A stretch of 64,000 nt of DNA. Source: Actinomyces gaoshouyii. GTDB lineage: Bacteria > Actinomycetota > Actinomycetes > Actinomycetales > Actinomycetaceae. The notes beneath the pieces were generated by a model that saw nothing but the letters and a program-made list of their open reading frames with translations, had not been told where the DNA came from and ran no database searches. This document shows, in pieces, positions 1 to 64,000 of this stretch. The first letter of the stretch is position 1, and every line of letters begins with the position of its first letter. The DNA lies in assembly GCF_002072175.1 (NCBI RefSeq), contig NZ_MVIV01000007.1, positions 62,001-126,000 on the forward strand. The letters are read 5' to 3'. The translations under genes were made by a program, and so were the position numbers.

Positions 1-1102
1 TGGAGAAGCTGACCTGCTTGCCAGAGCCCACGCCGCCCGCGTCAGGGACCTCCGCCTCGCCGGGCACATCATAATCAGGGCCCTTCTCGGCATCGGGGCC
101 GTTCATGACCTTCACGGTGTTGTAGAGCACCGCATAGTCCTTGTAATTGGGGTCGAGGGTACCGTAGACGGTCATGAAGTACGTCTCATAGCGATCGATG
201 TAGTTGCCATCATCGTTCTTGTTGATCGTCACCCTGATGCCGCGCTCGCCGAATTTCTCACAGTTGAACCTCTTCTTGTCGAGATAGTTCTTGCGGTACA
301 CGACCTTGTCGTACGGGCGCGGCGTGATATTGTCTATGGCTAAGTTCTCGCAGGTGAGAACATAACCCTCACCGCCCGGGTCCTCGATCACCGGCTGCTT
401 GTCCGAGTAGTTCTGCTTCGTGGCGCTGCCAAGGCCGAGACTCCAGACGACCTGATTCCTCGCCGAGTCGACCTGGCCGTACTTGGAGCTGACGGAGAAT
501 GTGCCGGCCGGGGGCTCGGGCAAGAGCTCGGACTTCAGCGTCCCCTCACCCTTGCAGCCCCTGAAGACGAGGTCATGCTTGCCGACAGCCGCTCCCTCCG
601 TCCAGACGATATTGATATAAGCGGATCCCGATACCGAGCCGTGGGTGTTCACGTACTCGCCGAGGGTGAGCGTGATCGTGGCCCCCTTGCCGGAGCCCCA
701 GGTGACGGTGCCGACCTTTTGCCCCGCTCCATCATCGACGTCGAAAGAGGTCAGGAGGGGGTAGACCTCGACGAGATCCGGCAGGGTGATCGTGATGGTA
801 TCGCCGGCCTTGGCGTCGGCGTCGGCCGTCCATTTCCACTGGAAGCGGGCCAATTGTCCGGCCCTGCTCTGATAAGTGCTCACACCATCGACATCGACGA
901 TGTTGGGGCCCGGCTGCCAGGAGAACTCGGACACGCTGCCGGCGCAGGCATTGACAGCCGACGCGCGGGGCAGCGCGCCGGGGAGCACCGGGAACATGAA
1001 CAGCAATGACGCCATGGCGATGACCATCAGGGTCATCGACGCCCTCGACATCGTTCGACCTGAGCGATGGCGCGGCATCCGGTCACGGGATTGAGACGGC
1101 AC
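1..1102 (-). CDS. Exported MSCRAMM-like surface adhesin, N-terminal part (runs off window)
   Basis: No reading frame is interrupted from the window edge to a GTG at 1102, about 367 codons. GTG 1102 is chosen because GGAGGA sits 7 nt upstream; in-frame ATGs at 1078 and 1051 are alternatives. The N-terminus is basic, followed by a hydrophobic stretch (LMVIAMASLLFMF) and an ASA-VNA cleavage site, so the protein is secreted. The mature part reads as beta-rich Ig-like adhesin domains ('ITITLPDLVEVYPLL', 'YETYFMTVYGTL'), similar to the N2/N3 modules of MSCRAMM/SpaA-type cell-wall proteins. The C-terminus, where an LPXTG sorting signal would be expected, lies outside the window. Codon use is looser than the neighbours, with AT-ending codons including TTA and ATA, which is rare in this genome and may indicate transfer. 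Surface attachment is inferred; the ligand is unknown. Confidence 0.75.
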   Translation of the reverse strand, partial: MPSQSRDRMPRHRSGRTMSRASMTLMVIAMASLLFMFPVLPGALPRASAVNACAGSVSEFSWQPGPNIVDVDGVSTYQSRAGQLARFQWKWTADADAKAGDTITITLPDLVEVYPLLTSFDVDDGAGQKVGTVTWGSGKGATITLTLGEYVNTHGSVSGSAYINIVWTEGAAVGKHDLVFRGCKGEGTLKSELLPEPPAGTFSVSSKYGQVDSARNQVVWSLGLGSATKQNYSDKQPVIEDPGGEGYVLTCENLAIDNITPRPYDKVVYRKNYLDKKRFNCEKFGERGIRVTINKNDDGNYIDRYETYFMTVYGTLDPNYKDYAVLYNTVKVMNGPDAEKGPDYDVPGEAEVPDAGGVGSGKQVSFS

Positions 1103-1414
1103 AAGCGTTCCTCCACATCTTGCAACCCTGCCGACAGGGGAGGCGAGCAAGCACCTCAGGGTATTGGGCGTCCTAATAACACCAGTTGCCAATCTACCCG
1201 CCGGTCGAAGGCGAGGTCGGCGAAGTTATCGCAACGAGACCGACATTAGATAGCATCGTTGCACACCGCCCCCTCTCATCCCACCGGGCGGACGATCATC
1301 AAAACACCTTCGAGGTCGCGAGACGTTTCCCTCGCGCGGGCAATGAGCGGTCCGGGCAGTGCCATGGAGCACAAGGCGCTATTGTCGTCCCACCACTGCC
1401 CACGAGGAGGAACC
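1103..1414. other. Intergenic region between divergent adhesin and lipoprotein genes
   Basis: This 312-nt stretch holds the ribosome binding sites of both flanking genes (GGAGGA for the adhesin, GAGGAGG for the lipoprotein). It is relatively AT-rich around 1165-1260, as expected for divergent promoters. I could not assign a convincing -35/-10 pair and see no gene. Confidence 0.5.
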
Positions 1415-2101
1415 ATGGCCACCGCGCCCAGCCGCCGCATCTTCACCGCTTCCGCCCTCGCATCCCTGTCCTCCCTGGCGCTGGCCTCCTGCGACTCCAC
1501 CACCGACCCCGCGCCCTCCACCCCCAGCGCCTCGGGCGCGGTCCCGTCCACCAATGCCGCCGCGGATGGCGCCACCGCCACCGTGCCGATCCCCAGCGGG
1601 GAGCCCCTGCCCACCGCCACCACGATCGTCGCCGCCTCGGAGTCATCCGAGACGGGCTCCGACGCGCCCTGGGTGGAGACGGGCTCCGCGCAGGCGGCCG
1701 GCGACGCAGCGAGACTCCTGGTGACCGGCGTGCGCACGGGGACGCATGAGGACTACGACCGCATCGTCGTCGACCTGAGCGGCGAGGGAACGCCCGGCTG
1801 GCAGGCGGGCTGGGTCGCCGACGCGGGCACGCAGGGCAAGGGCGACCCGATCCAGCCCTCCGGCATCTACATCCTGCGTGTTTTCGGAACGGGTGCGCGT
1901 ATGCCCTCCACCGCTGAGGAGATCGCGTCGGCCCAGAAGACCCTCAGCGCGGACTTGGACCTGCCCGCGATCGCCTCGTTCCACTACGACCCGACCGTCG
2001 AGGCCCAGTACCAGCTGGTCCTGGGCACCTCATCGCAGTCCTACCGGATCTTCGCGCTCAGCTCGCCCACACGCCTGGTCGTGGATGTCAAGCATCCCTG
2101 A
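1415..2101 (+). CDS. AMIN-like domain lipoprotein
   Basis: 228 residues. ATG 1415 is chosen because GAGGAGG lies 4 nt upstream and a signal sequence begins here; the open frame extends further upstream without a signal. The N-terminus has a twin-arginine-like MATAPSRRIF start, a hydrophobic stretch and a lipobox (LALASC), so the mature protein is a membrane-anchored lipoprotein. A Ser/Thr/Pro/Ala-rich linker of about 80 residues is followed by one C-terminal beta-rich domain ('LLVTGVRTGTHEDYDRIVVD', ending 'PTRLVVDVKHP') that resembles the actinobacterial AMIN-like domain. AMIN domains bind cell-wall polymers, so a periplasmic or wall-binding role is likely, but no enzyme active site is visible. 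Confidence 0.75.
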   Translation: MATAPSRRIFTASALASLSSLALASCDSTTDPAPSTPSASGAVPSTNAAADGATATVPIPSGEPLPTATTIVAASESSETGSDAPWVETGSAQAAGDAARLLVTGVRTGTHEDYDRIVVDLSGEGTPGWQAGWVADAGTQGKGDPIQPSGIYILRVFGTGARMPSTAEEIASAQKTLSADLDLPAIASFHYDPTVEAQYQLVLGTSSQSYRIFALSSPTRLVVDVKHP

Positions 2102-2155
2102 GCGGCGCACCCCCGGCTGGTTCGGCTTCCCGCTCCCGGGGCGGGGGCCGAGCCC

Positions 2156-3190
2156 TCAGTCGATCCGCTCGCCGTGGACGCCCTCGGTCTTGCGGGGGCG
2201 CGCCAGGAGCGCGTCGTTGACCTCCTCAACGCTCGCCGCCCCCTCAACGACGGCCACCACTCCCGCAGTGATCGGCATATCAACGCCGTGCCGGGCGGCG
2301 AGATCGAGGACGGCGCGCGCGGACTTGGCGCCCTCGGCCACGCCCCGCGAGGCCGAGGCGGCCTCGTCCACGGTCATGCCCTCGCCGAGATGACGACCGA
2401 AGGACTGGTTGCGGCTCAGTGGTGAGGAGCAGGTGGCCACGAGGTCGCCCATCCCGGCCAGGCCCGCGAAGGTCTCGGGGCTCGCGCCCAGGGCCAGGCC
2501 CAGGCGGGTGATCTCCACCAGACCCCGGGTGATGATCGTTGCCCTGGAGTTGTTGCCGTAGCCCCGGCCGGCGGCCATACCGACGGCGAGCGCGATGACG
2601 TTCTTGACCGCCCCGCACAGCTCGACGCCGAGCACGTCGGTGTTCGTATAGGGGCGGAAGGCAGCGGTGGCGCAGGCGGCGGCCACGCGCGCGGCCAGAT
2701 CCTCGTCCGCTGCGGCGATGACGGTGGCGGTGGGCTGCCGCGCGGCGATCTCGTCGGCGAGGTTGGGGCCGGAGACGACGGCGAGGCGCTCGGGCCCCAC
2801 CTGGAGGGCCTGGCCCATGACCTCGCTCATGCGCATTCCGGTGCCCAGCTCGATGCCCTTCATGAGGGAGACGACGGCGGCGCCCTCCTCGAGGCGCCCC
2901 GCCAGTGGGGCGACGATCCCCCGGGCGGCCTGGGAGGGCACGGCGACGACGACCGTGTCGGCGCCGCCGACGGCCGCGGCCATGTCCGTCGTCGCCCGCA
3001 CTCCGACGGGCAGGCGCAGGCCGGGCAGGTAGCGCTCGTTGGCGCCGGCATTGATCTCCTCGGCGATCTCGGCCCGGCGCGCCCAGATGGTGGCGCTGCC
3101 GCCGGCCTCGGCGATGAGGGAGGCGAAGGCGGTGCCCCAGGCTCCCGAGCCGATGATGGCGGCGCGGGCCGATGCGCCCCGGCCGGTCAC
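2156..3190 (-). CDS. gpsA: Glycerol-3-phosphate dehydrogenase [NAD(P)+]
   Basis: 344 residues, normal length. It reduces dihydroxyacetone phosphate to sn-glycerol-3-phosphate for phospholipid synthesis in the cytoplasm. The N-terminal Rossmann motif GSGAWGTA (residues 14-21), the 'GVELCGAVKNVIALAVGMAAG' type catalytic-lysine segment and 'GLAGMGDLVATC' are all present. The GTG start at 3190 overlaps the plsC stop as GTGA, so translation is coupled to the acyltransferase that uses its product downstream. A longer open frame upstream overlaps plsC and is not coding. Confidence 0.95.
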   Translation of the reverse strand: MTGRGASARAAIIGSGAWGTAFASLIAEAGGSATIWARRAEIAEEINAGANERYLPGLRLPVGVRATTDMAAAVGGADTVVVAVPSQAARGIVAPLAGRLEEGAAVVSLMKGIELGTGMRMSEVMGQALQVGPERLAVVSGPNLADEIAARQPTATVIAAADEDLAARVAAACATAAFRPYTNTDVLGVELCGAVKNVIALAVGMAAGRGYGNNSRATIITRGLVEITRLGLALGASPETFAGLAGMGDLVATCSSPLSRNQSFGRHLGEGMTVDEAASASRGVAEGAKSARAVLDLAARHGVDMPITAGVVAVVEGAASVEEVNDALLARPRKTEGVHGERID

Positions 3191-4038
3191 TGCCCGGCCC
3201 CCTCCGACTCGCTGCGGCCGCCCGGGGCATCGTCGGCCCCGGACTCGGATCGGGCGGCCTCCCCGGGGCTCGCCTCCTGGGCCGGGTCGGGGTCGGGCAG
3301 GCGCTCGCCGTAGGCCCCGGGGCCGTGGTCGATGTCGTAGTGCGGGTCGAAGGGGCGGGGCGCCCTCTCGCCCCGGATGACCTCGAGCTCGGCGGTGATG
3401 GCGCGCATGATCTCGGCGGTGCAGGCGCGCACGGCGTCGTGGTCGTCGGTGTCGCTGCCGAAGCGGGAGAGGTCCAGGAGCTCGCCCACGCGCACCGTGA
3501 CGGGCTTGGGCGGGAAGGGATGGAAGGCGTCGGTGCAGGTGTCCATGATGTCCTGCCCGCCCCACTGCGCCATGGGGACCACGGGCACGCCGGTGCGCAT
3601 GGCCAGGCGGGCCGCACCGGTCTTACCGACCATCGGCCACTTCAAGGGATCGCGGGACAGGGTGCCCTCGGGGAAGATCATGATGACGCCGCCGTCGGCG
3701 AGGATCCTCTCGGCCTCACGCAGGGCGTCGGAGGCGCTCGCCGTGCCGCGCTCAACTGGGATCTGTCCGCCGGCGCGCAGCACCCGGCCGACCACGGGGA
3801 TTTTGAACAGACTGGCCTTGGCCAGGGAGTAGGCGGGGATATCGGCGTCCACGAGCGCGCGCATGGCGGTGAGGGCGTCGATATTGGACAGGTGGTTGGC
3901 CACGGCGATGAAGCCGCCGTCGGCGGGGAAGCGCTCGACACCGGTCACGCGCTGGCGCGAGACGAGCTTGAGGAAGGGGATGATCGCTCCGCGCGAGGCG
4001 AAGCGGTAGAACAGGCTCATAGGACGCTTCTGAGGCAC
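3187..4038 (-). CDS. plsC: 1-acyl-sn-glycerol-3-phosphate acyltransferase
   Basis: 283 residues. A PlsC/AGPAT acyltransferase that makes phosphatidic acid at the membrane. It has the catalytic NHX4D motif (NHLSNID, about residue 48), the substrate-binding FPEGTLS motif, and 'GVPVVPMAQWG' downstream. The last about 50 residues are Pro/Glu/Gly/Ser-rich and probably disordered. The 3' end overlaps gpsA by 4 nt, giving a two-gene operon for successive steps of phospholipid synthesis. Confidence 0.93.
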   Translation of the reverse strand: MPQKRPMSLFYRFASRGAIIPFLKLVSRQRVTGVERFPADGGFIAVANHLSNIDALTAMRALVDADIPAYSLAKASLFKIPVVGRVLRAGGQIPVERGTASASDALREAERILADGGVIMIFPEGTLSRDPLKWPMVGKTGAARLAMRTGVPVVPMAQWGGQDIMDTCTDAFHPFPPKPVTVRVGELLDLSRFGSDTDDHDAVRACTAEIMRAITAELEVIRGERAPRPFDPHYDIDHGPGAYGERLPDPDPAQEASPGEAARSESGADDAPGGRSESEGAGQ

Positions 4039-4106
4039 GGCACGACTCTAGCCGGATCGGGCCGGCCGCGTGCCTCGCCGGGCGCGGTGCCCGCGTGGCG
4101 CCGGGG

Positions 4107-5429
4107 TCAGGCCAGGCGGGTCACCTTGGCGTCCAGTGAGCCCAGCTTGCTCATGAATTGCTCGTAGCCGCGGTCAATGAGGTTGATGCCCTCCACGCGG
4201 CTCGTCCCCTGGGCGGCCAGGGCGGCGATGAGGTGGGAGAAGCCGCCGCGCAGATCGGGCACGACGATATCCGCGCCGCGCAGGGGCGTGGGCCCGGAGA
4301 TGACGGCGGAGTGGTAGAAGTTGCGCTGTCCGAAGCGGCAGGCGGTCCCGCCCAGGCACTCGCGATAGACCTGAATGGCCGCGCCCATCTTGCACAGGGC
4401 CTTGGTGAAGCCGAAGCGGTTCTCGTAGACGGTCTCGTGGACGATCGAGACGCCGTCGGCCTGGGTGAGGGCAACGACGAGCGGCTGTTGCCAGTCGGTC
4501 ATGAAACCGGGGTGGACATTGGTCTCCACGACGATGGAGCGCAGATCGCCGCCGGGGTGGTAGAAGCGGATGCCGTCGTCGCGCACCTCGAAGGCGCCGC
4601 CGACCTTCCGGAAGATGTTGAGGAAGGTCGTCATATGGCTCTGGTGGGCGCCATGGACGAAGACGTCACCGCCGGTGGCCAGAGCGGCGGAGGCCCAGGA
4701 GGCCGTCTCGATGCGGTCGGGCAGGGCGGTGTGCCGGTAACCGGCGAGCTCCTCGACGCCCTCGATGTGGATGGTGCGGTCGGTGTCCACGGAGATGATG
4801 GCGCCCATCTTCTGCAGGACGTCCACCAAGTCCATGATCTCGGGCTCGACGGCGGCGCCGCGCAGCTCGGTGCGCCCGTCGGCGCGCACGGCGGTGAGCA
4901 GCGTCTGCTCGGTGGCGCCGACGCTGGGGTAGGGCAGCTCGATGACGGTGCCGCGCAGGCCTTCGGGCGCGGTCAGGCGGATGCCGGCCTCGAGCTTGTC
5001 GACGACGGCGCCGAAGCTGCGCAGGATGTCGAGGTGGAAGTCGATCGGGCGGTCCCCGATGCGGCAGCCGCCGAGGTCGGGGATGAAGGCCTCGCCGAGG
5101 CGGTGCAGGAGGGGCCCGCAGAACAGGATCGGGATGCGCGAGCTGCCGGCGTGGGCGTCGATATCCGCCACATGGGCCGCCTCCACCCGGGAGGGGTCGA
5201 GGTGGAGGATGCCGGCGGTCTGGTCGTAGTCCACCTGGACGCCGTGGAGGGTCAGCAGTCCGGAGACCACCTCGACATCCCGGATGAGGGGGACGTTGCC
5301 GAGCACCGACGGCGTCGTACCGAGCAGCGCCGCGACCATCGCCTTGGGAACGAGGTTCTTCGCGCCGCGCACCGTGATCTCGCCGCTGAGCGGGCGGCCG
5401 CCCTCAACCTGAAGAAGACCGTCGACCAT
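4107..5429 (-). CDS. murA: UDP-N-acetylglucosamine 1-carboxyvinyltransferase
   Basis: 440 residues. MurA transfers enolpyruvate from PEP to UDP-GlcNAc, the first committed step of peptidoglycan synthesis. ATG 5429 follows AAGGAGG with 5 nt spacing; the open frame upstream is not coding. 'GAKN' near the N-terminus and 'LGGCRIGDRPID' carry the active-site loop. The catalytic residue is Cys122, so this is a Cys-type MurA, unlike the Asp-type of mycobacteria, and fosfomycin sensitivity of the enzyme would be expected from family knowledge. It lies 68 nt upstream of plsC in the same direction. Confidence 0.95.
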   Translation of the reverse strand: MVDGLLQVEGGRPLSGEITVRGAKNLVPKAMVAALLGTTPSVLGNVPLIRDVEVVSGLLTLHGVQVDYDQTAGILHLDPSRVEAAHVADIDAHAGSSRIPILFCGPLLHRLGEAFIPDLGGCRIGDRPIDFHLDILRSFGAVVDKLEAGIRLTAPEGLRGTVIELPYPSVGATEQTLLTAVRADGRTELRGAAVEPEIMDLVDVLQKMGAIISVDTDRTIHIEGVEELAGYRHTALPDRIETASWASAALATGGDVFVHGAHQSHMTTFLNIFRKVGGAFEVRDDGIRFYHPGGDLRSIVVETNVHPGFMTDWQQPLVVALTQADGVSIVHETVYENRFGFTKALCKMGAAIQVYRECLGGTACRFGQRNFYHSAVISGPTPLRGADIVVPDLRGGFSHLIAALAAQGTSRVEGINLIDRGYEQFMSKLGSLDAKVTRLA

Positions 5430-5530
5430 GCCTACCTCCTTAGTGCCGCGCGGCGGGGCCCGCGCTCCGCCCGGCGCAGGGACGGCGGGCCAACCAAGCA
5501 TAGGCGAGGCCCGGCGCCCCGCCGACCTCT

Positions 5531-6184
5531 TCAGGGTGTGGGCATCTGCGCAACACGGGCGGGAACAACCCGGGCAGGTGGCAGGTGGCGGGCGGGCAGG
5601 GTGGTGGGCTTGAAGGAGGGCCGCACGGCCTCGTAGGCGCTGATGGCGTCCTCCTCGGTGAGGGTGAGCGAGATGTCGTCGAGGCCCTCCATGAGGCACC
5701 AGCGCACGTAGTCGTCGATCTGGAAGGTCGTGCGCAGGGATCCGCACGTGACGCTGCACTCCTCGAGGTCCACAGTGATCTCAGTACCGGGCTCGTTCTC
5801 GAGGATCTTCCACAGCTGCTCGCAGTCCTCGGGGCTGATGACCCCGGCTACGAGCCCCTGCTTGCCCGCATTGCCGCGGAAGATATCGGCGAAGCGGGGG
5901 GCGAGGACCACCTTGAAGCCGTAGTCCTTGAGAGCCCACACGGCGTGCTCGCGCGAGGAGCCGGTGCCGAAGTCGGGGCCGGCCACGAGCACGGAGGCGC
6001 GCTTGTAGGCGTCCCGATTGAGGATGAAGTCGGGCTCGCCGGCGCGCCAGGCGGAGAAGAGGGCGTCGTCGAAGCCGGTGCGGGTGATGCGCTTGAGGTA
6101 GACCGCCGGGATGATCTGGTCGGTGTCGACGGCGCTGCGGCGCAGTGGGGCGCCGATACCGGTGTGGCGGATGAACTTGTCCAT
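5531..6184 (-). CDS. leuD: 3-isopropylmalate dehydratase small subunit
   Basis: 217 residues. Partner of LeuC in isomerising 2- to 3-isopropylmalate in leucine biosynthesis. The swivel-domain signature '[14 protein letters not shown]' and '[17 protein letters not shown]' are clear. ATG 6184 aligns with the usual family start (MDKFIRHTG); the longer open frame overlaps leuC. It follows leuC by 35 nt, forming a leuCD operon. The C-terminal tail of about 20 residues is Pro/Ala-rich and not conserved in the family as I know it. Confidence 0.95.
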
Positions 6185-6219
6185 GGTGATCCTGCTTCCC
6201 TGTCTCGTCCCGGTGTCTC

Positions 6220-7662
6220 TCAGGCGGCCCGGCCGGCCGTGGCGCTCCGCCCGTCCAACGGCTCCAGGTCGGCGGGAGTGGACAGCCTGCCGCGCACGGC
6301 CGTGGCAGCGGCGACGACGGGCGAGACCAGGTGGGTGCGCCCGCCCTTGCCCTGCCGGCCCTCGAAGTTGCGGTTCGACGTCGAGGCGCAGCGCTCCCCG
6401 GGGGTGAGCTGGTCGGGGTTCATGCCCAGGCACATGGAGCATCCGGCGTTGCGCCACTCGGCGCCGAAACCCTTGAAGACCCGATCCAGGCCCTCGGCCT
6501 CGGCCTGGAGGCGGATGCGGGCGGAGGCGGGGACGACGAGCATGCGCAGGCCCGGGGCCTTGGTACGGCCGCGCACGACCTCGGCCGCGGCGCGCAGATC
6601 CTCGATGCGCCCGTTGGTGCACGAACCGAGGAAGACGGTGTCAACGGTGATATCCCGCAGCGGAGTACCGGGGGTGAGATCCATGTACTCCAGGGCGCGC
6701 TCGGCGGCGCGGCGCTCGGTCTCGTCGGCGATGGTGGCGGGGTCGGGGACGGACGCGGAGATCGGCAGGCCCTGCCCCGGATTGGTGCCCCAGGTGACGA
6801 AGGGCTCGATGTCCGCGGCGGTGAGGACGACCTCGGTGTCGAAGACGGCGTCGTCGTCGGTGCGCAGGGTGCGCCAGTACTCCAGCGCGGCGTCCCAGTC
6901 GGCGCCCCGCGGAGCGTGGGGGCGATCCTTGAGGTAGTCGAATGTGGTCTCGTCGGGGGCGATCATGCCGGCGCGGGCACCGCCCTCGATGCTCATGTTG
7001 CAGATCGTCATGCGGGCCTCCATCGACAGCTGCTCGATGGCGCGTCCCCGGTACTCGATGACGTGGCCCTGGGCTCCATTGGTGCCGATCTTCGCGATGA
7101 TGGCCAGGATGATGTCCTTGGCCCCCGAGCCGGACGGCAGGTCGCCGTCGATGGTCACGCTCATGGTCTTGAAGGGGGCGACCGGCAGGGTCTGGGTGGC
7201 GAGCACGTGCTCGACCTGGCTGGTGCCGATGCCGAAGGCCAGCGCCCCGAAGGCGCCGTGGGTGGAGGTGTGGGAGTCCCCGCAGACCACGGTCATACCG
7301 GGCTGGGTCAGACCCAGCTGGGGGCCGACGGCGTGAACGATGCCCTGGTCGGCGTCGCCCAGGGAGTGGAGGCGGACCCCGAACTCGGCGCAGTTGGCGC
7401 GCAGGGTGTCGATCTGGGCGCGACTGGTGACGTCAGCGATCGGCAGATCGATGTCGAGGGTGGGGGTGTTGTGATCCTCTGTGGCGATGGTCAGCTCGGG
7501 ACGACGCACCGCACGCCCGGCCAGGCGCAGCCCCTCGAAGGCCTGCGGGCTGGTCACCTCGTGGACAAGGTGGAGGTCGATGTAGAGCAGGTCCGGGGCG
7601 CCGTCCGCCCCCTGCGCAACCACATGATCCCGCCACACCTTCTCGGCGAGGGTCATTCCCAT
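6220..7662 (-). CDS. leuC: 3-isopropylmalate dehydratase large subunit
   Basis: 480 residues, aconitase family. Motifs seen: '[20 protein letters not shown]', '[14 protein letters not shown]' and '[11 protein letters not shown]', the three cysteine sites that ligate the 4Fe-4S cluster. ATG 7662 has GAAGGGG 7 nt upstream; an ATG two codons in is also possible. It is transcribed divergently from an IclR-type regulator, the classical actinobacterial leuCD/ltbR arrangement. Confidence 0.96.
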
Positions 7663-7722
7663 CGCATTACCCCTTCACTCAGTGCCGGCCACTGTCTTTC
7701 ATGACACACCGTTGCCGTGGAT

Positions 7723-7740
7723 CCTCGAGATTACTTGAGG
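7723..7740. promoter_or_regulatory. Imperfect palindrome between leuC and ltbR, candidate operator
   Basis: CCTCgAGattaCTtGAGG is an 18-bp imperfect palindrome in the 108-nt divergent intergenic region. Its position midway between leuC and the IclR regulator makes it a candidate LtbR operator. No binding data; inferred from symmetry and place only. Confidence 0.4.
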
Positions 7741-7770
7741 TCTCAGCCCTCGGGATGGCAGTATCAGATT

Positions 7771-8511
7771 ATGGACGAAGCGTTGGACTCAGCGACCAGC
7801 AGCGGTGTGGGCGTCATCGACAAGGCGGCCCTCGTCATGAGCGCCCTGGAGGCGGGCCCGGCGACCCTCGCCCAGCTCGTCTCCTCCACCCATCTGGCCC
7901 GGCCGACCGCCCATCGCATCGCCGTCGCCCTGGAGTACCACAGGCTGGTCTCACGCGACTCGCAGGGGCGCTTCATCCTCGGCCCGCGCCTGACTGAGCT
8001 CGCCTCGGCCGCCGGCGAGGACCACCTGCTCACGGCCGCCGGTCCGGTGCTGGCGGCCCTGCGGGACAAGACGCATGAGTCCGCCCAGCTCTACCGCCGT
8101 CAGGGGGATGTACGCGTGTGCGTGGCCAACGCGGAGCGCCCGATCGGCCTGCGCGACTCGATCCCGGTCGGGGCGACAATGTCCATGCTGGGCGGCTCGG
8201 GGGCGCAGGTGCTGCTGGCCTGGGAGGAGCCGGACAGGCTGCACCGGGGCCTGGTGGGGGCGCGCTTCAACGCCACAATGCTCTCAGCGGTGCGCCGACG
8301 CGGCTGGGCGCAGTCCGTGGGCGAGCGCGAGCCGGGCGTCGCCTCGGTCTCGGCCCCCGTGCGCGGCGCGAGCGGCAAGGTGATCGCGGCCGTGTCGATC
8401 TCCGGGCCGATCGAGCGCATGGGTCGCCAACCGGGCCGCGTGCACGGCGCCGTGGTCATGGCGGCCGCCCGCCGCCTGTCCGAGATCCTGCGCACCGCTG
8501 ACGAGGGCTGA
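7771..8511 (+). CDS. ltbR: IclR-family regulator of leucine biosynthesis (LtbR/NdgR-like)
   Basis: 246 residues. The N-terminal winged helix-turn-helix ('SGVGVIDKAALVMSALEAG', 'HLARPTAHRIAVALEYHRLV') and C-terminal IclR effector domain match the LtbR/NdgR subfamily, which in corynebacteria and streptomycetes controls leuCD. ATG 7771 is chosen because homologues begin with the short 'MD...SGVGV(I/L)DKA' stretch; the open frame extends 18 codons further upstream and no good ribosome binding site precedes either start. It is divergent from leuC. A role in repressing leuCD is inferred from family and context. Confidence 0.88.
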   Translation: MDEALDSATSSGVGVIDKAALVMSALEAGPATLAQLVSSTHLARPTAHRIAVALEYHRLVSRDSQGRFILGPRLTELASAAGEDHLLTAAGPVLAALRDKTHESAQLYRRQGDVRVCVANAERPIGLRDSIPVGATMSMLGGSGAQVLLAWEEPDRLHRGLVGARFNATMLSAVRRRGWAQSVGEREPGVASVSAPVRGASGKVIAAVSISGPIERMGRQPGRVHGAVVMAAARRLSEILRTADEG

Positions 8512-8522
8512 CCCCTCCCCCG

Positions 8523-8554
8523 CCGAGACCGGTCGAAAACAGCACCGAGACCGG
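8523..8554 (+). repeat. 32-bp inverted repeat, left copy, before helicase-nuclease gene
   Basis: The 32-bp sequence consists of two direct CCGAGACCGG boxes separated by 12 nt (TCGAAAACAGCA). It starts 12 nt after the ltbR stop. The reverse complement recurs at 15417-15448 with 30 of 32 bases identical, so the two copies bracket the helicase-nuclease gene as an inverted repeat. Confidence 0.9.
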
Positions 8555-8689
8555 CGCACGGTGCCGCCGGACCGGTCGGAGGCGATGGCGCCACCCCGGA
8601 GGCCCGCTCGCTCCCTCCGCTGTCCTCTGTTCCAGAGGGGACTCGCATGCGAAAATATGCACCCCCATTCCGATCGAGAGGACCGTCTC

Positions 8690-11600
8690 TTGCCTGATGA
8701 CCGACAGCCTCTCCTCCACGCCCTTCAGGCGCTCTCGGAAAGCCTCGGCCCCTACGTCCGCCGACGCCTGGCTGACGAGTACCCGAACCAGGACCGGTTA
8801 TCCCCGGCGCCGTGGGACGGGGCTCCGGGGGATGCCGACCTCGATGATCTCTCCACTCAGTTCTTCGCCCTGACCGGGCGCGACAGGAGCGGCAAGTCGA
8901 TCCTCAACGTCGAGTCAGGCCTGCGCAGCAGGATTCACGCCATCTGGATCGCGCGCAACCGGCTCGCCCACGGTGCGAGGCTTGAGCGCTCCGAGATGCT
9001 GCTGGCGCTGAGCGAGGTCGCTGAGGTCCTCCGGATCATCGGGGATGTCGAGGCATCCGACCGGGTCTCGCAGGAACTCGCGGCTCACGCGGCTGCCGGA
9101 ACCAGGATGGAGACATCGGGGGCGGAGCCCGCCGCCGGGCTCGAGTCCCTTGTCGAGCCGTTGGACGCTCCCCAAGCAGGTTCTCTCGAGGAGCCGGACG
9201 CAGCGCACGAGGAGCCGACGCCCTCGGACAAGCGCGCCGAGCGCACCGCGGCCGGGGCGGCTCCGGCCGTCTCCGACCCGCTGCCCCCTGCCCACGACGA
9301 GACGGCGCGCGTCGCGGCGCCCGAGCCACCGCCTCTGCCACGGCCGACTGGGACTGGGCTCGACCTCCTCGCGGTCTCCGTCGATGCTCCCCCGGTCGTT
9401 TCCTATGCCCACGCCGTCGCCGGGTCGCGCCTCGCCATGACCATCCACCTGCGGCCGGTCGATATCCGCGGCACCGACCTCGATGAACAGGGGGCTCGGC
9501 AGTGGGTTCCCCTCGAGGATGTCCGCGTCACCATCGGCGTCGAGGTTGATGGCGAGAGCGTCGCCTCCGGCCATCCTGTCATCCTGACCCGGCTCGGCGC
9601 GGAGGGGGAGGACCTCACCGTCAGCATCCTCCCGGAACGATCGGCCCTGCTCCAGGTCGACGCCCAGAGCCCCTCGCGCCTCCATCTGCTCCTCGAGTCG
9701 GCAGGCGCGCGACGCGACCTCTTCCTTGATGGTCCGGATGTCCTCACTCCGCGCCAGTGGGTGATGCGAGGCCGTCCCTCGGAGGCTGCCGCCACGTTGA
9801 CCGCTTTCGTCCAGCCCCAGCAGCCCAGGCTCGCGCCGCTCTGCTCCCAGGCCGCTCAGCTGCTCGGTACAGCCACGGGATCGCCGTCCCTCAACGGCTA
9901 CGAGGGCGGCCCCGCGAGGGTGAGCTCCATCGTCGCGGCAGTCTGCCGTGCCATCCAGGATGCCGGGGTGGCCTACGCGGTTCCGCCGACGAGCTGGGGG
10001 GAGTCGGGCCAGCGGGTGCGCACTGCGCAGGACGTGCTCGACAACCGTCTCGGCACCTGCCTCGACACCACGATCCTCCTGGCGAGCGCTCTGGAGTACC
10101 TCGAGATCGAGCCGCTGATCATCCTTCTTCCGGGACACGCTCTCCTTGGCTACTGGCGCACGCAGCGCCACCTCTCCGAAGATCTCACGATGCCCGGGTG
10201 GGAGCTGCTCAACCAGATCGACCTCGGAGAGATCCGCCTGGTCGAGACGACTCTCCTCACCGGCGAGGCCTCCGCCACCGCTGAACAGCTCCATCAAGCG
10301 GCCCGTCGGCTCATCGGCGTCGACGCCGCCGAGATCGATGTCGTGATCCCCGTGCGGGCGGCCCGCGAGCGCGGGGTCGTCCCCATGCCGTTGAGAACCC
10401 GTCACGAGGACGGCGAGATCGTTGAGAGCACCTATGTCGCCGCACCGCGACCGAACACTGTCCTACTGGCCGACGAGCTCCTCCGCACCACCCGGCCCCG
10501 TCCCACGCGGAGCAAGGCCCCGGATCGGGTCGAGGCCTGGAAGGCACGGCTCCTCGATCTCAGTCTGCGCAACCGCCTCATCAACTGCTCGGATAGCGCG
10601 ATCCACAGCCACAGGATCGTCGAGCTCGCGGTTCCCGAAGCGGTTATCGGATCCTTCGAAGACCTCGTGAATGCGGGGCGTGACATCACGCTGAGGCCCG
10701 CTGGCGAGCGGGCCGCCGAGGTGCGCCGCATCGGCGGCCTCTTCCGCACGGAACTCGATCCTCCGCAACTCGCTCCGCTGCTGGCGGACCACCGCGAGGT
10801 CGAGGTCGATCTGGGTGAGGGCACTTATGACCCGATCCTGCGCCGTCTGCGCTCCACCGCCAGGACCCTCGCCGAGGAGACCGGCGCCAACAACCTCTAC
10901 CTCGCCCTCGGCTCACTCGTCTGGAAGACGGGCGGCACGACCATCCGTTCCCCCCTCGTCTTCGTCCCCGTCGACCTCGAGCGCCGCTCAGCCCACAGCC
11001 CCTTCCGCCTGCGGATCGATCCCTCGGGCACAACCACCCCCAACTACTCCCTCGTCGAGCGCCTCCGGATCGATCTCGGCCTCGACCTCACGGAGCTGAG
11101 TGAGCCAGAGGAGGATGCCGCCGGCCTGAACCTCCCACGCCTCTTCGAGGTCGTGCGCCGAGTGCTCGCGGACAACCGCCTGCCCTTCCATGTCGAGGCG
11201 ACGACGTACCTCGGCATCTTCCAGTTCGGCACCTTCCGCCTGTGGAAGGACCTCGAGGAGTCGTGGAAGGAGATCGCCCGCAATCCCCTCGTCCGCCACC
11301 TCATCGAGACGCCCGACCAGCAGTTCGCCGACCCACAGGCGCATGCCCCGGTGGTCGGCCTCGAGCAACTCCTGCCCCGGCTCCCGGTGGCGGCTGACGC
11401 CTCGCAGGCCGAGGTCGTCGCCCAGGCGCTCAGCGGGCGCACGATCGTCGTCGAGGGCCCACCCGGCACCGGCAAGTCCCAGACGATCACCAACGTCATC
11501 GTCAGCGCCATCGCGCAAGGCCGTAAGGTTCTTTTCGTCGCCGAGAAGCAGGCGGCGCTCGAGGTCGTAGCCAGGCGCCTGCGCGACGCGGGCATCGGCG

Positions 11601-14600
11601 GGCTCCTCCTCGACCTCCATGATCGCAAGCAGTCCCCGGACGCCGTGCGTCGGAAGATCCTCGCCGCGATGGATCTCGAGGCCCACCCGGACCGCATCAC
11701 CTTGCAATCCCGGATGGCTCTGGCCGGAGCCGACAGCGCCAGACTCGCCGAGTACCGCGCCTCCCTGCACGGGCGCAGCCCGAGCGGCATGTCCTTCTAC
11801 AGTGCCCGAACGGCCGAGATCGCATACTCCGGTCACAGGGCCGGGAGCCTCACGATCACGCCCGCGCAGCTCGCCGCGATGACGGACGGCGACGTCGCTT
11901 CTCTGCGCACGAGCATCCCGTCCGTCGGCACGTGCCTGGACCGTTACCGCGACGTGCTCGTCGGCTCCGAGCCCGTGATCTCCCAGCCTCTCGACGACGT
12001 CTCCCTCTCAGAGGTCCTCGCCGCCACCGCGCGTTGGGATAGCGTCATCTCGAGCGGCGACGACGAGCTCCTGGCCGCCGTCGGGACAATGCCCGACCAT
12101 GAGTTGGAGACTGCCGCCCTCATCCTCGAAGATCCCGTCCTCGATACTCGTGTCCTCGACCTCATCGCGGACCCATCATGGGTGCGCGACGCCCAGTGGC
12201 TCCTCCAGCAGCTCGACGCCGAGGCCACCGACCTGCGCCCGGCCCTCACCTACTACCGGGAGAGCGTCCTCGACGAGCCCCTCGACGCGGTCAGGGAGAG
12301 CCTCATCAACGCCAAGCACGCCTTCTTCAGCAAGTCCAAGAAGGCCGAGAAAGCACTCGCCCGGCTCGCCGGCCACCGCAGCGGCAAGCCCATGCCCGAC
12401 GACGCCGCCGCGCTGCTCGGCATCGTCGACGAGCTCATCGCACTCGCCCGCCGCCGCGACCAACTGCGCGAGCGGCACGCGGCTCTACTGCCGTGGACCG
12501 CCGCGATGATCCGCAACTGGACGCCTTTCGACAGACCCGCGGCCGCAGCCTCCGGGGACAGGCTGCGCCAACTGCTCGAGCGGGCTCATCTGGCCGCCGC
12601 AGGGCAGCGCAGCCAGACGCGGATCATTGTCGCCGCATGCGCGATCCGGCCGGACCGCTCGGCAATCGCGGGATGGATGCGCGCGTACTCCCGGGCCCGT
12701 GAGGGACTGACGGCACTGAGCCGAGTCGGCATCGGGCGAGGTGCTATCGAGGCCCTCCTGCCGATGCCCGCCCCGCGCCGAGAACGGGTCCTCCGAGGCT
12801 GGAGCGAGTTCCTCAGCGCCGGGACGGAGTTCCGCCGCCTCGGCCTCGCATCCTGCCTCGACCAGCTCCGGCGAGGCGAGGTGCTGTCCTCGGATGCCTC
12901 CACCGCCCTCGAGATCGGTCTCATCCACGCCACGCTCGAATCGCAGCGGGAGCGAGGCCGCCTCGACGAGTTCGATGCCGAACGGCAGAACACCACCGTG
13001 GCCCAGTACGCAGCGGTGCTCGACGAGATCCGCAGTATGCTGCCCGAGGCGCTCGTCGAGGACGCTCTTATCGCCCGGGGCCACGCCCTGGCGAGTGAGG
13101 GCCTGCGACTGGCCAATCTGCGCACCGCTCTGGAGCGCAAGCGTAAGAAGCGGAGGATCCGCGATCTCATCGGTGAGTTCGGCGACCTCATCACCTCCCT
13201 CACCCCATGCGTCCTCGTCTCCCCGGACTCGGTGGCGCGGTTCTTCCCCGCCAACCGCCAGGACTTCGATCTCGTCGTCTTCGACGAGGCCTCCCAGATC
13301 ACGGTCGCCGCCGCCATCGGAGCCATGGGGCGCGGTCGTAGCGTCATCATCTGCGGGGACTCCAAGCAGATGCCTCCGACATCCTTCGCCGAGCTCTCAC
13401 GAGATGACGACGGCGAGGACGACATCGTCGACGAAGAGTCGATCCTCAGCGAGTGCGTGGCCGCGCACGTCCCACGGTTCTGGCTGTCCTGGCACTACCG
13501 CAGCAGGGTCGAATCCCTCATCGCCTTCTCCAACGCCGCGTACTACCAGGGCCGACTGTCCTCGTTCCCGAGCCCCAGGTCGGCCGAGCGGGACGATGGT
13601 CCCCATGGCTTCGGCATCAGCCTGCGCCACGTCGACGGCCACTTCGTGCGCAGCGTCCCGCGCGGGCAGTCGCGCAAGACCTATCGCACGAACCAGGCGG
13701 AGGCCGAGGCCATCGTTGAGGAGATCCAGCGCCGATTCGACGACGATCCCACCGATCCCGAGGGACCATCGGTCGGTGTCGTCACGTTCAACATCCAGCA
13801 GCGCGATCTCATCGAGGCCCGCCTGCGCGAGCTCGACGATCCGAGGATCACCGCCTCGCTCGACGCGGCCGGGGGTATCTTCGTCAAGAATCTCGAGAAC
13901 GTCCAAGGAGATGAGCGGGACGCGATCCTGTTCTCCGTCGCCTTCTCGGCGGGGGAGGACGGACAGGTCCCGCTCAACTTCGGGCCCCTCAATCGACATG
14001 GCGGGGAGCGCCGTCTCAACGTCGCGATCACGAGGGCGCGGGCCCAGGTCGTTCTCTTCTGCTCCTTCGACCCGGCATCGCTCCACGCGGAGCGCAGCAC
14101 CTCGGCGGGGCTGCAGGACCTCAAGCGCTACCTACTGCTCGCCGAGCACGGCACGGGAGCTCTGCCCGCGCGCGCGGCGGGTCAGGCGCGCCCCGACGGG
14201 CACCGCGAGGAGATCGCGGCAGCCCTGCGCGCACGGGGATTGGCCGTGCGCACCGACGTCGGCCTGTCCGACTTCCGCATCGACCTCGTCCTCGCCCCTG
14301 GTGATCGCCCCGACGAACCGAGGGTGGCCGTCATGCTCGACGGCCCGAACTGGGAGAGCCGGCGCACCTCCTATGACCGCGACGTGCTGCCGACGAGGGT
14401 ACTCGCGCGCATGATGCACTGGCCGGGAGTCGAGCGGATCTGGATGCCGGAGTGGCTCCGGGCCCCGGAGGCAGTCGTCTCCCGTCTTGTCGGCGCCGTC
14501 GAGCATACGCAGGACTACGGCAAGCAGCACGACGGCGCCGCTGCCCCGGGCCTGCCCGCACCCGCAGTCCCGGCCTCGATTCTGGATCTCGCCGCGGCCT

Positions 14601-15313
14601 CTAAGACCGGACCGGCTGACCGAGGCGAGGCCGGCCCAGTCCGGGCCTTGACGCCATTCGAACAGGCCGGCGCGTCGCCGCACGCCACGGCAGCGCCCGA
14701 CCACGCCGCCGCCGGGACCGCCACGGCAGCGCCAACGTCTCACGCGCGGCCGGAGCGGCGCAGGGATCTCAGCGCCGTCGTCGACTTCGTGCCGTACGAG
14801 CCGAACGAGCGCCTTGAGCGCGCGCTTCTCGACGAGGCGGCGACGAATCCCCGGGCCCGCGCGATCATACGTGAGGCAGCAGAGCGGATCTGCGAGCAGG
14901 AGTATCCGATCGCACGAGAGCGGCTGCTCAGCTTGGTCTGTTACGACTTCGGCATGCAGCAGGCACGAAGCGTGAGGAAACAGCAGATCCTCACCCTCAT
15001 CCGCAGCGCGCGAGTCTTCACCGACCCGGACGGCTTCGTCTGGCCGGAGGGCGTTGATCCGGCTGGTCTGACCGGCTACCGCCGGTATCCGTACGACTTC
15101 GTCGCCATCGAGGAGATCCATCCGCGCGAGCTGGACAACTACGTGCGAGAGCGCATGGGGGCAGAGGGCGGGCTCGATGACGAGCAGTTGCTGCACGACC
15201 TGCTCGCAGGGCTGTCGTTATCGACGCACCGCAAACTCACCGCATCCGTGCGCCACATGCTCACCCAGTCGATGGCGCGGGTCGGGGGGCGGGGGCGCTA
15301 CCTGTCGGACTGA
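8690..15313 (+). CDS. HEPN / transglutaminase-like / DUF4011 / SF1 helicase / PD-(D/E)XK nuclease / DUF3320 fusion; candidate anti-phage defence protein
   Basis: 2207 residues from TTG 8690, preferred because AGAGGA lies 7 nt upstream; ATG 8657 is an alternative without a properly spaced site. Domains in order: N-terminal HEPN/Swt1-like helical domain with the RX4H motif RNRLAH (R89-H94); Ala/Pro/Glu-rich linker (about 130-225); beta-rich region; transglutaminase-like fold with Cys457 (LGTCLDTT) and His483 (PGHALLGYW); DUF4011 near 612 (WKARLLDLSLRNRLIN); superfamily 1 helicase with Walker A GPPGTGKS (K929), Walker B VFDEAS (D1532, E1533) and motif VI (NVAITRARAQ, about 1782); Vsr/DUF559-like nuclease (FRIDL D1865, VMLDGPNW D1884); C-terminal DUF3320 (about 2040-2190). 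The HEPN-helicase-nuclease combination matches the Hhe-type defence proteins. All key motifs are intact. No partner gene is adjacent. Confidence 0.85.
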   Translation: MPDDRQPLLHALQALSESLGPYVRRRLADEYPNQDRLSPAPWDGAPGDADLDDLSTQFFALTGRDRSGKSILNVESGLRSRIHAIWIARNRLAHGARLERSEMLLALSEVAEVLRIIGDVEASDRVSQELAAHAAAGTRMETSGAEPAAGLESLVEPLDAPQAGSLEEPDAAHEEPTPSDKRAERTAAGAAPAVSDPLPPAHDETARVAAPEPPPLPRPTGTGLDLLAVSVDAPPVVSYAHAVAGSRLAMTIHLRPVDIRGTDLDEQGARQWVPLEDVRVTIGVEVDGESVASGHPVILTRLGAEGEDLTVSILPERSALLQVDAQSPSRLHLLLESAGARRDLFLDGPDVLTPRQWVMRGRPSEAAATLTAFVQPQQPRLAPLCSQAAQLLGTATGSPSLNGYEGGPARVSSIVAAVCRAIQDAGVAYAVPPTSWGESGQRVRTAQDVLDNRLGTCLDTTILLASALEYLEIEPLIILLPGHALLGYWRTQRHLSEDLTMPGWELLNQIDLGEIRLVETTLLTGEASATAEQLHQAARRLIGVDAAEIDVVIPVRAARERGVVPMPLRTRHEDGEIVESTYVAAPRPNTVLLADELLRTTRPRPTRSKAPDRVEAWKARLLDLSLRNRLINCSDSAIHSHRIVELAVPEAVIGSFEDLVNAGRDITLRPAGERAAEVRRIGGLFRTELDPPQLAPLLADHREVEVDLGEGTYDPILRRLRSTARTLAEETGANNLYLALGSLVWKTGGTTIRSPLVFVPVDLERRSAHSPFRLRIDPSGTTTPNYSLVERLRIDLGLDLTELSEPEEDAAGLNLPRLFEVVRRVLADNRLPFHVEATTYLGIFQFGTFRLWKDLEESWKEIARNPLVRHLIETPDQQFADPQAHAPVVGLEQLLPRLPVAADASQAEVVAQALSGRTIVVEGPPGTGKSQTITNVIVSAIAQGRKVLFVAEKQAALEVVARRLRDAGIGGLLLDLHDRKQSPDAVRRKILAAMDLEAHPDRITLQSRMALAGADSARLAEYRASLHGRSPSGMSFYSARTAEIAYSGHRAGSLTITPAQLAAMTDGDVASLRTSIPSVGTCLDRYRDVLVGSEPVISQPLDDVSLSEVLAATARWDSVISSGDDELLAAVGTMPDHELETAALILEDPVLDTRVLDLIADPSWVRDAQWLLQQLDAEATDLRPALTYYRESVLDEPLDAVRESLINAKHAFFSKSKKAEKALARLAGHRSGKPMPDDAAALLGIVDELIALARRRDQLRERHAALLPWTAAMIRNWTPFDRPAAAASGDRLRQLLERAHLAAAGQRSQTRIIVAACAIRPDRSAIAGWMRAYSRAREGLTALSRVGIGRGAIEALLPMPAPRRERVLRGWSEFLSAGTEFRRLGLASCLDQLRRGEVLSSDASTALEIGLIHATLESQRERGRLDEFDAERQNTTVAQYAAVLDEIRSMLPEALVEDALIARGHALASEGLRLANLRTALERKRKKRRIRDLIGEFGDLITSLTPCVLVSPDSVARFFPANRQDFDLVVFDEASQITVAAAIGAMGRGRSVIICGDSKQMPPTSFAELSRDDDGEDDIVDEESILSECVAAHVPRFWLSWHYRSRVESLIAFSNAAYYQGRLSSFPSPRSAERDDGPHGFGISLRHVDGHFVRSVPRGQSRKTYRTNQAEAEAIVEEIQRRFDDDPTDPEGPSVGVVTFNIQQRDLIEARLRELDDPRITASLDAAGGIFVKNLENVQGDERDAILFSVAFSAGEDGQVPLNFGPLNRHGGERRLNVAITRARAQVVLFCSFDPASLHAERSTSAGLQDLKRYLLLAEHGTGALPARAAGQARPDGHREEIAAALRARGLAVRTDVGLSDFRIDLVLAPGDRPDEPRVAVMLDGPNWESRRTSYDRDVLPTRVLARMMHWPGVERIWMPEWLRAPEAVVSRLVGAVEHTQDYGKQHDGAAAPGLPAPAVPASILDLAAASKTGPADRGEAGPVRALTPFEQAGASPHATAAPDHAAAGTATAAPTSHARPERRRDLSAVVDFVPYEPNERLERALLDEAATNPRARAIIREAAERICEQEYPIARERLLSLVCYDFGMQQARSVRKQQILTLIRSARVFTDPDGFVWPEGVDPAGLTGYRRYPYDFVAIEEIHPRELDNYVRERMGAEGGLDDEQLLHDLLAGLSLSTHRKLTASVRHMLTQSMARVGGRGRYLSD

Positions 15314-15416
15314 CCCGTCACGCTGCGGCGCCGCCGACGGTGGGGCGGTGGTCATCGTGGGCCCCGCCGTCCTCACTGGTGTTGTCCTGCGGTCGGCCGA
15401 CGGCGAGGTCGGGGAA

Positions 15417-15448
15417 CCGGTCTCGCCGCTGTTTTCGACCGGTCTCGG
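15417..15448 (-). repeat. 32-bp inverted repeat, right copy, in the pimB-like promoter region
   Basis: Reverse complement of the element at 8523-8554 with two mismatches at positions 22-23 of the unit. It ends 22 nt before the downstream ATG and 10 nt before its -10 hexamer, so it covers the -35 region of the mannosyltransferase gene. Confidence 0.9.
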
Positions 15449-15458
15449 AGAGGTCTTC

Positions 15459-15464
15459 TAGACT
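15459..15464 (+). promoter_or_regulatory. Leaderless -10 box of pimB-like gene
   Basis: TAGACT is followed by 6 nt and then ATG 15471, so transcription probably starts at the start codon. The repeat at 15417-15448 overlaps the expected -35 position. Confidence 0.65.
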
Positions 15465-15470
15465 CTCGGC

Positions 15471-16610
15471 ATGCGCCGGACACTTCTCGTCACGAACGAT
15501 TTCCCGCCCGTCGTGGGCGGGATCCAGTCCTACCTCGACGACTACGCCCGCCGCCTGCCGCCCTCGGATCTGACCGTCCTGGCCTCCACTCCCCCCGAGG
15601 GCCCCGAGACCGCCGCGGCCTTCGACTCCGAGGTTCCCTTCGACGTCGTCCGCATGCCCACCCGCATGCTCCTGCCCACGCCGGAGGTGCGGAGCAGGAT
15701 GCGGGGGATCATCGCCGAGCGCGGCATCGAGACCGTCTGGTTCGGCGCCGCCGCACCGCTCGGGCTGCTCGGCCGCGCCGCGAAGCGGGCCGGGGCGAGC
15801 CGTGTCATCGCCACGACTCACGGGCACGAAGTCGGCTGGTCCATGCTACCGGGCTCCCGCCAGCTCCTGCACCGCATCCTCCGCGACGCCGACGTCGTCA
15901 CCTACATCTCCGAGTACACGCTCGGCCGCCTGCGCCCCTTCATACCATCGGGCACGATCACCGCCCATCTTCCCAGCGGCATCGACGTCGACCGCTTCCG
16001 CCCCGATCCCGCCGCCCGCACCGCGCTTCGCGCCCGCTACCGGCTGGGGGGCGCCCCGACGGTGGTGTGCGTGTCCCGGCTCGTGGCCCGCAAGGGCCAG
16101 GACTCCCTCATCGAGGCCTGGCCGCGCGTGGTGGAGCACGTCCCGGGGGCCCGCCTGGTCATCGTGGGGTGGGGCTCCTACGCGCGCCGCCTGGCGCTCC
16201 TCAAGCGTCGCTCCTCCGCCCGTGATTCCATCATCCTGACCGGCAAGGTCCCCTACGACGAACTGCCCGGGCATGTGGCCATGGGGGACGTGTTCGCCAT
16301 GCCCTGCCGTACGCGCGGTGGAGGCCTCGACGTCGAGGGCCTGGGCATTGTGTTCCTCGAGGCCTCCGCGGCGGGACTACCCGTCATCGCGGGGACCAGC
16401 GGCGGTGCGCCCGAGACCGTCGTTGAGGGCGTGACCGGGAACGTGGTCGACGGGCGCGACCAGGACGCGCTCGTGGAAGCGATTATCGGCCAGCTCTCCG
16501 ATGCCGATGCGCGCGCCCGGATGGGCGCCGCCGGCAGGGAGCTCATGATCGGTCGCTGGACGTGGCCGTCCCTGGTGGAACGGCTGGTCCGCGCGATCGA
16601 CGAGCGCTGA
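15471..16610 (+). CDS. GT4 glycosyltransferase, PimB-like phosphatidylinositol mannosyltransferase
   Basis: 379 residues, GT-B fold. The N-terminus 'LLVTNDFPPVVGGIQSYL' and 'THGHEVGWSMLPGSRQLL' are typical of actinobacterial PimB, which adds the second mannose to phosphatidylinositol mannosides on the cytoplasmic face of the membrane. The C-terminal nucleotide-sugar domain carries 'VSRLVARKGQD', 'VIVGWGSY' and the E-x7-E type segment 'EGLGIVFLEASAAGLPVI'. It has its own leaderless promoter and is convergent with nrdR. Other GDP-mannose-dependent GT4 activities remain possible, so no symbol is given. Confidence 0.85.
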   Translation: MRRTLLVTNDFPPVVGGIQSYLDDYARRLPPSDLTVLASTPPEGPETAAAFDSEVPFDVVRMPTRMLLPTPEVRSRMRGIIAERGIETVWFGAAAPLGLLGRAAKRAGASRVIATTHGHEVGWSMLPGSRQLLHRILRDADVVTYISEYTLGRLRPFIPSGTITAHLPSGIDVDRFRPDPAARTALRARYRLGGAPTVVCVSRLVARKGQDSLIEAWPRVVEHVPGARLVIVGWGSYARRLALLKRRSSARDSIILTGKVPYDELPGHVAMGDVFAMPCRTRGGGLDVEGLGIVFLEASAAGLPVIAGTSGGAPETVVEGVTGNVVDGRDQDALVEAIIGQLSDADARARMGAAGRELMIGRWTWPSLVERLVRAIDER

Positions 16611-16641
16611 GGCGACGGCGCGCGCCGATGCCGTCGTCGCC
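16611..16641. terminator. Hairpin between convergent pimB-like gene and nrdR
   Basis: GGCGACGGC and GCCGTCGTCGCC form a GC-rich stem with a 3-nt bulge and a 10-nt loop directly after the TGA. No U-tract follows, which is normal for actinobacterial terminators. It could serve both directions. Confidence 0.5.
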
Positions 16642-16680
16642 CGTCATCACCACTCGCGAACCGCGGGCCCTCCTGGTGAC

Positions 16681-17151
16681 TCAGGCGCGGGCGGTGGGCT
16701 GGGCGGCGTGCGCCGCGCGGAGGTCGGCGATGGCCCGCTCGAAGTCCTCCAGGCTGTTGAAGTTGGAGTAGACCGAGGCGAAGCGGAGGTAGGCGACCTC
16801 ATCGAGTTCGCGCAGCGGCCCGAGGATCGCCAGGCCGACCTCATGGGAGTCCACGATGGCCTGGCCGGTGGCGCGAATCGCCTCCTCCACCTTGTGGGCC
16901 AGCAGCGCGAGGTCATCATTGGAGACCGGGCGGCCCTGGCAGGCTCGGCGCACGCCCACGATCACCTTGTCCCGGGAGAAGGGCTCGACGGCGCCGGAGC
17001 GCTTGCGAATGGACAGGCTGGCCGTCTCGATTGTCGTGTAGCGCCGACCGCAGGCCGGGCACTCGCGGCGACGGCGGATGGCCAGGCCGTCATCGGAGGT
17101 CCGGGAATCGACCACACGGGAGCCGTCGTGGCGGCAGAAGGGGCAGTGCAC
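16681..17151 (-). CDS. nrdR: Transcriptional repressor NrdR
   Basis: 156 residues. NrdR is the zinc-ribbon/ATP-cone repressor of ribonucleotide reductase genes. The zinc ribbon uses CPFC (residues 3-6) and CPAC, and the ATP-cone is recognisable in '[27 protein letters not shown]'-type sequence. GTG 17151 is chosen because homologues start MHCPFC and GAGGAG lies 6 nt upstream. It is downstream of the SOS-linked LysM gene, the arrangement also found in mycobacteria and corynebacteria. Confidence 0.95.
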
Positions 17152-17256
17152 GCGGGCTCCTCGGGGTTGAAGCATGGCCTGTGACGTGGAGCCTAGGCGC
17201 CCACCGCCGTCGCCGCAAGGAGCCGCATGCCCAGCGATCCCCCTCTGGGCGATTCG

Positions 17257-17943
17257 TCAGCGGACAGGGACGACGAGGGTCTGCCCCGGGTGGATCGTTG
17301 AGGAGTGGAGATCATTGAGGTCCACGATCTGCGCCATGGCCTCGGACACGTCCGGGGCGCCCGTGGCGGCGGCGACGTCCCACAGGGACTGGCCCTCCTG
17401 GACCGTGGCCGTGGAGGTCTCCACGGGGGCCATGAGACCACTGCCGATGATCCCTGCGGCGGCGGCCAGGGCGAGTAGGACGACGATCATCATCGAGACG
17501 GCGCCCCAGCGCATCGGCGCCGGCAGCGAGGCGAGAGCTCCCCGAGAGGCCTCTTGCGCAACGGCGCGCCTCTGGGCGCCGCGGATGGCGGGATGAGCCG
17601 GCGCGAGGCCCGCGAGTTCGGCGAGCCCCACGCGGGAGGGCGGCGCAGCCGCCCTGGGCGCGGCAGCCCGGCGAGCATCCGAGGCGGGGCACGGGCGGGC
17701 GGAGCGCGGCGCACTCGGGCGCCGGCGCAGGTCGGCGGGAGCCGCGATGGCAGGAAGCTCCGGGACATCCGCCCCGGTGACGAGATGTAGGTGCGGGCGG
17801 TGAGGCTCCCCGGCGGCTCGCACCGGAAGCGCCTCCTGCCCGGCGATCTCCGCGCGAGGGGCTGAGGGCGCCGAGTGCGCGGACAAGGGTGTGACCATCC
17901 GCAGGCGGCGGGACGGCTGCGGCGGGAGTGCGAGTGCGCTCAC
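17257..17943 (-). CDS. LysM-domain membrane protein next to lexA (ChiZ/DivS-like, SOS-induced)
   Basis: 228 residues from GTG 17943, which has AGGAGG 6-7 nt upstream; the longer open frame would read through the LexA sites. A Pro/Ala/Arg-rich cytoplasmic region of about 150 residues is followed by one membrane segment ('MMIVVLLALAAAAGIIGSGLM') and a C-terminal LysM domain ('VQEGQSLWDVAAATG...HPGQTLVVPVR'). Position, topology and the LexA boxes match Mycobacterium ChiZ (Rv2719c) and Corynebacterium DivS, which halt division after DNA damage. The sequences are poorly conserved, so the cell-division role is inferred from context. A promoter TGGACG-17-TATTCT reads toward it, with two LexA boxes just downstream of the -10. 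Confidence 0.85.
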   Translation of the reverse strand: MSALALPPQPSRRLRMVTPLSAHSAPSAPRAEIAGQEALPVRAAGEPHRPHLHLVTGADVPELPAIAAPADLRRRPSAPRSARPCPASDARRAAAPRAAAPPSRVGLAELAGLAPAHPAIRGAQRRAVAQEASRGALASLPAPMRWGAVSMMIVVLLALAAAAGIIGSGLMAPVETSTATVQEGQSLWDVAAATGAPDVSEAMAQIVDLNDLHSSTIHPGQTLVVPVR

Positions 17944-17956
17944 AGGGAACCTCCTA

Positions 17957-17970
17957 GAACACATGTTCGA
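17957..17970. promoter_or_regulatory. LexA (SOS) box 1, upstream of LysM gene
   Basis: GAACACATGTTCGA matches the actinobacterial LexA site CGAAC-N4-GTTCG at all but the first position. It abuts the LysM gene ribosome binding site. Confidence 0.7.
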
Positions 17971-17984
17971 CGAACAGATGTTCG
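17971..17984. promoter_or_regulatory. LexA (SOS) box 2, upstream of LysM gene
   Basis: CGAACAGATGTTCG is a full match to CGAAC-N4-GTTCG. It follows box 1 directly, giving two sites on one face of the LysM-gene promoter. Confidence 0.85.
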
Positions 17985-18021
17985 AAGAATAGCGAGTCCG
18001 GCGCGACACGTCCAGCATCTT

Positions 18022-18037
18022 TCGAACATGTGTTTGA
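18022..18037. promoter_or_regulatory. LexA (SOS) box 3, at the lexA promoter
   Basis: TCGAACATGTGTTTGA has one mismatch to the full palindrome. It overlaps a -35 hexamer TTTGAA (18033-18038) that lies 18 bp before TATGGT (18057-18062), so LexA bound here would block its own promoter. Confidence 0.8.
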
Positions 18038-18191
18038 ATGAGTGGCGGGCCGGCCGTATGGTTGACGGCAATCAGGACATCACCGGGCACTGACACGAAT
18101 CCGGCGCCCTTAATCGCCCGTTCCGGGCCCGTGGTCGCCGCAGTGCCCCGGCCCGATCCAGCAGACCGCCCGCACTATCGAGGAGATCGCG

Positions 18192-19085
18192 ATGAGCACG
18201 TCCCGCGGCAGCGACCGCCCCACGAAGGCACGAGCCGGGAGACCGGCCGCGCGGCGGGCGGAGGGGGGTGCCGCGCAGGGGAGCCCCCACCGGGATGACA
18301 CCCCCGGTGCGGGGGGCGCCGAGGGCGCTCGCAGCGCGACCAGTGGCGATCGCATCCTGGCGAGCCTCGATGAACGCGCCCGCGCGGTCTACGAGGCCGT
18401 GCGCGACGCCGTCGTCGATCACGGCTACCCGCCCTCGATGCGCGAGATCGGGCAGAGGGTGGGGCTCACCAGCCCGTCGTCGGTCAAGCACCAACTCGAC
18501 AAGCTCGAGCGCCTCGGCCTGGTGCGCCGCGATCCCAAGCGGCCACGCGCCCTGGAGGTCATCGTCCCCGAGGAGCCCGAGGCCCTCGCCTCCACGGTCG
18601 CCGCTGAGGGGCCCGCGCTCCAGGTGGCCCCCCGCCCGACCAGCCCCTCCCCCGCCACTCCCGCGGCCCTGCCCATGCTGCCGGGAGTGGCCGAGGGGGA
18701 GGCCGTGGCAGTGCCCCTCGTGGGGCGGATCGCGGCGGGCTCGCCCATCCTGGCCGAGCAGGAGGTCGAGGACGTCATGGCCCTGCCCCGGCGCCTGACC
18801 GGCTCCGGGGAGCTCTTCATGCTCCAGGTTCACGGGGACTCGATGATCGACGCCGCCATCTGCGACGGCGACTGGGTGGTGGTCCGCGCCCAGTCCGACG
18901 CCGCCAACGGGGAGATCGTCGCCGCCATGCTCGACGACGTCGATGGCGCCTCGGCCACGGTCAAAGTCCTGTCCCGCAAGGACGGGCACCAGTGGCTCCT
19001 GCCGCGCAACCCAGACTACGCGCCGATCCCGGGCGATGGCGCCACCATCATGGGACGGGTCGTCACCGTCCTGCGCGCGCTGTAG
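18192..19085 (+). CDS. lexA: LexA repressor, SOS regulator
   Basis: 297 residues. ATG 18192 has GAGGAG 6 nt upstream. A low-complexity N-terminal extension of about 50 residues precedes the winged helix DNA-binding domain ('[20 protein letters not shown]'). A second linker leads to the S24 autoprotease domain with the Ala182-Gly183 cleavage site (GRIAAGSP), nucleophile Ser217 (HGDSM) and Lys258 (TVKVL). It represses SOS genes until RecA filaments trigger self-cleavage. LexA boxes lie upstream of itself, the divergent LysM gene and recA in this window. Confidence 0.97.
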
Positions 19086-19097
19086 CGAGCGGCGCGC

Positions 19098-19141
19098 GGC
19101 GACGGCGCCCCCATCCGATTGTGGATGGGGGCGCCGTCGCC
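19098..19141. terminator. Bidirectional terminator between lexA and ldh
   Basis: A perfect 19-bp stem (GGCGACGGCGCCCCCATCC and its complement) with a 6-nt loop (GATTGT) sits 12 nt after the lexA stop and 16 nt from the ldh stop. The genes converge, so it probably ends both transcripts. Confidence 0.9.
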
Positions 19142-19157
19142 GTGCGGGCGCGAGGCC

Positions 19158-20162
19158 TCAGTAGCCCAGGCCGCGGGCGACCTCGCGCAGGCGCTGGGCG
19201 GATGCGGTGAGGCGGTCGCGCTCATCGAGGGTCAGGGGCAACTCGAGCCGGCGCCCGGCGCCCTCACGGCCGACGATCGTCGGGACCGCCATGCACACGT
19301 CCGAGATGCCGTGCCAGTTCTCCAGCAGCGGGGAGATGGTGAGCACGCGCTGCTCATCGTTGAGGATGGCGCCGATGATCTTCTGCACGGCCAGGCCGAC
19401 GGCGTAGTTGGTCACGCCCTTGCCCTCGATGATGCGGTAGGCGGAGCGGACGACGTCGTGGGCGATGCGGTCGCGCTTGGCCTGGTCGAAGGTGCCGCCG
19501 TCGAGGGTCTTGCCCCACTGGGTGATCGGCACGCCGCCGATCTCGCAGCTCGACCACAGGGCGACCTCGGAGTCGCCGTGCTCGCCGGCGATGTATCCGT
19601 GGATGTTCTGGGTGGCGGTGCCGGTCTCCAGGGAGACGAGGTAGCGCATGCGGGCGGTGTCCAGGACGGTACCGGAGCCGAAGACCTGGTTGTCGGGAAG
19701 GCCCGTGATCTTCCGAGCGCAGTAGGTGACGACGTCCACCGGGTTGGCCACGAGGAGGAAGATGGCGTGCGGGGCGACTTCGACGAGCTTGGGCAGGATC
19801 TTCTCCATGATGCCCACGGTGGCGCCGGCGAGCTCGAGACGGGACTGGCCGGGCTTCTGCTTGGCCCCGGCGGTGATGGCGATGACGTCGGCGTCGCGGC
19901 AGATCTCCGGGTCGTCGGAGCCGGAGACGGCGCCCGCGGAGGTGAACTGGATGCCCTGGGCGATGTCGAGGGCCTCGGCCTCGACCCTCTCCTTGGCGAT
20001 GTCCTGCAGGACGATCTCGCGTGCCACGCCCTTGGTCACGCAGGCATAGGCGAGGGTGGAGCCGACGGCTCCGGCGCCGATGATGGCGACCTTCGAGGGG
20101 CGGCCGGACCTGCCCGTCGGGTAGGAACCTTCAGCAGTGTTGGTGATCGCGGCGTCGGACAC
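19158..20162 (-). CDS. ldh: L-lactate dehydrogenase
   Basis: 334 residues. Interconverts pyruvate and L-lactate with NADH, fitting a fermentative facultative anaerobe. Rossmann motif 'VAIIGAGAVGSTLAYA', 'VANPVDVVTY' and the active-site histidine in 'IAGEHGDSEVALWSS' are intact. GTG 20162 is chosen because GGAGG precedes it by 6 nt; upstream codons in the open frame carry no such site. It is monocistronic, with its own terminator. Confidence 0.95.
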   Translation of the reverse strand: MSDAAITNTAEGSYPTGRSGRPSKVAIIGAGAVGSTLAYACVTKGVAREIVLQDIAKERVEAEALDIAQGIQFTSAGAVSGSDDPEICRDADVIAITAGAKQKPGQSRLELAGATVGIMEKILPKLVEVAPHAIFLLVANPVDVVTYCARKITGLPDNQVFGSGTVLDTARMRYLVSLETGTATQNIHGYIAGEHGDSEVALWSSCEIGGVPITQWGKTLDGGTFDQAKRDRIAHDVVRSAYRIIEGKGVTNYAVGLAVQKIIGAILNDEQRVLTISPLLENWHGISDVCMAVPTIVGREGAGRRLELPLTLDERDRLTASAQRLREVARGLGY

Positions 20163-20322
20163 GGGAAACCTCCAGATCTTCGTGGGACGGGCCGTTCGGC
20201 CCAGGGCCCAGCCTAGTCGCAAGAGGCGCGCGCCACAGCGGCCCTAAGCCCCGAAGTCGCATGACTCGGCGTCGCCCCCTCGGGCGCCACCGGCGGGGCG
20301 TCCCCGCCGGTCTCACGCTCAT

Positions 20323-22362
20323 CTAGTGCCCGGCCGCCGCGAGCCGCCTGAGCGCCCCGAGGACGACCTCTCGCTCGGTCGTGGGCCACAGGGACGGCAT
20401 GGAGCGGGTCAGGAAGGCCCCGTAGCGGGCGCGGCGCAGCCGGGGGTCGAGAACGGCCACGACGCCGCGGTCCTCCGAGCTGCGCACGAGCCGACCCGCG
20501 CCCTGGGCGAGCAGGAGCGCGGCGTGCGTGGCGGACACGGACATGAAGCCGTTGCCTCCCGCCGCGCTGACGGCCTCGGCGCGGGCGTTGGCCACGGGAT
20601 CGTCCGGGCGGGGGAAGGGGATGCGGTCGATGATGACGAGCCGGCAGGCCCTCCCCGGCACGTCCACGCCCTGCCACAGGCTCAGGGTGCCCACGAGGCA
20701 GGAGTCCTCGTCCTCGGCGAAGGCGCGCACGAGCGTGGGCAGCTGGTCCTCCCCCTGGGCGTGGACGGTCAGCCCGGTGGCGCCGCGCAGCAGGGAGGCG
20801 GCCTCCTCGGCGGCCCGCCTGGAGGAGAACAGGCCCAGCATCCCACCGCCGGAGGCCTCGGTGAGGGCGAGGACCTCGTCGAGCGCGGCCTCGGAGATGC
20901 CCTTCTGGGGGCGGGGCAGGTGCGTGGGGGTGTAGAGGATGCCCTGGCGGGCGTAGTCGAAGGGCGTGCCGACGTCGATCCCGTCCCACGCGGTGGTTCC
21001 CAGCGCGAGGCCCAGCGCCCGCGCCATGGGGTCGAAGCTCCCGCCCAGCGCGAGGGTCGCCGAGGTCAGCACGGCGGCCCGACCCTCGAGGAGGGAGTCG
21101 GCAACGCTGCCCGCCACGTCGATCGGTGCGAGCATGAGGCGCGGTGGGTCGGCGCCCATGCGGGGCCTCTCGATCCAGGCCACATCCCGGCGGGCCTCCA
21201 CACTGCCCGAGGTCATGCGCTCGACGGCGTCGAGGAGGTCGGCGACGGCGGTGCGCGCCAGGGCTATTGCGCCGGCGTCCCCTGAGCGGGCCTTGGCGGC
21301 CTCTCGGATGTCGCCGGCCACTTGCCGGGCGGCTCCGTCGAGATTGATGAGGGAGTCGCAGAGGGCCTGGGGCAAGCCCGCCTCGAGGCGCCCATCGGGC
21401 AGATCGGCGAGCGCGAGCTGGAGGACCTGACCGGCGGCCTCCAGGTCGGCGGCGATGACGCCGGCATTCTTGCGGGCGGTGGCGGCCACGCGCATGACGG
21501 CGGCGGCGGATAGGCTCACGGTCCCCTGCGAGCGGACCCGGTCGGCGAGCTCGTGGGCCTCGTCGACGACGACGATGTCGTGCTCGGGCAGGACGTTCGG
21601 ATTGCCGGCGGCGGCGATGCCGAGCATCGCGTGGTTGGTGATGATCAGATCCGCCTCGCCGGCGGCGGCGCGGGCGCGCTCGGGGAAGCAGTCGTCGTGG
21701 AAGGGACAGGAGGCGCCCAGGCACTCGGCCCTGGAGACGGAGACCTGCGCCCAGGCGCGGTCCGTCACCCCCGGGACGAGGTCGTCGCGGTCGCCAGTGC
21801 CCGTGGTGGAGGCCCACTCGCGCAAGCGCAGCACCTGCTCGGCCAGACTGGTGGATGCCGCCTGCCCCAGGCGGGCGGGGGCCAGGGCGCTGGCGGCGGA
21901 GAAGAGCGAGTCCGCGTCGTCGCCCTCGGGGTAGCCCCCGGCCACGCGGTGGCGGCACAAGTAGTTCTGCCAGCCCTTGAGAAGGGCAATCGACGGGGCG
22001 CGGCCGGTGGCCTCCTGGACGGCGTCGGCGGCCAGCGGCGCATCCTTGGTGAGGATCTGCCTTTGAAGGGCGAGCGTGGCGGTGGAGACCACGGCCCGCT
22101 CCCCCGCCTCGACGGCGCGGGCGAGCACGGGCACGAGGTATCCCAGCGACTTCCCGGTGCCGGTGCCGGCCTGCACCATGAGATGGGTGCCGTCGGCCAG
22201 GGCCTGGCAGACCCGGCAGGCCATCTCCTCCTGTCCGGCCCGGGGGCTGCCGCCCATGGCGTCGACGGCGCGGGCGAGGGCCGCCAGCGCTGTCAGCGCG
22301 GCGGGGTACGGGCCCTCGGCGCCCTCGGCGCCGCCGGGTGAGCCCACCACCCGATCGCTCAC
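20323..22362 (-). CDS. ATP-dependent DNA helicase, DinG/YoaA type (XPD-like)
   Basis: 679 residues. Superfamily 2 helicase with Walker A 'VQAGTGTGKSLGYLVP', DEAH box 'VVVDEAHELADR' and the four Fe-S cluster cysteines (NYLCRHR; AECLGASCPFHDDCF). C-terminal motifs 'LFSSRRAAEEAA' and 'GAGRLVRSSEDRG' complete the ATPase core. It unwinds 5'-3', likely acting on R-loops or stalled forks. GTG 22362 overlaps the hflX stop as GTGA, so it is translated with hflX. Confidence 0.92.
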   Translation of the reverse strand: MSDRVVGSPGGAEGAEGPYPAALTALAALARAVDAMGGSPRAGQEEMACRVCQALADGTHLMVQAGTGTGKSLGYLVPVLARAVEAGERAVVSTATLALQRQILTKDAPLAADAVQEATGRAPSIALLKGWQNYLCRHRVAGGYPEGDDADSLFSAASALAPARLGQAASTSLAEQVLRLREWASTTGTGDRDDLVPGVTDRAWAQVSVSRAECLGASCPFHDDCFPERARAAAGEADLIITNHAMLGIAAAGNPNVLPEHDIVVVDEAHELADRVRSQGTVSLSAAAVMRVAATARKNAGVIAADLEAAGQVLQLALADLPDGRLEAGLPQALCDSLINLDGAARQVAGDIREAAKARSGDAGAIALARTAVADLLDAVERMTSGSVEARRDVAWIERPRMGADPPRLMLAPIDVAGSVADSLLEGRAAVLTSATLALGGSFDPMARALGLALGTTAWDGIDVGTPFDYARQGILYTPTHLPRPQKGISEAALDEVLALTEASGGGMLGLFSSRRAAEEAASLLRGATGLTVHAQGEDQLPTLVRAFAEDEDSCLVGTLSLWQGVDVPGRACRLVIIDRIPFPRPDDPVANARAEAVSAAGGNGFMSVSATHAALLLAQGAGRLVRSSEDRGVVAVLDPRLRRARYGAFLTRSMPSLWPTTEREVVLGALRRLAAAGH

Positions 22363-23897
22363 AGGGCCGCGCCGGTGAGCTCGGCGGCGAGAGAGGCGCT
22401 GACCCTGGCGACCAGGCGCGTCCCGGCCTCGACGTACTCGATGGACTCGATCTCGCCGTCGGCGTGGACGCGCGAGACAAGATCTCCCCGCGAGTAGGGC
22501 ACGACGACGTCGACGGGCACATCCGGGCGGGGCAGCAGCTCCTCCAGGCGCTCGCGCAGCTCCTCGACGCCCTCGCCGGTGCGCGCCGAGACGGCCAGGG
22601 CCCCGGGCAGCTGGGAGCGCAGGGCCACGAGCGTCATCGGATCGGCGAGATCGGCCTTGTTCAGGACGATGAGCTCGGGGACCTCCAGGGCTCCGGGGAT
22701 CTCCGCCAGGACGGTGCGCACGGCGGCGATCTGGGATGGAGGGTCGGGGTGGGCGGCATCGACGACGTGCAGGACGAGGTCCGCCTCGGCGACCTCCTCG
22801 AGGGTGGAGCGGAAGGCCTCGATGAGCTCGTGGGGCAGGTTGCGCACGAAACCAACCGTATCGGTGAGCGTGTAGACGCGCCCGTCGGAGGCCTGGGCGC
22901 GGCGCACCGTGGGGTCGAGGGTGGCGAAGAGGGCGTCCTGCACCATGATCCCCGCACCGGTGAGGCGGTTCATGAGGGAGGACTTACCGGCGTTGGTGTA
23001 CCCGGCGATGGCGACGCTCGGGATGGGGCCGCGACGGCGCGAGCCGCGCTTGACCTCGCGCGAGGGCGCCATGGCCCTGATCTCGCGGCGGAGCTTGGCC
23101 ATGCGCTCGCGGATGCGGCGCCGATCGAGCTCGATCTTCGTCTCACCGGGACCGCGCGAGCCGATGCCCTGTCCCCCGGCGACGCGCCCGCCGGCCTGGC
23201 GGGACATGGACTCGCCCCATCCGCGCAGGCGCGGCAGCAGGTACTCCAGCTGGGCGAGCTCCACCTGGGCCTTGCCCTCGCGGGACTTGGCGTGCTGGGC
23301 GAAGATGTCGAGGATGAGGGCGGTGCGGTCGACGACCTTGACCCGCACGACGTCCTCCAGGGCACGGCGCTGGGAGGGGGCGAGCTCGCCGTCGACGATC
23401 ACCGTGTCCGCCCCCGCGGCCGAGACGATCTCGGCGAGCTCCTTGGCCTTCCCGCCGCCCAAGTAGGTGGCGGGATCGGGGTGGTCACGGCGCTGGATGA
23501 CGGCGTCGAGGACCTCGGAGCCGGCGGTCTCGGCCAGGGCGGCGAGCTCGGCCAACGAGGTCTCGGCGTCCTGCGCCCCGGCAGGGCCTCCCGCGGCGCG
23601 CGGCAGGTCGAGGCCCACGAGCACGACCTTCTCCAGGCGGATCCGGCGGTACTCGACCTCGCTGACGTCCTCCAGTTCGGTGGACAGGGAGGCGACGCGC
23701 CGCGTGGCGGCACGGGCCTCCCGCTCCAGGGAGCCGTCGTCGCTCTCGCGGTTCTCGCGCTGGGAGGCGGTGGAGGCCAGAGCGGTCCCCCGGCGGGAGA
23801 GGATGCGGGCGACGATCTCCTCGGCGCGGGCCTCAGCGGCGTCGGCGGCCTCGGCGTCGTCAGGCCGACCGGCGGTCTGGGGAGTGGGGTGGGTCAC
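22359..23897 (-). CDS. hflX: GTPase HflX, ribosome-splitting/rescue factor
   Basis: 512 residues from GTG 23897, which follows AAGGA by 5 nt. A variable N-terminus of about 90 residues precedes the HflX nucleotide-binding domain ('PDPATYLGGGKAKELAEIV'), a helical linker with the glycine-rich 'GGQGIGSRGPGETKIE' segment, and the G domain (G1 GYTNAGKS, G3 DTVGF, G4 NKAD). HflX splits stalled ribosomes during stress and in some actinobacteria confers macrolide-lincosamide tolerance. The open frame reads into the divergent MFS gene but that part is not coding. A short leader ORF lies upstream. Confidence 0.95.
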   Translation of the reverse strand: MTHPTPQTAGRPDDAEAADAAEARAEEIVARILSRRGTALASTASQRENRESDDGSLEREARAATRRVASLSTELEDVSEVEYRRIRLEKVVLVGLDLPRAAGGPAGAQDAETSLAELAALAETAGSEVLDAVIQRRDHPDPATYLGGGKAKELAEIVSAAGADTVIVDGELAPSQRRALEDVVRVKVVDRTALILDIFAQHAKSREGKAQVELAQLEYLLPRLRGWGESMSRQAGGRVAGGQGIGSRGPGETKIELDRRRIRERMAKLRREIRAMAPSREVKRGSRRRGPIPSVAIAGYTNAGKSSLMNRLTGAGIMVQDALFATLDPTVRRAQASDGRVYTLTDTVGFVRNLPHELIEAFRSTLEEVAEADLVLHVVDAAHPDPPSQIAAVRTVLAEIPGALEVPELIVLNKADLADPMTLVALRSQLPGALAVSARTGEGVEELRERLEELLPRPDVPVDVVVPYSRGDLVSRVHADGEIESIEYVEAGTRLVARVSASLAAELTGAAL

Positions 23898-24006
23898 TGA
23901 AGTCCTTCGGAATCGCGTGAGGCGGGCCCGGAGCGGGGCTCGACGGGCCGACTGATCTGGCGCGGCGGTCCGGACAGCCGCATGGGCGGCGCCTGCTGGC
24001 CGCCGG

Positions 24007-24030
24007 TCACGGCATCCGGGTGATCCACAT
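24007..24030 (-). CDS. Seven-codon leader ORF upstream of hflX
   Basis: ATG 24030 follows the -10 hexamer TATGAT by exactly 6 nt, so the hflX transcript would begin with a leaderless peptide MWITRMP and stop 109 nt before the hflX GTG. A second small ORF (ATG about 23985) runs to a TGA that overlaps the hflX start. Whether these peptides are made or regulate hflX is unknown; the call rests on promoter spacing only. Confidence 0.35.
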   Translation of the reverse strand: MWITRMP

Positions 24031-24036
24031 GAGCGC

Positions 24037-24042
24037 ATCATA
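24037..24042 (-). promoter_or_regulatory. -10 box of the hflX-dinG operon
   Basis: TATGAT on the minus strand, the best -10 match in the hflX-MFS intergenic region. It is positioned for transcription to start at the leader ATG at 24030. Confidence 0.55.
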
Positions 24043-24086
24043 GCGCAGTCGCACCCGCTCACCGGAGGCTCGGCGCTCGTCGGCGC

Positions 24087-24092
24087 TAGTCT
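24087..24092 (+). promoter_or_regulatory. Leaderless -10 box of the MFS gene
   Basis: TAGTCT, 6 nt, then GTG 24099. No ribosome binding site is present, consistent with a leaderless mRNA. Confidence 0.6.
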
Positions 24093-24098
24093 CGGCAC

Positions 24099-25469
24099 GT
24101 GAGCCCATCGCCGACGACGCAGGCCCCCGCGCCGCCGCCATCGCCGCGCGCCCTGCTGACCACGAGGCTGGGCCACCTGGCGATGGCGATGCTCGTCGTC
24201 GAGCTCCTGGCGGGGATGCAGACCTACATCAACCAGACGGTCCTGCCGCTGCTGGCCACCGACCTCGACGCCCGCGACTCCTACGGCCTGGTCACGGCCG
24301 CCGCCCAGGTGCCCGCGTTCCTCACGATGCCTCTGGGCGGTGCGATGTTGGAGCGCTGGCGCGTCGGCGCCCTCATGACGGCTCTGACCGCGCTGCTCAC
24401 GGCGGGCGCCGTCATCAGCGCGCTCGCGACCACGATCTGGGGGTACATCCTGGGCGAGGTGCTGCGCGGCCTGGCGGCGGGGGCCCTCGCCACCGTGTCG
24501 ATGGGGGTCCTCGTGGCTGGGATGCCGGATGCCTGGCGGCGCCTGTACGCGGCGGCGGGATCGGCGATGTGGGTGGTCTCCTCCCTCATCGGGCCCGCCT
24601 ACGCCGCGGCCCTGAGCGCCGCCGCCGGGTGGCGCTGGGCGCTCGTGGGCTACCTGCCCATCCTCGTGGCGGCGCGAGCGGCGATGGCGCACGAGGCGGC
24701 GGGCCTGCGTGTGCGCGGGGACGACGGCGCGCCATGGATCCCCGCGCTGGCAATGGCGGGCGGGGTCGGCGCGATCGGCGCGGCCCAGGCGACGCTCCCC
24801 TGGTTCTGGCCGATGGCGGGCCTCGGGATGGTCCTCGTGGTGGGAGCCTGCGCGCGCGTCTTCCCCGCGGGCTCCCTGCGGCTGGTGCGCGGGCGCAGGG
24901 CCGCCGTCGGGACCCTGGCGTGGCTGTGCTCCCTCTACTTCACGATCGACCTGGTGGTGGCGCCGGCCGCCCATGACGTGCTGGAGCTGGGCCCGGGCGC
25001 GATCGGCTGGGCGCTCACGACGGCGGGCGTGTGCTGGTCGGTCATCGCAATGCGCTGCGGGGCGCGTCCCGCCCGCGATCCCCGGCTCCTGCGGCACCGC
25101 ACGGCCCTGGCGGGGATCGCCTTCGCCTCCGGGGGCGCGCTCATGATCGTGGCCCTGGCCGGCACCGCCCCCTGGTGGTGCCTGCATGCGGGTTTCGGGG
25201 TCCTCGGGGCAGGGATGGGGCTGACGAACCAGGATGCGTGGCTGCGAGTCATCACCGCGCCCGAGATCGATGACGGCATCAGCCAGGCGCGCGCCGCCAC
25301 CTCCGCCGCCGTGGCGAGCTCGGCGGGAGCCGCCGCCCTGGCCACGCTCGTGACCGCCGCCGTGGCCCCGACGACGGCCGGGGTCGAGGCGCGCCTGCTC
25401 GTCCCCGTGCTCATCGTGCTCGTGGTGGGGCTGGCCGCCACTCCCCTGCTCGCCCGGCGCATGGATTGA
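24099..25469 (+). CDS. MFS transporter, probable drug/solute exporter
   Basis: 456 residues with about 12-14 hydrophobic segments, a typical major facilitator size. The N-terminal half has the loop 'LGGAMLERWRVGALM' in the place of the MFS motif A, and 'GEVLRGLAAGALATVSMGVL' in TM4-5. Substrate cannot be told from sequence. It is divergent from hflX-dinG, has a leaderless promoter, and is followed 65 nt later by a methyltransferase gene with its own promoter. Confidence 0.8.
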   Translation: MSPSPTTQAPAPPPSPRALLTTRLGHLAMAMLVVELLAGMQTYINQTVLPLLATDLDARDSYGLVTAAAQVPAFLTMPLGGAMLERWRVGALMTALTALLTAGAVISALATTIWGYILGEVLRGLAAGALATVSMGVLVAGMPDAWRRLYAAAGSAMWVVSSLIGPAYAAALSAAAGWRWALVGYLPILVAARAAMAHEAAGLRVRGDDGAPWIPALAMAGGVGAIGAAQATLPWFWPMAGLGMVLVVGACARVFPAGSLRLVRGRRAAVGTLAWLCSLYFTIDLVVAPAAHDVLELGPGAIGWALTTAGVCWSVIAMRCGARPARDPRLLRHRTALAGIAFASGGALMIVALAGTAPWWCLHAGFGVLGAGMGLTNQDAWLRVITAPEIDDGISQARAATSAAVASSAGAAALATLVTAAVAPTTAGVEARLLVPVLIVLVVGLAATPLLARRMD

Positions 25470-25522
25470 GCAGGCCCGGGACCGCCCCCTCACCTGCCCG
25501 GCCCGGCGTCCTCGACGGCGGG

Positions 25523-25528
25523 TAGCCT
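25523..25528 (+). promoter_or_regulatory. Leaderless -10 box of the methyltransferase gene
   Basis: TAGCCT, 6 nt, then GTG 25535. The intervening GGAGGC is too close to act as a ribosome binding site. Confidence 0.55.
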
Positions 25529-25534
25529 GGAGGC

Positions 25535-26146
25535 GTGAGCGACCAGCACTACTTCACCGCCTCCCCGGCCGCCCGGGCCGCTGAGCGCTGCCACCGGTTC
25601 ACGATCCGGGGCCGCGAGGTGGAGGTGATCACGGCCTCCGGCGTCTTCAGCGCGGACCGGGTGGACAAGGGCACGCAGGTACTGCTGGACCACGTGCCCG
25701 ATCCGCCCAAGACCGGCCGCTTCCTGGACCTGGGCTGCGGCTGGGGCCCGATCGCCCTGGCCCTGGGCTCGGCCTCCCCGGCTGCACAGGTCCTGGCCGC
25801 CGACATCAACGAGCGCGCCGTGGACCTCACCGCGCGCAACGCCGAGGCCGCTGGGCTGAGGGGCGTGCGTGCGGCCTCGGCCGACGCACTCCTCGCCGAG
25901 CTGCGGGCCTCCGGGCGGCGCCTGGACCTCATCTGGTCCAACCCCCCGGTGAGGATCGGCAAGGAGGCGCTGCACGCGCTCCTGACGGACTGGCTGCCCC
26001 TCCTGGCCGACGACGGCGAGGCCTGGCTCGTCGTCGGCAAGAACCTGGGGGCGGATTCGCTGGCCACCTGGCTCGCATCCCAGGGCTGGGCGGTGGCACG
26101 GGAGGCCTCAGCCAAGGGATTCCGGGTCCTGCGCGTCAGCCGCTGA
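25535..26146 (+). CDS. RsmC-like class I SAM-dependent methyltransferase
   Basis: 203 residues. The fold is a Rossmann-type methyltransferase with the SAM motif 'FLDLGCGWGPIALAL', acidic 'AADINERAVDLTARNAEAAG' and the NPP(Y)-like motif 'IWSNPPVRIGKEAL' used by N-methylating enzymes. It corresponds to the single-domain actinobacterial relatives of RsmC/RlmG, which methylate guanine in rRNA. Substrate is inferred. It is convergent with brnQ. Confidence 0.85.
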   Translation: MSDQHYFTASPAARAAERCHRFTIRGREVEVITASGVFSADRVDKGTQVLLDHVPDPPKTGRFLDLGCGWGPIALALGSASPAAQVLAADINERAVDLTARNAEAAGLRGVRAASADALLAELRASGRRLDLIWSNPPVRIGKEALHALLTDWLPLLADDGEAWLVVGKNLGADSLATWLASQGWAVAREASAKGFRVLRVSR

Positions 26147-26250
26147 AAGCGCTGACGTCCGCGCCGCCCCCGTGCCGCCGGCCGCGGGATCGATGCGGTG
26201 GGCGGACTCGCTGGTGCTGGGCGTCACCGGCGCGCCCTAGGACTCGGAGC

Positions 26251-27624
26251 TCAGTACCTCGAAGCGATGGCCCGCCGGACCTCGTCGGGAACGTCACTGG
26301 TGTCGCTGGCGGGTCGGCTCCACCGGCCTGTGGCGATATCCACGCCGATCGAGAGCACCGCGACGATGACCACCGGCAGGATCCATCCGGTCGAGTTGTC
26401 CCAGGCGCCGGTGCGCGCAAGCAGGTCGGAGGGTGCGGACCAGCCGGTCTCCGCGGCGGCGGAGACGGCCCCGAGGACGACGGCCAGGCTCACGGGCGCC
26501 AGGTAGGCCCAGCGCAGGTGGCCGGGGGCTGCGCTGTCGATGAGCGTGACGACGATGAGGGTGATGACGATGGGGTAGAGCAGGAGAGTGACCGGCGAGA
26601 TGATGATGATCATGGCGTTCAGGCCCAGGTTGGTCAGCGCCAGCGCGACGGCGGAGCAGCCGATGGCCTGAGCGCGGAACTCGATCCGGGGCCAGGCGGT
26701 GTTGGCGTAGCCGGCCCAGGAGGAGATGAGCCCGACGGCAGTGGACAGGCAGGCGAGCACCACGATGAGCGCGAAGACCACGGTGCCGGTGGGACCGAGG
26801 GAGTCGGCGGCGGCGGCGCGCAGGAGCGATGTGCCGTCGGTGGGGTCCCCGTCGGCGCGCCTGCCGAGCAGCGCCAGGCTGCCGTAGACGGCCGCCAGGC
26901 AGATCGCGGCGATGACGCCGGCGCCGCTGGTGCCCCACAGGATCTGCTTCTCGCCGCTCATCCCCTGGGCGCGCAGGGAGGTGATGACGACGATCCCGAA
27001 GACGGTGGCCGCCAGGGCGTCCATGGTGAGGTAGCCCTGGGTGAGCCCGGCGGCCAACGGCGCGGTGGCGTAGGCGCCGGTGGCGGGCCGGTCGATCGCC
27101 TGGCCCCCGACGATCGCGGCTGCGCACAGCACCGCGATGAGGATGAGGAGCGCCGGGGTCAGGAGCTTGCCGATGCGGTCGGCCAGGCGCGAGGGCCGCA
27201 GGGACAGGGCGAGCGCGGCCGCGAAGAACCCGACGGCGTGCAGGGCCAGGGCCGGGCGGCCGGTGGGCAGCCCGGCGAGCTCCAGGAGCGGCCTCGTGGC
27301 GAGCTCGTAGGAGACGATCGCGGTCCTGGGGATGGCGTAGAGGGGGCCGATGGCCAGGTAGACGACGAGCGGGAGGACGCGTCCGAAGCGGGGCCCGACC
27401 CTCCGGGCCAGTCCGAGGATCCCCTCCCCGGAGGTGGATACGGCGATGACGCCGAGCAGCGGGAGGATGACTCCGGTGGCGATGAAGCCGATGACGACGA
27501 CGCCCACCGCCTTCCCGCTGGAGGCACCGAGGGACGGCGGGAAGACGAGGTTGCCCGCCCCGAAGAACAGGGCGAAGAGCATGAGGCCGGTTGTGGCGAC
27601 CCGGCGCAGATCGTGGCCGCTCAT
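26251..27624 (-). CDS. brnQ: Branched-chain amino acid transporter (BrnQ/LIVCS family)
   Basis: 457 residues, about 12 membrane segments. The N-terminus 'LMLFALFFGAGNLVFPPSLG' is the signature of BrnQ sodium-coupled Leu/Ile/Val carriers. ATG 27624 overlaps the stop of the DapF homologue as ATGA, so it is the last gene of the ybjN-miaA-dapF operon. The large open frame upstream belongs to the shadow of dapF. The pairing with dapF is unusual. Confidence 0.92.
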   Translation of the reverse strand: MSGHDLRRVATTGLMLFALFFGAGNLVFPPSLGASSGKAVGVVVIGFIATGVILPLLGVIAVSTSGEGILGLARRVGPRFGRVLPLVVYLAIGPLYAIPRTAIVSYELATRPLLELAGLPTGRPALALHAVGFFAAALALSLRPSRLADRIGKLLTPALLILIAVLCAAAIVGGQAIDRPATGAYATAPLAAGLTQGYLTMDALAATVFGIVVITSLRAQGMSGEKQILWGTSGAGVIAAICLAAVYGSLALLGRRADGDPTDGTSLLRAAAADSLGPTGTVVFALIVVLACLSTAVGLISSWAGYANTAWPRIEFRAQAIGCSAVALALTNLGLNAMIIIISPVTLLLYPIVITLIVVTLIDSAAPGHLRWAYLAPVSLAVVLGAVSAAAETGWSAPSDLLARTGAWDNSTGWILPVVIVAVLSIGVDIATGRWSRPASDTSDVPDEVRRAIASRY

Positions 27625-28646
27625 AGGACCGTCACCCGCGCGATGAGCCTGGCCTGACCGGTGAGGATCATGCTCTCGCCCGGGCCCCCTGGGGCAGCGC
27701 CCGCATCGCCCGCATGCCCCACATGGACCCCGATCTCCTCGCCGGGGAGGAGCAGGCGGTACGACTCGGGGGCGCCCTCGCCCTCCCACTCGTGGAGCGC
27801 GGCGGCGGCGGCGCAGCAGCCCATCCCGGTGGAGGGGGCCGCCCCCGCCGACCGGCTCAGGGCCCGCCAGCGGGCCACGCCGATCACCGCCCCGCTGGCG
27901 GGGTCGGTCTCCTCGCCCAGGGGGACCACCGCGTCCAGGGCCACCGGCTCGGACGGCTCGGGCTCGTAGCGCACGGCGCTGCCGGGGCCGTCGGCACCTT
28001 CGGGGCTCGCCGCGTCGAGCTCGGCCTCGTCGGCCAGGGCGATGACGATGCGGGGGAACGCGGCGCCCGTCATGGCGACGCTCAGGCCCGCGCGGGGGCC
28101 GTCGATACCCGGGATGACGACGGCGGTGTCCCAACCGGGCCAGTCATCGTCAGCGTCGGCGGAGTCGGCACCGCCGGGGTCGGCGGTGGTCGCGGGGCGG
28201 GAGGGGATGCGCGCGGGCCCCATGTCCACGGCCCACAGGTCGCCGATCCTAGTGGCGGTGCGGGCGCCCCCGCGCGTCCCGATGGTCACCGATGCCCCCT
28301 CGGGGATCGTGTCCAGGGACTCGGCGATGAGCGTCTGGGCGAGCAGGAGCACGGCGCCGGGCGCTGTCTCGGCGACGGCCCCGTCGGCGCCGTAATGGTC
28401 CATGAACCACTCAGCCTCGGGCACGGCCGCGGCGAAGCGCTCGGCCCCGGGCAGGTTGGCAGTGCGCACGACGCGCACGAGCCCGCTGGCGCCGACGCCC
28501 GCGCGCCGGTCGCACACGGCGGCGATATCCGCCGCCGTGAGGGGGATATCGCAGTCGGGATCGACGAGCATGAGGAGGTCGTCGCCCGCCGCGCGCCCCT
28601 TGATGAGCTCGTGGCCCGCCAGGCCGGTGCGCGTCGAGGTGGTCAT
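27621..28646 (-). CDS. DapF-fold protein lacking both catalytic cysteines (probable pseudoenzyme)
   Basis: 341 residues. The N-terminal half aligns clearly with actinobacterial diaminopimelate epimerase ('LTAADIAAVCDRRAGVGASG', 'EWFMDHYGADG'). The first catalytic motif MCGNG reads T94-A-P-G-A98, so the cysteine is replaced by alanine. The second (E-R-G-x-G-E-T-x-S-C-G-T-G) reads 'SRSAGAAPSTGMG', with threonine 273 at the cysteine position; C277 and C278 follow but are displaced. The substrate-binding NPH motif is also missing ('GAAFP'). The frame is open and coupled to brnQ, so it looks expressed and retained rather than decaying. Epimerase activity is unlikely; the actual role is unknown. 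It sits in the usual dapF place beside miaA. Confidence 0.85.
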   Translation of the reverse strand: MTTSTRTGLAGHELIKGRAAGDDLLMLVDPDCDIPLTAADIAAVCDRRAGVGASGLVRVVRTANLPGAERFAAAVPEAEWFMDHYGADGAVAETAPGAVLLLAQTLIAESLDTIPEGASVTIGTRGGARTATRIGDLWAVDMGPARIPSRPATTADPGGADSADADDDWPGWDTAVVIPGIDGPRAGLSVAMTGAAFPRIVIALADEAELDAASPEGADGPGSAVRYEPEPSEPVALDAVVPLGEETDPASGAVIGVARWRALSRSAGAAPSTGMGCCAAAAALHEWEGEGAPESYRLLLPGEEIGVHVGHAGDAGAAPGGPGESMILTGQARLIARVTVL

Positions 28647-28655
28647 GCGCCCACC

Positions 28656-29660
28656 CTATGCGACGGGCTCGGGCTGCCCGGAATCCGCGGCCTCGACCAG
28701 TCCCAGAGCGGCGGCCAGCACCCGCTCCCGCTCGCCGTCAGGCACCGTCCCATCGGGGGCGAGGCGCGCGTCGATCCAGTGGATGCGCGGGTCGCGGCGG
28801 AACCACTTGAGTTGACGGCTCGCGAGCCGGCGGGTGGCGGCTGCCGTGGCGGCGACGGCCTCGTCGATGCTGAGTCGCCCGTCGATGACGGCCAGGGCCT
28901 GGGCATATCCGATGGCGCGGCTCGCCGTCGGGCCCTCGCGCAGCCCGGCGCCGATGAGCCCGCGGGTCTCCTCGATGATGCCCGGGCCCGCCTCGGGGCG
29001 GAACATCGCCGCGGCGCGGGCGTTGATGCGGGCGCTCAGCGCCTCGCGCGGCGGGCGCAGGGCCAGGTGGACGGTGGGGGCGACGTCCTCGTAGCGGGGC
29101 AGGGCGGCGGAGAAGGGGCGGCCGGTGATGGCCAGGACCTCCAGAGCGCGCACGATGCGGCGGGTGTCGCCCTCATCGATGCGCTGGGCGGAGGCGGGGT
29201 CGGCCCCCGCCAGCTCCTCCCACAGTGCGCGGACGCCTTCGGCGCGGGCGCGCCCCTCCAGGCCCGCGCGCACGGCGGGGTCGGTGCCGGGGAAGTCGAG
29301 GGCGTCGGTGACGGCGCGGACGTAGAGGCCCGATCCGCCGACGATGAGGGCCCGCCTGCCGCGGGCCTCGATGGCGGCGAGATCGGCGCGGGCGTGCCGC
29401 TGGTAGGCGGCGACGGAGGCCTCCTGGGCGACGTCGAGGACGTCGATCTGATGGTGGGGGTAGCCGCGGCGCTCGGCCGGTGGGAGCTTGGCGGTGCCCA
29501 CGTCCATGCCCCGGTAGAGCTGAGAGGCATCGGCCCCCAGGATCTCACTGCTGGCGGGCCCGTCGCCGAGGGCGTCGGCGAGGTCGAGGGCGAGGTCCGA
29601 CTTGCCGGTCGCCGTCGGGCCGACGACGGCGATGCGCATGAGTGCCACGGTGGGCCTCAC
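28656..29660 (-). CDS. miaA: tRNA dimethylallyltransferase
   Basis: 334 residues. MiaA prenylates A37 of tRNAs reading UNN codons, and MiaB (33.2-34.9 kb) then methylthiolates it. P-loop 'VVGPTATGKSDLALDLA', 'GADASQLYRGMDVGTAK' and 'YPHHQIDVLD' are conserved. GTG 29660 overlaps the preceding ybjN-like stop as GTGA; an internal ATG at 29639 (MRIAVVG) is the alternative start. The DapF homologue begins 9 nt after its stop. Confidence 0.94.
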   Translation of the reverse strand: MRPTVALMRIAVVGPTATGKSDLALDLADALGDGPASSEILGADASQLYRGMDVGTAKLPPAERRGYPHHQIDVLDVAQEASVAAYQRHARADLAAIEARGRRALIVGGSGLYVRAVTDALDFPGTDPAVRAGLEGRARAEGVRALWEELAGADPASAQRIDEGDTRRIVRALEVLAITGRPFSAALPRYEDVAPTVHLALRPPREALSARINARAAAMFRPEAGPGIIEETRGLIGAGLREGPTASRAIGYAQALAVIDGRLSIDEAVAATAAATRRLASRQLKWFRRDPRIHWIDARLAPDGTVPDGERERVLAAALGLVEAADSGQPEPVA

Positions 29661-30448
29661 AGCTCGGGCAGGAGAGGGCCGACGGTGCGCAGCGCCTGCG
29701 TGCAGGAGGCCAGAGCGGTGTCGAGGTGGAGTCGCAGCTGGTCGTCGGTGATGCCCGAGCGCAGGTCGGTGATGTAGATGGCGCGGATGAAGGGGCCCTC
29801 GGGGCCGTCGACGATGGCGACGGTGGGGAAGAAGTGATCACGGTTCCAATCGTTGACGGCGGATGCGAGCTCGTCGCGCTGCCCCTCGGGGCCGGGCTCG
29901 GCCCAGTCCCCGGAGACGAGGAGCCAGCCGTCATGCTCGGCGGGGATCTCGATGATGAAGGGGAAGCTGTCCCAGTTGCCCATGAGGGTCGCGTGGCCCC
30001 GGTCCTCCTCGCGCCGGATCCGATAGGACATCTCCGAGGCGAGCATGGATTCGATGCGCTCGAGGGTCAGGCGCGAGGTGACCTGCTCGCGGGCGGGCTG
30101 AGCGGGTCCCCGCGCGCCCCGGGCTCCGCTGCGGGTGCGGGGCGCGCCGCCGCGGCCCGCGCTGACGTTCTCCGAGCCCCGTCGCCGGGGGTTCCCAGCG
30201 GGACGAGCGCGGCCGGCGGGGTCCGCTGAGTTGGCTGAGTCGGCGGGGTCGGCCGAGTCGGATGAGGGGGCCCCTGGAGCTGATCCAGCCGATGGGGCGG
30301 ATCGCGCGGAGGATGGCGAGGGCCCGGGCGAGGAGTCCCCCGCGGAGCGGGCGGCGTCGGCCCGCTGGTCCCAGCCCTTGCCCATCGATCGGGCGATGAG
30401 GCCGGCGAGGCGCTCGAGGCGCGTGCGCCGCCGGGGGGCCTCGCTCAC
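29657..30448 (-). CDS. YbjN-domain protein with long disordered N-terminus
   Basis: 263 residues. The first about 125 residues are basic and rich in Pro, Ser, Ala and Asp with repeated 'ADPADSANSADPA'-like sequence, probably disordered. The C-terminal half is a YbjN / type III secretion chaperone-like domain ('RIRREEDRGHATLMGNWD', 'WNRDHFFPTVAIVDG'). GTG 30448 overlaps the preceding gene stop as GTGA and the 3' end overlaps miaA in the same way. YbjN proteins are common next to miaA in actinobacteria; function is not established. Confidence 0.82.
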   Translation of the reverse strand: MSEAPRRRTRLERLAGLIARSMGKGWDQRADAARSAGDSSPGPSPSSARSAPSAGSAPGAPSSDSADPADSANSADPAGRARPAGNPRRRGSENVSAGRGGAPRTRSGARGARGPAQPAREQVTSRLTLERIESMLASEMSYRIRREEDRGHATLMGNWDSFPFIIEIPAEHDGWLLVSGDWAEPGPEGQRDELASAVNDWNRDHFFPTVAIVDGPEGPFIRAIYITDLRSGITDDQLRLHLDTALASCTQALRTVGPLLPEL

Positions 30449-30921
30449 GGCTCGAGGCTCCCGCGCAAGGGGTCGGGGAAGACCTCCTCGGCCTCGCGCA
30501 CGAGGGCGACGATGAGGCGGCATCCCGTGAAGACGAAGTCATCGATCTGGGCGTCGGTCATGCCGGCGTCCAGCGGGTAGGTGATCTCGCCGTGGAGGCG
30601 GACGATCCCCCCGTCGCCCACGGTGAGGAAGGCCTTGGGGCCGATGCGGGTGGCGTTCCACTCCTCGACGAGGGAGCGCAGGGGGGCGAGGTGCTCGGTG
30701 TCGGCGATGCGGTGCCAGGTGCCGCGCAACTGGACGGCGCGCGTGTCCTGGAAGATGACGTGGACGACGACGCAGCGCCAGGGGATGCCGACGTCGCCCT
30801 CGTCGTCGACGAAGTACCTCAGGCCCAGCCGGCGGGTGGCCTCCAGAATGCGCTCGGCGCTCACCGGCGTCGGCGCTGCGACGACGGTGGTGTCCGTGCG
30901 GGGGTCCGAGTCAGAGGGCAT
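30445..30921 (-). CDS. YbjN-domain protein
   Basis: 158 residues. One YbjN-like domain ('GLRYFVDDEGDVGIPWRCVV', 'LVEEWNATRIGPKAFLTVGD'). It is the first gene of the operon, with a leaderless promoter (TAGGCT, 6 nt, ATG 30921), and the two YbjN proteins probably act together given their coupled translation. Function unknown; the family has been linked to stress and chaperone-like roles. Confidence 0.82.
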   Translation of the reverse strand: MPSDSDPRTDTTVVAAPTPVSAERILEATRRLGLRYFVDDEGDVGIPWRCVVVHVIFQDTRAVQLRGTWHRIADTEHLAPLRSLVEEWNATRIGPKAFLTVGDGGIVRLHGEITYPLDAGMTDAQIDDFVFTGCRLIVALVREAEEVFPDPLRGSLEP

Positions 30922-30927
30922 GGCACC

Positions 30928-30933
30928 AGCCTA
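30928..30933 (-). promoter_or_regulatory. Leaderless -10 box of the ybjN-miaA-dapF-brnQ operon
   Basis: TAGGCT on the minus strand, 6 nt before ATG 30921. It probably drives all five coupled genes. Confidence 0.6.
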
Positions 30934-30992
30934 GCCGCCCGGCCACGGCGCGGGGTAACCCGGGCGCGGAGCGATCCGCCGTCGGCGGAAGT

Positions 30993-31556
30993 CTAGCCGC
31001 GGGCCTGCTCCGCGATGGCGTCGATCGCCGCGTTGAAGGCGGCGGAGGTCCTGGAGGCCCCGGCGAGCGCGGTCACATGCGCCTGCTCGATGCTCCTGCC
31101 GACGACTTCGCCCTTGATCTTGGAGGTGAAGCCCCTGATGAAGTTCTCCGAGGTGGCGTTGGCCGCGTGCCCGATGATCGTGACATCCGTGATCGCGCCG
31201 TCACTCAGGATCACGGAGACGTCGATGGACTCATCGGTGGGCAGGCTGTCCGCGCCCTTGTAGGTCTGGGTGTCCCGGTAGGCGCCATCGGCGTAGGGGC
31301 CGGCGGTGGGGGAGGCCGGCGGGGCTGAGGCGCTCGCCGGAGCCTCGCCTCTGGGCGTCGTCCCCTGCCCGGGCCCCTGGGCCCGGCCCGCGTGCTCGCC
31401 CTGGCCCGGAGCGGCGTCGCTCCCGCCACAGGCGGCCAGGGAGAGCGCCGCCATGACGGTGCCGGTCAGGGCCAGCGCCCTCCGGGCCGCGCCTGCGCTC
31501 CTGCCGCGGGCGTCCGCTCCGCTCCCGTCGTTGCCCCGTGCGCGCGCGCTCATCAT
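30993..31556 (-). CDS. FMN-binding domain lipoprotein
   Basis: 187 residues. Signal peptide with lipobox (LSLAACGG), a Gly/Pro/Ala-rich spacer, then one FMN-binding domain ('YKGADSLPTDESIDVSVILSDGAITDVTIIGH'). The site for covalent FMN is probably the serine in 'ALAGASRTS', which corresponds to the usual SGAT-x-TS with two substitutions. It lies divergent from apbE, the enzyme that attaches the flavin, so the two likely form an extracytoplasmic flavin electron-transfer unit. AGGA lies 3 nt before ATG 31556 and 6 nt before ATG 31553; the second may be the true start. Confidence 0.85.
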   Translation of the reverse strand: MMSARARGNDGSGADARGRSAGAARRALALTGTVMAALSLAACGGSDAAPGQGEHAGRAQGPGQGTTPRGEAPASASAPPASPTAGPYADGAYRDTQTYKGADSLPTDESIDVSVILSDGAITDVTIIGHAANATSENFIRGFTSKIKGEVVGRSIEQAHVTALAGASRTSAAFNAAIDAIAEQARG

Positions 31557-31929
31557 TCGTCCTCACCCTCCTGGTCGCTGTCGTGCCGGCTGGTGCCATC
31601 ATGATCAGCCCCATCATGGCGCTTAGCGCCTCCGGAGGCGAAGTCCAGCGTATCCGATGCCCTGCGACCGCGCGTCTCGTTGCCGTCGTTCCTCCCCCAT
31701 GAGGGCCGGGGCGAGCACGATGAGGCTGACCGCCCGGTCCCGGCCGCGCACCGCATCCTCGGATCCCCCGGAGGAGTCCCGGGCATGGGAGCCGTGGGCC
31801 GATCGTGCGGCGGGGGGCTCGGCGCCGGGGCCATCGATCGACCTCGCGCGCGGGCCTTCGGAGATCGGGTCGCCCTCATGCGGGATGGGCCGGCCTTGGC
31901 GGGAGATCGATTCCCCTACGATGGCCGAT
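31557..31929. other. Divergent intergenic region between FMN-binding lipoprotein and apbE
   Basis: This 373-nt stretch contains a perfect 14-bp palindrome CGCCTCCGGAGGCG (31627-31640) and the apbE -10 box at its right end. Open frames across it have no ribosome binding site and low-complexity translations, so I see no gene. Confidence 0.5.
31917..31922 (+). promoter_or_regulatory. Leaderless -10 box of apbE
   Basis: TACGAT, 7 nt, then ATG 31930. This decides the apbE start among several in-frame ATGs upstream. Confidence 0.6.
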
Positions 31930-32901
31930 ATGTCCCGATTGCCCACCGTTGAGCGCCCCCTGCGGCCGATGCTGGGCGTGATGAGGCCCGAGGTCTGGGC
32001 CTTCCCCGCCACAGGCGCCACGTGGTCGATCCTCAGCCGCGCCCCCCTGCCCCGCCGAGCGCGCCGGAGCGTGATGGCGCTGGTCGAGGGATTCGAGGGC
32101 GTGTGGTCCCGCTTCCGCGCCGACTCCCTCATCAGCCGCGCCGCGGACGGCAGGCTCGGCAGCGGGCCGATCCGCCTGGAGCTGCCGGAGGGGTCAGGAG
32201 CCATGCTGGACCTGTACGACCGCCTGCATGTCGCCACCGGCGGCAGAATCGATCCGCTGGTTGGCGCCGACCTGGTCGCCCTCGGCTACGACCCCGCCTG
32301 CACCTTTACCGTGCACGCCGGTTCGATGACGGGCCCGGGCCCGCGGGCCCGGGGCAGATGGGGCGCGCTCGCCCGCCACGAGGGGGATGCGCTCATCCTC
32401 GATCGCCCCGCGCTGGTGGATGTGGGCGCGATCGGCAAGGGATTCCTCGCCGACCTCGTGGGGGCGCTGCTCCTGGAGTCGGGCGTGGAGGACTTCGTCA
32501 TCGACGCCAGTGGGGACGTGCTCGTCCATGCCGACGGGCCGGTGAGGATCGGCCTGGAGGACCCCGCCGTCAGCACCGATGGAGCCGATAGCGCCCGCGC
32601 AGTCGGCGTCGTGGAGATCGCGCGCGGCGCGGTGGCCGGCTCGGGGATCAGTCGCAGGGCGTGGGGCGACGGGCTGCACCACATCCTCGACGGCCTCACC
32701 GGCAGGCCGTCGGCCCGGGTGACGGCCGCATGGGCGATCGCCGAGACCTGCGCGCTCGCGGACGGGTTATCGACCGCGCTGTTCCTGACCGCACCGGGGG
32801 AACTGGCGGCCTCGGGACTGCGCTTCGAGTGCGCCATCCTGAGCGCTGACGGGAGCGCAGAGGTCTCCCGGGGCCTGCCCGGCTCACTGTTCACCGCCTG
32901 A
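31930..32901 (+). CDS. apbE: FAD:protein FMN transferase (ApbE)
   Basis: 323 residues. ApbE moves FMN from FAD to Ser/Thr of target proteins, here probably the adjacent lipoprotein. Family motifs seen are 'FEGVWSRFRADSLIS', 'GGRIDPLVGADLVALGYD', the Mg/FAD-binding 'LVDVGAIGKGFLADLV' and 'VIDASGDVLVHADGPVRIGL'. ATG 31930 fits the leaderless promoter and the usual family start. No signal peptide is obvious at this start, which suggests a cytoplasmic or weakly associated enzyme; an upstream start cannot be excluded. Confidence 0.9.
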   Translation: MSRLPTVERPLRPMLGVMRPEVWAFPATGATWSILSRAPLPRRARRSVMALVEGFEGVWSRFRADSLISRAADGRLGSGPIRLELPEGSGAMLDLYDRLHVATGGRIDPLVGADLVALGYDPACTFTVHAGSMTGPGPRARGRWGALARHEGDALILDRPALVDVGAIGKGFLADLVGALLLESGVEDFVIDASGDVLVHADGPVRIGLEDPAVSTDGADSARAVGVVEIARGAVAGSGISRRAWGDGLHHILDGLTGRPSARVTAAWAIAETCALADGLSTALFLTAPGELAASGLRFECAILSADGSAEVSRGLPGSLFTA

Positions 32902-32934
32902 CCCCGCTGGGCGCGCTTGCGGTGCCCAGCGGGG
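32902..32934 (+). terminator. apbE terminator
   Basis: CCCCGCTGGGC and GCCCAGCGGGG form a perfect 11-bp stem with an 11-nt loop directly after the apbE TGA. Confidence 0.85.
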
Positions 32935-32945
32935 CCGTCGGCGCC

Positions 32946-32987
32946 GAGCGGCGCCATCCACACCCAGCGGTGCGTCCTACCCGCACC
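32946..32987 (+). repeat. 42-bp repeat, copy A, after apbE
   Basis: GAGCGGCGCCAT, 8 variable nt, then a 22-nt block starting AGCGGTGCG and ending CCCGCACC. The same arrangement recurs at 42959-43000, same orientation, with one mismatch in the conserved 34 nt. The second block contains the small hairpin GGTGCG-N7-CGCACC. Both copies lie just after gene ends. Confidence 0.85.
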
Positions 32988-33133
32988 GGTCGGTGTTCTC
33001 CGCACCTGCCAGTGCGAAAGGCTCCCGTCAACGCTCCCCGCGGACGCATCTCGCAGAGCGCGACGCCGCGGCGATCATCATCGCCGCAGCGATCCTCGCG
33101 CTCATCGCCGAGCGATAGCTCCTGAGGAGATTC

Positions 33134-33190
33134 GTGAGCAGCAAGCGCCATGTCTCAAAGGAGCCGAAAGCGGCGAAGACGACGGTCTAA
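33134..33190 (+). CDS. Possible 18-residue ORF (hypothetical)
   Basis: GTG 33134 follows GAGGAG by 4 nt and encodes the lysine-rich peptide MSSKRHVSKEPKAAKTTV before TAA. Just upstream another frame ends in a hydrophobic 'AAAIIIAAAILALIAER' and TAG. This looks like either a small coupled gene pair or the remnant of a membrane protein. It lies in the 327-nt gap between convergent apbE and miaB, which otherwise holds the apbE terminator and repeat copy A. Confidence 0.25.
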   Translation: MSSKRHVSKEPKAAKTTV

Positions 33191-33228
33191 CCATCCGTTC
33201 CGATCTCGCCTCAGTGCCGGCATCGGCC

Positions 33229-34890
33229 TCACCGGGCGGCCGGGGCTCCCACGCGCAGGGTGGGCAGTCCCAGGCTCACCGGCGCGGTGTCCGCCTCGGG
33301 GGTCGCGCAGGCCTCGGCCTGTCGGCGCTCCCAGGCGTCACCGGCGCGGGTGCGGCGCACCTCGAACAGGGCGGGACCGTCGTCGTACCAGATGCGATCC
33401 CCGGCGGAGCGCGCCTCACTCGCGGCGCGCTCGGCCTCGCTCAGAGCTCGCCCGCACAGGGCGGAGTCGGCGATGAGATTGTGGGGCGCGCCATGGGTGA
33501 CGCGCACGGTCACCATGTCCCCGGGCCGGGGCGCTCCCTGCGCGTAGTCGTCCGCGGCCAGCCCGGCGGGCAGGGCGGCGTGCACAAGACGGTTGTCCTG
33601 AGAGCGCCCGGAGATGCGGGCGGTGACACCGTCGCGGCGCCCCTCCCCCTCGGCGACGAGGACCTCCACCACGCGTCCTTCCTGACGCACGTTCTCCTCG
33701 TGGGTGATGCGGCGCACGAGCTCGTCCAGACGCCGGTAGCGGTCCTTGACGACCTCGACGGGCACCTGCTCGAGGTCCGCGGCGGGCGTGCCCGGGCGCG
33801 GGGAGTACTCGAAGGTGAAGGCGGAGGCGAAGCGGGAGCGCTCCACGACGTCGAGAGTGGCCTGGAAGTCCTCCTCCGTCTCCCCGGGGAAGCCGACGAT
33901 GATGTCGGTGGTGATAGCGGCCTCGGGCATCGCGGCACGCACGTCGTCGAGGATCCGCAGGAAGCGCTCGGAGCGGTAGGAGCGGCGCATGGCGCGCAGG
34001 ACCTTGTCGGAGCCGGACTGCAGGGGCATGTGCAGGCTGGGCATGACCTCAGGGGTCTCGGCCATGGCGTCGATGACGTCCTGCGTGAAGGCCGCCGGGT
34101 GGGGGCTGGTGAAGCGCACGCGCTCGATGCCCTCGACGGCCCCGGAGGCGCGTAGCAGCCGGGCGAAGGCACCGCGGTCGCCGAAGCCGACGCCGTAGGA
34201 GTTGACGTTCTGGCCCAGCAGGGTCACCTCACTCACGCCCTGGGCGGCGACCGCCTCGATCTCGGCCAGGATCTCGCCAGGGCGGCGGTCGCGCTGTTTG
34301 CCCCGCAAGGAGGGCACGATGCAGAAGGTGCACGTGTTGTTGCAGCCCACGGCGATGGACACCCAGGCGGCGTAGGCGGACTCACGGCGGGTGGGCAGGG
34401 TCGAGGGGAAGACCTTGAGGGACTCCTCGATCTCGACGGCGGCCGCCGCATTGTGGCGCGCGCGCTCAAGCAGGGCAGGCAGGACGTCGAGGTTGTGAGT
34501 GCCGAAGACGACGTCGACCCACGGGGCCCGCTCGACGATCCCCTCGCCCATCTGCTGGGCCAGGCACCCGGCGACGGCGATCTGCATGCCGGGGCGCTCA
34601 CGCTTGACGGCCGCGAGCTGTCCGAGGTTGCCGAAGAGGCGGGTGGCGGCGTTCTCGCGTACGGAGCAGGTGTTGATGATGACGACGTCGGCGCCGCCGT
34701 CGCCAGCCTCGGTGGCGCGGGCCGCGGCCGCGGGCACGTCCTCGACGCGCCGGTAGCCGGCATCTTCGAGCAGCCCCGCCATGCGCTCGGAGTCGTGGAC
34801 ATTCATCTGGCAGCCGAGGGTGCGCACGTGGTAGGTGCGCGGGGCGCGCGCGTCAGCGGCACTCATCGGGTCGGTCGTCATCACAGTCAT
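33229..34890 (-). CDS. miaB: tRNA-2-methylthio-N6-dimethylallyladenosine synthase
   Basis: 553 residues, radical-SAM methylthiotransferase acting after MiaA. The N-terminal UPF0004 domain has the three auxiliary cluster cysteines ('[15 protein letters not shown]', '[10 protein letters not shown]', 'VAGCLAQQ'), the radical SAM motif is CNNTCTFC, and a TRAM domain follows ('[16 protein letters not shown]'). ATG 34890 lies 8 nt after a -10 box TAGACT; ATG 34881 in frame is possible. The C-terminal about 60 residues after TRAM are variable. Confidence 0.95.
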
Positions 34891-34898
34891 CGCCAGGC

Positions 34899-34904
34899 AG
34901 TCTA
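34899..34904 (-). promoter_or_regulatory. -10 box of miaB
   Basis: TAGACT on the minus strand, 8 nt before ATG 34890, giving a leaderless or nearly leaderless mRNA. It lies at the very end of the ROK gene. Confidence 0.5.
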
Positions 34905-36077
34905 GGCGCTGGAGCCCCTCAGGCCCGCCTCGACCGCGCGGGTCCATGGCTCGATGGCCAGAGCGGCGGCGCCGCGCGCCCACTCGCCGAAGGAGAAGGA
35001 ACGGGTGAGGATGCGCGGTGGCGGCGCGGACCAGTGGCGGGCTCTCTCCACAGCGGCGTCGAAGGCCTGCCGGTGCGCCTCAACGAGCCCCACCGACTCC
35101 CCGGAGACCACGACGAGCTCGGGGTCGACGAGGGCCACGATCGAGCCGACGATCCTACCAGCGGCGTCGGAGGCAGCCTCCAGAACGCCCGCCAGCTGGG
35201 GATCGAGGGCGAGCTCGGTGAGCCCCGTGGGTCCGACGATCTCCTCCGGGGAGACCCGGCGCCCGAGCACCTTCGAGGCCCGGTGGGCGAGACCGGGCGC
35301 GGCCGCGAGCGCCCGGGCGCAGCCCACGTGCCCCATCTCGCAGGCCGGGCCCTCCTCACGCAGGGGAAGATGACCGATACTGCCGGCGGCGCCGTGAGCC
35401 CCGGCGATCGTGCGCCCCCCGATGACAAGGCCGCAGCCGATCCCCGCCCCGAGGGTGAGCAGGGCGAAGGGGTCGACGCCATGGCCGAGCCCGAACCAGG
35501 CCTCGGCGTGGGTGAAGGCGCGCACATCATTGGCCACGATGGTGTCGAGCCCGGTGGCCTGACGCAGCCGCACCCCGATGGGTTCATCCCGCCACCCCAG
35601 GAAGGGGGCGACTGCGATGGTAGTGCCGTCCACCACGCTGGCCCCCAGCGACAGCCCGATCCCGGACAGCGCCATCCCGGTGGAGCGCTCAATGCGCTGG
35701 GAGAGCCCTGCGATCTGCTCGACGACGCCGTCTGGATCCCGCGAGGCCAGGGGCTCGGAGACCTCTACGAGCGCAGAGCCGAGCGGGTCGATGACCTGGG
35801 CGTAGAGGTCATTGGCGGTGAGCTTGATGCCGAGCAGCGCGGCGGCGCGGGGCGCGAGGCGCAGGCTTTTGGCGGGGCGCCCCGCCTCAGCGGTGGTCGG
35901 CGCGGACGGCTCATCCTCCAGGAGCAGGCCGTCCTCGATCAGCGGGCGCACGGCGCGGGAGAGCGTGGGCGCCGACAGGCCGAGATGATCGGCCAGGTCC
36001 GTGCGGGTCCGGGAGCCAGCGGCAGCCAAGCGCAGGAGCACCCTCGATGCCGGTCCCGCGGCAGCGGTGGCCTCCAT
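34902..36077 (-). CDS. ROK-family transcriptional regulator
   Basis: 391 residues. N-terminal winged helix ('[21 protein letters not shown]') followed by a ROK sugar-kinase-like domain ('[14 protein letters not shown]', '[16 protein letters not shown]', '[14 protein letters not shown]'). The zinc motif CXCGXXGCXE is degenerate here ([12 protein letters not shown]), keeping two of the cysteines. It is divergent from the alpha-galactosidase/ABC operon and is the probable sugar-responsive repressor of it. Regulation of that operon is inferred from position and the palindrome at its promoter. Confidence 0.88.
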
Positions 36078-36224
36078 GCCCGCTCCTCTTCCATGTGCTC
36101 ATCGTCCGCCGGGAGGAATCCTGCCACACTGGCGCCCCCGCGCCTCCACCAGACGCGCGGCCCGGCGTCCGGCGCGGCCCGCAGTTCTCCGACCACCCGA
36201 GGGGCCCTACATGCGAGCAGGGTC

Positions 36225-36253
36225 TTGACATCTCGTCGCCAGCCATTTATTTT
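36225..36253 (+). promoter_or_regulatory. Strong promoter of the alpha-galactoside operon
   Basis: TTGACA (36225-36230), 17-bp spacer, TATTTT (36248-36253): the best sigma-70-type promoter in the window. It gives a leader of about 60 nt before the alpha-galactosidase ATG. Confidence 0.8.
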
Positions 36254-36263
36254 CATATTGAAA
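36251..36263. promoter_or_regulatory. Candidate ROK operator
   Basis: TTTCA-TAT-TGAAA is a perfect AT-rich palindrome overlapping the end of the -10 box and the start site. A repressor bound here would block the promoter. The divergent ROK regulator is the obvious candidate ligand. Confidence 0.6.
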
Positions 36264-36320
36264 GGAATGGTTCGCGGCATCGCGGACCGCCAGGGGCCCC
36301 TTGGGCCCGGAAGGACGACG

Positions 36321-38510
36321 ATGACCCTCCACCTCCGCTCCGGCGGCACCTCCCTTGTTCTCGACACCCCCTCCGACCGCTTCCCCGTCGTGCGCCATTG
36401 GGGAGCCGATCTCGGCCCCCTCGACGGCAGCGCCCTCCAGGACGCCGGCCGCGCATCGGCCACCACGCTCGGCTCGAACTCCGCCTGGATCTGCAACGAC
36501 CTGCCGATCCTCCCCCACGCCAGCCTGGGCTGGTCGGCCCGCCCCGCCATCGCTCTGCACCGGGTGGACGGAACCGCCTTCTCCTTCCACCCCACTCGGG
36601 TCGAACACGAGTGGCGGGCCGAGGACTCACCGGCCGTCGGAGAGGGGTCTTCCGCCCCCATGGTGGTCTCGACGGCCGTCGATGAGTCGCACGGGGTGAG
36701 CATCGTCAGCGAGATCCGCCTGGAGGAGTCCGGGCTCGTGCGCGTGCGCGCCACGGTCACCAACGAGCCGGGCGGGCGCCTCGAGCTGATCAGTGGCCTC
36801 GTCGTCGACGAGATCACCCCTGCGCTGCCCCTTCCCCAGGGCGCCGATGAGATCCTGGACATGTCCGGGCACCACATCAATGAGCGCCGTCTCCAGCGCC
36901 ATCGCCTCACCGCGGGCACGCACCTGCGCGAGTCCTGGGAGGGCCGTCCCGGGCACGACGCCGCCACCTGGCTCGCCGCCGGGCGCGCCGGCTTCGGCTG
37001 GCGCGCGGGCACGGTCCACGGCGTCCACCTGGCCTGGTCGGGCTCCACGCGCTGCCTCATCATGAACCCCTCCCAAGGCAGGGCGCTCATCGGCGCCGGC
37101 GAGCTGCTCGCCCCCGGTGAGGTCATCCTGGCCCCGGGGGAGTCCTACACCTCCCCGTGGGCGGTCTTCTCCTGGGGCGAGGGGCTGGACGCACTGGCGC
37201 ACCGCTCCCACGCCTTCTTGCGCTCCCTTCCCTCCCACCCCGAGCGCCCCCGGCCGGTGCTGCTCAACACCTGGGAGGCCGTCTACTTCGATCACCGCCT
37301 CGACAAGCTCATGCGCCTGGCCGAGCTCGCCGCGGACGTGGGCATCGAGCGCTTCGTCCTCGACGACGGCTGGTTCGGCTCCCGCCGCGACGACACCTCG
37401 GGCCTGGGAGACTGGCAGGTCTCGGCCGACGCCTGGCCCGAGGGCCTGAGCCCCCTCGTGGATCGCGTCCACGAGCTCGGCATGGAGTTCGGGCTGTGGT
37501 TCGAGCCGGAGATGATCAACGTGAACTCCGAGCTCGCCCGCGCCCACCCGGACTGGATCCTGTCCGACGGGGCGGGAGGCGCTCCCGAGCACCGCAACCA
37601 GCGCGTCCTGGACCTGTGCGCCCCCGGCGCCTGGGACTACCTGTACGAGTCGATCAGCGCCCTCGTGGAGCGCTATTCCATCGCCTACATCAAGTGGGAC
37701 CACAACTCCCCGCTCGTGGCCGTCGGCCACGAGGTGACCTCCCCCGTGTCCGGCCGGCGCGGCGGGGCGGCCGTCCACGACCAGACACTCGCCCTCTACC
37801 GCCTTCTCGATGCCCTCCACGAGCGCTTCGGTGACCTGGAGATCGAATCCTGCGCCGGCGGCGGCGGCCGCATTGACATGGGCATCATGGAGCGCGCCCA
37901 ACGGGTGTGGGCCTCGGACTCCATCGACGCCCATGACCGCCAGGACATCCAGCGCGGCACCATGCTGCTCCTGCCCCCGGAGCTCGTCGGCACGCATGTG
38001 GGCGCCGGCCGCGCGCACACGACGCTCCGCGATCTCGACCTCGACTTTCGCGCGGGCACGGCCCTCTGGGGGCATATGGGTGTGGAATGGGACCTCACCA
38101 GTGCCGACGACGGCGCCCGCGAGCGCCTGGCCTCGGTCATCGCCCTGCACAAGGAGCTGCGCCCCCTGCTGCACTCGGGCCTGACGGTCCATGCGGACCT
38201 GGCCGACGACGACGCCCTGCGGATCGAGGGCGTGGTGGCCGCCGATGGCTCCGAGGCGGTCTACGAGATCGCCTGCCTGGGGCAGACCATCGCCTGGCCG
38301 ACGGCCCCCCGGCCACTGCCCGGCCTGGACCCGGGGCGCCGCTACCGGATCGAGCTCGCGGCGCCGTCGTACCCCGAGCTGACCCTGCGCCCGAAGTGGA
38401 TGGACGAACCGGTCACCCTGCCGGGCTCGTACCTGTCCACGACCGGCCTGGCCCTGCCGATCCTCCACCCCGACCACCTCGTGCTGGTGCGCGCCACCGC
38501 CGTCGACTGA
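36321..38510 (+). CDS. Alpha-galactosidase, GH36
   Basis: 729 residues. Hydrolyses terminal alpha-galactosyl residues of melibiose, raffinose and stachyose. The N-terminal beta-supersandwich, central TIM barrel and C-terminal beta domain follow GH36 order. The nucleophile is Asp460 (YIKWDHN) and the acid/base Asp533 (WASDSID); 'DDGWFGSRRDD' and 'GLWFEPEMIN' shape the active site. ATG 36321 has AAGGA 5 nt upstream. No signal peptide, so it works on imported sugars. It is the first gene of the operon with the ABC importer. Confidence 0.94.
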   Translation: MTLHLRSGGTSLVLDTPSDRFPVVRHWGADLGPLDGSALQDAGRASATTLGSNSAWICNDLPILPHASLGWSARPAIALHRVDGTAFSFHPTRVEHEWRAEDSPAVGEGSSAPMVVSTAVDESHGVSIVSEIRLEESGLVRVRATVTNEPGGRLELISGLVVDEITPALPLPQGADEILDMSGHHINERRLQRHRLTAGTHLRESWEGRPGHDAATWLAAGRAGFGWRAGTVHGVHLAWSGSTRCLIMNPSQGRALIGAGELLAPGEVILAPGESYTSPWAVFSWGEGLDALAHRSHAFLRSLPSHPERPRPVLLNTWEAVYFDHRLDKLMRLAELAADVGIERFVLDDGWFGSRRDDTSGLGDWQVSADAWPEGLSPLVDRVHELGMEFGLWFEPEMINVNSELARAHPDWILSDGAGGAPEHRNQRVLDLCAPGAWDYLYESISALVERYSIAYIKWDHNSPLVAVGHEVTSPVSGRRGGAAVHDQTLALYRLLDALHERFGDLEIESCAGGGGRIDMGIMERAQRVWASDSIDAHDRQDIQRGTMLLLPPELVGTHVGAGRAHTTLRDLDLDFRAGTALWGHMGVEWDLTSADDGARERLASVIALHKELRPLLHSGLTVHADLADDDALRIEGVVAADGSEAVYEIACLGQTIAWPTAPRPLPGLDPGRRYRIELAAPSYPELTLRPKWMDEPVTLPGSYLSTTGLALPILHPDHLVLVRATAVD

Positions 38511-38634
38511 CCGTCGTCGACCGCCGGGCGGCCCGCTCCGGAGCGCAGGGTCCGCTCGCCGTCGTCGTCCCCGGCCTCCTCCAGCCGACTCGCCCCTCTC
38601 CCCTATCCGTTTCGACGATGATCTGGAAGGAACC

Positions 38635-39540
38635 ATGACCACCATCGCCTCATCGGCCCCACGACTGCGCAAAAGGCCGCGCAGCGACGCCCGCCTGGGC
38701 TGGGCCTTCATCGCCCCCGCGGGCATCGGGCTCCTCGCCTTCTACATCTGGCCGCTGCTGCGGGGCATCTGGCTGTCCTTCACCGAGTACAACCTGCTGA
38801 CCCCGGCCTCCTTCAACGGGCTGGCCAACTACTCCCGCATGGTCCAGGACAAGATCTTCTGGAACGCGGTGTGGGTGACCCTGGAGTACGTGCTCATCAA
38901 CATCGGCCTGCAAACGGTGCTGGCCCTCGTCATCGCCGTCCTCATGCAGCGCCTGACCCAGTCGACGCTCGTGCGCTCCATCGTGCTGACCCCCTACCTC
39001 GTGTCGAACGTCGTGGCCGCCATGCTGTGGCTGTGGCTGCTGGACAACACGCTGGGCATCTCCAACCAGGTCATCGAGGCGGTTCTCGGCGACCGCGTGG
39101 ACTTCTTCTCCTCCTCGCTGGCGATCCCCACGATCGCCATCATCAACGTGTGGCGGCACGTGGGCTACACGGCGCTGCTCATCTTCGCCGGGCTCCAAGC
39201 GATCCCCGGGGACGTCTACGAGGCGGGCAAGATGGATGGCGCCAGCGAGTGGACGATGTTCTGGCGCATCACCATGCCACTACTGCGCCCGATCCTCGCC
39301 CTCGTCCTCATCATGACGATGATCGGCTCCTTCCAGGTCTTCGACACGGTCTCCGTGACCACCGCCGGCGGCCCGGTCAACGCCAGCCGCGTGCTGCAGT
39401 TCTACCTGTACGACATGGCCTTCAGCCGCTTCCAGTTCGGCTACGCCTCCGCGATGGCCGTCGGGCTGCTCCTCATCCTGGCGGCAATCACCGCCCTGCA
39501 GTACCGCATGACCCGTGCGGGCGAGACCGACCTGAACTGA
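38635..39540 (+). CDS. Sugar ABC transporter permease (MalF type)
   Basis: 301 residues, six membrane segments. The cytoplasmic EAA loop reads 'EAGKMDGASEWTMFWRITMPLLRP', which docks the ATPase. With the next permease it forms the membrane channel of a CUT1 importer, probably for alpha-galactosides given the first gene of the operon. It starts 124 nt after the alpha-galactosidase with GGAAGGAACC before the ATG. Confidence 0.92.
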   Translation: MTTIASSAPRLRKRPRSDARLGWAFIAPAGIGLLAFYIWPLLRGIWLSFTEYNLLTPASFNGLANYSRMVQDKIFWNAVWVTLEYVLINIGLQTVLALVIAVLMQRLTQSTLVRSIVLTPYLVSNVVAAMLWLWLLDNTLGISNQVIEAVLGDRVDFFSSSLAIPTIAIINVWRHVGYTALLIFAGLQAIPGDVYEAGKMDGASEWTMFWRITMPLLRPILALVLIMTMIGSFQVFDTVSVTTAGGPVNASRVLQFYLYDMAFSRFQFGYASAMAVGLLLILAAITALQYRMTRAGETDLN

Positions 39541-39553
39541 GAGGGAACCGACC

Positions 39554-40495
39554 ATGACCACCACTGTCACCACTCCCTCAACCGCCTCCGGGAAGGCCGG
39601 GGCGGATAGTGCCTCCAAGAAGCGCGTCTCGGCCGGTCGCGTCGCCGCCTGGGTCACCATGGCGCTCATCATGGCCTTCACGCTCCTGCCCTTCTACTGG
39701 GTGCTGCGCACCGCACTGTCCTCCAACGCGGGCATCTACGCCGATCCCGCCAACCCCCTGCCCGTGGACCTCAACTTCCGGGCCTTCGCGCGCGTCTTCG
39801 GCATGCAGTCCACCGAGGCGGCGATCGTCGACGGCGGCTCCGGTGCGAAGATCAACTTCTGGCTCTACCTGCGCAACTCGATCATCGTGGCCACGCTGGT
39901 CACGGTGGGCCAGGTGTTCTTCTCCGCCATGGCCGCCTACTCCTTCTCGCGCCTGCGCTGGAAGGGGCGCGATGCGGTCTTCGCCATCTTCCTGGCAGCG
40001 CTCATGGTACCCTCGATCTTCACCCTCCTGCCGAACTTCGTGCTCATGAAGCAGCTGCACCTCATCGACACCCTCCTGGGAGTGGCACTTCCGACGATGC
40101 TCATGACGCCCTTCGCGGTGTTCTTCCTGCGCCAGTTCTTCATGAACATCCCCCGGGAGTTGGAGGAGGCGGCCCTCCTCGACGGCGCCTCGAAGGTGCG
40201 GGTCTTCTTCACCCTCATCCTGCCCATGGCGAAAGCGCCCATCACCACGCTGGGGATCCTGACCTACATCGCGGCCTGGAACGACTACTTCTGGCCGCTA
40301 CTGGTCTCCTACTCGGGCTCCTCCCGCGTGCTCACCGTGGCGCTGGCGGTCTTCAAGTCCCAGGCGCCCCAGACCGGCCCGGACTGGTCCGGCCTCATGG
40401 CGGCCACACTCGTGGCGGCCCTCCCGATGCTCCTTCTCTTCATGGCCTTCGCCCGGCGCATCGTCAACTCCATCGGCTTTACAGGCATCAAGTGA
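39554..40495 (+). CDS. Sugar ABC transporter permease (MalG type)
   Basis: 313 residues, six membrane segments. The EAA loop is 'EEAALLDGASKVRVFFTLILPMAK'. It follows the first permease by 13 nt with GAGGGAACC before the ATG. The Ser/Thr-rich N-terminus precedes the first membrane segment. Confidence 0.92.
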   Translation: MTTTVTTPSTASGKAGADSASKKRVSAGRVAAWVTMALIMAFTLLPFYWVLRTALSSNAGIYADPANPLPVDLNFRAFARVFGMQSTEAAIVDGGSGAKINFWLYLRNSIIVATLVTVGQVFFSAMAAYSFSRLRWKGRDAVFAIFLAALMVPSIFTLLPNFVLMKQLHLIDTLLGVALPTMLMTPFAVFFLRQFFMNIPRELEEAALLDGASKVRVFFTLILPMAKAPITTLGILTYIAAWNDYFWPLLVSYSGSSRVLTVALAVFKSQAPQTGPDWSGLMAATLVAALPMLLLFMAFARRIVNSIGFTGIK

Positions 40496-40503
40496 GGCAC
40501 CAG

Positions 40504-41901
40504 ATGACGACCTCTTCCCTCCCCATCCTGCGCTCGGCGCTCTCGCGGCGCTCCCTCCTGTGCGGACTGGCCTCCGGGGCCGCCGCCATGACCCTGGCCG
40601 CCTGCTCCGGATCGAGGGGCTCGGATTCCAGCACCGTGGAGTACTGGCTGTGGGACTCCGCGCAACTGCCCGCTTACCAGGCCTGCGCCGATGCCTTCAA
40701 GGCCAAGACCGGTATCACTGTCAACATCACCCAGATCGGTTGGGATGATTACTGGACGAAGCTCACCGCGGGCTTCATCGCCGACACCGCCCCGGACGTC
40801 TTCACCGACCACATCGCCAAGTTCGCCCAGTTCGTGGATCTGGACGTCCTCCTCCCCCTCGATGAGCAGGCGGCGTGGTCCGACGTGGACACCGAGGCCT
40901 TCCAGGACGGCCTCATCGACCTGTGGAAGGGGGACGACGGCCACCAGTACGGCTGCCCCAAGGACTGGGACACCGAGGCGGTCTTCTACAACAGAACCAT
41001 GCTCGCCGATGCCGGCCTGAGTGAGAAGGACCTGGAGGGATGGTCCTGGAACCTCACCGACGGCGGCAGCTTCGAGAGGATCCTCGCCCGCCTGACCATC
41101 GACAAGAACGGCGTGCGCGGCGACGAGCCGGGCTTCGACCCCAGGAACGTGGCCGTCTATGCCACCGGTATCGCCGATGAGGGCTCCTCGGATGGCCAGA
41201 CCCAGTGGAGCCCCTTCACCGGCAGCGTCGGGGAATGGCGCTACACGGACAAGGAGACCTGGGGCACCCACTACCGCTACGACGAGAAGCAGTTCCAGGA
41301 CACCCTCGACTGGTATTTCGGGCTCATCGACAAGGGCTACATGGCCCCTGCCGGCACGTTCGCCAAGGGCAACGGCACCGATGTGCAACTCGCCAGCGGC
41401 TCGATCGCGCTGTGCATCGCCGGTGCCTGGATGTTCAACACCTACGCCAAGATGGAGATCGACGTCGGCATCGCCGCCCACCCGGTGGGGCCCAACGGCA
41501 AGTCCGTCTCCCTCATGAACGGCCTGGGCGACTCGATCGTCAAGAAGTCGAAGAACATCGAGGGCGCCTCGAAGTGGGTGGCCTTCCTGGGAACCCGGGA
41601 GGCGCAGGACATCGTGGCCTCCTATGGGATCGTCTTCCCGGCGATCACGTCCTCCACGGAGAAAGCGGTGGAAGTCTTCGAGAAGACCGGACTGTCCACC
41701 AAGCCCTTCACCAGCTATCTGGAGGAGGACGGCGGCGGCACGTTCTACTTCCCGCTGACCTACTTCGGCGCCGACGTGAACGCGATCATCAAGCCGGGAG
41801 TCGCGGACGTCTACGTCAACCGCGTGCCGGCCTCCACCCTCACCGAGTACAACGAGCAGGTGAACCTCCTGTTCGAGACCTCGAAGAAGGAGAAGGGCTG
41901 A
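40504..41901 (+). CDS. Sugar ABC transporter substrate-binding lipoprotein
   Basis: 465 residues. Signal peptide with lipobox (MTLAACSGS) and a CUT1 binding-protein fold ('FKAKTGITVNITQIGWDDYWTKL', 'LASGSIALCIAGAWMF'). ATG 40504 is preferred because GTGAGG lies 6 nt upstream; a GTG at 40492 overlaps the previous stop and is the alternative. The binding protein comes last in the operon rather than first. No ATPase gene follows, so the importer must share a genome-encoded ATPase of the MsiK kind. Confidence 0.92.
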   Translation: MTTSSLPILRSALSRRSLLCGLASGAAAMTLAACSGSRGSDSSTVEYWLWDSAQLPAYQACADAFKAKTGITVNITQIGWDDYWTKLTAGFIADTAPDVFTDHIAKFAQFVDLDVLLPLDEQAAWSDVDTEAFQDGLIDLWKGDDGHQYGCPKDWDTEAVFYNRTMLADAGLSEKDLEGWSWNLTDGGSFERILARLTIDKNGVRGDEPGFDPRNVAVYATGIADEGSSDGQTQWSPFTGSVGEWRYTDKETWGTHYRYDEKQFQDTLDWYFGLIDKGYMAPAGTFAKGNGTDVQLASGSIALCIAGAWMFNTYAKMEIDVGIAAHPVGPNGKSVSLMNGLGDSIVKKSKNIEGASKWVAFLGTREAQDIVASYGIVFPAITSSTEKAVEVFEKTGLSTKPFTSYLEEDGGGTFYFPLTYFGADVNAIIKPGVADVYVNRVPASTLTEYNEQVNLLFETSKKEKG

Positions 41902-41949
41902 GCCGGCGCTCCACTCGAGCCCTCCGCACCCATTCCCCGATAGCGGTGG

Positions 41950-41987
41950 CCCCTGCCCTCCCGGATCTCAGGTCGGGCGGGCAGGGG
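41950..41987 (+). terminator. Terminator of the alpha-galactoside operon
   Basis: CCCCTGCCC and GGGCAGGGG form a 9-bp stem around a 20-nt loop, 48 nt after the binding-protein stop. Confidence 0.65.
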
Positions 41988-42056
41988 GCACGATCATCGC
42001 GGTGCCCACTACGATTGGGGAAGCACCTCCAGAGGCGAGGCGAGGAGGGGACGACG

Positions 42057-42920
42057 ATGGCAAGAGCGGTGAGGACGCGGCGCACCCGCCTGCACGGCAT
42101 TCACGAGGCGCTCGGCGCCACCTTCACCATCGACAACGGCTGGGAGGTGCCGCTGCGCTACGCCCCCGGCGATGGAGAGCTGGAGGCACTGCGGGGCTCC
42201 GCCGGCATCCTCGACCTCTCCCACCTGGGCACGTTCAAGGCGCAGGGCCCTGTAGCGGGCGCCTCCCTCGATGCCGCGATCACCGGCACCGACTCCGATG
42301 CTCCCGCTTCGGCCGGCCCAGTCTCCTCCCTCCCCGTTGGCCGCGCCCTGCGGGCCCGACTAGCGGTCGATGCCGCCCCTGCCACCATCTACCGCCTGGG
42401 GGACGAGGAGTTCCTCGTGGTCACGAGCGCCGCTGACCACCGCAGTACCATCGGGCCGGCCCGCGGCGCCCGCTCGCGGCGGGAGAGCATCGTCGACGCA
42501 ACGGAGTCGATCGCGCTCATCGCCGTGGTGGGGCCCCGGGCGGAGGAGATCATGCGCGGCGTCGTCGAGTCCGGGGCGGGCATGCCCGCCGCCCTGCTCC
42601 CCGAGGACAAGGCCCGCAGCGGGGAGGACTGCGGGCCCGACGTGCTCTGCGGCCCCGGCCTCCTGCGGCGCTTGCGCCACGGGGCGGCCGTGCGGGCCAC
42701 CGCCTGCGGGCACACGGTGATCCTGGCGCGAGAGCGCATGGGCGACGCCGACTGCCTGGCGGTGTTCTGCGGGGCAGAGGACGCCGTCGACCTGTGGGAG
42801 ATGATCGCCGAGCGCGCCTCCTCCCTGGCATCGGGCACGGGCCCCGCGGATGCAACGCCCGTACTCACGGCCTGTGGCCTGGCCGCCTGGAATGCCCTGA
42901 CTCCGGTGGCTCGGCAATAG
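42057..42920 (+). CDS. Truncated GcvT/YgfZ-fold protein
   Basis: 287 residues, against about 360-370 for GcvT. ATG 42057 has GAGGAGGGG 6 nt upstream, and TACGAT (42010-42015) could be its -10. The N-terminal half aligns with the aminomethyltransferase fold ('LHGIHEALGATFTIDNGWEVPLRY', 'GILDLSHLGTFKAQGP'). The second folate-binding signature GYTGE is replaced by 'ERMGDAD', and the protein stops right after 'CGLAAWNAL', so the C-terminal barrel is missing. It is therefore unlikely to be a working glycine cleavage T-protein. It may be a YgfZ-like folate-binding relative or a nonenzymatic paralogue. It is separated from the sugar operon by a terminator. Confidence 0.7.
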   Translation: MARAVRTRRTRLHGIHEALGATFTIDNGWEVPLRYAPGDGELEALRGSAGILDLSHLGTFKAQGPVAGASLDAAITGTDSDAPASAGPVSSLPVGRALRARLAVDAAPATIYRLGDEEFLVVTSAADHRSTIGPARGARSRRESIVDATESIALIAVVGPRAEEIMRGVVESGAGMPAALLPEDKARSGEDCGPDVLCGPGLLRRLRHGAAVRATACGHTVILARERMGDADCLAVFCGAEDAVDLWEMIAERASSLASGTGPADATPVLTACGLAAWNALTPVARQ

Positions 42921-42958
42921 GCACGAGTGCCACCGGGGCTGCCGACAGCCTCTCTATC

Positions 42959-43000
42959 GAGCGGCGCCATTTCCTCCGAGCGGTGCGTCCTGCCCGCACC
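42959..43000 (+). repeat. 42-bp repeat, copy B, between GcvT-like gene and recX
   Basis: Same structure and orientation as the copy at 32946-32987. Only the 8-nt middle and one base of the second block differ. In this copy the end continues into a stronger hairpin. Confidence 0.85.
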
Positions 43001-43013
43001 AGTGAGTGCGGGC
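42992..43013. terminator. Hairpin between convergent GcvT-like gene and recX
   Basis: GCCCGCAC and GTGCGGGC form an 8-bp perfect stem with a 6-nt loop. It lies between two convergent stops and could end both transcripts. Confidence 0.6.
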
Positions 43014-43030
43014 GGCACCGGTCGGCGCCG

Positions 43031-43537
43031 TTACTGGTCTTCCCGGGTCTCCTCGGCCAGGGCTCGCTCGAAAGCGCCCAGGGCCACGGCCTGGGAGTAG
43101 CCCTTGCGGCCCAGCGCCGCCAAGGCGCGCCGCTCACGGACCACCGGATCGAGCCCGCGCGTAGCGCGCAGCCTCTTGCGGGCCAGGGCGAGTGCAGCGC
43201 CGGCCTCGTCGTCTCCGCTGATCTGAGCCAGGGCCCCGCTGATCGCCCGCTCCCCCAGGCCCTTGCGTCGCAGCTCATCGGCGATGGCCCGGCGGGCCGC
43301 GCCCTTCTCAGCGAAGCGGGTGCGCGCAAGAGTCGCGGCGTAAGCGTCGTCATCAATGAGGCCGGCAGTCTCGAGGCGGTCGAGGACCTCCTGCGCCACT
43401 CGGTGATCGATCTCCTTGCGCTCCAGCAGCTCGGCGAGGGCCGCGCGGGGGGCGGGGGCGCGGTCGAGGCGGCGCAAGACGATCTCCCGCGCCGCCTCGA
43501 CCTCTTCCTGATGCCTGTCGGGGGTGAGCCAGGGCAT
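43031..43537 (-). CDS. recX: Regulatory protein RecX
   Basis: 168 residues. RecX caps and modulates RecA filaments. It has the three-helix repeat pattern ('LIDDDAYAATLARTRFAEKGAARRAIADELRRKG', 'GYSQAVALGAFERAL'). The ATG shares one base with the recA stop (TGATG), so its translation depends on recA. Confidence 0.93.
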   Translation of the reverse strand: MPWLTPDRHQEEVEAAREIVLRRLDRAPAPRAALAELLERKEIDHRVAQEVLDRLETAGLIDDDAYAATLARTRFAEKGAARRAIADELRRKGLGERAISGALAQISGDDEAGAALALARKRLRATRGLDPVVRERRALAALGRKGYSQAVALGAFERALAEETREDQ

Positions 43538-44778
43538 CAGAAGCCGCCGGCGTCCTCACCGAAGGCGGCGTCGATATCGAGGGCAGAGGACTTCTTGGCG
43601 CCGCTCTTGGCGCCTCCCTTGCCCGAGCCCCTGCCCGAGCCGCGCCCCACGGCCTTGGCGGGGGCCTTCGTCTGCGCAGCGGCCTCGAGGGCGGCCTCGG
43701 CGGCCACTGCCGCCGCATCGGCCTCCGCTGCGGCCGCCGCGGCATCGGCCTCCTCCTGGGCCTTGCGCCCGGCCTCACCGATCCCCAGGGCTGCGAGGAT
43801 CTTCTGCTCGATCTCATCGGCCAGGGCGGGGTTGTCCGCGAGGAAGGCGCGGGCGTTCTCCTTGCCCTGACCCAACTGGTCCGTGCCGTAGGTGAACCAG
43901 GCGCCGGACTTGCGCACAATGCCGTTCTCCACGCCCAGGTCCAGCAGGCCGCCCTCGCGGGAGATGCCGCGGCCGTAGAGGATGTCGAACTCGGCCTGCT
44001 TGAAGGGCGGGGCCATCTTGTTCTTCACCACCTTGGCACGGGTGCGGTTGCCCACCGGCTGATCCCCGTCCTTGAGGGTCTGGATACGACGCACATCGAT
44101 GCGCACGGACGCGTAGAACTTGAGGGCCTTGCCGCCCGTGGTGGTTTCAGGACTGCCGAAGAAGACGCCGATCTTCTCTCGCAGCTGGTTGATGAAGATG
44201 GCCGTGGTGCCCGTGGCGGACAGGGCACCGGTGATCTTGCGCAGCGCCTGGCTCATGAGGCGGGCCTGGAGGCCGACGTGCGAGTCCCCCATCTCCCCCT
44301 CGATCTCCGCCTTGGGCACCAGTGCGGCCACGGAGTCGATGACGATGATGTCCAGGCCGCCGGAGCGGATGAGCATGTCCGCGATCTCGAGGGCCTGCTC
44401 GCCGGTATCCGGCTGAGACACGAGCAGGTTGTCCGTGTCCACCCCGAGGGCCTTGGCGTAGACCGGGTCCAGGGCGTGCTCGGCATCGATGAAGGCGGCG
44501 TTCCCACCGGCCCTCTGGGCGCTGGCAACGGCGTGGAGGGCGACGGTCGTCTTACCGGAGGACTCGGGGCCGTAGATCTCGATGATGCGACCACGGGGTA
44601 GGCCGCCGATCCCGAGGGCGACGTCGAGCGCGGTGGAGCCGGTGGGGATGACGGCCACGGGAGGACGGCTGTCATCTCCCAGGCGCATGACGGAGCCCTT
44701 GCCGAAGGATTTGTCGATCTGGGCGAGGGCGGTGGCCAGGGCCTTGGATCGATCCTGGTTCTGAGTTGCTGCGGGCAT
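43537..44778 (-). CDS. recA: Recombinase RecA
   Basis: 413 residues, longer than usual because of an Ala/Lys/Gly-rich C-terminal tail of about 70 residues. Walker A GPESSGKT (70-77), '[13 protein letters not shown]' and the L2 region '[20 protein letters not shown]' are intact. It drives homologous recombination and LexA cleavage. A LexA box lies between the -35 and -10 of its promoter, about 180 nt upstream. Confidence 0.98.
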
Positions 44779-44947
44779 GGCCTCTTCTCCGGCTCGGGCG
44801 GCGGTGGGCCGCGGTGTTCAGGGCTGGTCCTCGTGAACGAGATCCCCTCTCCGGGGCTCGTGGACGACGGTATGCCGGACCACCGACATGTATCCGCGAG
44901 CCTCCACAGAACGGGGCCCGTGAGGGCTCGTGGCGCGTCCGTGGTGA

Positions 44948-44978
44948 ACTCTAGCCGAACACGTGTTCGAATCTGCAA
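44948..44978 (-). promoter_or_regulatory. recA promoter with embedded LexA box
   Basis: On the minus strand TTGCAG (44973-44978) and TAGAGT (44948-44953) are separated by 19 bp. The spacer contains the perfect LexA palindrome CGAACACGTGTTCG (44956-44969). This is a textbook SOS-repressed promoter. Confidence 0.9.
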
Positions 44979-45067
44979 GTGGCCCTTCCCCGGCGTGTCA
45001 CGGAGCAGGGCCGACGGCGTCGCTCCCGGCGGGGCCCGTCCGGCCGCCCGGGGGCAGAGATCGCACA

Positions 45068-45295
45068 CTACCTGCGACGGGCGCGCGAATCGTCCCGGTA
45101 GACCCAGCGCTCGGCCTCGCTGCGCTCGGTCTCCCGGCAGAGCGAGTCCCAGACCTCGCGGGGCGGCTCGCCGGCGTCGAGGGCCTGAATGGCCGTCATC
45201 GACCAGGGCGGCAGGACGAGATCCTGGGCCAGTGATCGCCCGTAGGCGGAGCCGAAGACCTCGTCGAGGGCACGCCAGAACTCCGAGTGCTTCAT
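45068..45295 (-). CDS. DUF3046 protein
   Basis: 75 residues. Small actinobacterial family typically found just upstream of recA ('MKHSEFWRALDEVFG', 'ALDAGEPPREVWDSLC'). CAGGAG precedes the ATG by 7 nt. Function unknown; the constant link with recA suggests a role in or regulation with DNA repair, but it lies upstream of the SOS promoter. Confidence 0.88.
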   Translation of the reverse strand: MKHSEFWRALDEVFGSAYGRSLAQDLVLPPWSMTAIQALDAGEPPREVWDSLCRETERSEAERWVYRDDSRARRR

Positions 45296-45423
45296 GAGGG
45301 CTCCTGGTCAGGGGAAAACGGATAACCGGGAGGGGAACGGGCGATGGGAGGGGCGCGGGTAGGAACATCCCCGAGCGGCCTCGCGCCCGCCCGAGGGATG
45401 AGGATCGGGCCGGCCCGCCGGCG

Positions 45424-45744
45424 TCAGCGCACGATGACGCCCTGCTGGCGGACGAGCTCGTCCGGGACGGTATCGGGGATGACGACGCCCTCGGCCATGG
45501 CGACGCGCTCGGAGACCTCGCGCAGTACTGTGGACAGGGGGGCGTCGAGGGCCTGGCAGATGGAGGCGAGCAACTCCGAGGAGGCCTCCTTCTGACCGCG
45601 CTCGACCTCGGAGAGGTAGCCCAGCGACACGCGCGCCTGCGAGGAGACCTCGCGCAGGGTGCGCCCCTGGTGCTGGCGGACGGAGCGAAGGACCTCGCCG
45701 ATCTCGCGGCGCAGGAGGACGTTCTCGTGCTTGGTGGTGTCCAC
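45424..45744 (-). CDS. ClgR-like XRE-family regulator
   Basis: 106 residues from GTG 45744, decided by a leaderless promoter and by the family start '[12 protein letters not shown]'. One Cro/CI helix-turn-helix ('[40 protein letters not shown]') nearly identical in pattern to ClgR, the activator of clp protease and other stress genes in actinobacteria. It lies near pgsA-cinA and recA as in relatives. The C-terminus ends in the hydrophobic 'VRQQGVIVR', where ClgR usually carries its degradation tag. Confidence 0.85.
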
Positions 45745-45750
45745 GGCAGA

Positions 45751-45756
45751 ACCGTA
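45751..45756 (-). promoter_or_regulatory. Leaderless -10 box of the ClgR-like gene
   Basis: TACGGT on the minus strand, 6 nt before GTG 45744. The remaining about 280 nt up to cinA hold no gene that I can support. Confidence 0.55.
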
Positions 45757-46036
45757 CCCCGTGGAGAGCGCTGGGCGCATCGCCATCCTGGGCGCCAGGC
45801 GGGACGAGCGGGCTGGACGGGGGCGAGTCATCTCATTCATCACAAGGCACAACCATTCACTGCTGGGGTTCATTCCCGGCCTCGGTCGCTGATCCATCAC
45901 CGGGCCCGGGCCGATGGCATGAACCATGTCGCCGGTGTCTGGGAGGACGCTTGGCCGGACTCATGAGCGAGCCATGACATGGGCGTGAGCGCGCCACACG
46001 CGCCCCGATCCGTGCGGGCGGCACGGGCGCGGCGCC

Positions 46037-46552
46037 TCAGAGGCCCTCCCGCACGGCGCGAGCGGCAAGGCGCAGGACCGCCAGGGCGGTCGCGGCACGG
46101 ATCTCGTCGCGCCCACCGGTCAGGCCCAGCCGGCGGCCCACAGTCCCCCATGGGCCGAAGGCGGCGATATGGACCGTCCCGGCCGGGTGCCCGTCGGCGG
46201 GACCGGGTCCGGCCACACCGGTGGTGGCCAGTCCCGCATCTGCCCCGAGGAGCCGGGCGGCGCCCCGCGCCATCTGCTGGGCAATGACGGCATCGACCGG
46301 CCCTGCGCAGGCCAGACGGGCGGCGTCGACTCCCAGGAGCTCAGCCTTGATCCTTGTAGCGTAGGAGACGACAGCGCCCACGAGGACCGTGGAGGCCCCG
46401 GGAACCCCGCCCAGCGCGGAGGAGACCATGCCGGCGGTCAGCGACTCGGCAACGGCGAGGGTGAGCCCGCGCTCGCCCAGGGCGCGCAGCAGATCATCCG
46501 CCGCCCGGCGCCCCTCGGGCCAGGCCGGCGCCGAGGCGGGCGACTCACCCAT
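46037..46552 (-). CDS. cinA: CinA C-terminal domain protein, nicotinamide-nucleotide amidase
   Basis: 171 residues, only the CinA C-terminal (PncC) domain. Hydrolyses NMN to nicotinate mononucleotide in pyridine nucleotide recycling. 'LAVAESLTAGMVSSALGGVPGAS' with the catalytic serine and 'GVAGPGPADGHPAGTVHIA' are intact. ATG 46552 overlaps the pgsA stop by 8 nt, so the two are coupled. Confidence 0.92.
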   Translation of the reverse strand: MGESPASAPAWPEGRRAADDLLRALGERGLTLAVAESLTAGMVSSALGGVPGASTVLVGAVVSYATRIKAELLGVDAARLACAGPVDAVIAQQMARGAARLLGADAGLATTGVAGPGPADGHPAGTVHIAAFGPWGTVGRRLGLTGGRDEIRAATALAVLRLAARAVREGL

Positions 46553-47222
46553 GCCGGGCGCCGCCCGCCGCGCCGGCAGCGGACTTCTCGCGCGAGATGC
46601 GGATCGCCTGGAGGACGTAGTCGATGCCCGTGGCCACGGTGACGACGAGGGCGGCGGCGACCAATGCGTAGGAGACCCGCAGCAGGGCCGTGGCCAGCGT
46701 CGCGGGCAGCACGGCGTGCCAGGGCAGGAGGAGGCCGACCAGCGCAAGGATCTGCAGGACCGTTTTGATCTTGCCGCCCCGCGAGGCCGCCATGACGGCG
46801 CGCCGGAGCATGGCGAAGCGCATGACGGTGATGCCGAGCTCGCGCGCGACGATGAGGGCCGTCACCCACCACCACAGGCGACCGGCGGCGCTGAGCAGGA
46901 TGAAGGCCGACAGGGTGAGGGCCTTGTCCGCGATGGGGTCGGCGATCTTGCCGAAGCTGGTGATGAGGTTGCGCGAGCGCGCGAGCTGCCCGTCGAGCCG
47001 GTCGGTGGCCGCGGCCACCACGAAGACGAGGGCCGCGGCCAGGCGCATGGCGTCGCCCGGGCGAAGCATGAGCCACACGAAGACCGGCACGAGGATGATG
47101 CGCAGGACAGTCAGGGCGTTGGCGATGTTGAGCAGGGGCGCCTCGCCCGCGGAGGCGCCCCGGCCACTGGTCGACGAAGGCACGGCGGGACCCGGATGGG
47201 AGGGGGGCGGGGTGGCTTTCAT
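46545..47222 (-). CDS. pgsA: CDP-diacylglycerol--glycerol-3-phosphate 3-phosphatidyltransferase
   Basis: 225 residues, membrane enzyme of phosphatidylglycerol synthesis. The CDP-alcohol phosphatidyltransferase motif D-G-x2-A-R-x8-G-x3-D-x3-D is present as 'DGQLARSRNLITSFGKIADPIAD'-type sequence. Four to five membrane helices. The promoter box TACGCT lies 7 nt before ATG 47222, suggesting a leaderless mRNA. Confidence 0.94.
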   Translation of the reverse strand: MKATPPPSHPGPAVPSSTSGRGASAGEAPLLNIANALTVLRIILVPVFVWLMLRPGDAMRLAAALVFVVAAATDRLDGQLARSRNLITSFGKIADPIADKALTLSAFILLSAAGRLWWWVTALIVARELGITVMRFAMLRRAVMAASRGGKIKTVLQILALVGLLLPWHAVLPATLATALLRVSYALVAAALVVTVATGIDYVLQAIRISREKSAAGAAGGARHG

Positions 47223-47229
47223 CGCCTCA

Positions 47230-47235
47230 AGCGTA
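47230..47235 (-). promoter_or_regulatory. -10 box of pgsA-cinA
   Basis: TACGCT on the minus strand, 7 nt before ATG 47222. Confidence 0.5.
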
Positions 47236-47280
47236 GAGGAATCGGGGGAATCCGGTGAGGGCAGCGCCCGACGCGATCAC

Positions 47281-47301
47281 CTATGAATTCTTCATTCATA
47301 G
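47281..47301. promoter_or_regulatory. AT-rich palindrome upstream of pgsA, candidate operator
   Basis: CTATGAAT-N5-ATTCATAG is a perfect 8-bp-arm inverted repeat, 58 nt upstream of the pgsA start and about 45 bp upstream of its -10. It stands out because the surrounding DNA is very GC-rich. The regulator is unknown. Confidence 0.45.
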
Positions 47302-47410
47302 TCGATGAGCTCACTCTGCCTGAGCGGATCCTCCACCGGCGGCCCTGACCGCCCAAGGACCCTGGACGGCGTCCCCTCGGGCTGCCCGACGCTCGGGGCG
47401 TCGCCCGCGC

Positions 47411-50329
47411 CTACCAGGACTGGCCGCGGCCGGTGAGGCTCCAGGCGTCCTCGGAGTCCTCCGAGGACGACTCGTCGTCCCAGGACTCGCTCACGGGGGC
47501 GTCGCCCGCGGCCTCGAGGGGGTCGATGGCGTAGTGGTCGGTCGGCAGGCCCACCTCGCGCGGGGCCGAGGGCTGGAGGCCGGAGGGCACGCGGGCGGCG
47601 GTGGCGTCGGAGGCGCCCGGGTCGTCGATCCGGGGGGCCTCGCCGTCGCCCTTGATCCAGGCGAGGGTCTCTTCGAGCTGCTCGGGCTGGACCAGGACGT
47701 CGCGGGCCTTGGAGCCCTCGGAGGGGCCCACGACCTCTCGGGACTCCAGCAGGTCCATGAGGCGCCCGGCCTTGGCGAAGCCGACGCGCAGCTTGCGCTG
47801 GAGCATGGAGGTGGAGCCGAACTGGCTGGTGATGATGAGCTCGGCAGCCTGCAGGAGCAGGTCCATGTCATCGCCGATCTCCTCGTCGATCTGCTTCTTG
47901 ACCTCGGGGACGACGACGTCCTCGCGATACTCGGGGGCGAGCTGGCCCTTGACGTGCTCGACGACGGCGCGGATCTCACTCTCAGTGACCCACGACCCCT
48001 GCACGCGGATGGGGGTGGAGGCACCGGGGCCGAGGTAGAGCGCATCGCCCTGCCCCGTGAGGGTCTCGGCGCCGTTCTGGTCGAGGATGACGCGCGAGTC
48101 GAGCTGGGAGGCGGTGGCGAAGGCGAGGCGCGAGGGGACATTGGACTTGATGAGGCCCGTGACGACCTGGGCGACGGGCCGCTGAGTGGCCAGCACGAGG
48201 TGGATGCCGGCGGCGCGCGCCAGCTGGGTGATGCGCTGGATGGAGGCCTCGACGTCCTTGGGCGCGGTCATCATGAGGTCGGCGAGCTCGTCGACGACGA
48301 CGAGGAGGTAGGGATAGGGGCTGAGTACCCGCTGGCTGCCTGGCAGGGGCTGGACTTCGCCGGCGCGGATCGCCTTGTTGAAGTCGTCGATGTGCTTGAA
48401 GCCGAAGGAGGCGAGGTCGTCGTAGCGGGCGTCCATCTCGCGCACCACCCACTCCAGGGCCTCGGCGGCCTTCTTCGGGGAGGTGATGATGGGAGTGATG
48501 AGGTGCGGGATGCCCTCGTAGATGGTCAGCTCCACGCGCTTGGGGTCCACGAGCACCATGCGAACCTCCTCGGGGGTGGCGCGCATCATGATCGAGGTGA
48601 TCATGGAGTTGACGAAGGAGGACTTGCCGGAGCCGGTCTGGCCGGCCACGAGCATGTGCGGGGTCTTGGCGAGGTTGGTGACGATGTAGTCGCCCTCGAC
48701 GTTCTTGCCCAGGCCCACCACGAGGGGGTGCGCCTGCTTCTTGGCGGCCCCCGAGCGCAGGACGTCGCCGAGTTTGACCATCTCGCGGTCGGAGTTGGGG
48801 ATCTCGATGCCGATGGCGGACTTGCCGGGGATGGGGGTCAGGATGCGGATCTCGTCGGAGGCCACCGCGTAGGCGATGTTCTTCTCCAGGCCGGTGATCT
48901 TGGAGACGTTGACGCCCCGGCCGCGGTGGACCTCGTAACGGGTGACCTGGGGGCCGCGGGTGTAGCCGGAGACGGTGGCGTCGATGTTGAACTCGGTGAA
49001 GACGTTCTGGAGGGCCTCGACGACGGCGTCATTGGCCTCGGTATGGGTGGCGTGCCCGGTGCCGGCCTCCAGGAGGGAGGAGTCGGGCAGCGAGTAGGTG
49101 GTGCCGTCGGGCAGGGCCATGGCGGCGCCGCCGGCCATCTCGATCTCGTCGGCGAGGTCCGGGTCGATCGCGGGGGTCTCGTCGGTGACAGCCTCGGGGT
49201 CCGTAGGCGGCACGGGCCGCTCCCCCGGCGCCATCGCACTCCTGCCCCGCGGGGTGAGGGCGGGCGGGTCGAGGAGGGGAGAGGGGTCGGCGATGACCTC
49301 GGTGGCGGGCTCGGCGCCCACGGGGGCGTCGAGCCCACTCGCGCCGCCGGGGCCGCCGGCGGCGTCCTCCCCGCGCCCGCGAGGGCGCTTCCGGGACGGG
49401 GCGGCGCCCTCGACCCCCTCCGGGGCGATCCGGGGGCGCAGGCCGGAGCCGCGCTTGCGCGAGGCGCCCCGGGGGGCCGTCCCGCCGTCGGCGGCATCCT
49501 CGGTGGACGAGTCCTCCTTCTCGATGGCGGAGCGGAAGGGCTCATCGCCGTCGTAGGAGTCCAGTGAGGTCGTGGCCGTGAGGTCCGCGTCGTCGACGGG
49601 GGCCCGCGATCCCATGGCCTGGCGGACCCGGCCCAGGGCGCGAGTGGGCCAGGTGTCCGCCGGGGAATCGGCGTCGGCCTCGGTCCTGCGGGCGGCGGCG
49701 ATGTCCCGCAGCTCGGCGATGGTCCTGCCGGAGACCACGAGCGCTGAGAAGGCGATGAGCAGGAGCAGGAGGACGACGGCGCCGACGGCACCGAAGAGCC
49801 CGGCCAGAGGCGCGCCGAAGAGCCAGCCGAGCAGACCTCCGGCGCCCTCGACGCCGGCGATGCCGGCGCTGAGGGCGGGCTGACCGGAGGCGACGTGGAT
49901 GATGCCGGTGAGCCCCGCCAGGATGCCCAGGCCGCCGACGCTCACGCGGGCGTGGATGCTGGTGAGGCGGTGGACGCGCAGAGTGGCGATGCCCAGGGCC
50001 GCCAGGAGGATCGGCACGATGATGCTGAGCACGCCGACGGGCCCGGCGGCCAGGTGGTGCAGGAAGCCGCCGGCGGCGCCGGACACCCCGAACCACTCGC
50101 GCAGCCCTATGACCGCGGCCAGGGCGAGGAGCCCGAAGGCCCAGGCGGTGCGGGAATAGCCATGGGCCTCGGCGTGCTGGGAGCCGGGCGCCGCCTGGGC
50201 GGGCATGGTGGTGGTCGCGCCGGCGCGGCCCTGGCTCTGCTGCGTGCGACGGCGCCGGCCCGAGCCGCGCTGGGGCGGCTTCGGGCTCGATGAGGGCTTC
50301 GCGTTTCGCGTGGTGCTCCGGGGGGCCAT
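47411..50329 (-). CDS. ftsK: DNA translocase FtsK/SpoIIIE
   Basis: 972 residues from ATG 50329. Basic N-terminus, four membrane segments (about residues 60-215), an acidic/proline-rich linker, then the RecA-like motor with Walker A GQTGSGKS (about residue 569) and '[13 protein letters not shown]'. The C-terminal gamma domain ('[29 protein letters not shown]') recognises chromosome polarity sequences. It pumps DNA through the division septum and activates dif recombination. An unusual feature is the Ser/Asp-rich tail after gamma. TAGCGT about 10 nt upstream is a likely -10. Confidence 0.96.
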
Positions 50330-50443
50330 GGTGATCAACACGCTAGCGGCAGTGCCTGCCGCGCCGGGCCTGCCACGCCGCCGGGCGGGCGAAGAGTGCG
50401 CCACACCTCCCCGGGGGATCGGGAGCGGGGCGCCGCCCGGGGC

Positions 50444-51367
50444 TCAGGCCTCGCTCAGGAGGGCGTCGATCTCCTCGCGCAGCGGGCAGCGCGCCGGACC
50501 CTGCCGGGAGACGGCCTCGGCGGCGGCCGCGTTGGCGCGCGTGGCGGCGGTGACCTCGTCGAGGCCGTCCATGAGGCCGGCCACGAGCACCCCGGTGTGG
50601 GTGTCCCCCGCCCCAGTGGTATCCACGACGTCGCGGGAGAAGCCGGCCACCTCGATGGGAGAGCCGCCGGCGGGCCAGAGCACGCAGCCGTGCACGCCGG
50701 TGCGGCGCACGATGAGCGCGCCGGGACAGGCCTCACGCAGTGCCGCGGGGCTGCCGAGCCGGGCGCCCAGCTGGGTGATCTCCAGGTGGTTGCCGGTGAG
50801 CAGGGTGGCGCGGCCGAGCAAGCGGCCCAGCGTGGCGGCGCCGATCTCCGGCTCCACGGGGCCCAGGTCGACGACGAGGCCGACCCCCTCGGGCAGGTCG
50901 ACGAGCCAGTCGGCCAGGACCCGGTGACTCAGGGGGTGGACGATGTCGTACCCGGTGGCGTGGACCCAGTCGCCGGGCAGGAGGTCGAGCTGGCGCAGGT
51001 CGTCGAGCTGGGGCTCGGCCTCAATGCCCTCGTTGGTGACGAAGGTGCGCCGCCCGGAGGGCTCGATGAGGGTGATGCAGGTGCCGATGTCCCCCACGAG
51101 CTCCTCGACGACGAGCTCGACGCCGTCAAGCATCATGGCCTCGCGCACGAGCGCTGAGTTGGGGCCGGTGCCCAGCGTGGCCGCGAGCGCCGCGGGCTTG
51201 CCCTGCCGGGCGACGGCGGAGACCACCGTGTACCCGCCTCCCACGACCGGCCCGGTGGAACTGGCGGTGACCGCCCCGCCAGGGGCGGGGATCCTGTTGA
51301 CCTGGAGGGGCAGGTCGATGAGGACGCTGCCGGTGGAGATGAAGCAGGCGGGCCGGCGGGAGGTCAT
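50444..51367 (-). CDS. PfkB-family carbohydrate kinase
   Basis: 307 residues. Ribokinase-type fold with the signature 'DTTGAGDTHTGVLVAGL' (anion hole and catalytic Asp) and N-terminal 'GGAVTASSTGPVVGGGYTVVSA' substrate loop. The sugar or nucleoside substrate cannot be assigned from sequence. It begins 7 nt after the RNase J stop, so the two are likely co-transcribed. Confidence 0.88.
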   Translation of the reverse strand: MTSRRPACFISTGSVLIDLPLQVNRIPAPGGAVTASSTGPVVGGGYTVVSAVARQGKPAALAATLGTGPNSALVREAMMLDGVELVVEELVGDIGTCITLIEPSGRRTFVTNEGIEAEPQLDDLRQLDLLPGDWVHATGYDIVHPLSHRVLADWLVDLPEGVGLVVDLGPVEPEIGAATLGRLLGRATLLTGNHLEITQLGARLGSPAALREACPGALIVRRTGVHGCVLWPAGGSPIEVAGFSRDVVDTTGAGDTHTGVLVAGLMDGLDEVTAATRANAAAAEAVSRQGPARCPLREEIDALLSEA

Positions 51368-51373
51368 GGGGTC

Positions 51374-53059
51374 TCAGGCCTCGACGACGACGGGCACGAT
51401 CATGGGGCGGCGGTGCAGGCGCCGGGCCACCCACCGGCCCAGGGCCCGGCGCATCGCCTGCTGCAAGGAGTAGGTGTCGGCCCTGCCGCCGTCGAGCCCC
51501 TGCTGGAGGGCGGCGGTGACGTCGGGCAGGACCTCGTCGAAGACGGAGTCGTCCTCGGCCATGCCGCGGGCCTGGATGTCCGGGCCCGCCAGGATCGTGC
51601 CGGTGGAGGTCTCCACGACGGCGTAGACGGAGACGAAGCCCTCCTCGGCGAGGATGCGGCGGTCCTTGAGCTCGGCCTCATCGATCTCGCCCACCGAGGC
51701 GCCGTCGACGAACACGTAGCCGCAAGGCACCTGCCCGGCGATCCGGGCCTGGCCGTCCAGGAGGTCGACGACGACGCCGTCCTCGCACAGCATGACGTTC
51801 TTGGGCGGCACGCCGGTCTTGACGGCGAGGGCCCCGTTGGCCACGAGATGACGGATCTCGCCGTGGATGGGCATGACGTTGCGGGGCGCCACGATGTTGT
51901 AGACGTGCAGGAGCTCCTCGGAGGAGGCGTGCCCGGAGACGTGGACGCGGGCGTTGTCGCGGTGGACCACGCGGGCGCCGAGGCGCATGAGCTGGTTGAT
52001 GACCCGGTAGACGGAGTTCTCATTGCCGGGGATGAGGGAGGAGGCCAGGATGACGGTGTCCCCCGGCTCCACGGTGACGGAGCGGTGCTCCCCGTGGGCC
52101 ATGCGGCTCAGGGCCGCCATGGGCTCGCCCTGGGACCCGGTGACCATGAGGACCCGTTCGTCGGCCGGCAGGCTGGTGATATCCCGGGCGTCGACGAGGA
52201 CGCCCTCGGGCACCTTGAGGAAGCCGCGCTCGGCGGCGATGCCCATGTTGCGCACCATGGAGCGCCCGATGAGGGCCACGCGGCGCCCGTGGAGGGCCGC
52301 GGCGTCGAGCACCTGCTGGACGCGGTGGACGTGGCTGGAGAAGGAGGCGACGATGATCTGCCCGTTGGACTCCCCGAAGACGGAGTCGAGCACGGGGCCG
52401 ATCTGGTTCTCGTGCGCGACCATGCCGGGGACCTCGGCATTGGTGGAGTCCACGCAGAACAGGTCCACGCCCTCGTCGGCGAAGCGCGCGAAGGCGCGCA
52501 GGTCGGTGATGCGCCCGTCGATGGGCAGGGAGTCGATCTTGAAGTCGCCGGTGCACAGCGCGCTGCCCGCCTCGGTGCGGATCATGACGGCCATGGCGTC
52601 GGGGATGGAGTGGTTGACGGCCACGAACTCCAGTTCGAAGGGGCCGTAGACGACGCGCTCGTGCTCGCGGACCTCCCGCAGGACGGGGCGGATGCGGTGC
52701 TCCTTGAGCTTGGCGTCGATGAAGGCCAGGGTGAGCTCGGAGCCCACCAGAGGGATGTCGTCGCGCAGGCGCAGCAGGTAGGGCACACCGCCGATGTGAT
52801 CCTCGTGACCGTGGGTCAGGACGAGGGCGACCACGTCGTCGAGGCGGTCCTCGATGTAGGAGAAGTCGGGCAGGATGAGGTCGACGCCGGGCTGGTCGTC
52901 CTCGGGGAAGAGCACGCCGCAGTCGACGATGAGGAGCTTGCCGTCCACCTCGTAGACGGTCATGTTGCGCCCGATCTCGCCGAGGCCGCCCAGCGGCACG
53001 ATCCTCATCGCGCCTTCGGGGATCGGACCGGGGGCGCCAAGAGAGGGGAAGTTCGTCAC
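51374..53059 (-). CDS. rnj: Ribonuclease J
   Basis: 561 residues. Metallo-beta-lactamase/beta-CASP RNase with 5'-exo and endonuclease activity in mRNA decay and rRNA maturation. Zinc motif 'LTHGHEDHIGG', 'CTGDFKID', beta-CASP 'VSGHASSEELL' and the C-terminal domain are present. GTG 53059 lies 6 nt after TAGAAT, a leaderless promoter. In many actinobacteria dapA precedes it; here that place holds remnants of another gene. Confidence 0.96.
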   Translation of the reverse strand: MTNFPSLGAPGPIPEGAMRIVPLGGLGEIGRNMTVYEVDGKLLIVDCGVLFPEDDQPGVDLILPDFSYIEDRLDDVVALVLTHGHEDHIGGVPYLLRLRDDIPLVGSELTLAFIDAKLKEHRIRPVLREVREHERVVYGPFELEFVAVNHSIPDAMAVMIRTEAGSALCTGDFKIDSLPIDGRITDLRAFARFADEGVDLFCVDSTNAEVPGMVAHENQIGPVLDSVFGESNGQIIVASFSSHVHRVQQVLDAAALHGRRVALIGRSMVRNMGIAAERGFLKVPEGVLVDARDITSLPADERVLMVTGSQGEPMAALSRMAHGEHRSVTVEPGDTVILASSLIPGNENSVYRVINQLMRLGARVVHRDNARVHVSGHASSEELLHVYNIVAPRNVMPIHGEIRHLVANGALAVKTGVPPKNVMLCEDGVVVDLLDGQARIAGQVPCGYVFVDGASVGEIDEAELKDRRILAEEGFVSVYAVVETSTGTILAGPDIQARGMAEDDSVFDEVLPDVTAALQQGLDGGRADTYSLQQAMRRALGRWVARRLHRRPMIVPVVVEA

Positions 53060-53065
53060 GGCGGC

Positions 53066-53071
53066 ATTCTA
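53066..53071 (-). promoter_or_regulatory. Leaderless -10 box of rnj
   Basis: TAGAAT on the minus strand, 6 nt before GTG 53059. Confidence 0.6.
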
Positions 53072-53216
53072 GAGCAACCGCCCTGACGGCGATGTCGGCG
53101 CCCTGGCCCTGGAGGCCCTCGCCCGGGATGCGGGGACTGCCGCGAGGAGCGGCGACCCGGCGGGGGCCACCGCGCTGACCGACTCCCTCGACGCGCTCGC
53201 CGATGTCGGAGACGCG

Positions 53217-53290
53217 CACCCCATCCGCTGGCCTCGGTGCAGATGGAGTGGTCGCTGTTCAGCCGTGAGGTCGAGGAGGAGGTCCTCGGG
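53217..53290 (+). pseudogene. Aldo/keto reductase remnant
   Basis: Reading HPI, a 2-nt frameshift, then 'LASVQMEWSLFSREVEEEVL' reproduces the conserved aldo/keto reductase segment around 'HPI-A-Q-EWSLFSRE-E'. Upstream codons (from about 53075) also read like protein but do not match the family, and the rest of the enzyme is absent. It lies in the 283-nt gap between divergent rnj and the deacetylase gene. Confidence 0.6.
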
Positions 53291-53342
53291 CCCGCGCCGA
53301 CCAGCCCGGCCCCGCGCGCCCATCGCCGGAACGCGGTCGGCG

Positions 53343-53348
53343 TACCCT
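53343..53348 (+). promoter_or_regulatory. Leaderless -10 box of the deacetylase gene
   Basis: TACCCT, 6 nt, then ATG 53355. This fixes the start among in-frame alternatives. Confidence 0.5.
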
Positions 53349-53354
53349 CAGCCC

Positions 53355-54299
53355 ATGACCCCGCGCCCCGCCCCCTCCCCGGACTCCACTGACCGAGCGC
53401 CGGGAGGCGCCGAGGCGGGGGCGCCGGGCGCCGGGGCGAACCTGGCCGCGGATGTAACCGTGGCGGATCACGACGTCGCCCCTGCGCGCTCATCGCGCCG
53501 CGGGGCCCTGAGGGTGGCCGGCATGCTCACGGCGGGCGCGATCGGCGCCGCGGCCGGGGCAGCGGCCACCCACTGGCACGACGGGCGCCGCTCCCCCACC
53601 TTCCGCGTCGCCGCGCTGCCGGCGGATGACTCAGGCCGCCGCGCGGTGTCCACGACCTTCCGGGCGGCACCGGGAACGGGGTCGGTGGCCCTCACCTTCG
53701 ACGATGGCCCCGACCCCCATTGGACCCCGGTGGTCCTCGACATGCTCTCCCACCTGGGGGCCAGGGCAACCTTCTTCGTACTGGGCGAGGCCGCCCGGAC
53801 CCACCCCGATCTCATCGCCCGCGAGACGGCCGAGGGGCACGAGGTCGCCATCCACAATTGGGTTCACAGGGATGTCTACGGCGCATCGCCGGATGAACTC
53901 GGCCGGGATATCGACCGGACGATCGAGGCAATCACCTCCGCTGGGGCGCCCAAGCCATCGCTCTGGAGGCCCCCGTACGGGCGAGTGGACGCCGTCGCCC
54001 TGGCCGCTGCTGCAGACCGGGGCCTGGACCTGGTCCTCTGGAGCCTGCACACGCCGGGCGCCGCTGCGGCCAAGGAAGTGGGAGAGACCGCGCAGGACGG
54101 GGCGATCATCCTGTGCCACGACGGTCGGAGTCAGCCGTACACCGAGCTCATGGAGGAGATGGGCCGATCCGTGGAGCGAATCCAGTCCCGCGGCCTGCGC
54201 GTCGTCAGCGCTGGCGAACTGCTCGCGGGCAGCGACGGATCGTCAGGATCCCGAGCACTCATCGAGAGCGGCGCCAGGAGCAGCTCCGCGCAGTCATAG
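53355..54299 (+). CDS. Polysaccharide deacetylase (NodB/CE4 family), exported
   Basis: 314 residues. N-terminal Ala/Pro-rich stretch, then a twin-arginine signal-like segment ('SSRRGALRVAGMLTAGAIGAAAGAAA') and a NodB domain. CE4 motifs: MT1 TFDDGPD, MT2-like 'AIHNWVHRD' (HxxxH-type with one His shifted from the classical H-S-x-x-H), MT3 'LWRPPYGR', MT4 'LVLWSLHTPG' and MT5 'IILCHDG'. It probably removes acetyl groups from peptidoglycan GlcNAc or MurNAc, which protects against lysozyme; substrate is inferred. Confidence 0.87.
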   Translation: MTPRPAPSPDSTDRAPGGAEAGAPGAGANLAADVTVADHDVAPARSSRRGALRVAGMLTAGAIGAAAGAAATHWHDGRRSPTFRVAALPADDSGRRAVSTTFRAAPGTGSVALTFDDGPDPHWTPVVLDMLSHLGARATFFVLGEAARTHPDLIARETAEGHEVAIHNWVHRDVYGASPDELGRDIDRTIEAITSAGAPKPSLWRPPYGRVDAVALAAAADRGLDLVLWSLHTPGAAAAKEVGETAQDGAIILCHDGRSQPYTELMEEMGRSVERIQSRGLRVVSAGELLAGSDGSSGSRALIESGARSSSAQS

Positions 54300-54349
54300 C
54301 GAAGGCCCGATCACCTGCGGCGACCGAGCCTCATGAGTTCACTTGGGAG

Positions 54350-54422
54350 TACCCCGTACCGGATTTGAACCGGTGCTGCCGCCGTGAGAGGGCGGTGTCC
54401 TGGGCCGCTAGACGAACGGGGC
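54350..54422 (-). tRNA. tRNA-Glu (CTC), copy 1
   Basis: 73 nt, full cloverleaf on the minus strand. Anticodon loop CTCTCAC gives anticodon CTC; T-loop GGTTCAAATCC. The acceptor ends in a G-U pair and A discriminator. No encoded CCA. Confidence 0.95.
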
Positions 54423-54453
54423 GTGTGGACCGGCAGCCTGGCGGCTGCCTGAG

Positions 54454-54526
54454 TACCCCGTACCGGATTTGAACCGGTGCTGCCGCCGTGAGAGGGCGGT
54501 GTCCTGGGCCGCTAGACGAACGGGGC
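54454..54526 (-). tRNA. tRNA-Glu (CTC), copy 2
   Basis: Identical to the copy 104 nt away, including a few flanking bases, so it is a recent tandem duplication. It precedes copy 1 in transcription order. Confidence 0.95.
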
Positions 54527-54563
54527 GCAGTTCTTCAACTGTATGGTGAGCTCGCGCTCTCCG

Positions 54564-54635
54564 CTGGGGTACCAGGACTCGAACCTAGAATGGATGAACC
54601 AGAATCACCTGTGTTGCCAATTACACCATACCCCA
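54564..54635 (-). tRNA. tRNA-Gln (CTG)
   Basis: 72 nt cloverleaf on the minus strand with anticodon loop TTCTGGT, anticodon CTG. It leads the tRNA cluster, downstream of gltX. Neighbouring Glu and Gln tRNAs fit gltX, which charges tRNA-Glu and often misacylates tRNA-Gln in bacteria lacking GlnRS. Confidence 0.95.
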
Positions 54636-54865
54636 AAGCAGGTGAACCCGGACCGGAGAGCCGATCGGGGCAGCGGGAAGAAATGTACACGGGCTCCCCT
54701 TCGCTGTCGAATCGTGGGCGCGTGAACGCCACCACAGCGCCTCGGAGGCCACCGGGGGGGCGACTGCCCCGCTGCCGGGCAGCGCTCACCATGGCGGGCG
54801 GTGCCCCGCGCGCCCGGGAGCCCCGGCGCGGCGGGCGGCACGGCCGTTCGCGAGCAGCCCGAGTC

Positions 54866-56410
54866 TCAGCCGAGGCGCTGCCTCAGGGCGCGCAGGCGCG
54901 CCAGGGAGGAAGCCGCGCCGAGGATCTCCATGGACTCGAACAGCGGCGGGGAGACCTGGCGGCCCGTGACAGCCACCCGCAACGGTCCGAAGGCGAGGCG
55001 GGGCTTGATGCCGAGCCCGTCGACGATGGCCGCGCGCAGGACCTCTTCGAGGCGCGGCGTCGTCCAGTCCTCGGAGCCGAGGGCATCCAGGGCGGTGATG
55101 GCGGCGTCGAGCACCGCGGGAGCGGAGTCCTTGAGCTTGGACACGGCCTTGTCGTCGACAGCGAGCGCATCGTCGCCGACGAGGAGGAAGCCGAGCATGT
55201 CGCGGCTCTCCCGCAGCAGCTGGATGCGGGTCTGGATGAGGGGGGCGGCAGCGGTGAGGATCTCCCTCTCGCGCTCGGTCAGCTCGGGGAAGGAGGGTGC
55301 GGACACGAGGGGGCGGGACTGCCGGGCCGGGTCGGAGGGATCCGGGTAGATGTCGCGCAAGTGCGGTACGAGGCGGTCTCGGAAGTCGGCCGACTCCAGG
55401 CGCCGCACGTGCTCGGCGTTGATCGCCTCGCACTTCCTGGGGTCGAAGCGCGCGGGGTTGGGATTGACGTCGTGGATGTCGAAGTGCTCGACGAGCTGGG
55501 CGGGGGTGAACACGTCCTCATCCTTGCTCAGCGACCAGCCCAGCAGCGCGAGGTAGTTGAGCAGGCCCTCGGGGATCATCCCGCGGTAGCGGTGGATGAG
55601 CAGGTTGGACTCGGGGTCGCGCTTGGAGAGCTTCTTGTTGCCCTCCCCCATGACGTAGGGCAGGTGGCCGAACTCGGGCACGGACTGCGCGCGGCCGATC
55701 GCGATGAGAGCGCGGTACAGAACGATCTGGCGGGGCGTGGAGGACAGCAGGTCCTCGCCGCGCAGGACATGGGTGATGCCCATGGCCGCGTCGTCGACGG
55801 GGTTGACGAGCGTGTAGAGCGGGTCCCCGCCGGCGCGCACGACGACGTAATCGGGCACGGATCCGGCCTTGAAGGTGATGGGGCCGCGCACGAGATCGGT
55901 GAAGGTGATGTCCTCGTCGGGCATGCGCATGCGCAGCACGGGCTTGCGGCCCTCGGCGCGGAAGGCGGCCCTGGCCTCCTCAGTCAGGTCCCGGTCGAAG
56001 CCGTCGTAGCCGAGCTTGGGATCGCGCCCGGCGGCGCGGTGGCGGGCCTCGATCTCCTCCGGCGTGGAGTAGGACTCATAGAGGTAGCCCGCCTCGAGGA
56101 GCTCGGCGGCCACCTCCCGGTAGAGGCCCATGCGCTGGGACTGACGATAGGGCTCGTGGGGACCGCCCTTGCCGACCCCCTCGTCCCAGTCCAGGCCCAA
56201 CCAGGTCAGCGAGTCGAGGATGGCGTTGAAGGACTCCTCGGAGTCGCGCGCCGCGTCAGTGTCCTCGATGCGGAAGACGAAGGTTCCCCCGGTGCGGCGG
56301 GCGTGGGCCCAGTTGAACAGGCAGGTGCGGACCATGCCGACGTGAGGCGTGCCCGTGGGCGATGGGCAGAAGCGGACGCGGATGGGAGCGGGCGTGGCGG
56401 TGTCAGTCAT
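54866..56410 (-). CDS. gltX: Glutamyl-tRNA synthetase
   Basis: 514 residues, class I synthetase. The HIGH motif reads '[14 protein letters not shown]' and KMSKS reads 'KKLSKRD'. The open frame upstream of ATG 56410 is not coding; TACGCT lies 10 nt before the ATG and may be its -10. It sits directly upstream of tRNA-Gln and two tRNA-Glu genes on the same strand. Confidence 0.96.
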
Positions 56411-56642
56411 GATGAGCCATAGCGTAGCCCGGCCACGGGCACCCCTTCCCGGCTTCCCGCCCGTATCGACTCCCACCCATGGCGGCGGCGCGCTCTCGCC
56501 GTCGGCACCGCGCCGGCCCCGGCCTGCCCCGCTCGGGTCCTGCGGACATGGACGAGGCGACCCCGGGCAACACGTCCGGCGCCACGGGCCGAGGACCGTT
56601 GGAGCGCCCGCTGACGGCATCGGGAACGGGCCCGCGGCCTCG

Positions 56643-56648
56643 TATGAT
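56643..56648 (+). promoter_or_regulatory. Leaderless -10 box of the PatB/MalY-like gene
   Basis: TATGAT, 7 nt, then ATG 56656. This chooses MTQPSS as the start over in-frame codons upstream. Confidence 0.6.
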
Positions 56649-56655
56649 TCGCTCC

Positions 56656-57888
56656 ATGACCCAGCCCTCCTCTCAGCCCGTCCCTGCCCCGTCCTCCTCG
56701 GAGTTCTTCGCCGCCTTCGACGCCCTGACCCCTGAGCAGGTGCGCGCCGGGGGCACGATGAAGTGGTCCGAGCGGCCCGATACCGCGATCTCGGCCTGGG
56801 TGGCGGAGATGGATCTGGGCACGGCCCCGGCGGTGACGCAGGCCCTGCACCGCGCCGTCGACGGTGCCCGTTTCGGCTACATGCCCACGTCGGTGTGGGA
56901 GGACTGCCGCGCGGCGGTCATCGACTTCCACCGCGACTCCTTCGGCTGGGAGATCCCGGAGCGGGACATGAGCCTGCTGCCCGACGTCCTGTCGGCGCTG
57001 CGGGCGATCATCAGCCGCCACACCCGCCCGGGCTCGCCGGTGATCGTGCCCACCCCGGCGTACATGCCCTTCCTGACGATCCCGGGGACGCTGGATCGCG
57101 AGGCCATCGAGGTTCCGGCCCTGCGCGGCGACGGCGCCTCGGCCCCCGCCTGGTCCCTGGACCTGGAGGGCATCGAGGCAGCCATGGCCGCGGGCGCCGG
57201 CCTACTCATCCTGTGCAACCCGTGGAACCCGGTGGGCCGCGTGCTCACCGCCGCCGAGCTCGACGCCGTCGCGGCGCTATCGGCCAAGTACGGCGTCGTC
57301 GTGTTCACCGATGAGATCCACTCCCCCCTCGTTCTGCCCGGGAGCCCCCGGCACATCTGCTACGCCTCCCGCCCCGGCGCCGATCCCGCCCTGACGTTCA
57401 CGGCGACGGCGGCCTCGAAGGGGTGGAATATCCCGGGCCTGCACTGCGCCCAGCTCATCGCCTCCGGCGAGGCCCGCGCGCGCTTCGACGCCGACCCGCT
57501 GTGCTCCTGCCTGCCCGGCGGCGCCTCAATCCTCGGTGTCATCGCCACGACGGCGGCCTTTTCGCAGGGACGGGGATGGAATGAGGCGGTGCGCGAGTAC
57601 CTGCGCCGCACGCTGGAGGGCATCACAGGGCGCCTGAGCGCGATCGACGGCGTGTCCGTCACCATGCCGGAATCCACCTACCTGGCCTGGGTGGACTTCT
57701 CGGGCGCCTTGGCCGATGGCCGGATCACCGGTGCTCCCGCCGGGTTCCTGGAGCGCAAGGCCGGGGTGTCGATGAACGAGGGCGTGACATTCGGCTCGGA
57801 CTACGCCGCGTTCTGCCGCCTCAACCTGGCCACTGGGCGCGGCATCGCAGACGAGATCGCCGACCGCATCACCGCCGCCCTGGCCTGA
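56656..57888 (+). CDS. PLP-dependent aminotransferase / cystathionine beta-lyase, MalY/PatB type
   Basis: 410 residues, fold type I. The segments '[25 protein letters not shown]', '[11 protein letters not shown]', '[13 protein letters not shown]' and the PLP lysine in '[18 protein letters not shown]' are the MalY/PatB signature. These enzymes cleave cystathionine or cysteine to homocysteine or sulfide, pyruvate and ammonia. It may supply methionine or produce H2S. It is divergent from gltX. Confidence 0.9.
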
Positions 57889-57978
57889 CCCGGGCGCGCA
57901 CGATGTCGACCTAACGCTTCAGACGTACGAGATCCCTCCTGGGCCGTCCCTCAGCGTGCAGCTGGGACCGCGACCTGA

Positions 57979-58188
57979 GGTATCTACGTTCTGCACTTCT
58001 CCGACGGGGAGCAGTGCGTCGGGCGGGGCGTTGACGTCGTCAATCGCTTCACAAGCCACCGGCGCCGCTGGGATGATATCCAGGCCATCGAGTTCTGCCG
58101 CATCAGCCGCAAGATCCTCGACGACGCGGAGAAGGAGGCCTTTCAGCTCCACCGCGACGCGGGGGTACGACCGCGTAGCTCCACCCTG
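57979..58188 (+). pseudogene. GIY-YIG nuclease remnant
   Basis: From 57979 the frame reads GIYVLHFSDGEQCVGRGVDV followed by VNRFTSHRRRWDDI, matching the GIY-(x)-YIG core of single-domain GIY-YIG nucleases (YIG is changed to CVG). An in-frame TGA directly precedes GIY, so the N-terminus is cut off, and similarity fades after 'VRPRSSTLMT'. The rest of the 447-nt gap between the PatB-like gene and the FAH gene holds only the inverted repeats at 58230-58317. Confidence 0.65.
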
Positions 58189-58229
58189 ATGACGAGGACC
58201 TGCGGGACCAGCGTGCTGAACGGCGTCAT

Positions 58230-58317
58230 TGTGGACGCGTCCCGGGATTGCGGACGCGCGGCGGGGTCTCCGACGCGCCCCCGGGGCGCGTCCACAACCC
58301 CCACAACCCCGCCGCGC
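58230..58317. repeat. Two interleaved inverted repeats between convergent genes
   Basis: TGTGGACGCG (58230-58239) pairs with CGCGTCCACA (58287-58296), and GCGCGGCGGGGT (58256-58267) pairs with ACCCCGCCGCGC (58306-58317). The arms alternate, so in RNA both stems together would form a pseudoknot or compete. It lies at the ends of two convergent genes and could terminate transcription. Confidence 0.65.
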
Positions 58318-58335
58318 GGCGCCGCTCGCAGCGCC

Positions 58336-59172
58336 TCAGCGGCGAACGACGGGGTTGGAGAAGCCGCCGATGCCCTCGACCTCGACGCTCACGCGCTGCC
58401 CGGCGCGGATCTCGCCAACGCCTTCGGGCGTCCCGGTGAGGATGACGTCGCCGGGCAGGAGCGTAAAGATCGTCGAGGCGTAGGCGACGAGCTCCGCGAC
58501 GCCCATGACCATGTCCTGGGTGCCGCCCTCCTGGACCGTCTCGCCGTCGAGCCGGGTGCGCACGGTGGCGTGCGAGGGGTCGAAGGCGCGCTCGTCACCG
58601 GGCTCGGGGATCTCGATCCAGGGCCCCAGGGGGCAGGAGGTGTCGAAGGCCTTGGCGCGCACCCACTGCGGCTCGGCGCGCTGGCGGTCCCGGGCGGAGA
58701 CATCATTGGCCACGGTGTACCCCATGATCACCCGGTGGGCATCCTGCGGGGTGAGATCCTTGGCGATGCGCTTGATGACGACGGCGAGCTCGGCCTCGTA
58801 GTGGACCTCCTCGCTCCAGGCCGGCAGAACGATCGGGGCGTCAGGGCCGATGACTGCCGTGTTCGGCTTGAGGAAGATGATCGGGGTCTGAGGTACGGCG
58901 CCATCCATGCCGCCGACCATCTCGGCGGCATGGGCCGCGTAGTTCTTGCCGATGGCCACCACCTTGGAGCGGGGGATGACCGGGGCGAGAAGCCGGGCCT
59001 CACCCAGCTCCACGACCTCCCCGGTGGCCTCTGGCACGGAGAAGAGAGGGTCGCCCTTGAGGACAAGCAGGTGCCCCTCGGACTCCCCCGTGGGGACGGC
59101 GTCGGCCTCATCCAGTCCCTGGACGATGCCGTAGCGGGGCTCATCGCCGGTGGAGAATCGCGCGATCTTCAT
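58336..59172 (-). CDS. Fumarylacetoacetate hydrolase family protein
   Basis: 278 residues. FAH-fold C-C hydrolase/decarboxylase or isomerase. Metal site 'YEAELAVVIKR' (E-x-E), 'GYTVANDVSARDRQ', 'FDTSCPLGPWI' and 'TGTPEGVGEI' are present. In actinobacteria this gene often lies near gltX; the substrate is unknown. TAGGCT lies 6 nt before ATG 59172, a leaderless promoter. Confidence 0.9.
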   Translation of the reverse strand: MKIARFSTGDEPRYGIVQGLDEADAVPTGESEGHLLVLKGDPLFSVPEATGEVVELGEARLLAPVIPRSKVVAIGKNYAAHAAEMVGGMDGAVPQTPIIFLKPNTAVIGPDAPIVLPAWSEEVHYEAELAVVIKRIAKDLTPQDAHRVIMGYTVANDVSARDRQRAEPQWVRAKAFDTSCPLGPWIEIPEPGDERAFDPSHATVRTRLDGETVQEGGTQDMVMGVAELVAYASTIFTLLPGDVILTGTPEGVGEIRAGQRVSVEVEGIGGFSNPVVRR

Positions 59173-59178
59173 GGGGCC

Positions 59179-59184
59179 AGCCTA
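59179..59184 (-). promoter_or_regulatory. Leaderless -10 box of the FAH-family gene
   Basis: TAGGCT on the minus strand, 6 nt before ATG 59172. Confidence 0.6.
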
Positions 59185-59249
59185 CCGGTGCCGGAATCGC
59201 GATCGAGCTGGCCCGCGTCGTCCCCCGGCCCCGAGTCCGCCTGGGGAGC

Positions 59250-60821
<1,572 letters not shown>

Positions 60822-60886
60822 GGGAGTACCTCCAGAGGCCGGGGGCTGTTCCAAGGAGCCTAGGCCGAGTGTGTTACCCGCCTGTG

Positions 60887-62332
60887 TCATGCCTGGGCCG
60901 AGGGAGCGGCCTCCCAGACGCCGTCGTTGGTATCCCCGGGCAGGAGCGGATTTCCATGACCGATGAACACGGGCTCGACGCCCTGACGGCGCTGAGCCTC
61001 CCAGTCGCGCAGGGCGCCGAGCACCCAGCCGATGAGCGCGACGAGCGCCACGAGGTTGATGATGGCCCCCACACCCAGCAGGATGTCGGCCAGTGTCCAC
61101 ACCGTGGTGAGCGCCTGGAAGGCCCCGAGCGCGGCGCAGGCCACGGCGGCGCACTGCAGGGCCTTGGACACCCAGCGGTTCTCGGTGAGGTAGTCGAGGC
61201 AGACCTGGGCATAGGAGAAGGCCCCGATGATCGTCGTGTAGGCCAGGACGACGATGAGGATCGCCATGGGCCAGCGCGTCCACTCCCCCACCAGGAGCGC
61301 GATGGCGTCCTGGGTCAGTGAGCCGGCGGCGTCCTTGCCGGTGACGCCGGGCGTGTAGACGGCGTCGCCGGCGATGAGGATCGCCAGGGCGGTGGCGGTG
61401 CACACGAGGATCGTGTCGATGACGACGCCGAGGGCCTGGATGAACCCTTGCTGGACGGGGTGGCGCACGGCGGCGGAGCCGGAGGCGCAGGCCGCCCCGC
61501 CCAGTCCCGCCTCGTTGGAGAACAGGCCGCGGCGCACGCCGTTGAGGATCGCCTGGACAACCCCGCCGGCCAGCCCCGCGAGCCCGGAGCGCAGGCCGAA
61601 GGCGCCCTCGATGATGGAGGTGAGCGCCTGCCAGGAGGCCGCCGGATGGGTCACCACGATGCCCAGGACGGCCAGCAGGTAGGCGGCGGCCATGAGCGGG
61701 GCGAGGATCTCCGCGACGCGCCCGATGGCCTTGAGCCCTCCGAGCAGCACCGGCGCGGTGAGGGCCACGACGATGAGAGCGCTCCCCCATGCGGGGATGG
61801 CACCGGCGGCCCCCAGAGCGCCAGCCACCGCGTTGGACTGGACCAGGGGCATCGACAGCCCGTTGGCGACCAGGAAGAAGACCGCGAAGACCGCGCCGAG
61901 CCACGGCAGGCGCAGGCCCTTGGCGATGTAATAGGGAGGTCCGCCCCTGAAGCTGCCATCGCGGTGGCGAACCTTGAGGACCTGCGCCAGCGTCGACTCC
62001 GTGAACGCGGTGGCCGTGCCGAGCAGGGCCACCACCCACATCCAGAGAATGGCGCCGGGGCCTCCCAGAATGAGCGCCAGCGCGACGCCGACGATATTGC
62101 CGGTGCCCACCCGGCAGGCCAGCCCGACGGCGAAGGCCTGGAAGGAGGACAAGGAGCGCCCCCCACTCGCCCGGGAGCCGACCATCGAGCCGGCGATCGG
62201 GATGGAGTGGCGCAACTGCACGCCGCGGGTGCGGATCGTGAAGTAGAGCCCGGCCCCGATGAGGAGCCAGACGAGGAAGGTGGAGTAGAGGGAGTCCGAG
62301 ACCTGGGTGAGGATGTCGTTCAGCGCGGGCAT
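60887..62332 (-). CDS. AGCS symporter, paralogue 2
   Basis: 481 residues from ATG 62332, preceded by GAGGAGGGACC; an in-frame start at 62350 has no such site. 'RVGTGNIVGVALALILGGPGA' and 'NGVRRGLFSNEAGLGGAACASG' are the AGCS signatures. It is the most divergent of the three complete copies: NAAGTATT after the SNEAG motif becomes CASGSAAV, so its substrate may differ. Confidence 0.9.
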   Translation of the reverse strand: MPALNDILTQVSDSLYSTFLVWLLIGAGLYFTIRTRGVQLRHSIPIAGSMVGSRASGGRSLSSFQAFAVGLACRVGTGNIVGVALALILGGPGAILWMWVVALLGTATAFTESTLAQVLKVRHRDGSFRGGPPYYIAKGLRLPWLGAVFAVFFLVANGLSMPLVQSNAVAGALGAAGAIPAWGSALIVVALTAPVLLGGLKAIGRVAEILAPLMAAAYLLAVLGIVVTHPAASWQALTSIIEGAFGLRSGLAGLAGGVVQAILNGVRRGLFSNEAGLGGAACASGSAAVRHPVQQGFIQALGVVIDTILVCTATALAILIAGDAVYTPGVTGKDAAGSLTQDAIALLVGEWTRWPMAILIVVLAYTTIIGAFSYAQVCLDYLTENRWVSKALQCAAVACAALGAFQALTTVWTLADILLGVGAIINLVALVALIGWVLGALRDWEAQRRQGVEPVFIGHGNPLLPGDTNDGVWEAAPSAQA

Positions 62333-62343
62333 GGTCCCTCCTC

Positions 62344-63870
62344 TCAGCACTGCCCGGCGGGGTCAGCGGCGGGGCCGCCGGGCGCCGCCGCCCTCCCGTC
62401 CCAGACGCCTCCGGGCAGGTCACCGGGCAGGTGGGGGTTGGCGCGCCCGACGAACACCGGGACGCGGCCGGCGCGCAACTGGGCGTCGAAGTCCCTCAGC
62501 GCCCCCAGGGCCCAGGGGGCGAGGCGGACGATGACCACGAGGTTGAGCAGCCCGAGCAGCCCGAGGGCGATGTCGGCCAGGGCCCACACCACGGGCAGGT
62601 CGACGATGGTGCCGGCAAAGGCCGCGGCGGTGAGGGTCAGGCCGAAGACCTGCTCGGCGCGGCGCTGGCCGCCCAGGTAGTTGACGTTGACCTGCGAGTA
62701 GGAGTAGCAGCCCAGGACGGTGGAGAAAACGAGGACGAAGATGAGGACCACCATCGGCCATGTCGTCCAGGCCCCCAGGTGCTCGGCGACGGCCTGCTGG
62801 GTGAGGACGGCCCCGATGCCCTTGGCGTTGTCCGCCGTGTAGGTCCCGGGCGCGTAGGTGTCGGTGGCGAGCAGGATGAGCAGGCCCGTGGCGGTGCACA
62901 CGAGGATCGTGTCGATGAAGACTCCGAAGGACTGGATGAGGCCCTGGCGGACCGGGTGAGTGGTGGTGGCGGTGCCCGCGGCGTTGGGCACTGTCCCCAG
63001 GCCGGCCTCGTTGGAGAACAGGCCGCGGCGCACGCCGTTGAGGACCGCTGCGACGATCCCGCCGGCGACGCCGTACAGGGCCTGATCGGCCCCGAGGCCC
63101 CCCATGAGGATCGAGCGCAGGACACCGGGGAGCTCGGTGATGTTGAGCGCCAGGACGATGACGGTCATGGCCACGTAGACGAGCGCCATGACGGGCGCCA
63201 TCCACTCGGTGATCCGGGCCACCGACTTCAGGCCGCCCAGGACGACGGGCCCGGTGAGCATGATGAGGAAGACGCCGACCATCCAAGGCTCCACGGACGG
63301 GACAGTGGCGTTGATGACCCCGGCCAGGGAGTTGGTCTGCACCATGACCACGGTGACGCCCACTGAGATGATGCACAGGACGGCGAAGACGGCGCCCCAG
63401 GCGCGCGACCCCAGGCCGTTCTTGATGTAGTAGGCGGGACCGCCGCGGAAGGTGAAGTCGCGGCCGCGCTCCTTGAAGATCTGCGCGAGGGTCGACTCGA
63501 TGAAGGCGGTGGCCATGCCGATGAGCGCGACGACCCACATCCACAGCAGCGCTCCCGGGCCGCCCATGAGGACGGCGATCGCGACGCCCGCGATATTGCC
63601 GATGCCCACGCGTGCCGCCAGCCCCACGGCGAAGGCCTGGAAGGATGAGATACCGCCCTCGGCGCCGCCGCGCGATCGGGTCAGCGCCCGCGCCATGGTC
63701 CCGAGGTGCCGGGCCTGAACGGCACGGGTGCGGATCGTCAGGTACAGGCCGACGGCGATGAGCAGTGCGGCGAGCACATAGGTGTAGAGGAAATCATCGA
63801 CCTGACCGAGCTGCTCGGCGAGGGTAGCCGTGGGCAGGGCCGTCGGTGCGGTGAGCGGTGCGGGGGTCAT
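62344..63870 (-). CDS. AGCS symporter, paralogue 3
   Basis: 508 residues. Signatures 'RVGIGNIAGVAIAVLMGGPGA' and 'NGVRRGLFSNEAGLGTVPNAAG'. The C-terminal 'ANPHLPGDLPGGVWD' repeats the family tail. It ends 11 nt before paralogue 2 begins and starts 21 nt after the end of the partial fourth copy, so all are probably one transcript. Confidence 0.92.
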   Translation of the reverse strand: MTPAPLTAPTALPTATLAEQLGQVDDFLYTYVLAALLIAVGLYLTIRTRAVQARHLGTMARALTRSRGGAEGGISSFQAFAVGLAARVGIGNIAGVAIAVLMGGPGALLWMWVVALIGMATAFIESTLAQIFKERGRDFTFRGGPAYYIKNGLGSRAWGAVFAVLCIISVGVTVVMVQTNSLAGVINATVPSVEPWMVGVFLIMLTGPVVLGGLKSVARITEWMAPVMALVYVAMTVIVLALNITELPGVLRSILMGGLGADQALYGVAGGIVAAVLNGVRRGLFSNEAGLGTVPNAAGTATTTHPVRQGLIQSFGVFIDTILVCTATGLLILLATDTYAPGTYTADNAKGIGAVLTQQAVAEHLGAWTTWPMVVLIFVLVFSTVLGCYSYSQVNVNYLGGQRRAEQVFGLTLTAAAFAGTIVDLPVVWALADIALGLLGLLNLVVIVRLAPWALGALRDFDAQLRAGRVPVFVGRANPHLPGDLPGGVWDGRAAAPGGPAADPAGQC

Positions 63871-63891
63871 CTCATGAGTCCTCTTCGTTCG

Positions 63892-64000
63892 TCAGGAACA
63901 GTGCTCGGCGCCGGTCGAGGCGGCCGGCTGGGTCGATCGGGGTGAGGGGACGGCGTCGTCGCGCGAGGCCCACACGTCGCCGGGGACGTCTCCGGGCAGG
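63892..64000 (-). CDS. AGCS symporter, paralogue 4, C-terminal end only
   Basis: The last about 35 codons read LPGDVPGDVWASRDDAVPSP and end in CS-stop. The LPGD-x-PGDVW element is the same C-terminal tail as in the other three symporters, which identifies the gene. The rest lies outside the window. Confidence 0.7.
   Translation of the reverse strand, partial: LPGDVPGDVWASRDDAVPSPRSTQPAASTGAEHCS

Follow-up and report, generated by a model that had tools for sequence, protein, structure and literature searches.

The window analysed here, a stretch of 64,000 nucleotides from Actinomyces gaoshouyii, carries a giant gene on the forward strand (8690–15313) that starts with TTG and codes for 2207 residues, predicted to comprise a HEPN domain, a beta-sandwich, a transglutaminase fold, DUF4011, an SF1 helicase, a Vsr-like nuclease and a winged helix. 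The frame is uninterrupted over its 2207 codons, as the initial annotation had it, and R89, H94, C457, H483, K929 and D1884 all lie where that annotation placed them; its account of HEPN, transglutaminase-like, helicase and nuclease domains in one frame is likewise supported. The stop-free frame extends upstream of the TTG at 8690 and offers alternative starts at GTG 8561 and ATG 8657. We prefer the TTG because a Shine–Dalgarno-like AGAGGA (8677–8682, forward strand) lies 7 nt upstream and because the A. israelii orthologue has an ATG at the aligned place. The neighbours, named from their translations, are both on the forward strand: an IclR-type regulator to the left (7717–8511), present in 49 of 49 genus genomes, and a glycosyltransferase to the right (15471–16610), found in 27 of the 49 at E 1e-60. 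A dispersed repeat, GAGACCGGTCGAAAACAG, has one copy left of the gene (8525–8542, forward strand) and an inverted copy to its right (15429–15446, reverse strand).

Within the gene, all features are on the forward strand. The HEPN (Swt1-like) domain (8690–9067, residues 1–126) is helical in the predicted model, with R89 at 8954–8956 and H94 at 8969–8971. It is followed by a linker (9068–9355, residues 127–222) that is mostly of low confidence (pLDDT < 50 at residues 138–218 of the predicted model) and fast evolving (dN/dS 1.02 at residues 126–222), and then, in the predicted model, by a beta-sandwich (9356–9763, residues 223–358) immediately N-terminal to the transglutaminase core. The transglutaminase-fold, protease-like domain (9764–10378, residues 359–563) contains C457 (10058–10060), H483 (10136–10138) and E519 (10244–10246). 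DUF4011 (10547–11065, residues 620–792) is one of the Pfam families above cut-off, together with AAA_11, AAA_12 and MTES_1575; DUF3320 is absent from the Pfam matches of the window protein at E up to 1 and is annotated on many plasmid relatives. The dN/dS of the whole gene is 0.26.

The SF1 helicase is divided between an N-terminal part with the Walker A lysine K929 (11396–11809) and a C-terminal part with the Walker B DE and motifs V/VI (12965–14074), separated by a region (11810–12964, residues 1041–1425) without counterpart in the short-form paralogues, a subclade of Actinomyces discussed below. When solved structures were searched with the whole protein sequence, helicases were matched and the motor resembled those of the SMUBP-2/SEN1/UPF1 type; nothing convincing was obtained for the transglutaminase or C-terminal parts. 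The Walker A lysine is kept in 65 of 67 proteins, and helicase dN/dS is 0.09–0.11 against A. denticolens. The MTES_1575 (Vsr-like) nuclease (14201–14497, residues 1838–1936) is in line with the predicted fold, residues 1834–1942 matching 3hrl (Z 10.4), I-Bth0305I (9.2) and Vsr (7.5), and residues 2051–2121 (14840–15052) match cullin winged helices with Z up to 8.2; these Z values are moderate. D1865 and D1884 are invariant in all 63 alignment rows with a letter there, and nuclease dN/dS is 0.20 against A. denticolens. The window protein has M just before the nuclease L-D-G; across 63 rows that residue is M or L in 50 and Glu in 9. Since the acid at this position is mostly replaced, the nuclease is only putatively active.

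The transglutaminase-like assignment also held up. A profile of the region built solely from 11 plasmid relatives (proteobacterial/Bacteroides) gives the window protein 173.8 bits, the best of 500 shuffles reaching 3.9, and residues 359–581 of the predicted fold match transglutaminases and the putative protease 3kd4 with moderate Z values of 8.8–9.1. To C457 and H483 our analysis adds a third site residue, E519; the hallmarks of transglutaminase-like cysteine peptidases, namely the fold with a Cys, a His and an acidic residue, are thus present in sequence and predicted fold. We compared 68 proteins, having dropped two short G012 fragments, a Prevotella protein (L011), a fragmented plasmid homologue (L042) and, for both L008 and L057, the second frame. 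Of the 46 proteins outside the short-form group, 43 have an intact Cys-His-acid site. All 22 short forms have lost the Cys and 21 have lost the His; most of them keep HEPN, and 19 still have an acidic residue (D) at the third position. The idea that the short forms lost the three site residues together was accordingly rejected. On a tree of 67 of the 68 proteins, the site losses amount to about one event plus three. The domain has a dN/dS of 0.18 against A. denticolens and 0.20 against A. israelii, and in the A. denticolens comparison the site is about as constrained as the nuclease (0.18 versus 0.20). We also rejected the idea that HEPN and the transglutaminase site strictly compensate for each other: both are intact in 10 proteins, and the 25 site-lost proteins comprise 14 with an intact HEPN motif, 8 with a broken one and 3 with no HEPN.

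HEPN_Swt1 (PF18731) gives the window protein 20.3 bits (E 7e-4), below the 27.5-bit cut-off; among N-terminal pieces of ten relatives, 6 pass (32–85 bits), one short form falls below (20.0) and three have no HEPN match. A profile from 9 distant relatives only, which is the independent test, gives 20.7 bits on residues 1–130 (best of 500 shuffles 6.6) and 11.8 bits on the whole protein; A. denticolens scores 9.2 bits and A. israelii is not among the matches listed. The first HEPN profile missed L099 and also L091, L097, L098 and L100, which Pfam found. A rebuilt profile recovers all of these; its E-values are not independent, as it includes most of the proteins found by it. The R-x4-6-H motif of HEPN RNases is in the aligned place (R89, H94). 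The structural matches listed for the predicted model include no HEPN, which is no evidence against the domain. Among the four nearest orthologues only the window protein's HEPN appears intact: in its own branch A. israelii has Arg in place of the HEPN His, A. oricola lacks the domain, and A. denticolens has no in-frame ATG, GTG or TTG before about residue 45. Of the catalytic domains, HEPN is also under the weakest constraint (dN/dS 0.52 against A. denticolens, 0.50 against A. israelii), and in one relative (L079) an RNase T module stands in its place. The initial annotation's pair of effectors, RNase and DNase, therefore fares poorly, and the pattern suggests that HEPN is an optional, labile part and that the protease-like and DNA-cutting parts matter most.

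The gene is an accessory insert: in most of the other genomes examined, its two neighbours lie side by side. In 26 Actinomyces genomes both neighbours lie on one contig; the gene occupies the junction in 2 of these, the junction is ≤169 bp in 19, and one (G015) is a deletion scar retaining the gene's 3′ remnant. Two more orthologues are on other contigs, and the junctions of their own genomes are empty. The initial annotation had set the gene amid housekeeping genes; by the junction survey the locus is an insertion, and a core housekeeping gene was rejected. The transglutaminase region was detected in 20 of the 49 genus genomes, in 35 of 213 family genomes (genus included) and in 14 of 394 class genomes (the window's genome included), with partial matches in 385 plasmid records. 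Two phage records were matched, one an unverified faecal contig (61% match) and the other over 69 residues, and no relative was confirmed when viral contigs were scanned by pattern. For defence context we picked 191 flanking frames, excluding those of >600 aa, and scanned 129; the other 62 were from A. denticolens (L005), plasmid, phage and near-duplicate loci, with some single frames of other loci. Little defence signal was seen in the flanks, 12 PADLOC families each being matched by at most 5 of the 129 frames, a figure that has no control set.

The sequence itself shows the parts with their candidate catalytic residues, the way these are conserved, and a gene that behaves as an accessory element in genomes; we think the product is probably a single-polypeptide anti-phage protein resembling ProA with an extra N-terminal HEPN. 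The defence reading of the initial annotation is supported in that the nearest curated models are anti-phage and the distribution is sporadic and insertion-like. In such a protein the winged helix and SF1 motor would find and thread invading DNA, perhaps recognising unusual structures or ends, and cutting would fall to the Vsr-like nuclease. The C457-H483-E519 site may be a cysteine protease or transferase, its simplest role being a motor-triggered switch that cleaves its own chain or a partner. HEPN would be an optional RNase, able to halt the cell should cutting of the DNA fail, and appears to be undergoing loss in the window protein's branch.

The initial annotation and PMC3710099 envisage a multi-effector suicide protein in which the DNase acts first, the HEPN RNase is the main fallback killer and the protease a further line. 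R89 and H94 are intact in the window protein, and 10 of 16 proteins that carry HEPN and lie outside the short-form group keep the pair. Among the 21 short forms with HEPN, 14 keep both residues, and all of these lack the transglutaminase Cys. However, profile search detected no HEPN in 31 of the 68 proteins, and the defects in A. israelii, A. oricola and A. denticolens and the HEPN dN/dS of 0.52 also argue against a main killer, so that we regard this account as rather unlikely.

We give still less credence to a housekeeping helicase-nuclease of DNA repair or replication forks with no defence role, which seems improbable. It could appeal to the SMUBP-2-like motor, to a chromosomal position between ordinary genes with few defence neighbours, to a ‘DNA repair exonuclease’ gene adjoining the homologue in 3 of the 12 plasmid loci read (of the 385 records), and to Pseudomonas aeruginosa, in which, according to PMC10250203, all isolates carry a DUF4011 gene that lies beside a defence hotspot. 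Because that gene is universal there, the DUF4011 family name alone is no proof of defence. Nevertheless, most genomes lack the present gene, 2 of the 26 junctions hold it, it has been deleted in a close relative, and homologues occur at different sites. The G015 scar might also be taken, with an A. oricola orthologue lacking both ends, an A. jensenii homologue split over two frames and an S. georgiae homologue without HEPN and the Cys-His pair, as a mark of a decaying, non-functional remnant; against this the window gene is open throughout, with the low dN/dS noted above and about 0.1 in the helicase, and decay is very improbable here.

Returning to the anti-phage reading, the point of interest is what the transglutaminase-fold site does in one-protein phage defence. 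We tentatively propose, as a doubtful extension, that the site is a conserved switch on a helicase-nuclease scaffold whose N-terminal effector, here HEPN, can be exchanged: the protease would cut the flexible linker (127–222), freeing or arming that effector, and one Actinomyces subclade would have lost the Cys-His pair and run on HEPN without it. The near-complete loss of Cys and His from short forms that mostly keep HEPN favours the switch, and the RNase T module of L079 favours an exchangeable effector. The HEPN-to-transglutaminase spacing, with medians of 162 residues in 15 site-intact and 99.5 in 22 site-lost proteins, is a further point in favour. The proposal is weakened by the acidic third position retained in most short forms, by the small number of independent losses, and by the spacings having ranges that overlap (99–213 and 76–264) and follow the tree. 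Natural versions of the scaffold with and without the site exist in one genus, one of each in the window's own genome, where a paralogue on contig 16 lacks the Cys-His pair and has an intact HEPN motif, and such pairs would allow a direct test of the function of the protease-like domain.

The closest curated family is the anti-phage ProA (NCBIfam NF058533), whose model gives 1433.5 bits, below its cut-off of 1500, in a nearly full-length alignment of residues 276–2173 to profile positions 26–1897 of 1903. The alignment takes in the transglutaminase domain, and the HEPN at the N-terminus of the window protein is extra; a HEPN-bearing actinobacterial relative (L083) passes the cut-off with 1743 bits. 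In the open literature searched we found no published account of ProA as an anti-phage protein. The PADLOC candidate PDC-S37 gives 839 bits over residues 612–2191. Hhe reportedly protects E. coli against phage, and it shares the DUF4011-helicase-nuclease parts with the window protein. The Hhe type assigned in the initial annotation is rejected: NF042953 gives 541.3 bits against a cut-off of 2000, well short of the ProA score, and its best-matching stretch starts no earlier than residue 1363. Hhe, a family also modelled in PADLOC, is named ‘Gao Hhe’ in PMC13249269. The same architecture as ours was described in 2013 (PMC3710099), where the MTES_1575-type giant HEPN proteins share HEPN of the Swt1/Abi2 group, a transglutaminase-like domain, an SF-I helicase, a novel Vsr-family REase and a C-terminal wHTH overlapping DUF3320, with no essential difference from the window protein. 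That type is further marked by having no DNA-modification gene alongside, a feature for which the neighbouring translations in the window were read by eye only. The 2013 paper proposes that such proteins restrict DNA, kill the cell through HEPN and cleave protein, so that the transglutaminase-like domain, called undescribed in the initial annotation, already had a guessed role (a Brachybacterium protein is mentioned). With the domain combination in print since 2013 and the core near a named anti-phage family, the gene itself is no discovery; what we add is E519 as a third member of the site, the pattern of conservation among relatives and the place of insertion. The gated nuclease-protease pairs of PMC12799240 likewise couple a protease and a nuclease in one defence system but differ in having trypsin- or caspase-type proteases and a nuclease from a separate gene; we claim no sequence relation, and by analogy they could serve as a model for the possible role of the protease-like site.

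The giant gene is a single open frame running from a TTG at 8690 to 15313 on the forward strand (2207 codons) in a window of Actinomyces DNA with 71% GC, and its product is 87% identical to its nearest named orthologue, from A. denticolens. The residue numbers given in the initial annotation for this protein proved correct on the translation, and E519, within V-E-T-T, completes the transglutaminase site as its third residue after C457 and H483. Pfam places DUF4011 (residues 620–792), AAA_11/AAA_12 and MTES_1575 (1840–1935) above cut-off, and HEPN_Swt1 (11–118) below its own. With a profile of the transglutaminase region built without actinobacterial members, the protein scores 173.8 bits against 3.9 for the best of 500 shuffles. 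A HEPN profile from nine distant relatives gives 20.7 bits with residues 1–130, where the best of 500 shuffles reaches 6.6; with the whole protein as input the score falls to 11.8 bits, and the A. denticolens protein scores 9.2.

The structure model of residues 1–627, made from six sequences (mean pLDDT 73), has helices at 6–140, a low-confidence stretch at 138–218, and then a beta-sandwich and an alpha/beta core. At E ≤ 0.001 Foldseek found seven matches, every one a human transglutaminase; the lowest E is 2.6e-5, and TM over the whole model is low. VIA-align 2 places residues 359–581 on transglutaminases and the putative protease 3kd4 (Z 8.8–9.1, rmsd 3.2–4.4, 135–172 aligned), and residues 216–358 on unrelated beta-sandwich proteins with similar Z. 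The model of residues 1790–2207 (mean pLDDT 65) had no Foldseek match at E 0.001; VIA-align 2 matched it to 3hrl (Z 10.4), the I-Bth0305I catalytic domain (9.2), Vsr (7.5) and cullin winged helices (up to 8.2).

Of 49 Actinomyces genomes, 20 carry the transglutaminase region, at 28 places in all (four above 60% identity, including the window's own); so do 35 of 213 family genomes (the genus included) and 14 of 394 class genomes. Among plasmids, 385 records match the giant protein partially, none covering 80%; three plasmid relatives (L044, L106 and L113) adjoin a 'DNA repair exonuclease' gene and a gene for an AAA, YhaN or DNA-binding protein. The comparison set of 68 proteins, that is, the window's own with a first set of 31 and a second of 36, takes in 26 of the 28 genus places. 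The tree used 810 columns outside the HEPN, transglutaminase and nuclease regions and 67 rows, one fragment being left out; the method was a quick one, with SH-aLRT support only and long-branch warnings among distant rows. The window protein groups with those of A. denticolens, A. oricola and A. israelii. The surrounding clade of 29 rows (support 100) also includes a 21-row subclade of shorter Actinomyces paralogues (support 100). These short forms lack the 385-residue segment between the helicase parts (window 11810–12964, residues 1041–1425), a fast-evolving region with dN/dS of 0.27–0.51.

Of the 46 proteins outside the short forms, 43 retain a complete Cys-His-acid site, with Glu as the acid in 37 and Asp in 6; the exceptions are proteins L009, L087 and L091. 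All 22 short forms (fragment counted) have lost the Cys and 21 of them the His; at the third position 19 have Asp, 2 Tyr and 1 Asn. The nuclease residues D1865 and D1884 are kept in 63 of the 63 rows with a letter at the position and D1896 in 61 of 64, and the Walker A Lys in 65 of 67. A rebuilt profile finds HEPN in 16 of the 46 (R and H present in 10) and in 21 of the 22 short forms (both present in 14). In one relative, L079:8670–10229 (−), the place of HEPN before the transglutaminase domain is taken by an RNase T exonuclease (E 6e-22) together with a BRCT match below threshold. The window's genome carries one giant protein of each type. Its short-form paralogue, on contig 16 (L049, 11285–16831 (−)), has lost the transglutaminase Cys and His and kept the HEPN R and H; a copy of the dispersed repeat described below sits ahead of HEPN, within the beginning of its open frame. 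Three loci (L051, L052 and L057) are tandem pairs of short-form genes. The HEPN His is missing from the second copy in every pair, and two of the three first copies retain R and H, possibly a pairing of active with inactive HEPN.

Constraint along the window gene is uneven. Against A. denticolens, dN/dS is 0.52 for HEPN, 0.18 for transglutaminase, 0.09–0.11 for helicase, 0.20 for nuclease and 0.37 for the winged-helix region; against A. israelii it is 0.50, 0.20 and 0.30 for HEPN, transglutaminase and nuclease, and against A. oricola 0.42 for nuclease. In A. israelii an Arg replaces the HEPN motif His. The A. oricola orthologue has no HEPN in frame, nor in six frames of 2.6 kb around the gene start, and is also without the winged helix. 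That of A. denticolens has no in-frame ATG, GTG or TTG before about residue 45. The argument that HEPN is dispensable is weaker because some of these genes may be damaged.

The giant gene lies between an IclR-type regulator (7717–8511) and a glycosyltransferase (15471–16610), both named from their translations. All 49 genus genomes have the regulator, and 27 of the 49 have the glycosyltransferase (E ≤ 1e-60); the pair shares a contig in 26 genomes and is split between two contigs in genome G028. From gaps worked out by hand from neighbour coordinates, 2 of the 26 junctions (those of the window's genome and of G006, A. denticolens judging from frame length) span 6.96 kb and contain the giant gene, 19 span at most 169 bp and five 0.66–4.2 kb. 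Translation reading alone suggests a P450-like gene in two of these five, a Mrr-like nuclease among other frames in one (L069, genome G033) and a small Vsr/DUF559-like frame in one. The fifth, in genome G015 (L073), retains 359 bp with 85% identity to the end of the giant gene and the adjoining DNA, and in A. oricola and A. israelii the orthologues lie on other contigs and the junctions are empty. The junction is therefore a variable site and the giant gene a losable insert.

Within the 64-kb window the repeat GAGACCGGTCGAAAACAG (≤2 mismatches) occurs only at 8525–8542 (+) and 15429–15446 (−), two inverted copies immediately flanking the giant gene. Its 16-base core (≤1 mismatch) has 86 copies in the window's genome, 89 in G006, 153 in G015, 6 in G042 and none in G011 and G033, against a control of 0 in all six; several are inverted pairs 52 bases apart. 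At L073, positions 1514–2117 hold arrays of the 18-base repeat around what is left of the deleted giant gene, with four direct and four inverted copies (≤2 mismatches) at 22-base spacing. The L069 junction also has copies of another repeat, GAGAACGGTACTTGTTCGTC.

Among curated models the protein comes closest to NCBI's anti-phage ProA, at 1433.5 bits; as the cut-off is 1500, it counts by NCBI's rule as ProA-like, not ProA. The next, Hhe, gives 541 bits (cut-off 2000). ProA scores are 2372 and 2179 for two plasmid proteins, 1743 for a HEPN-bearing actinobacterial relative and 1098 for a short form. No paper describing ProA was found in the open literature searched. The best supported reading, in which we infer every activity, is a helicase-nuclease with a conserved protease-like cysteine site: an ATP-driven helicase-nuclease would recognise invading DNA, the transglutaminase-fold site would be a conserved regulatory or effector protease, and HEPN an optional RNase arm. 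The same full domain set appears in a 2013 study (PMC3710099), which proposes DNA recognition by the wHTH, a suicide RNase role for HEPN and possible protein cleavage by the transglutaminase domain. PMC12799240 provides a precedent for phage defence in which a protease arms a nuclease, with enzymes unrelated to those of the giant protein.
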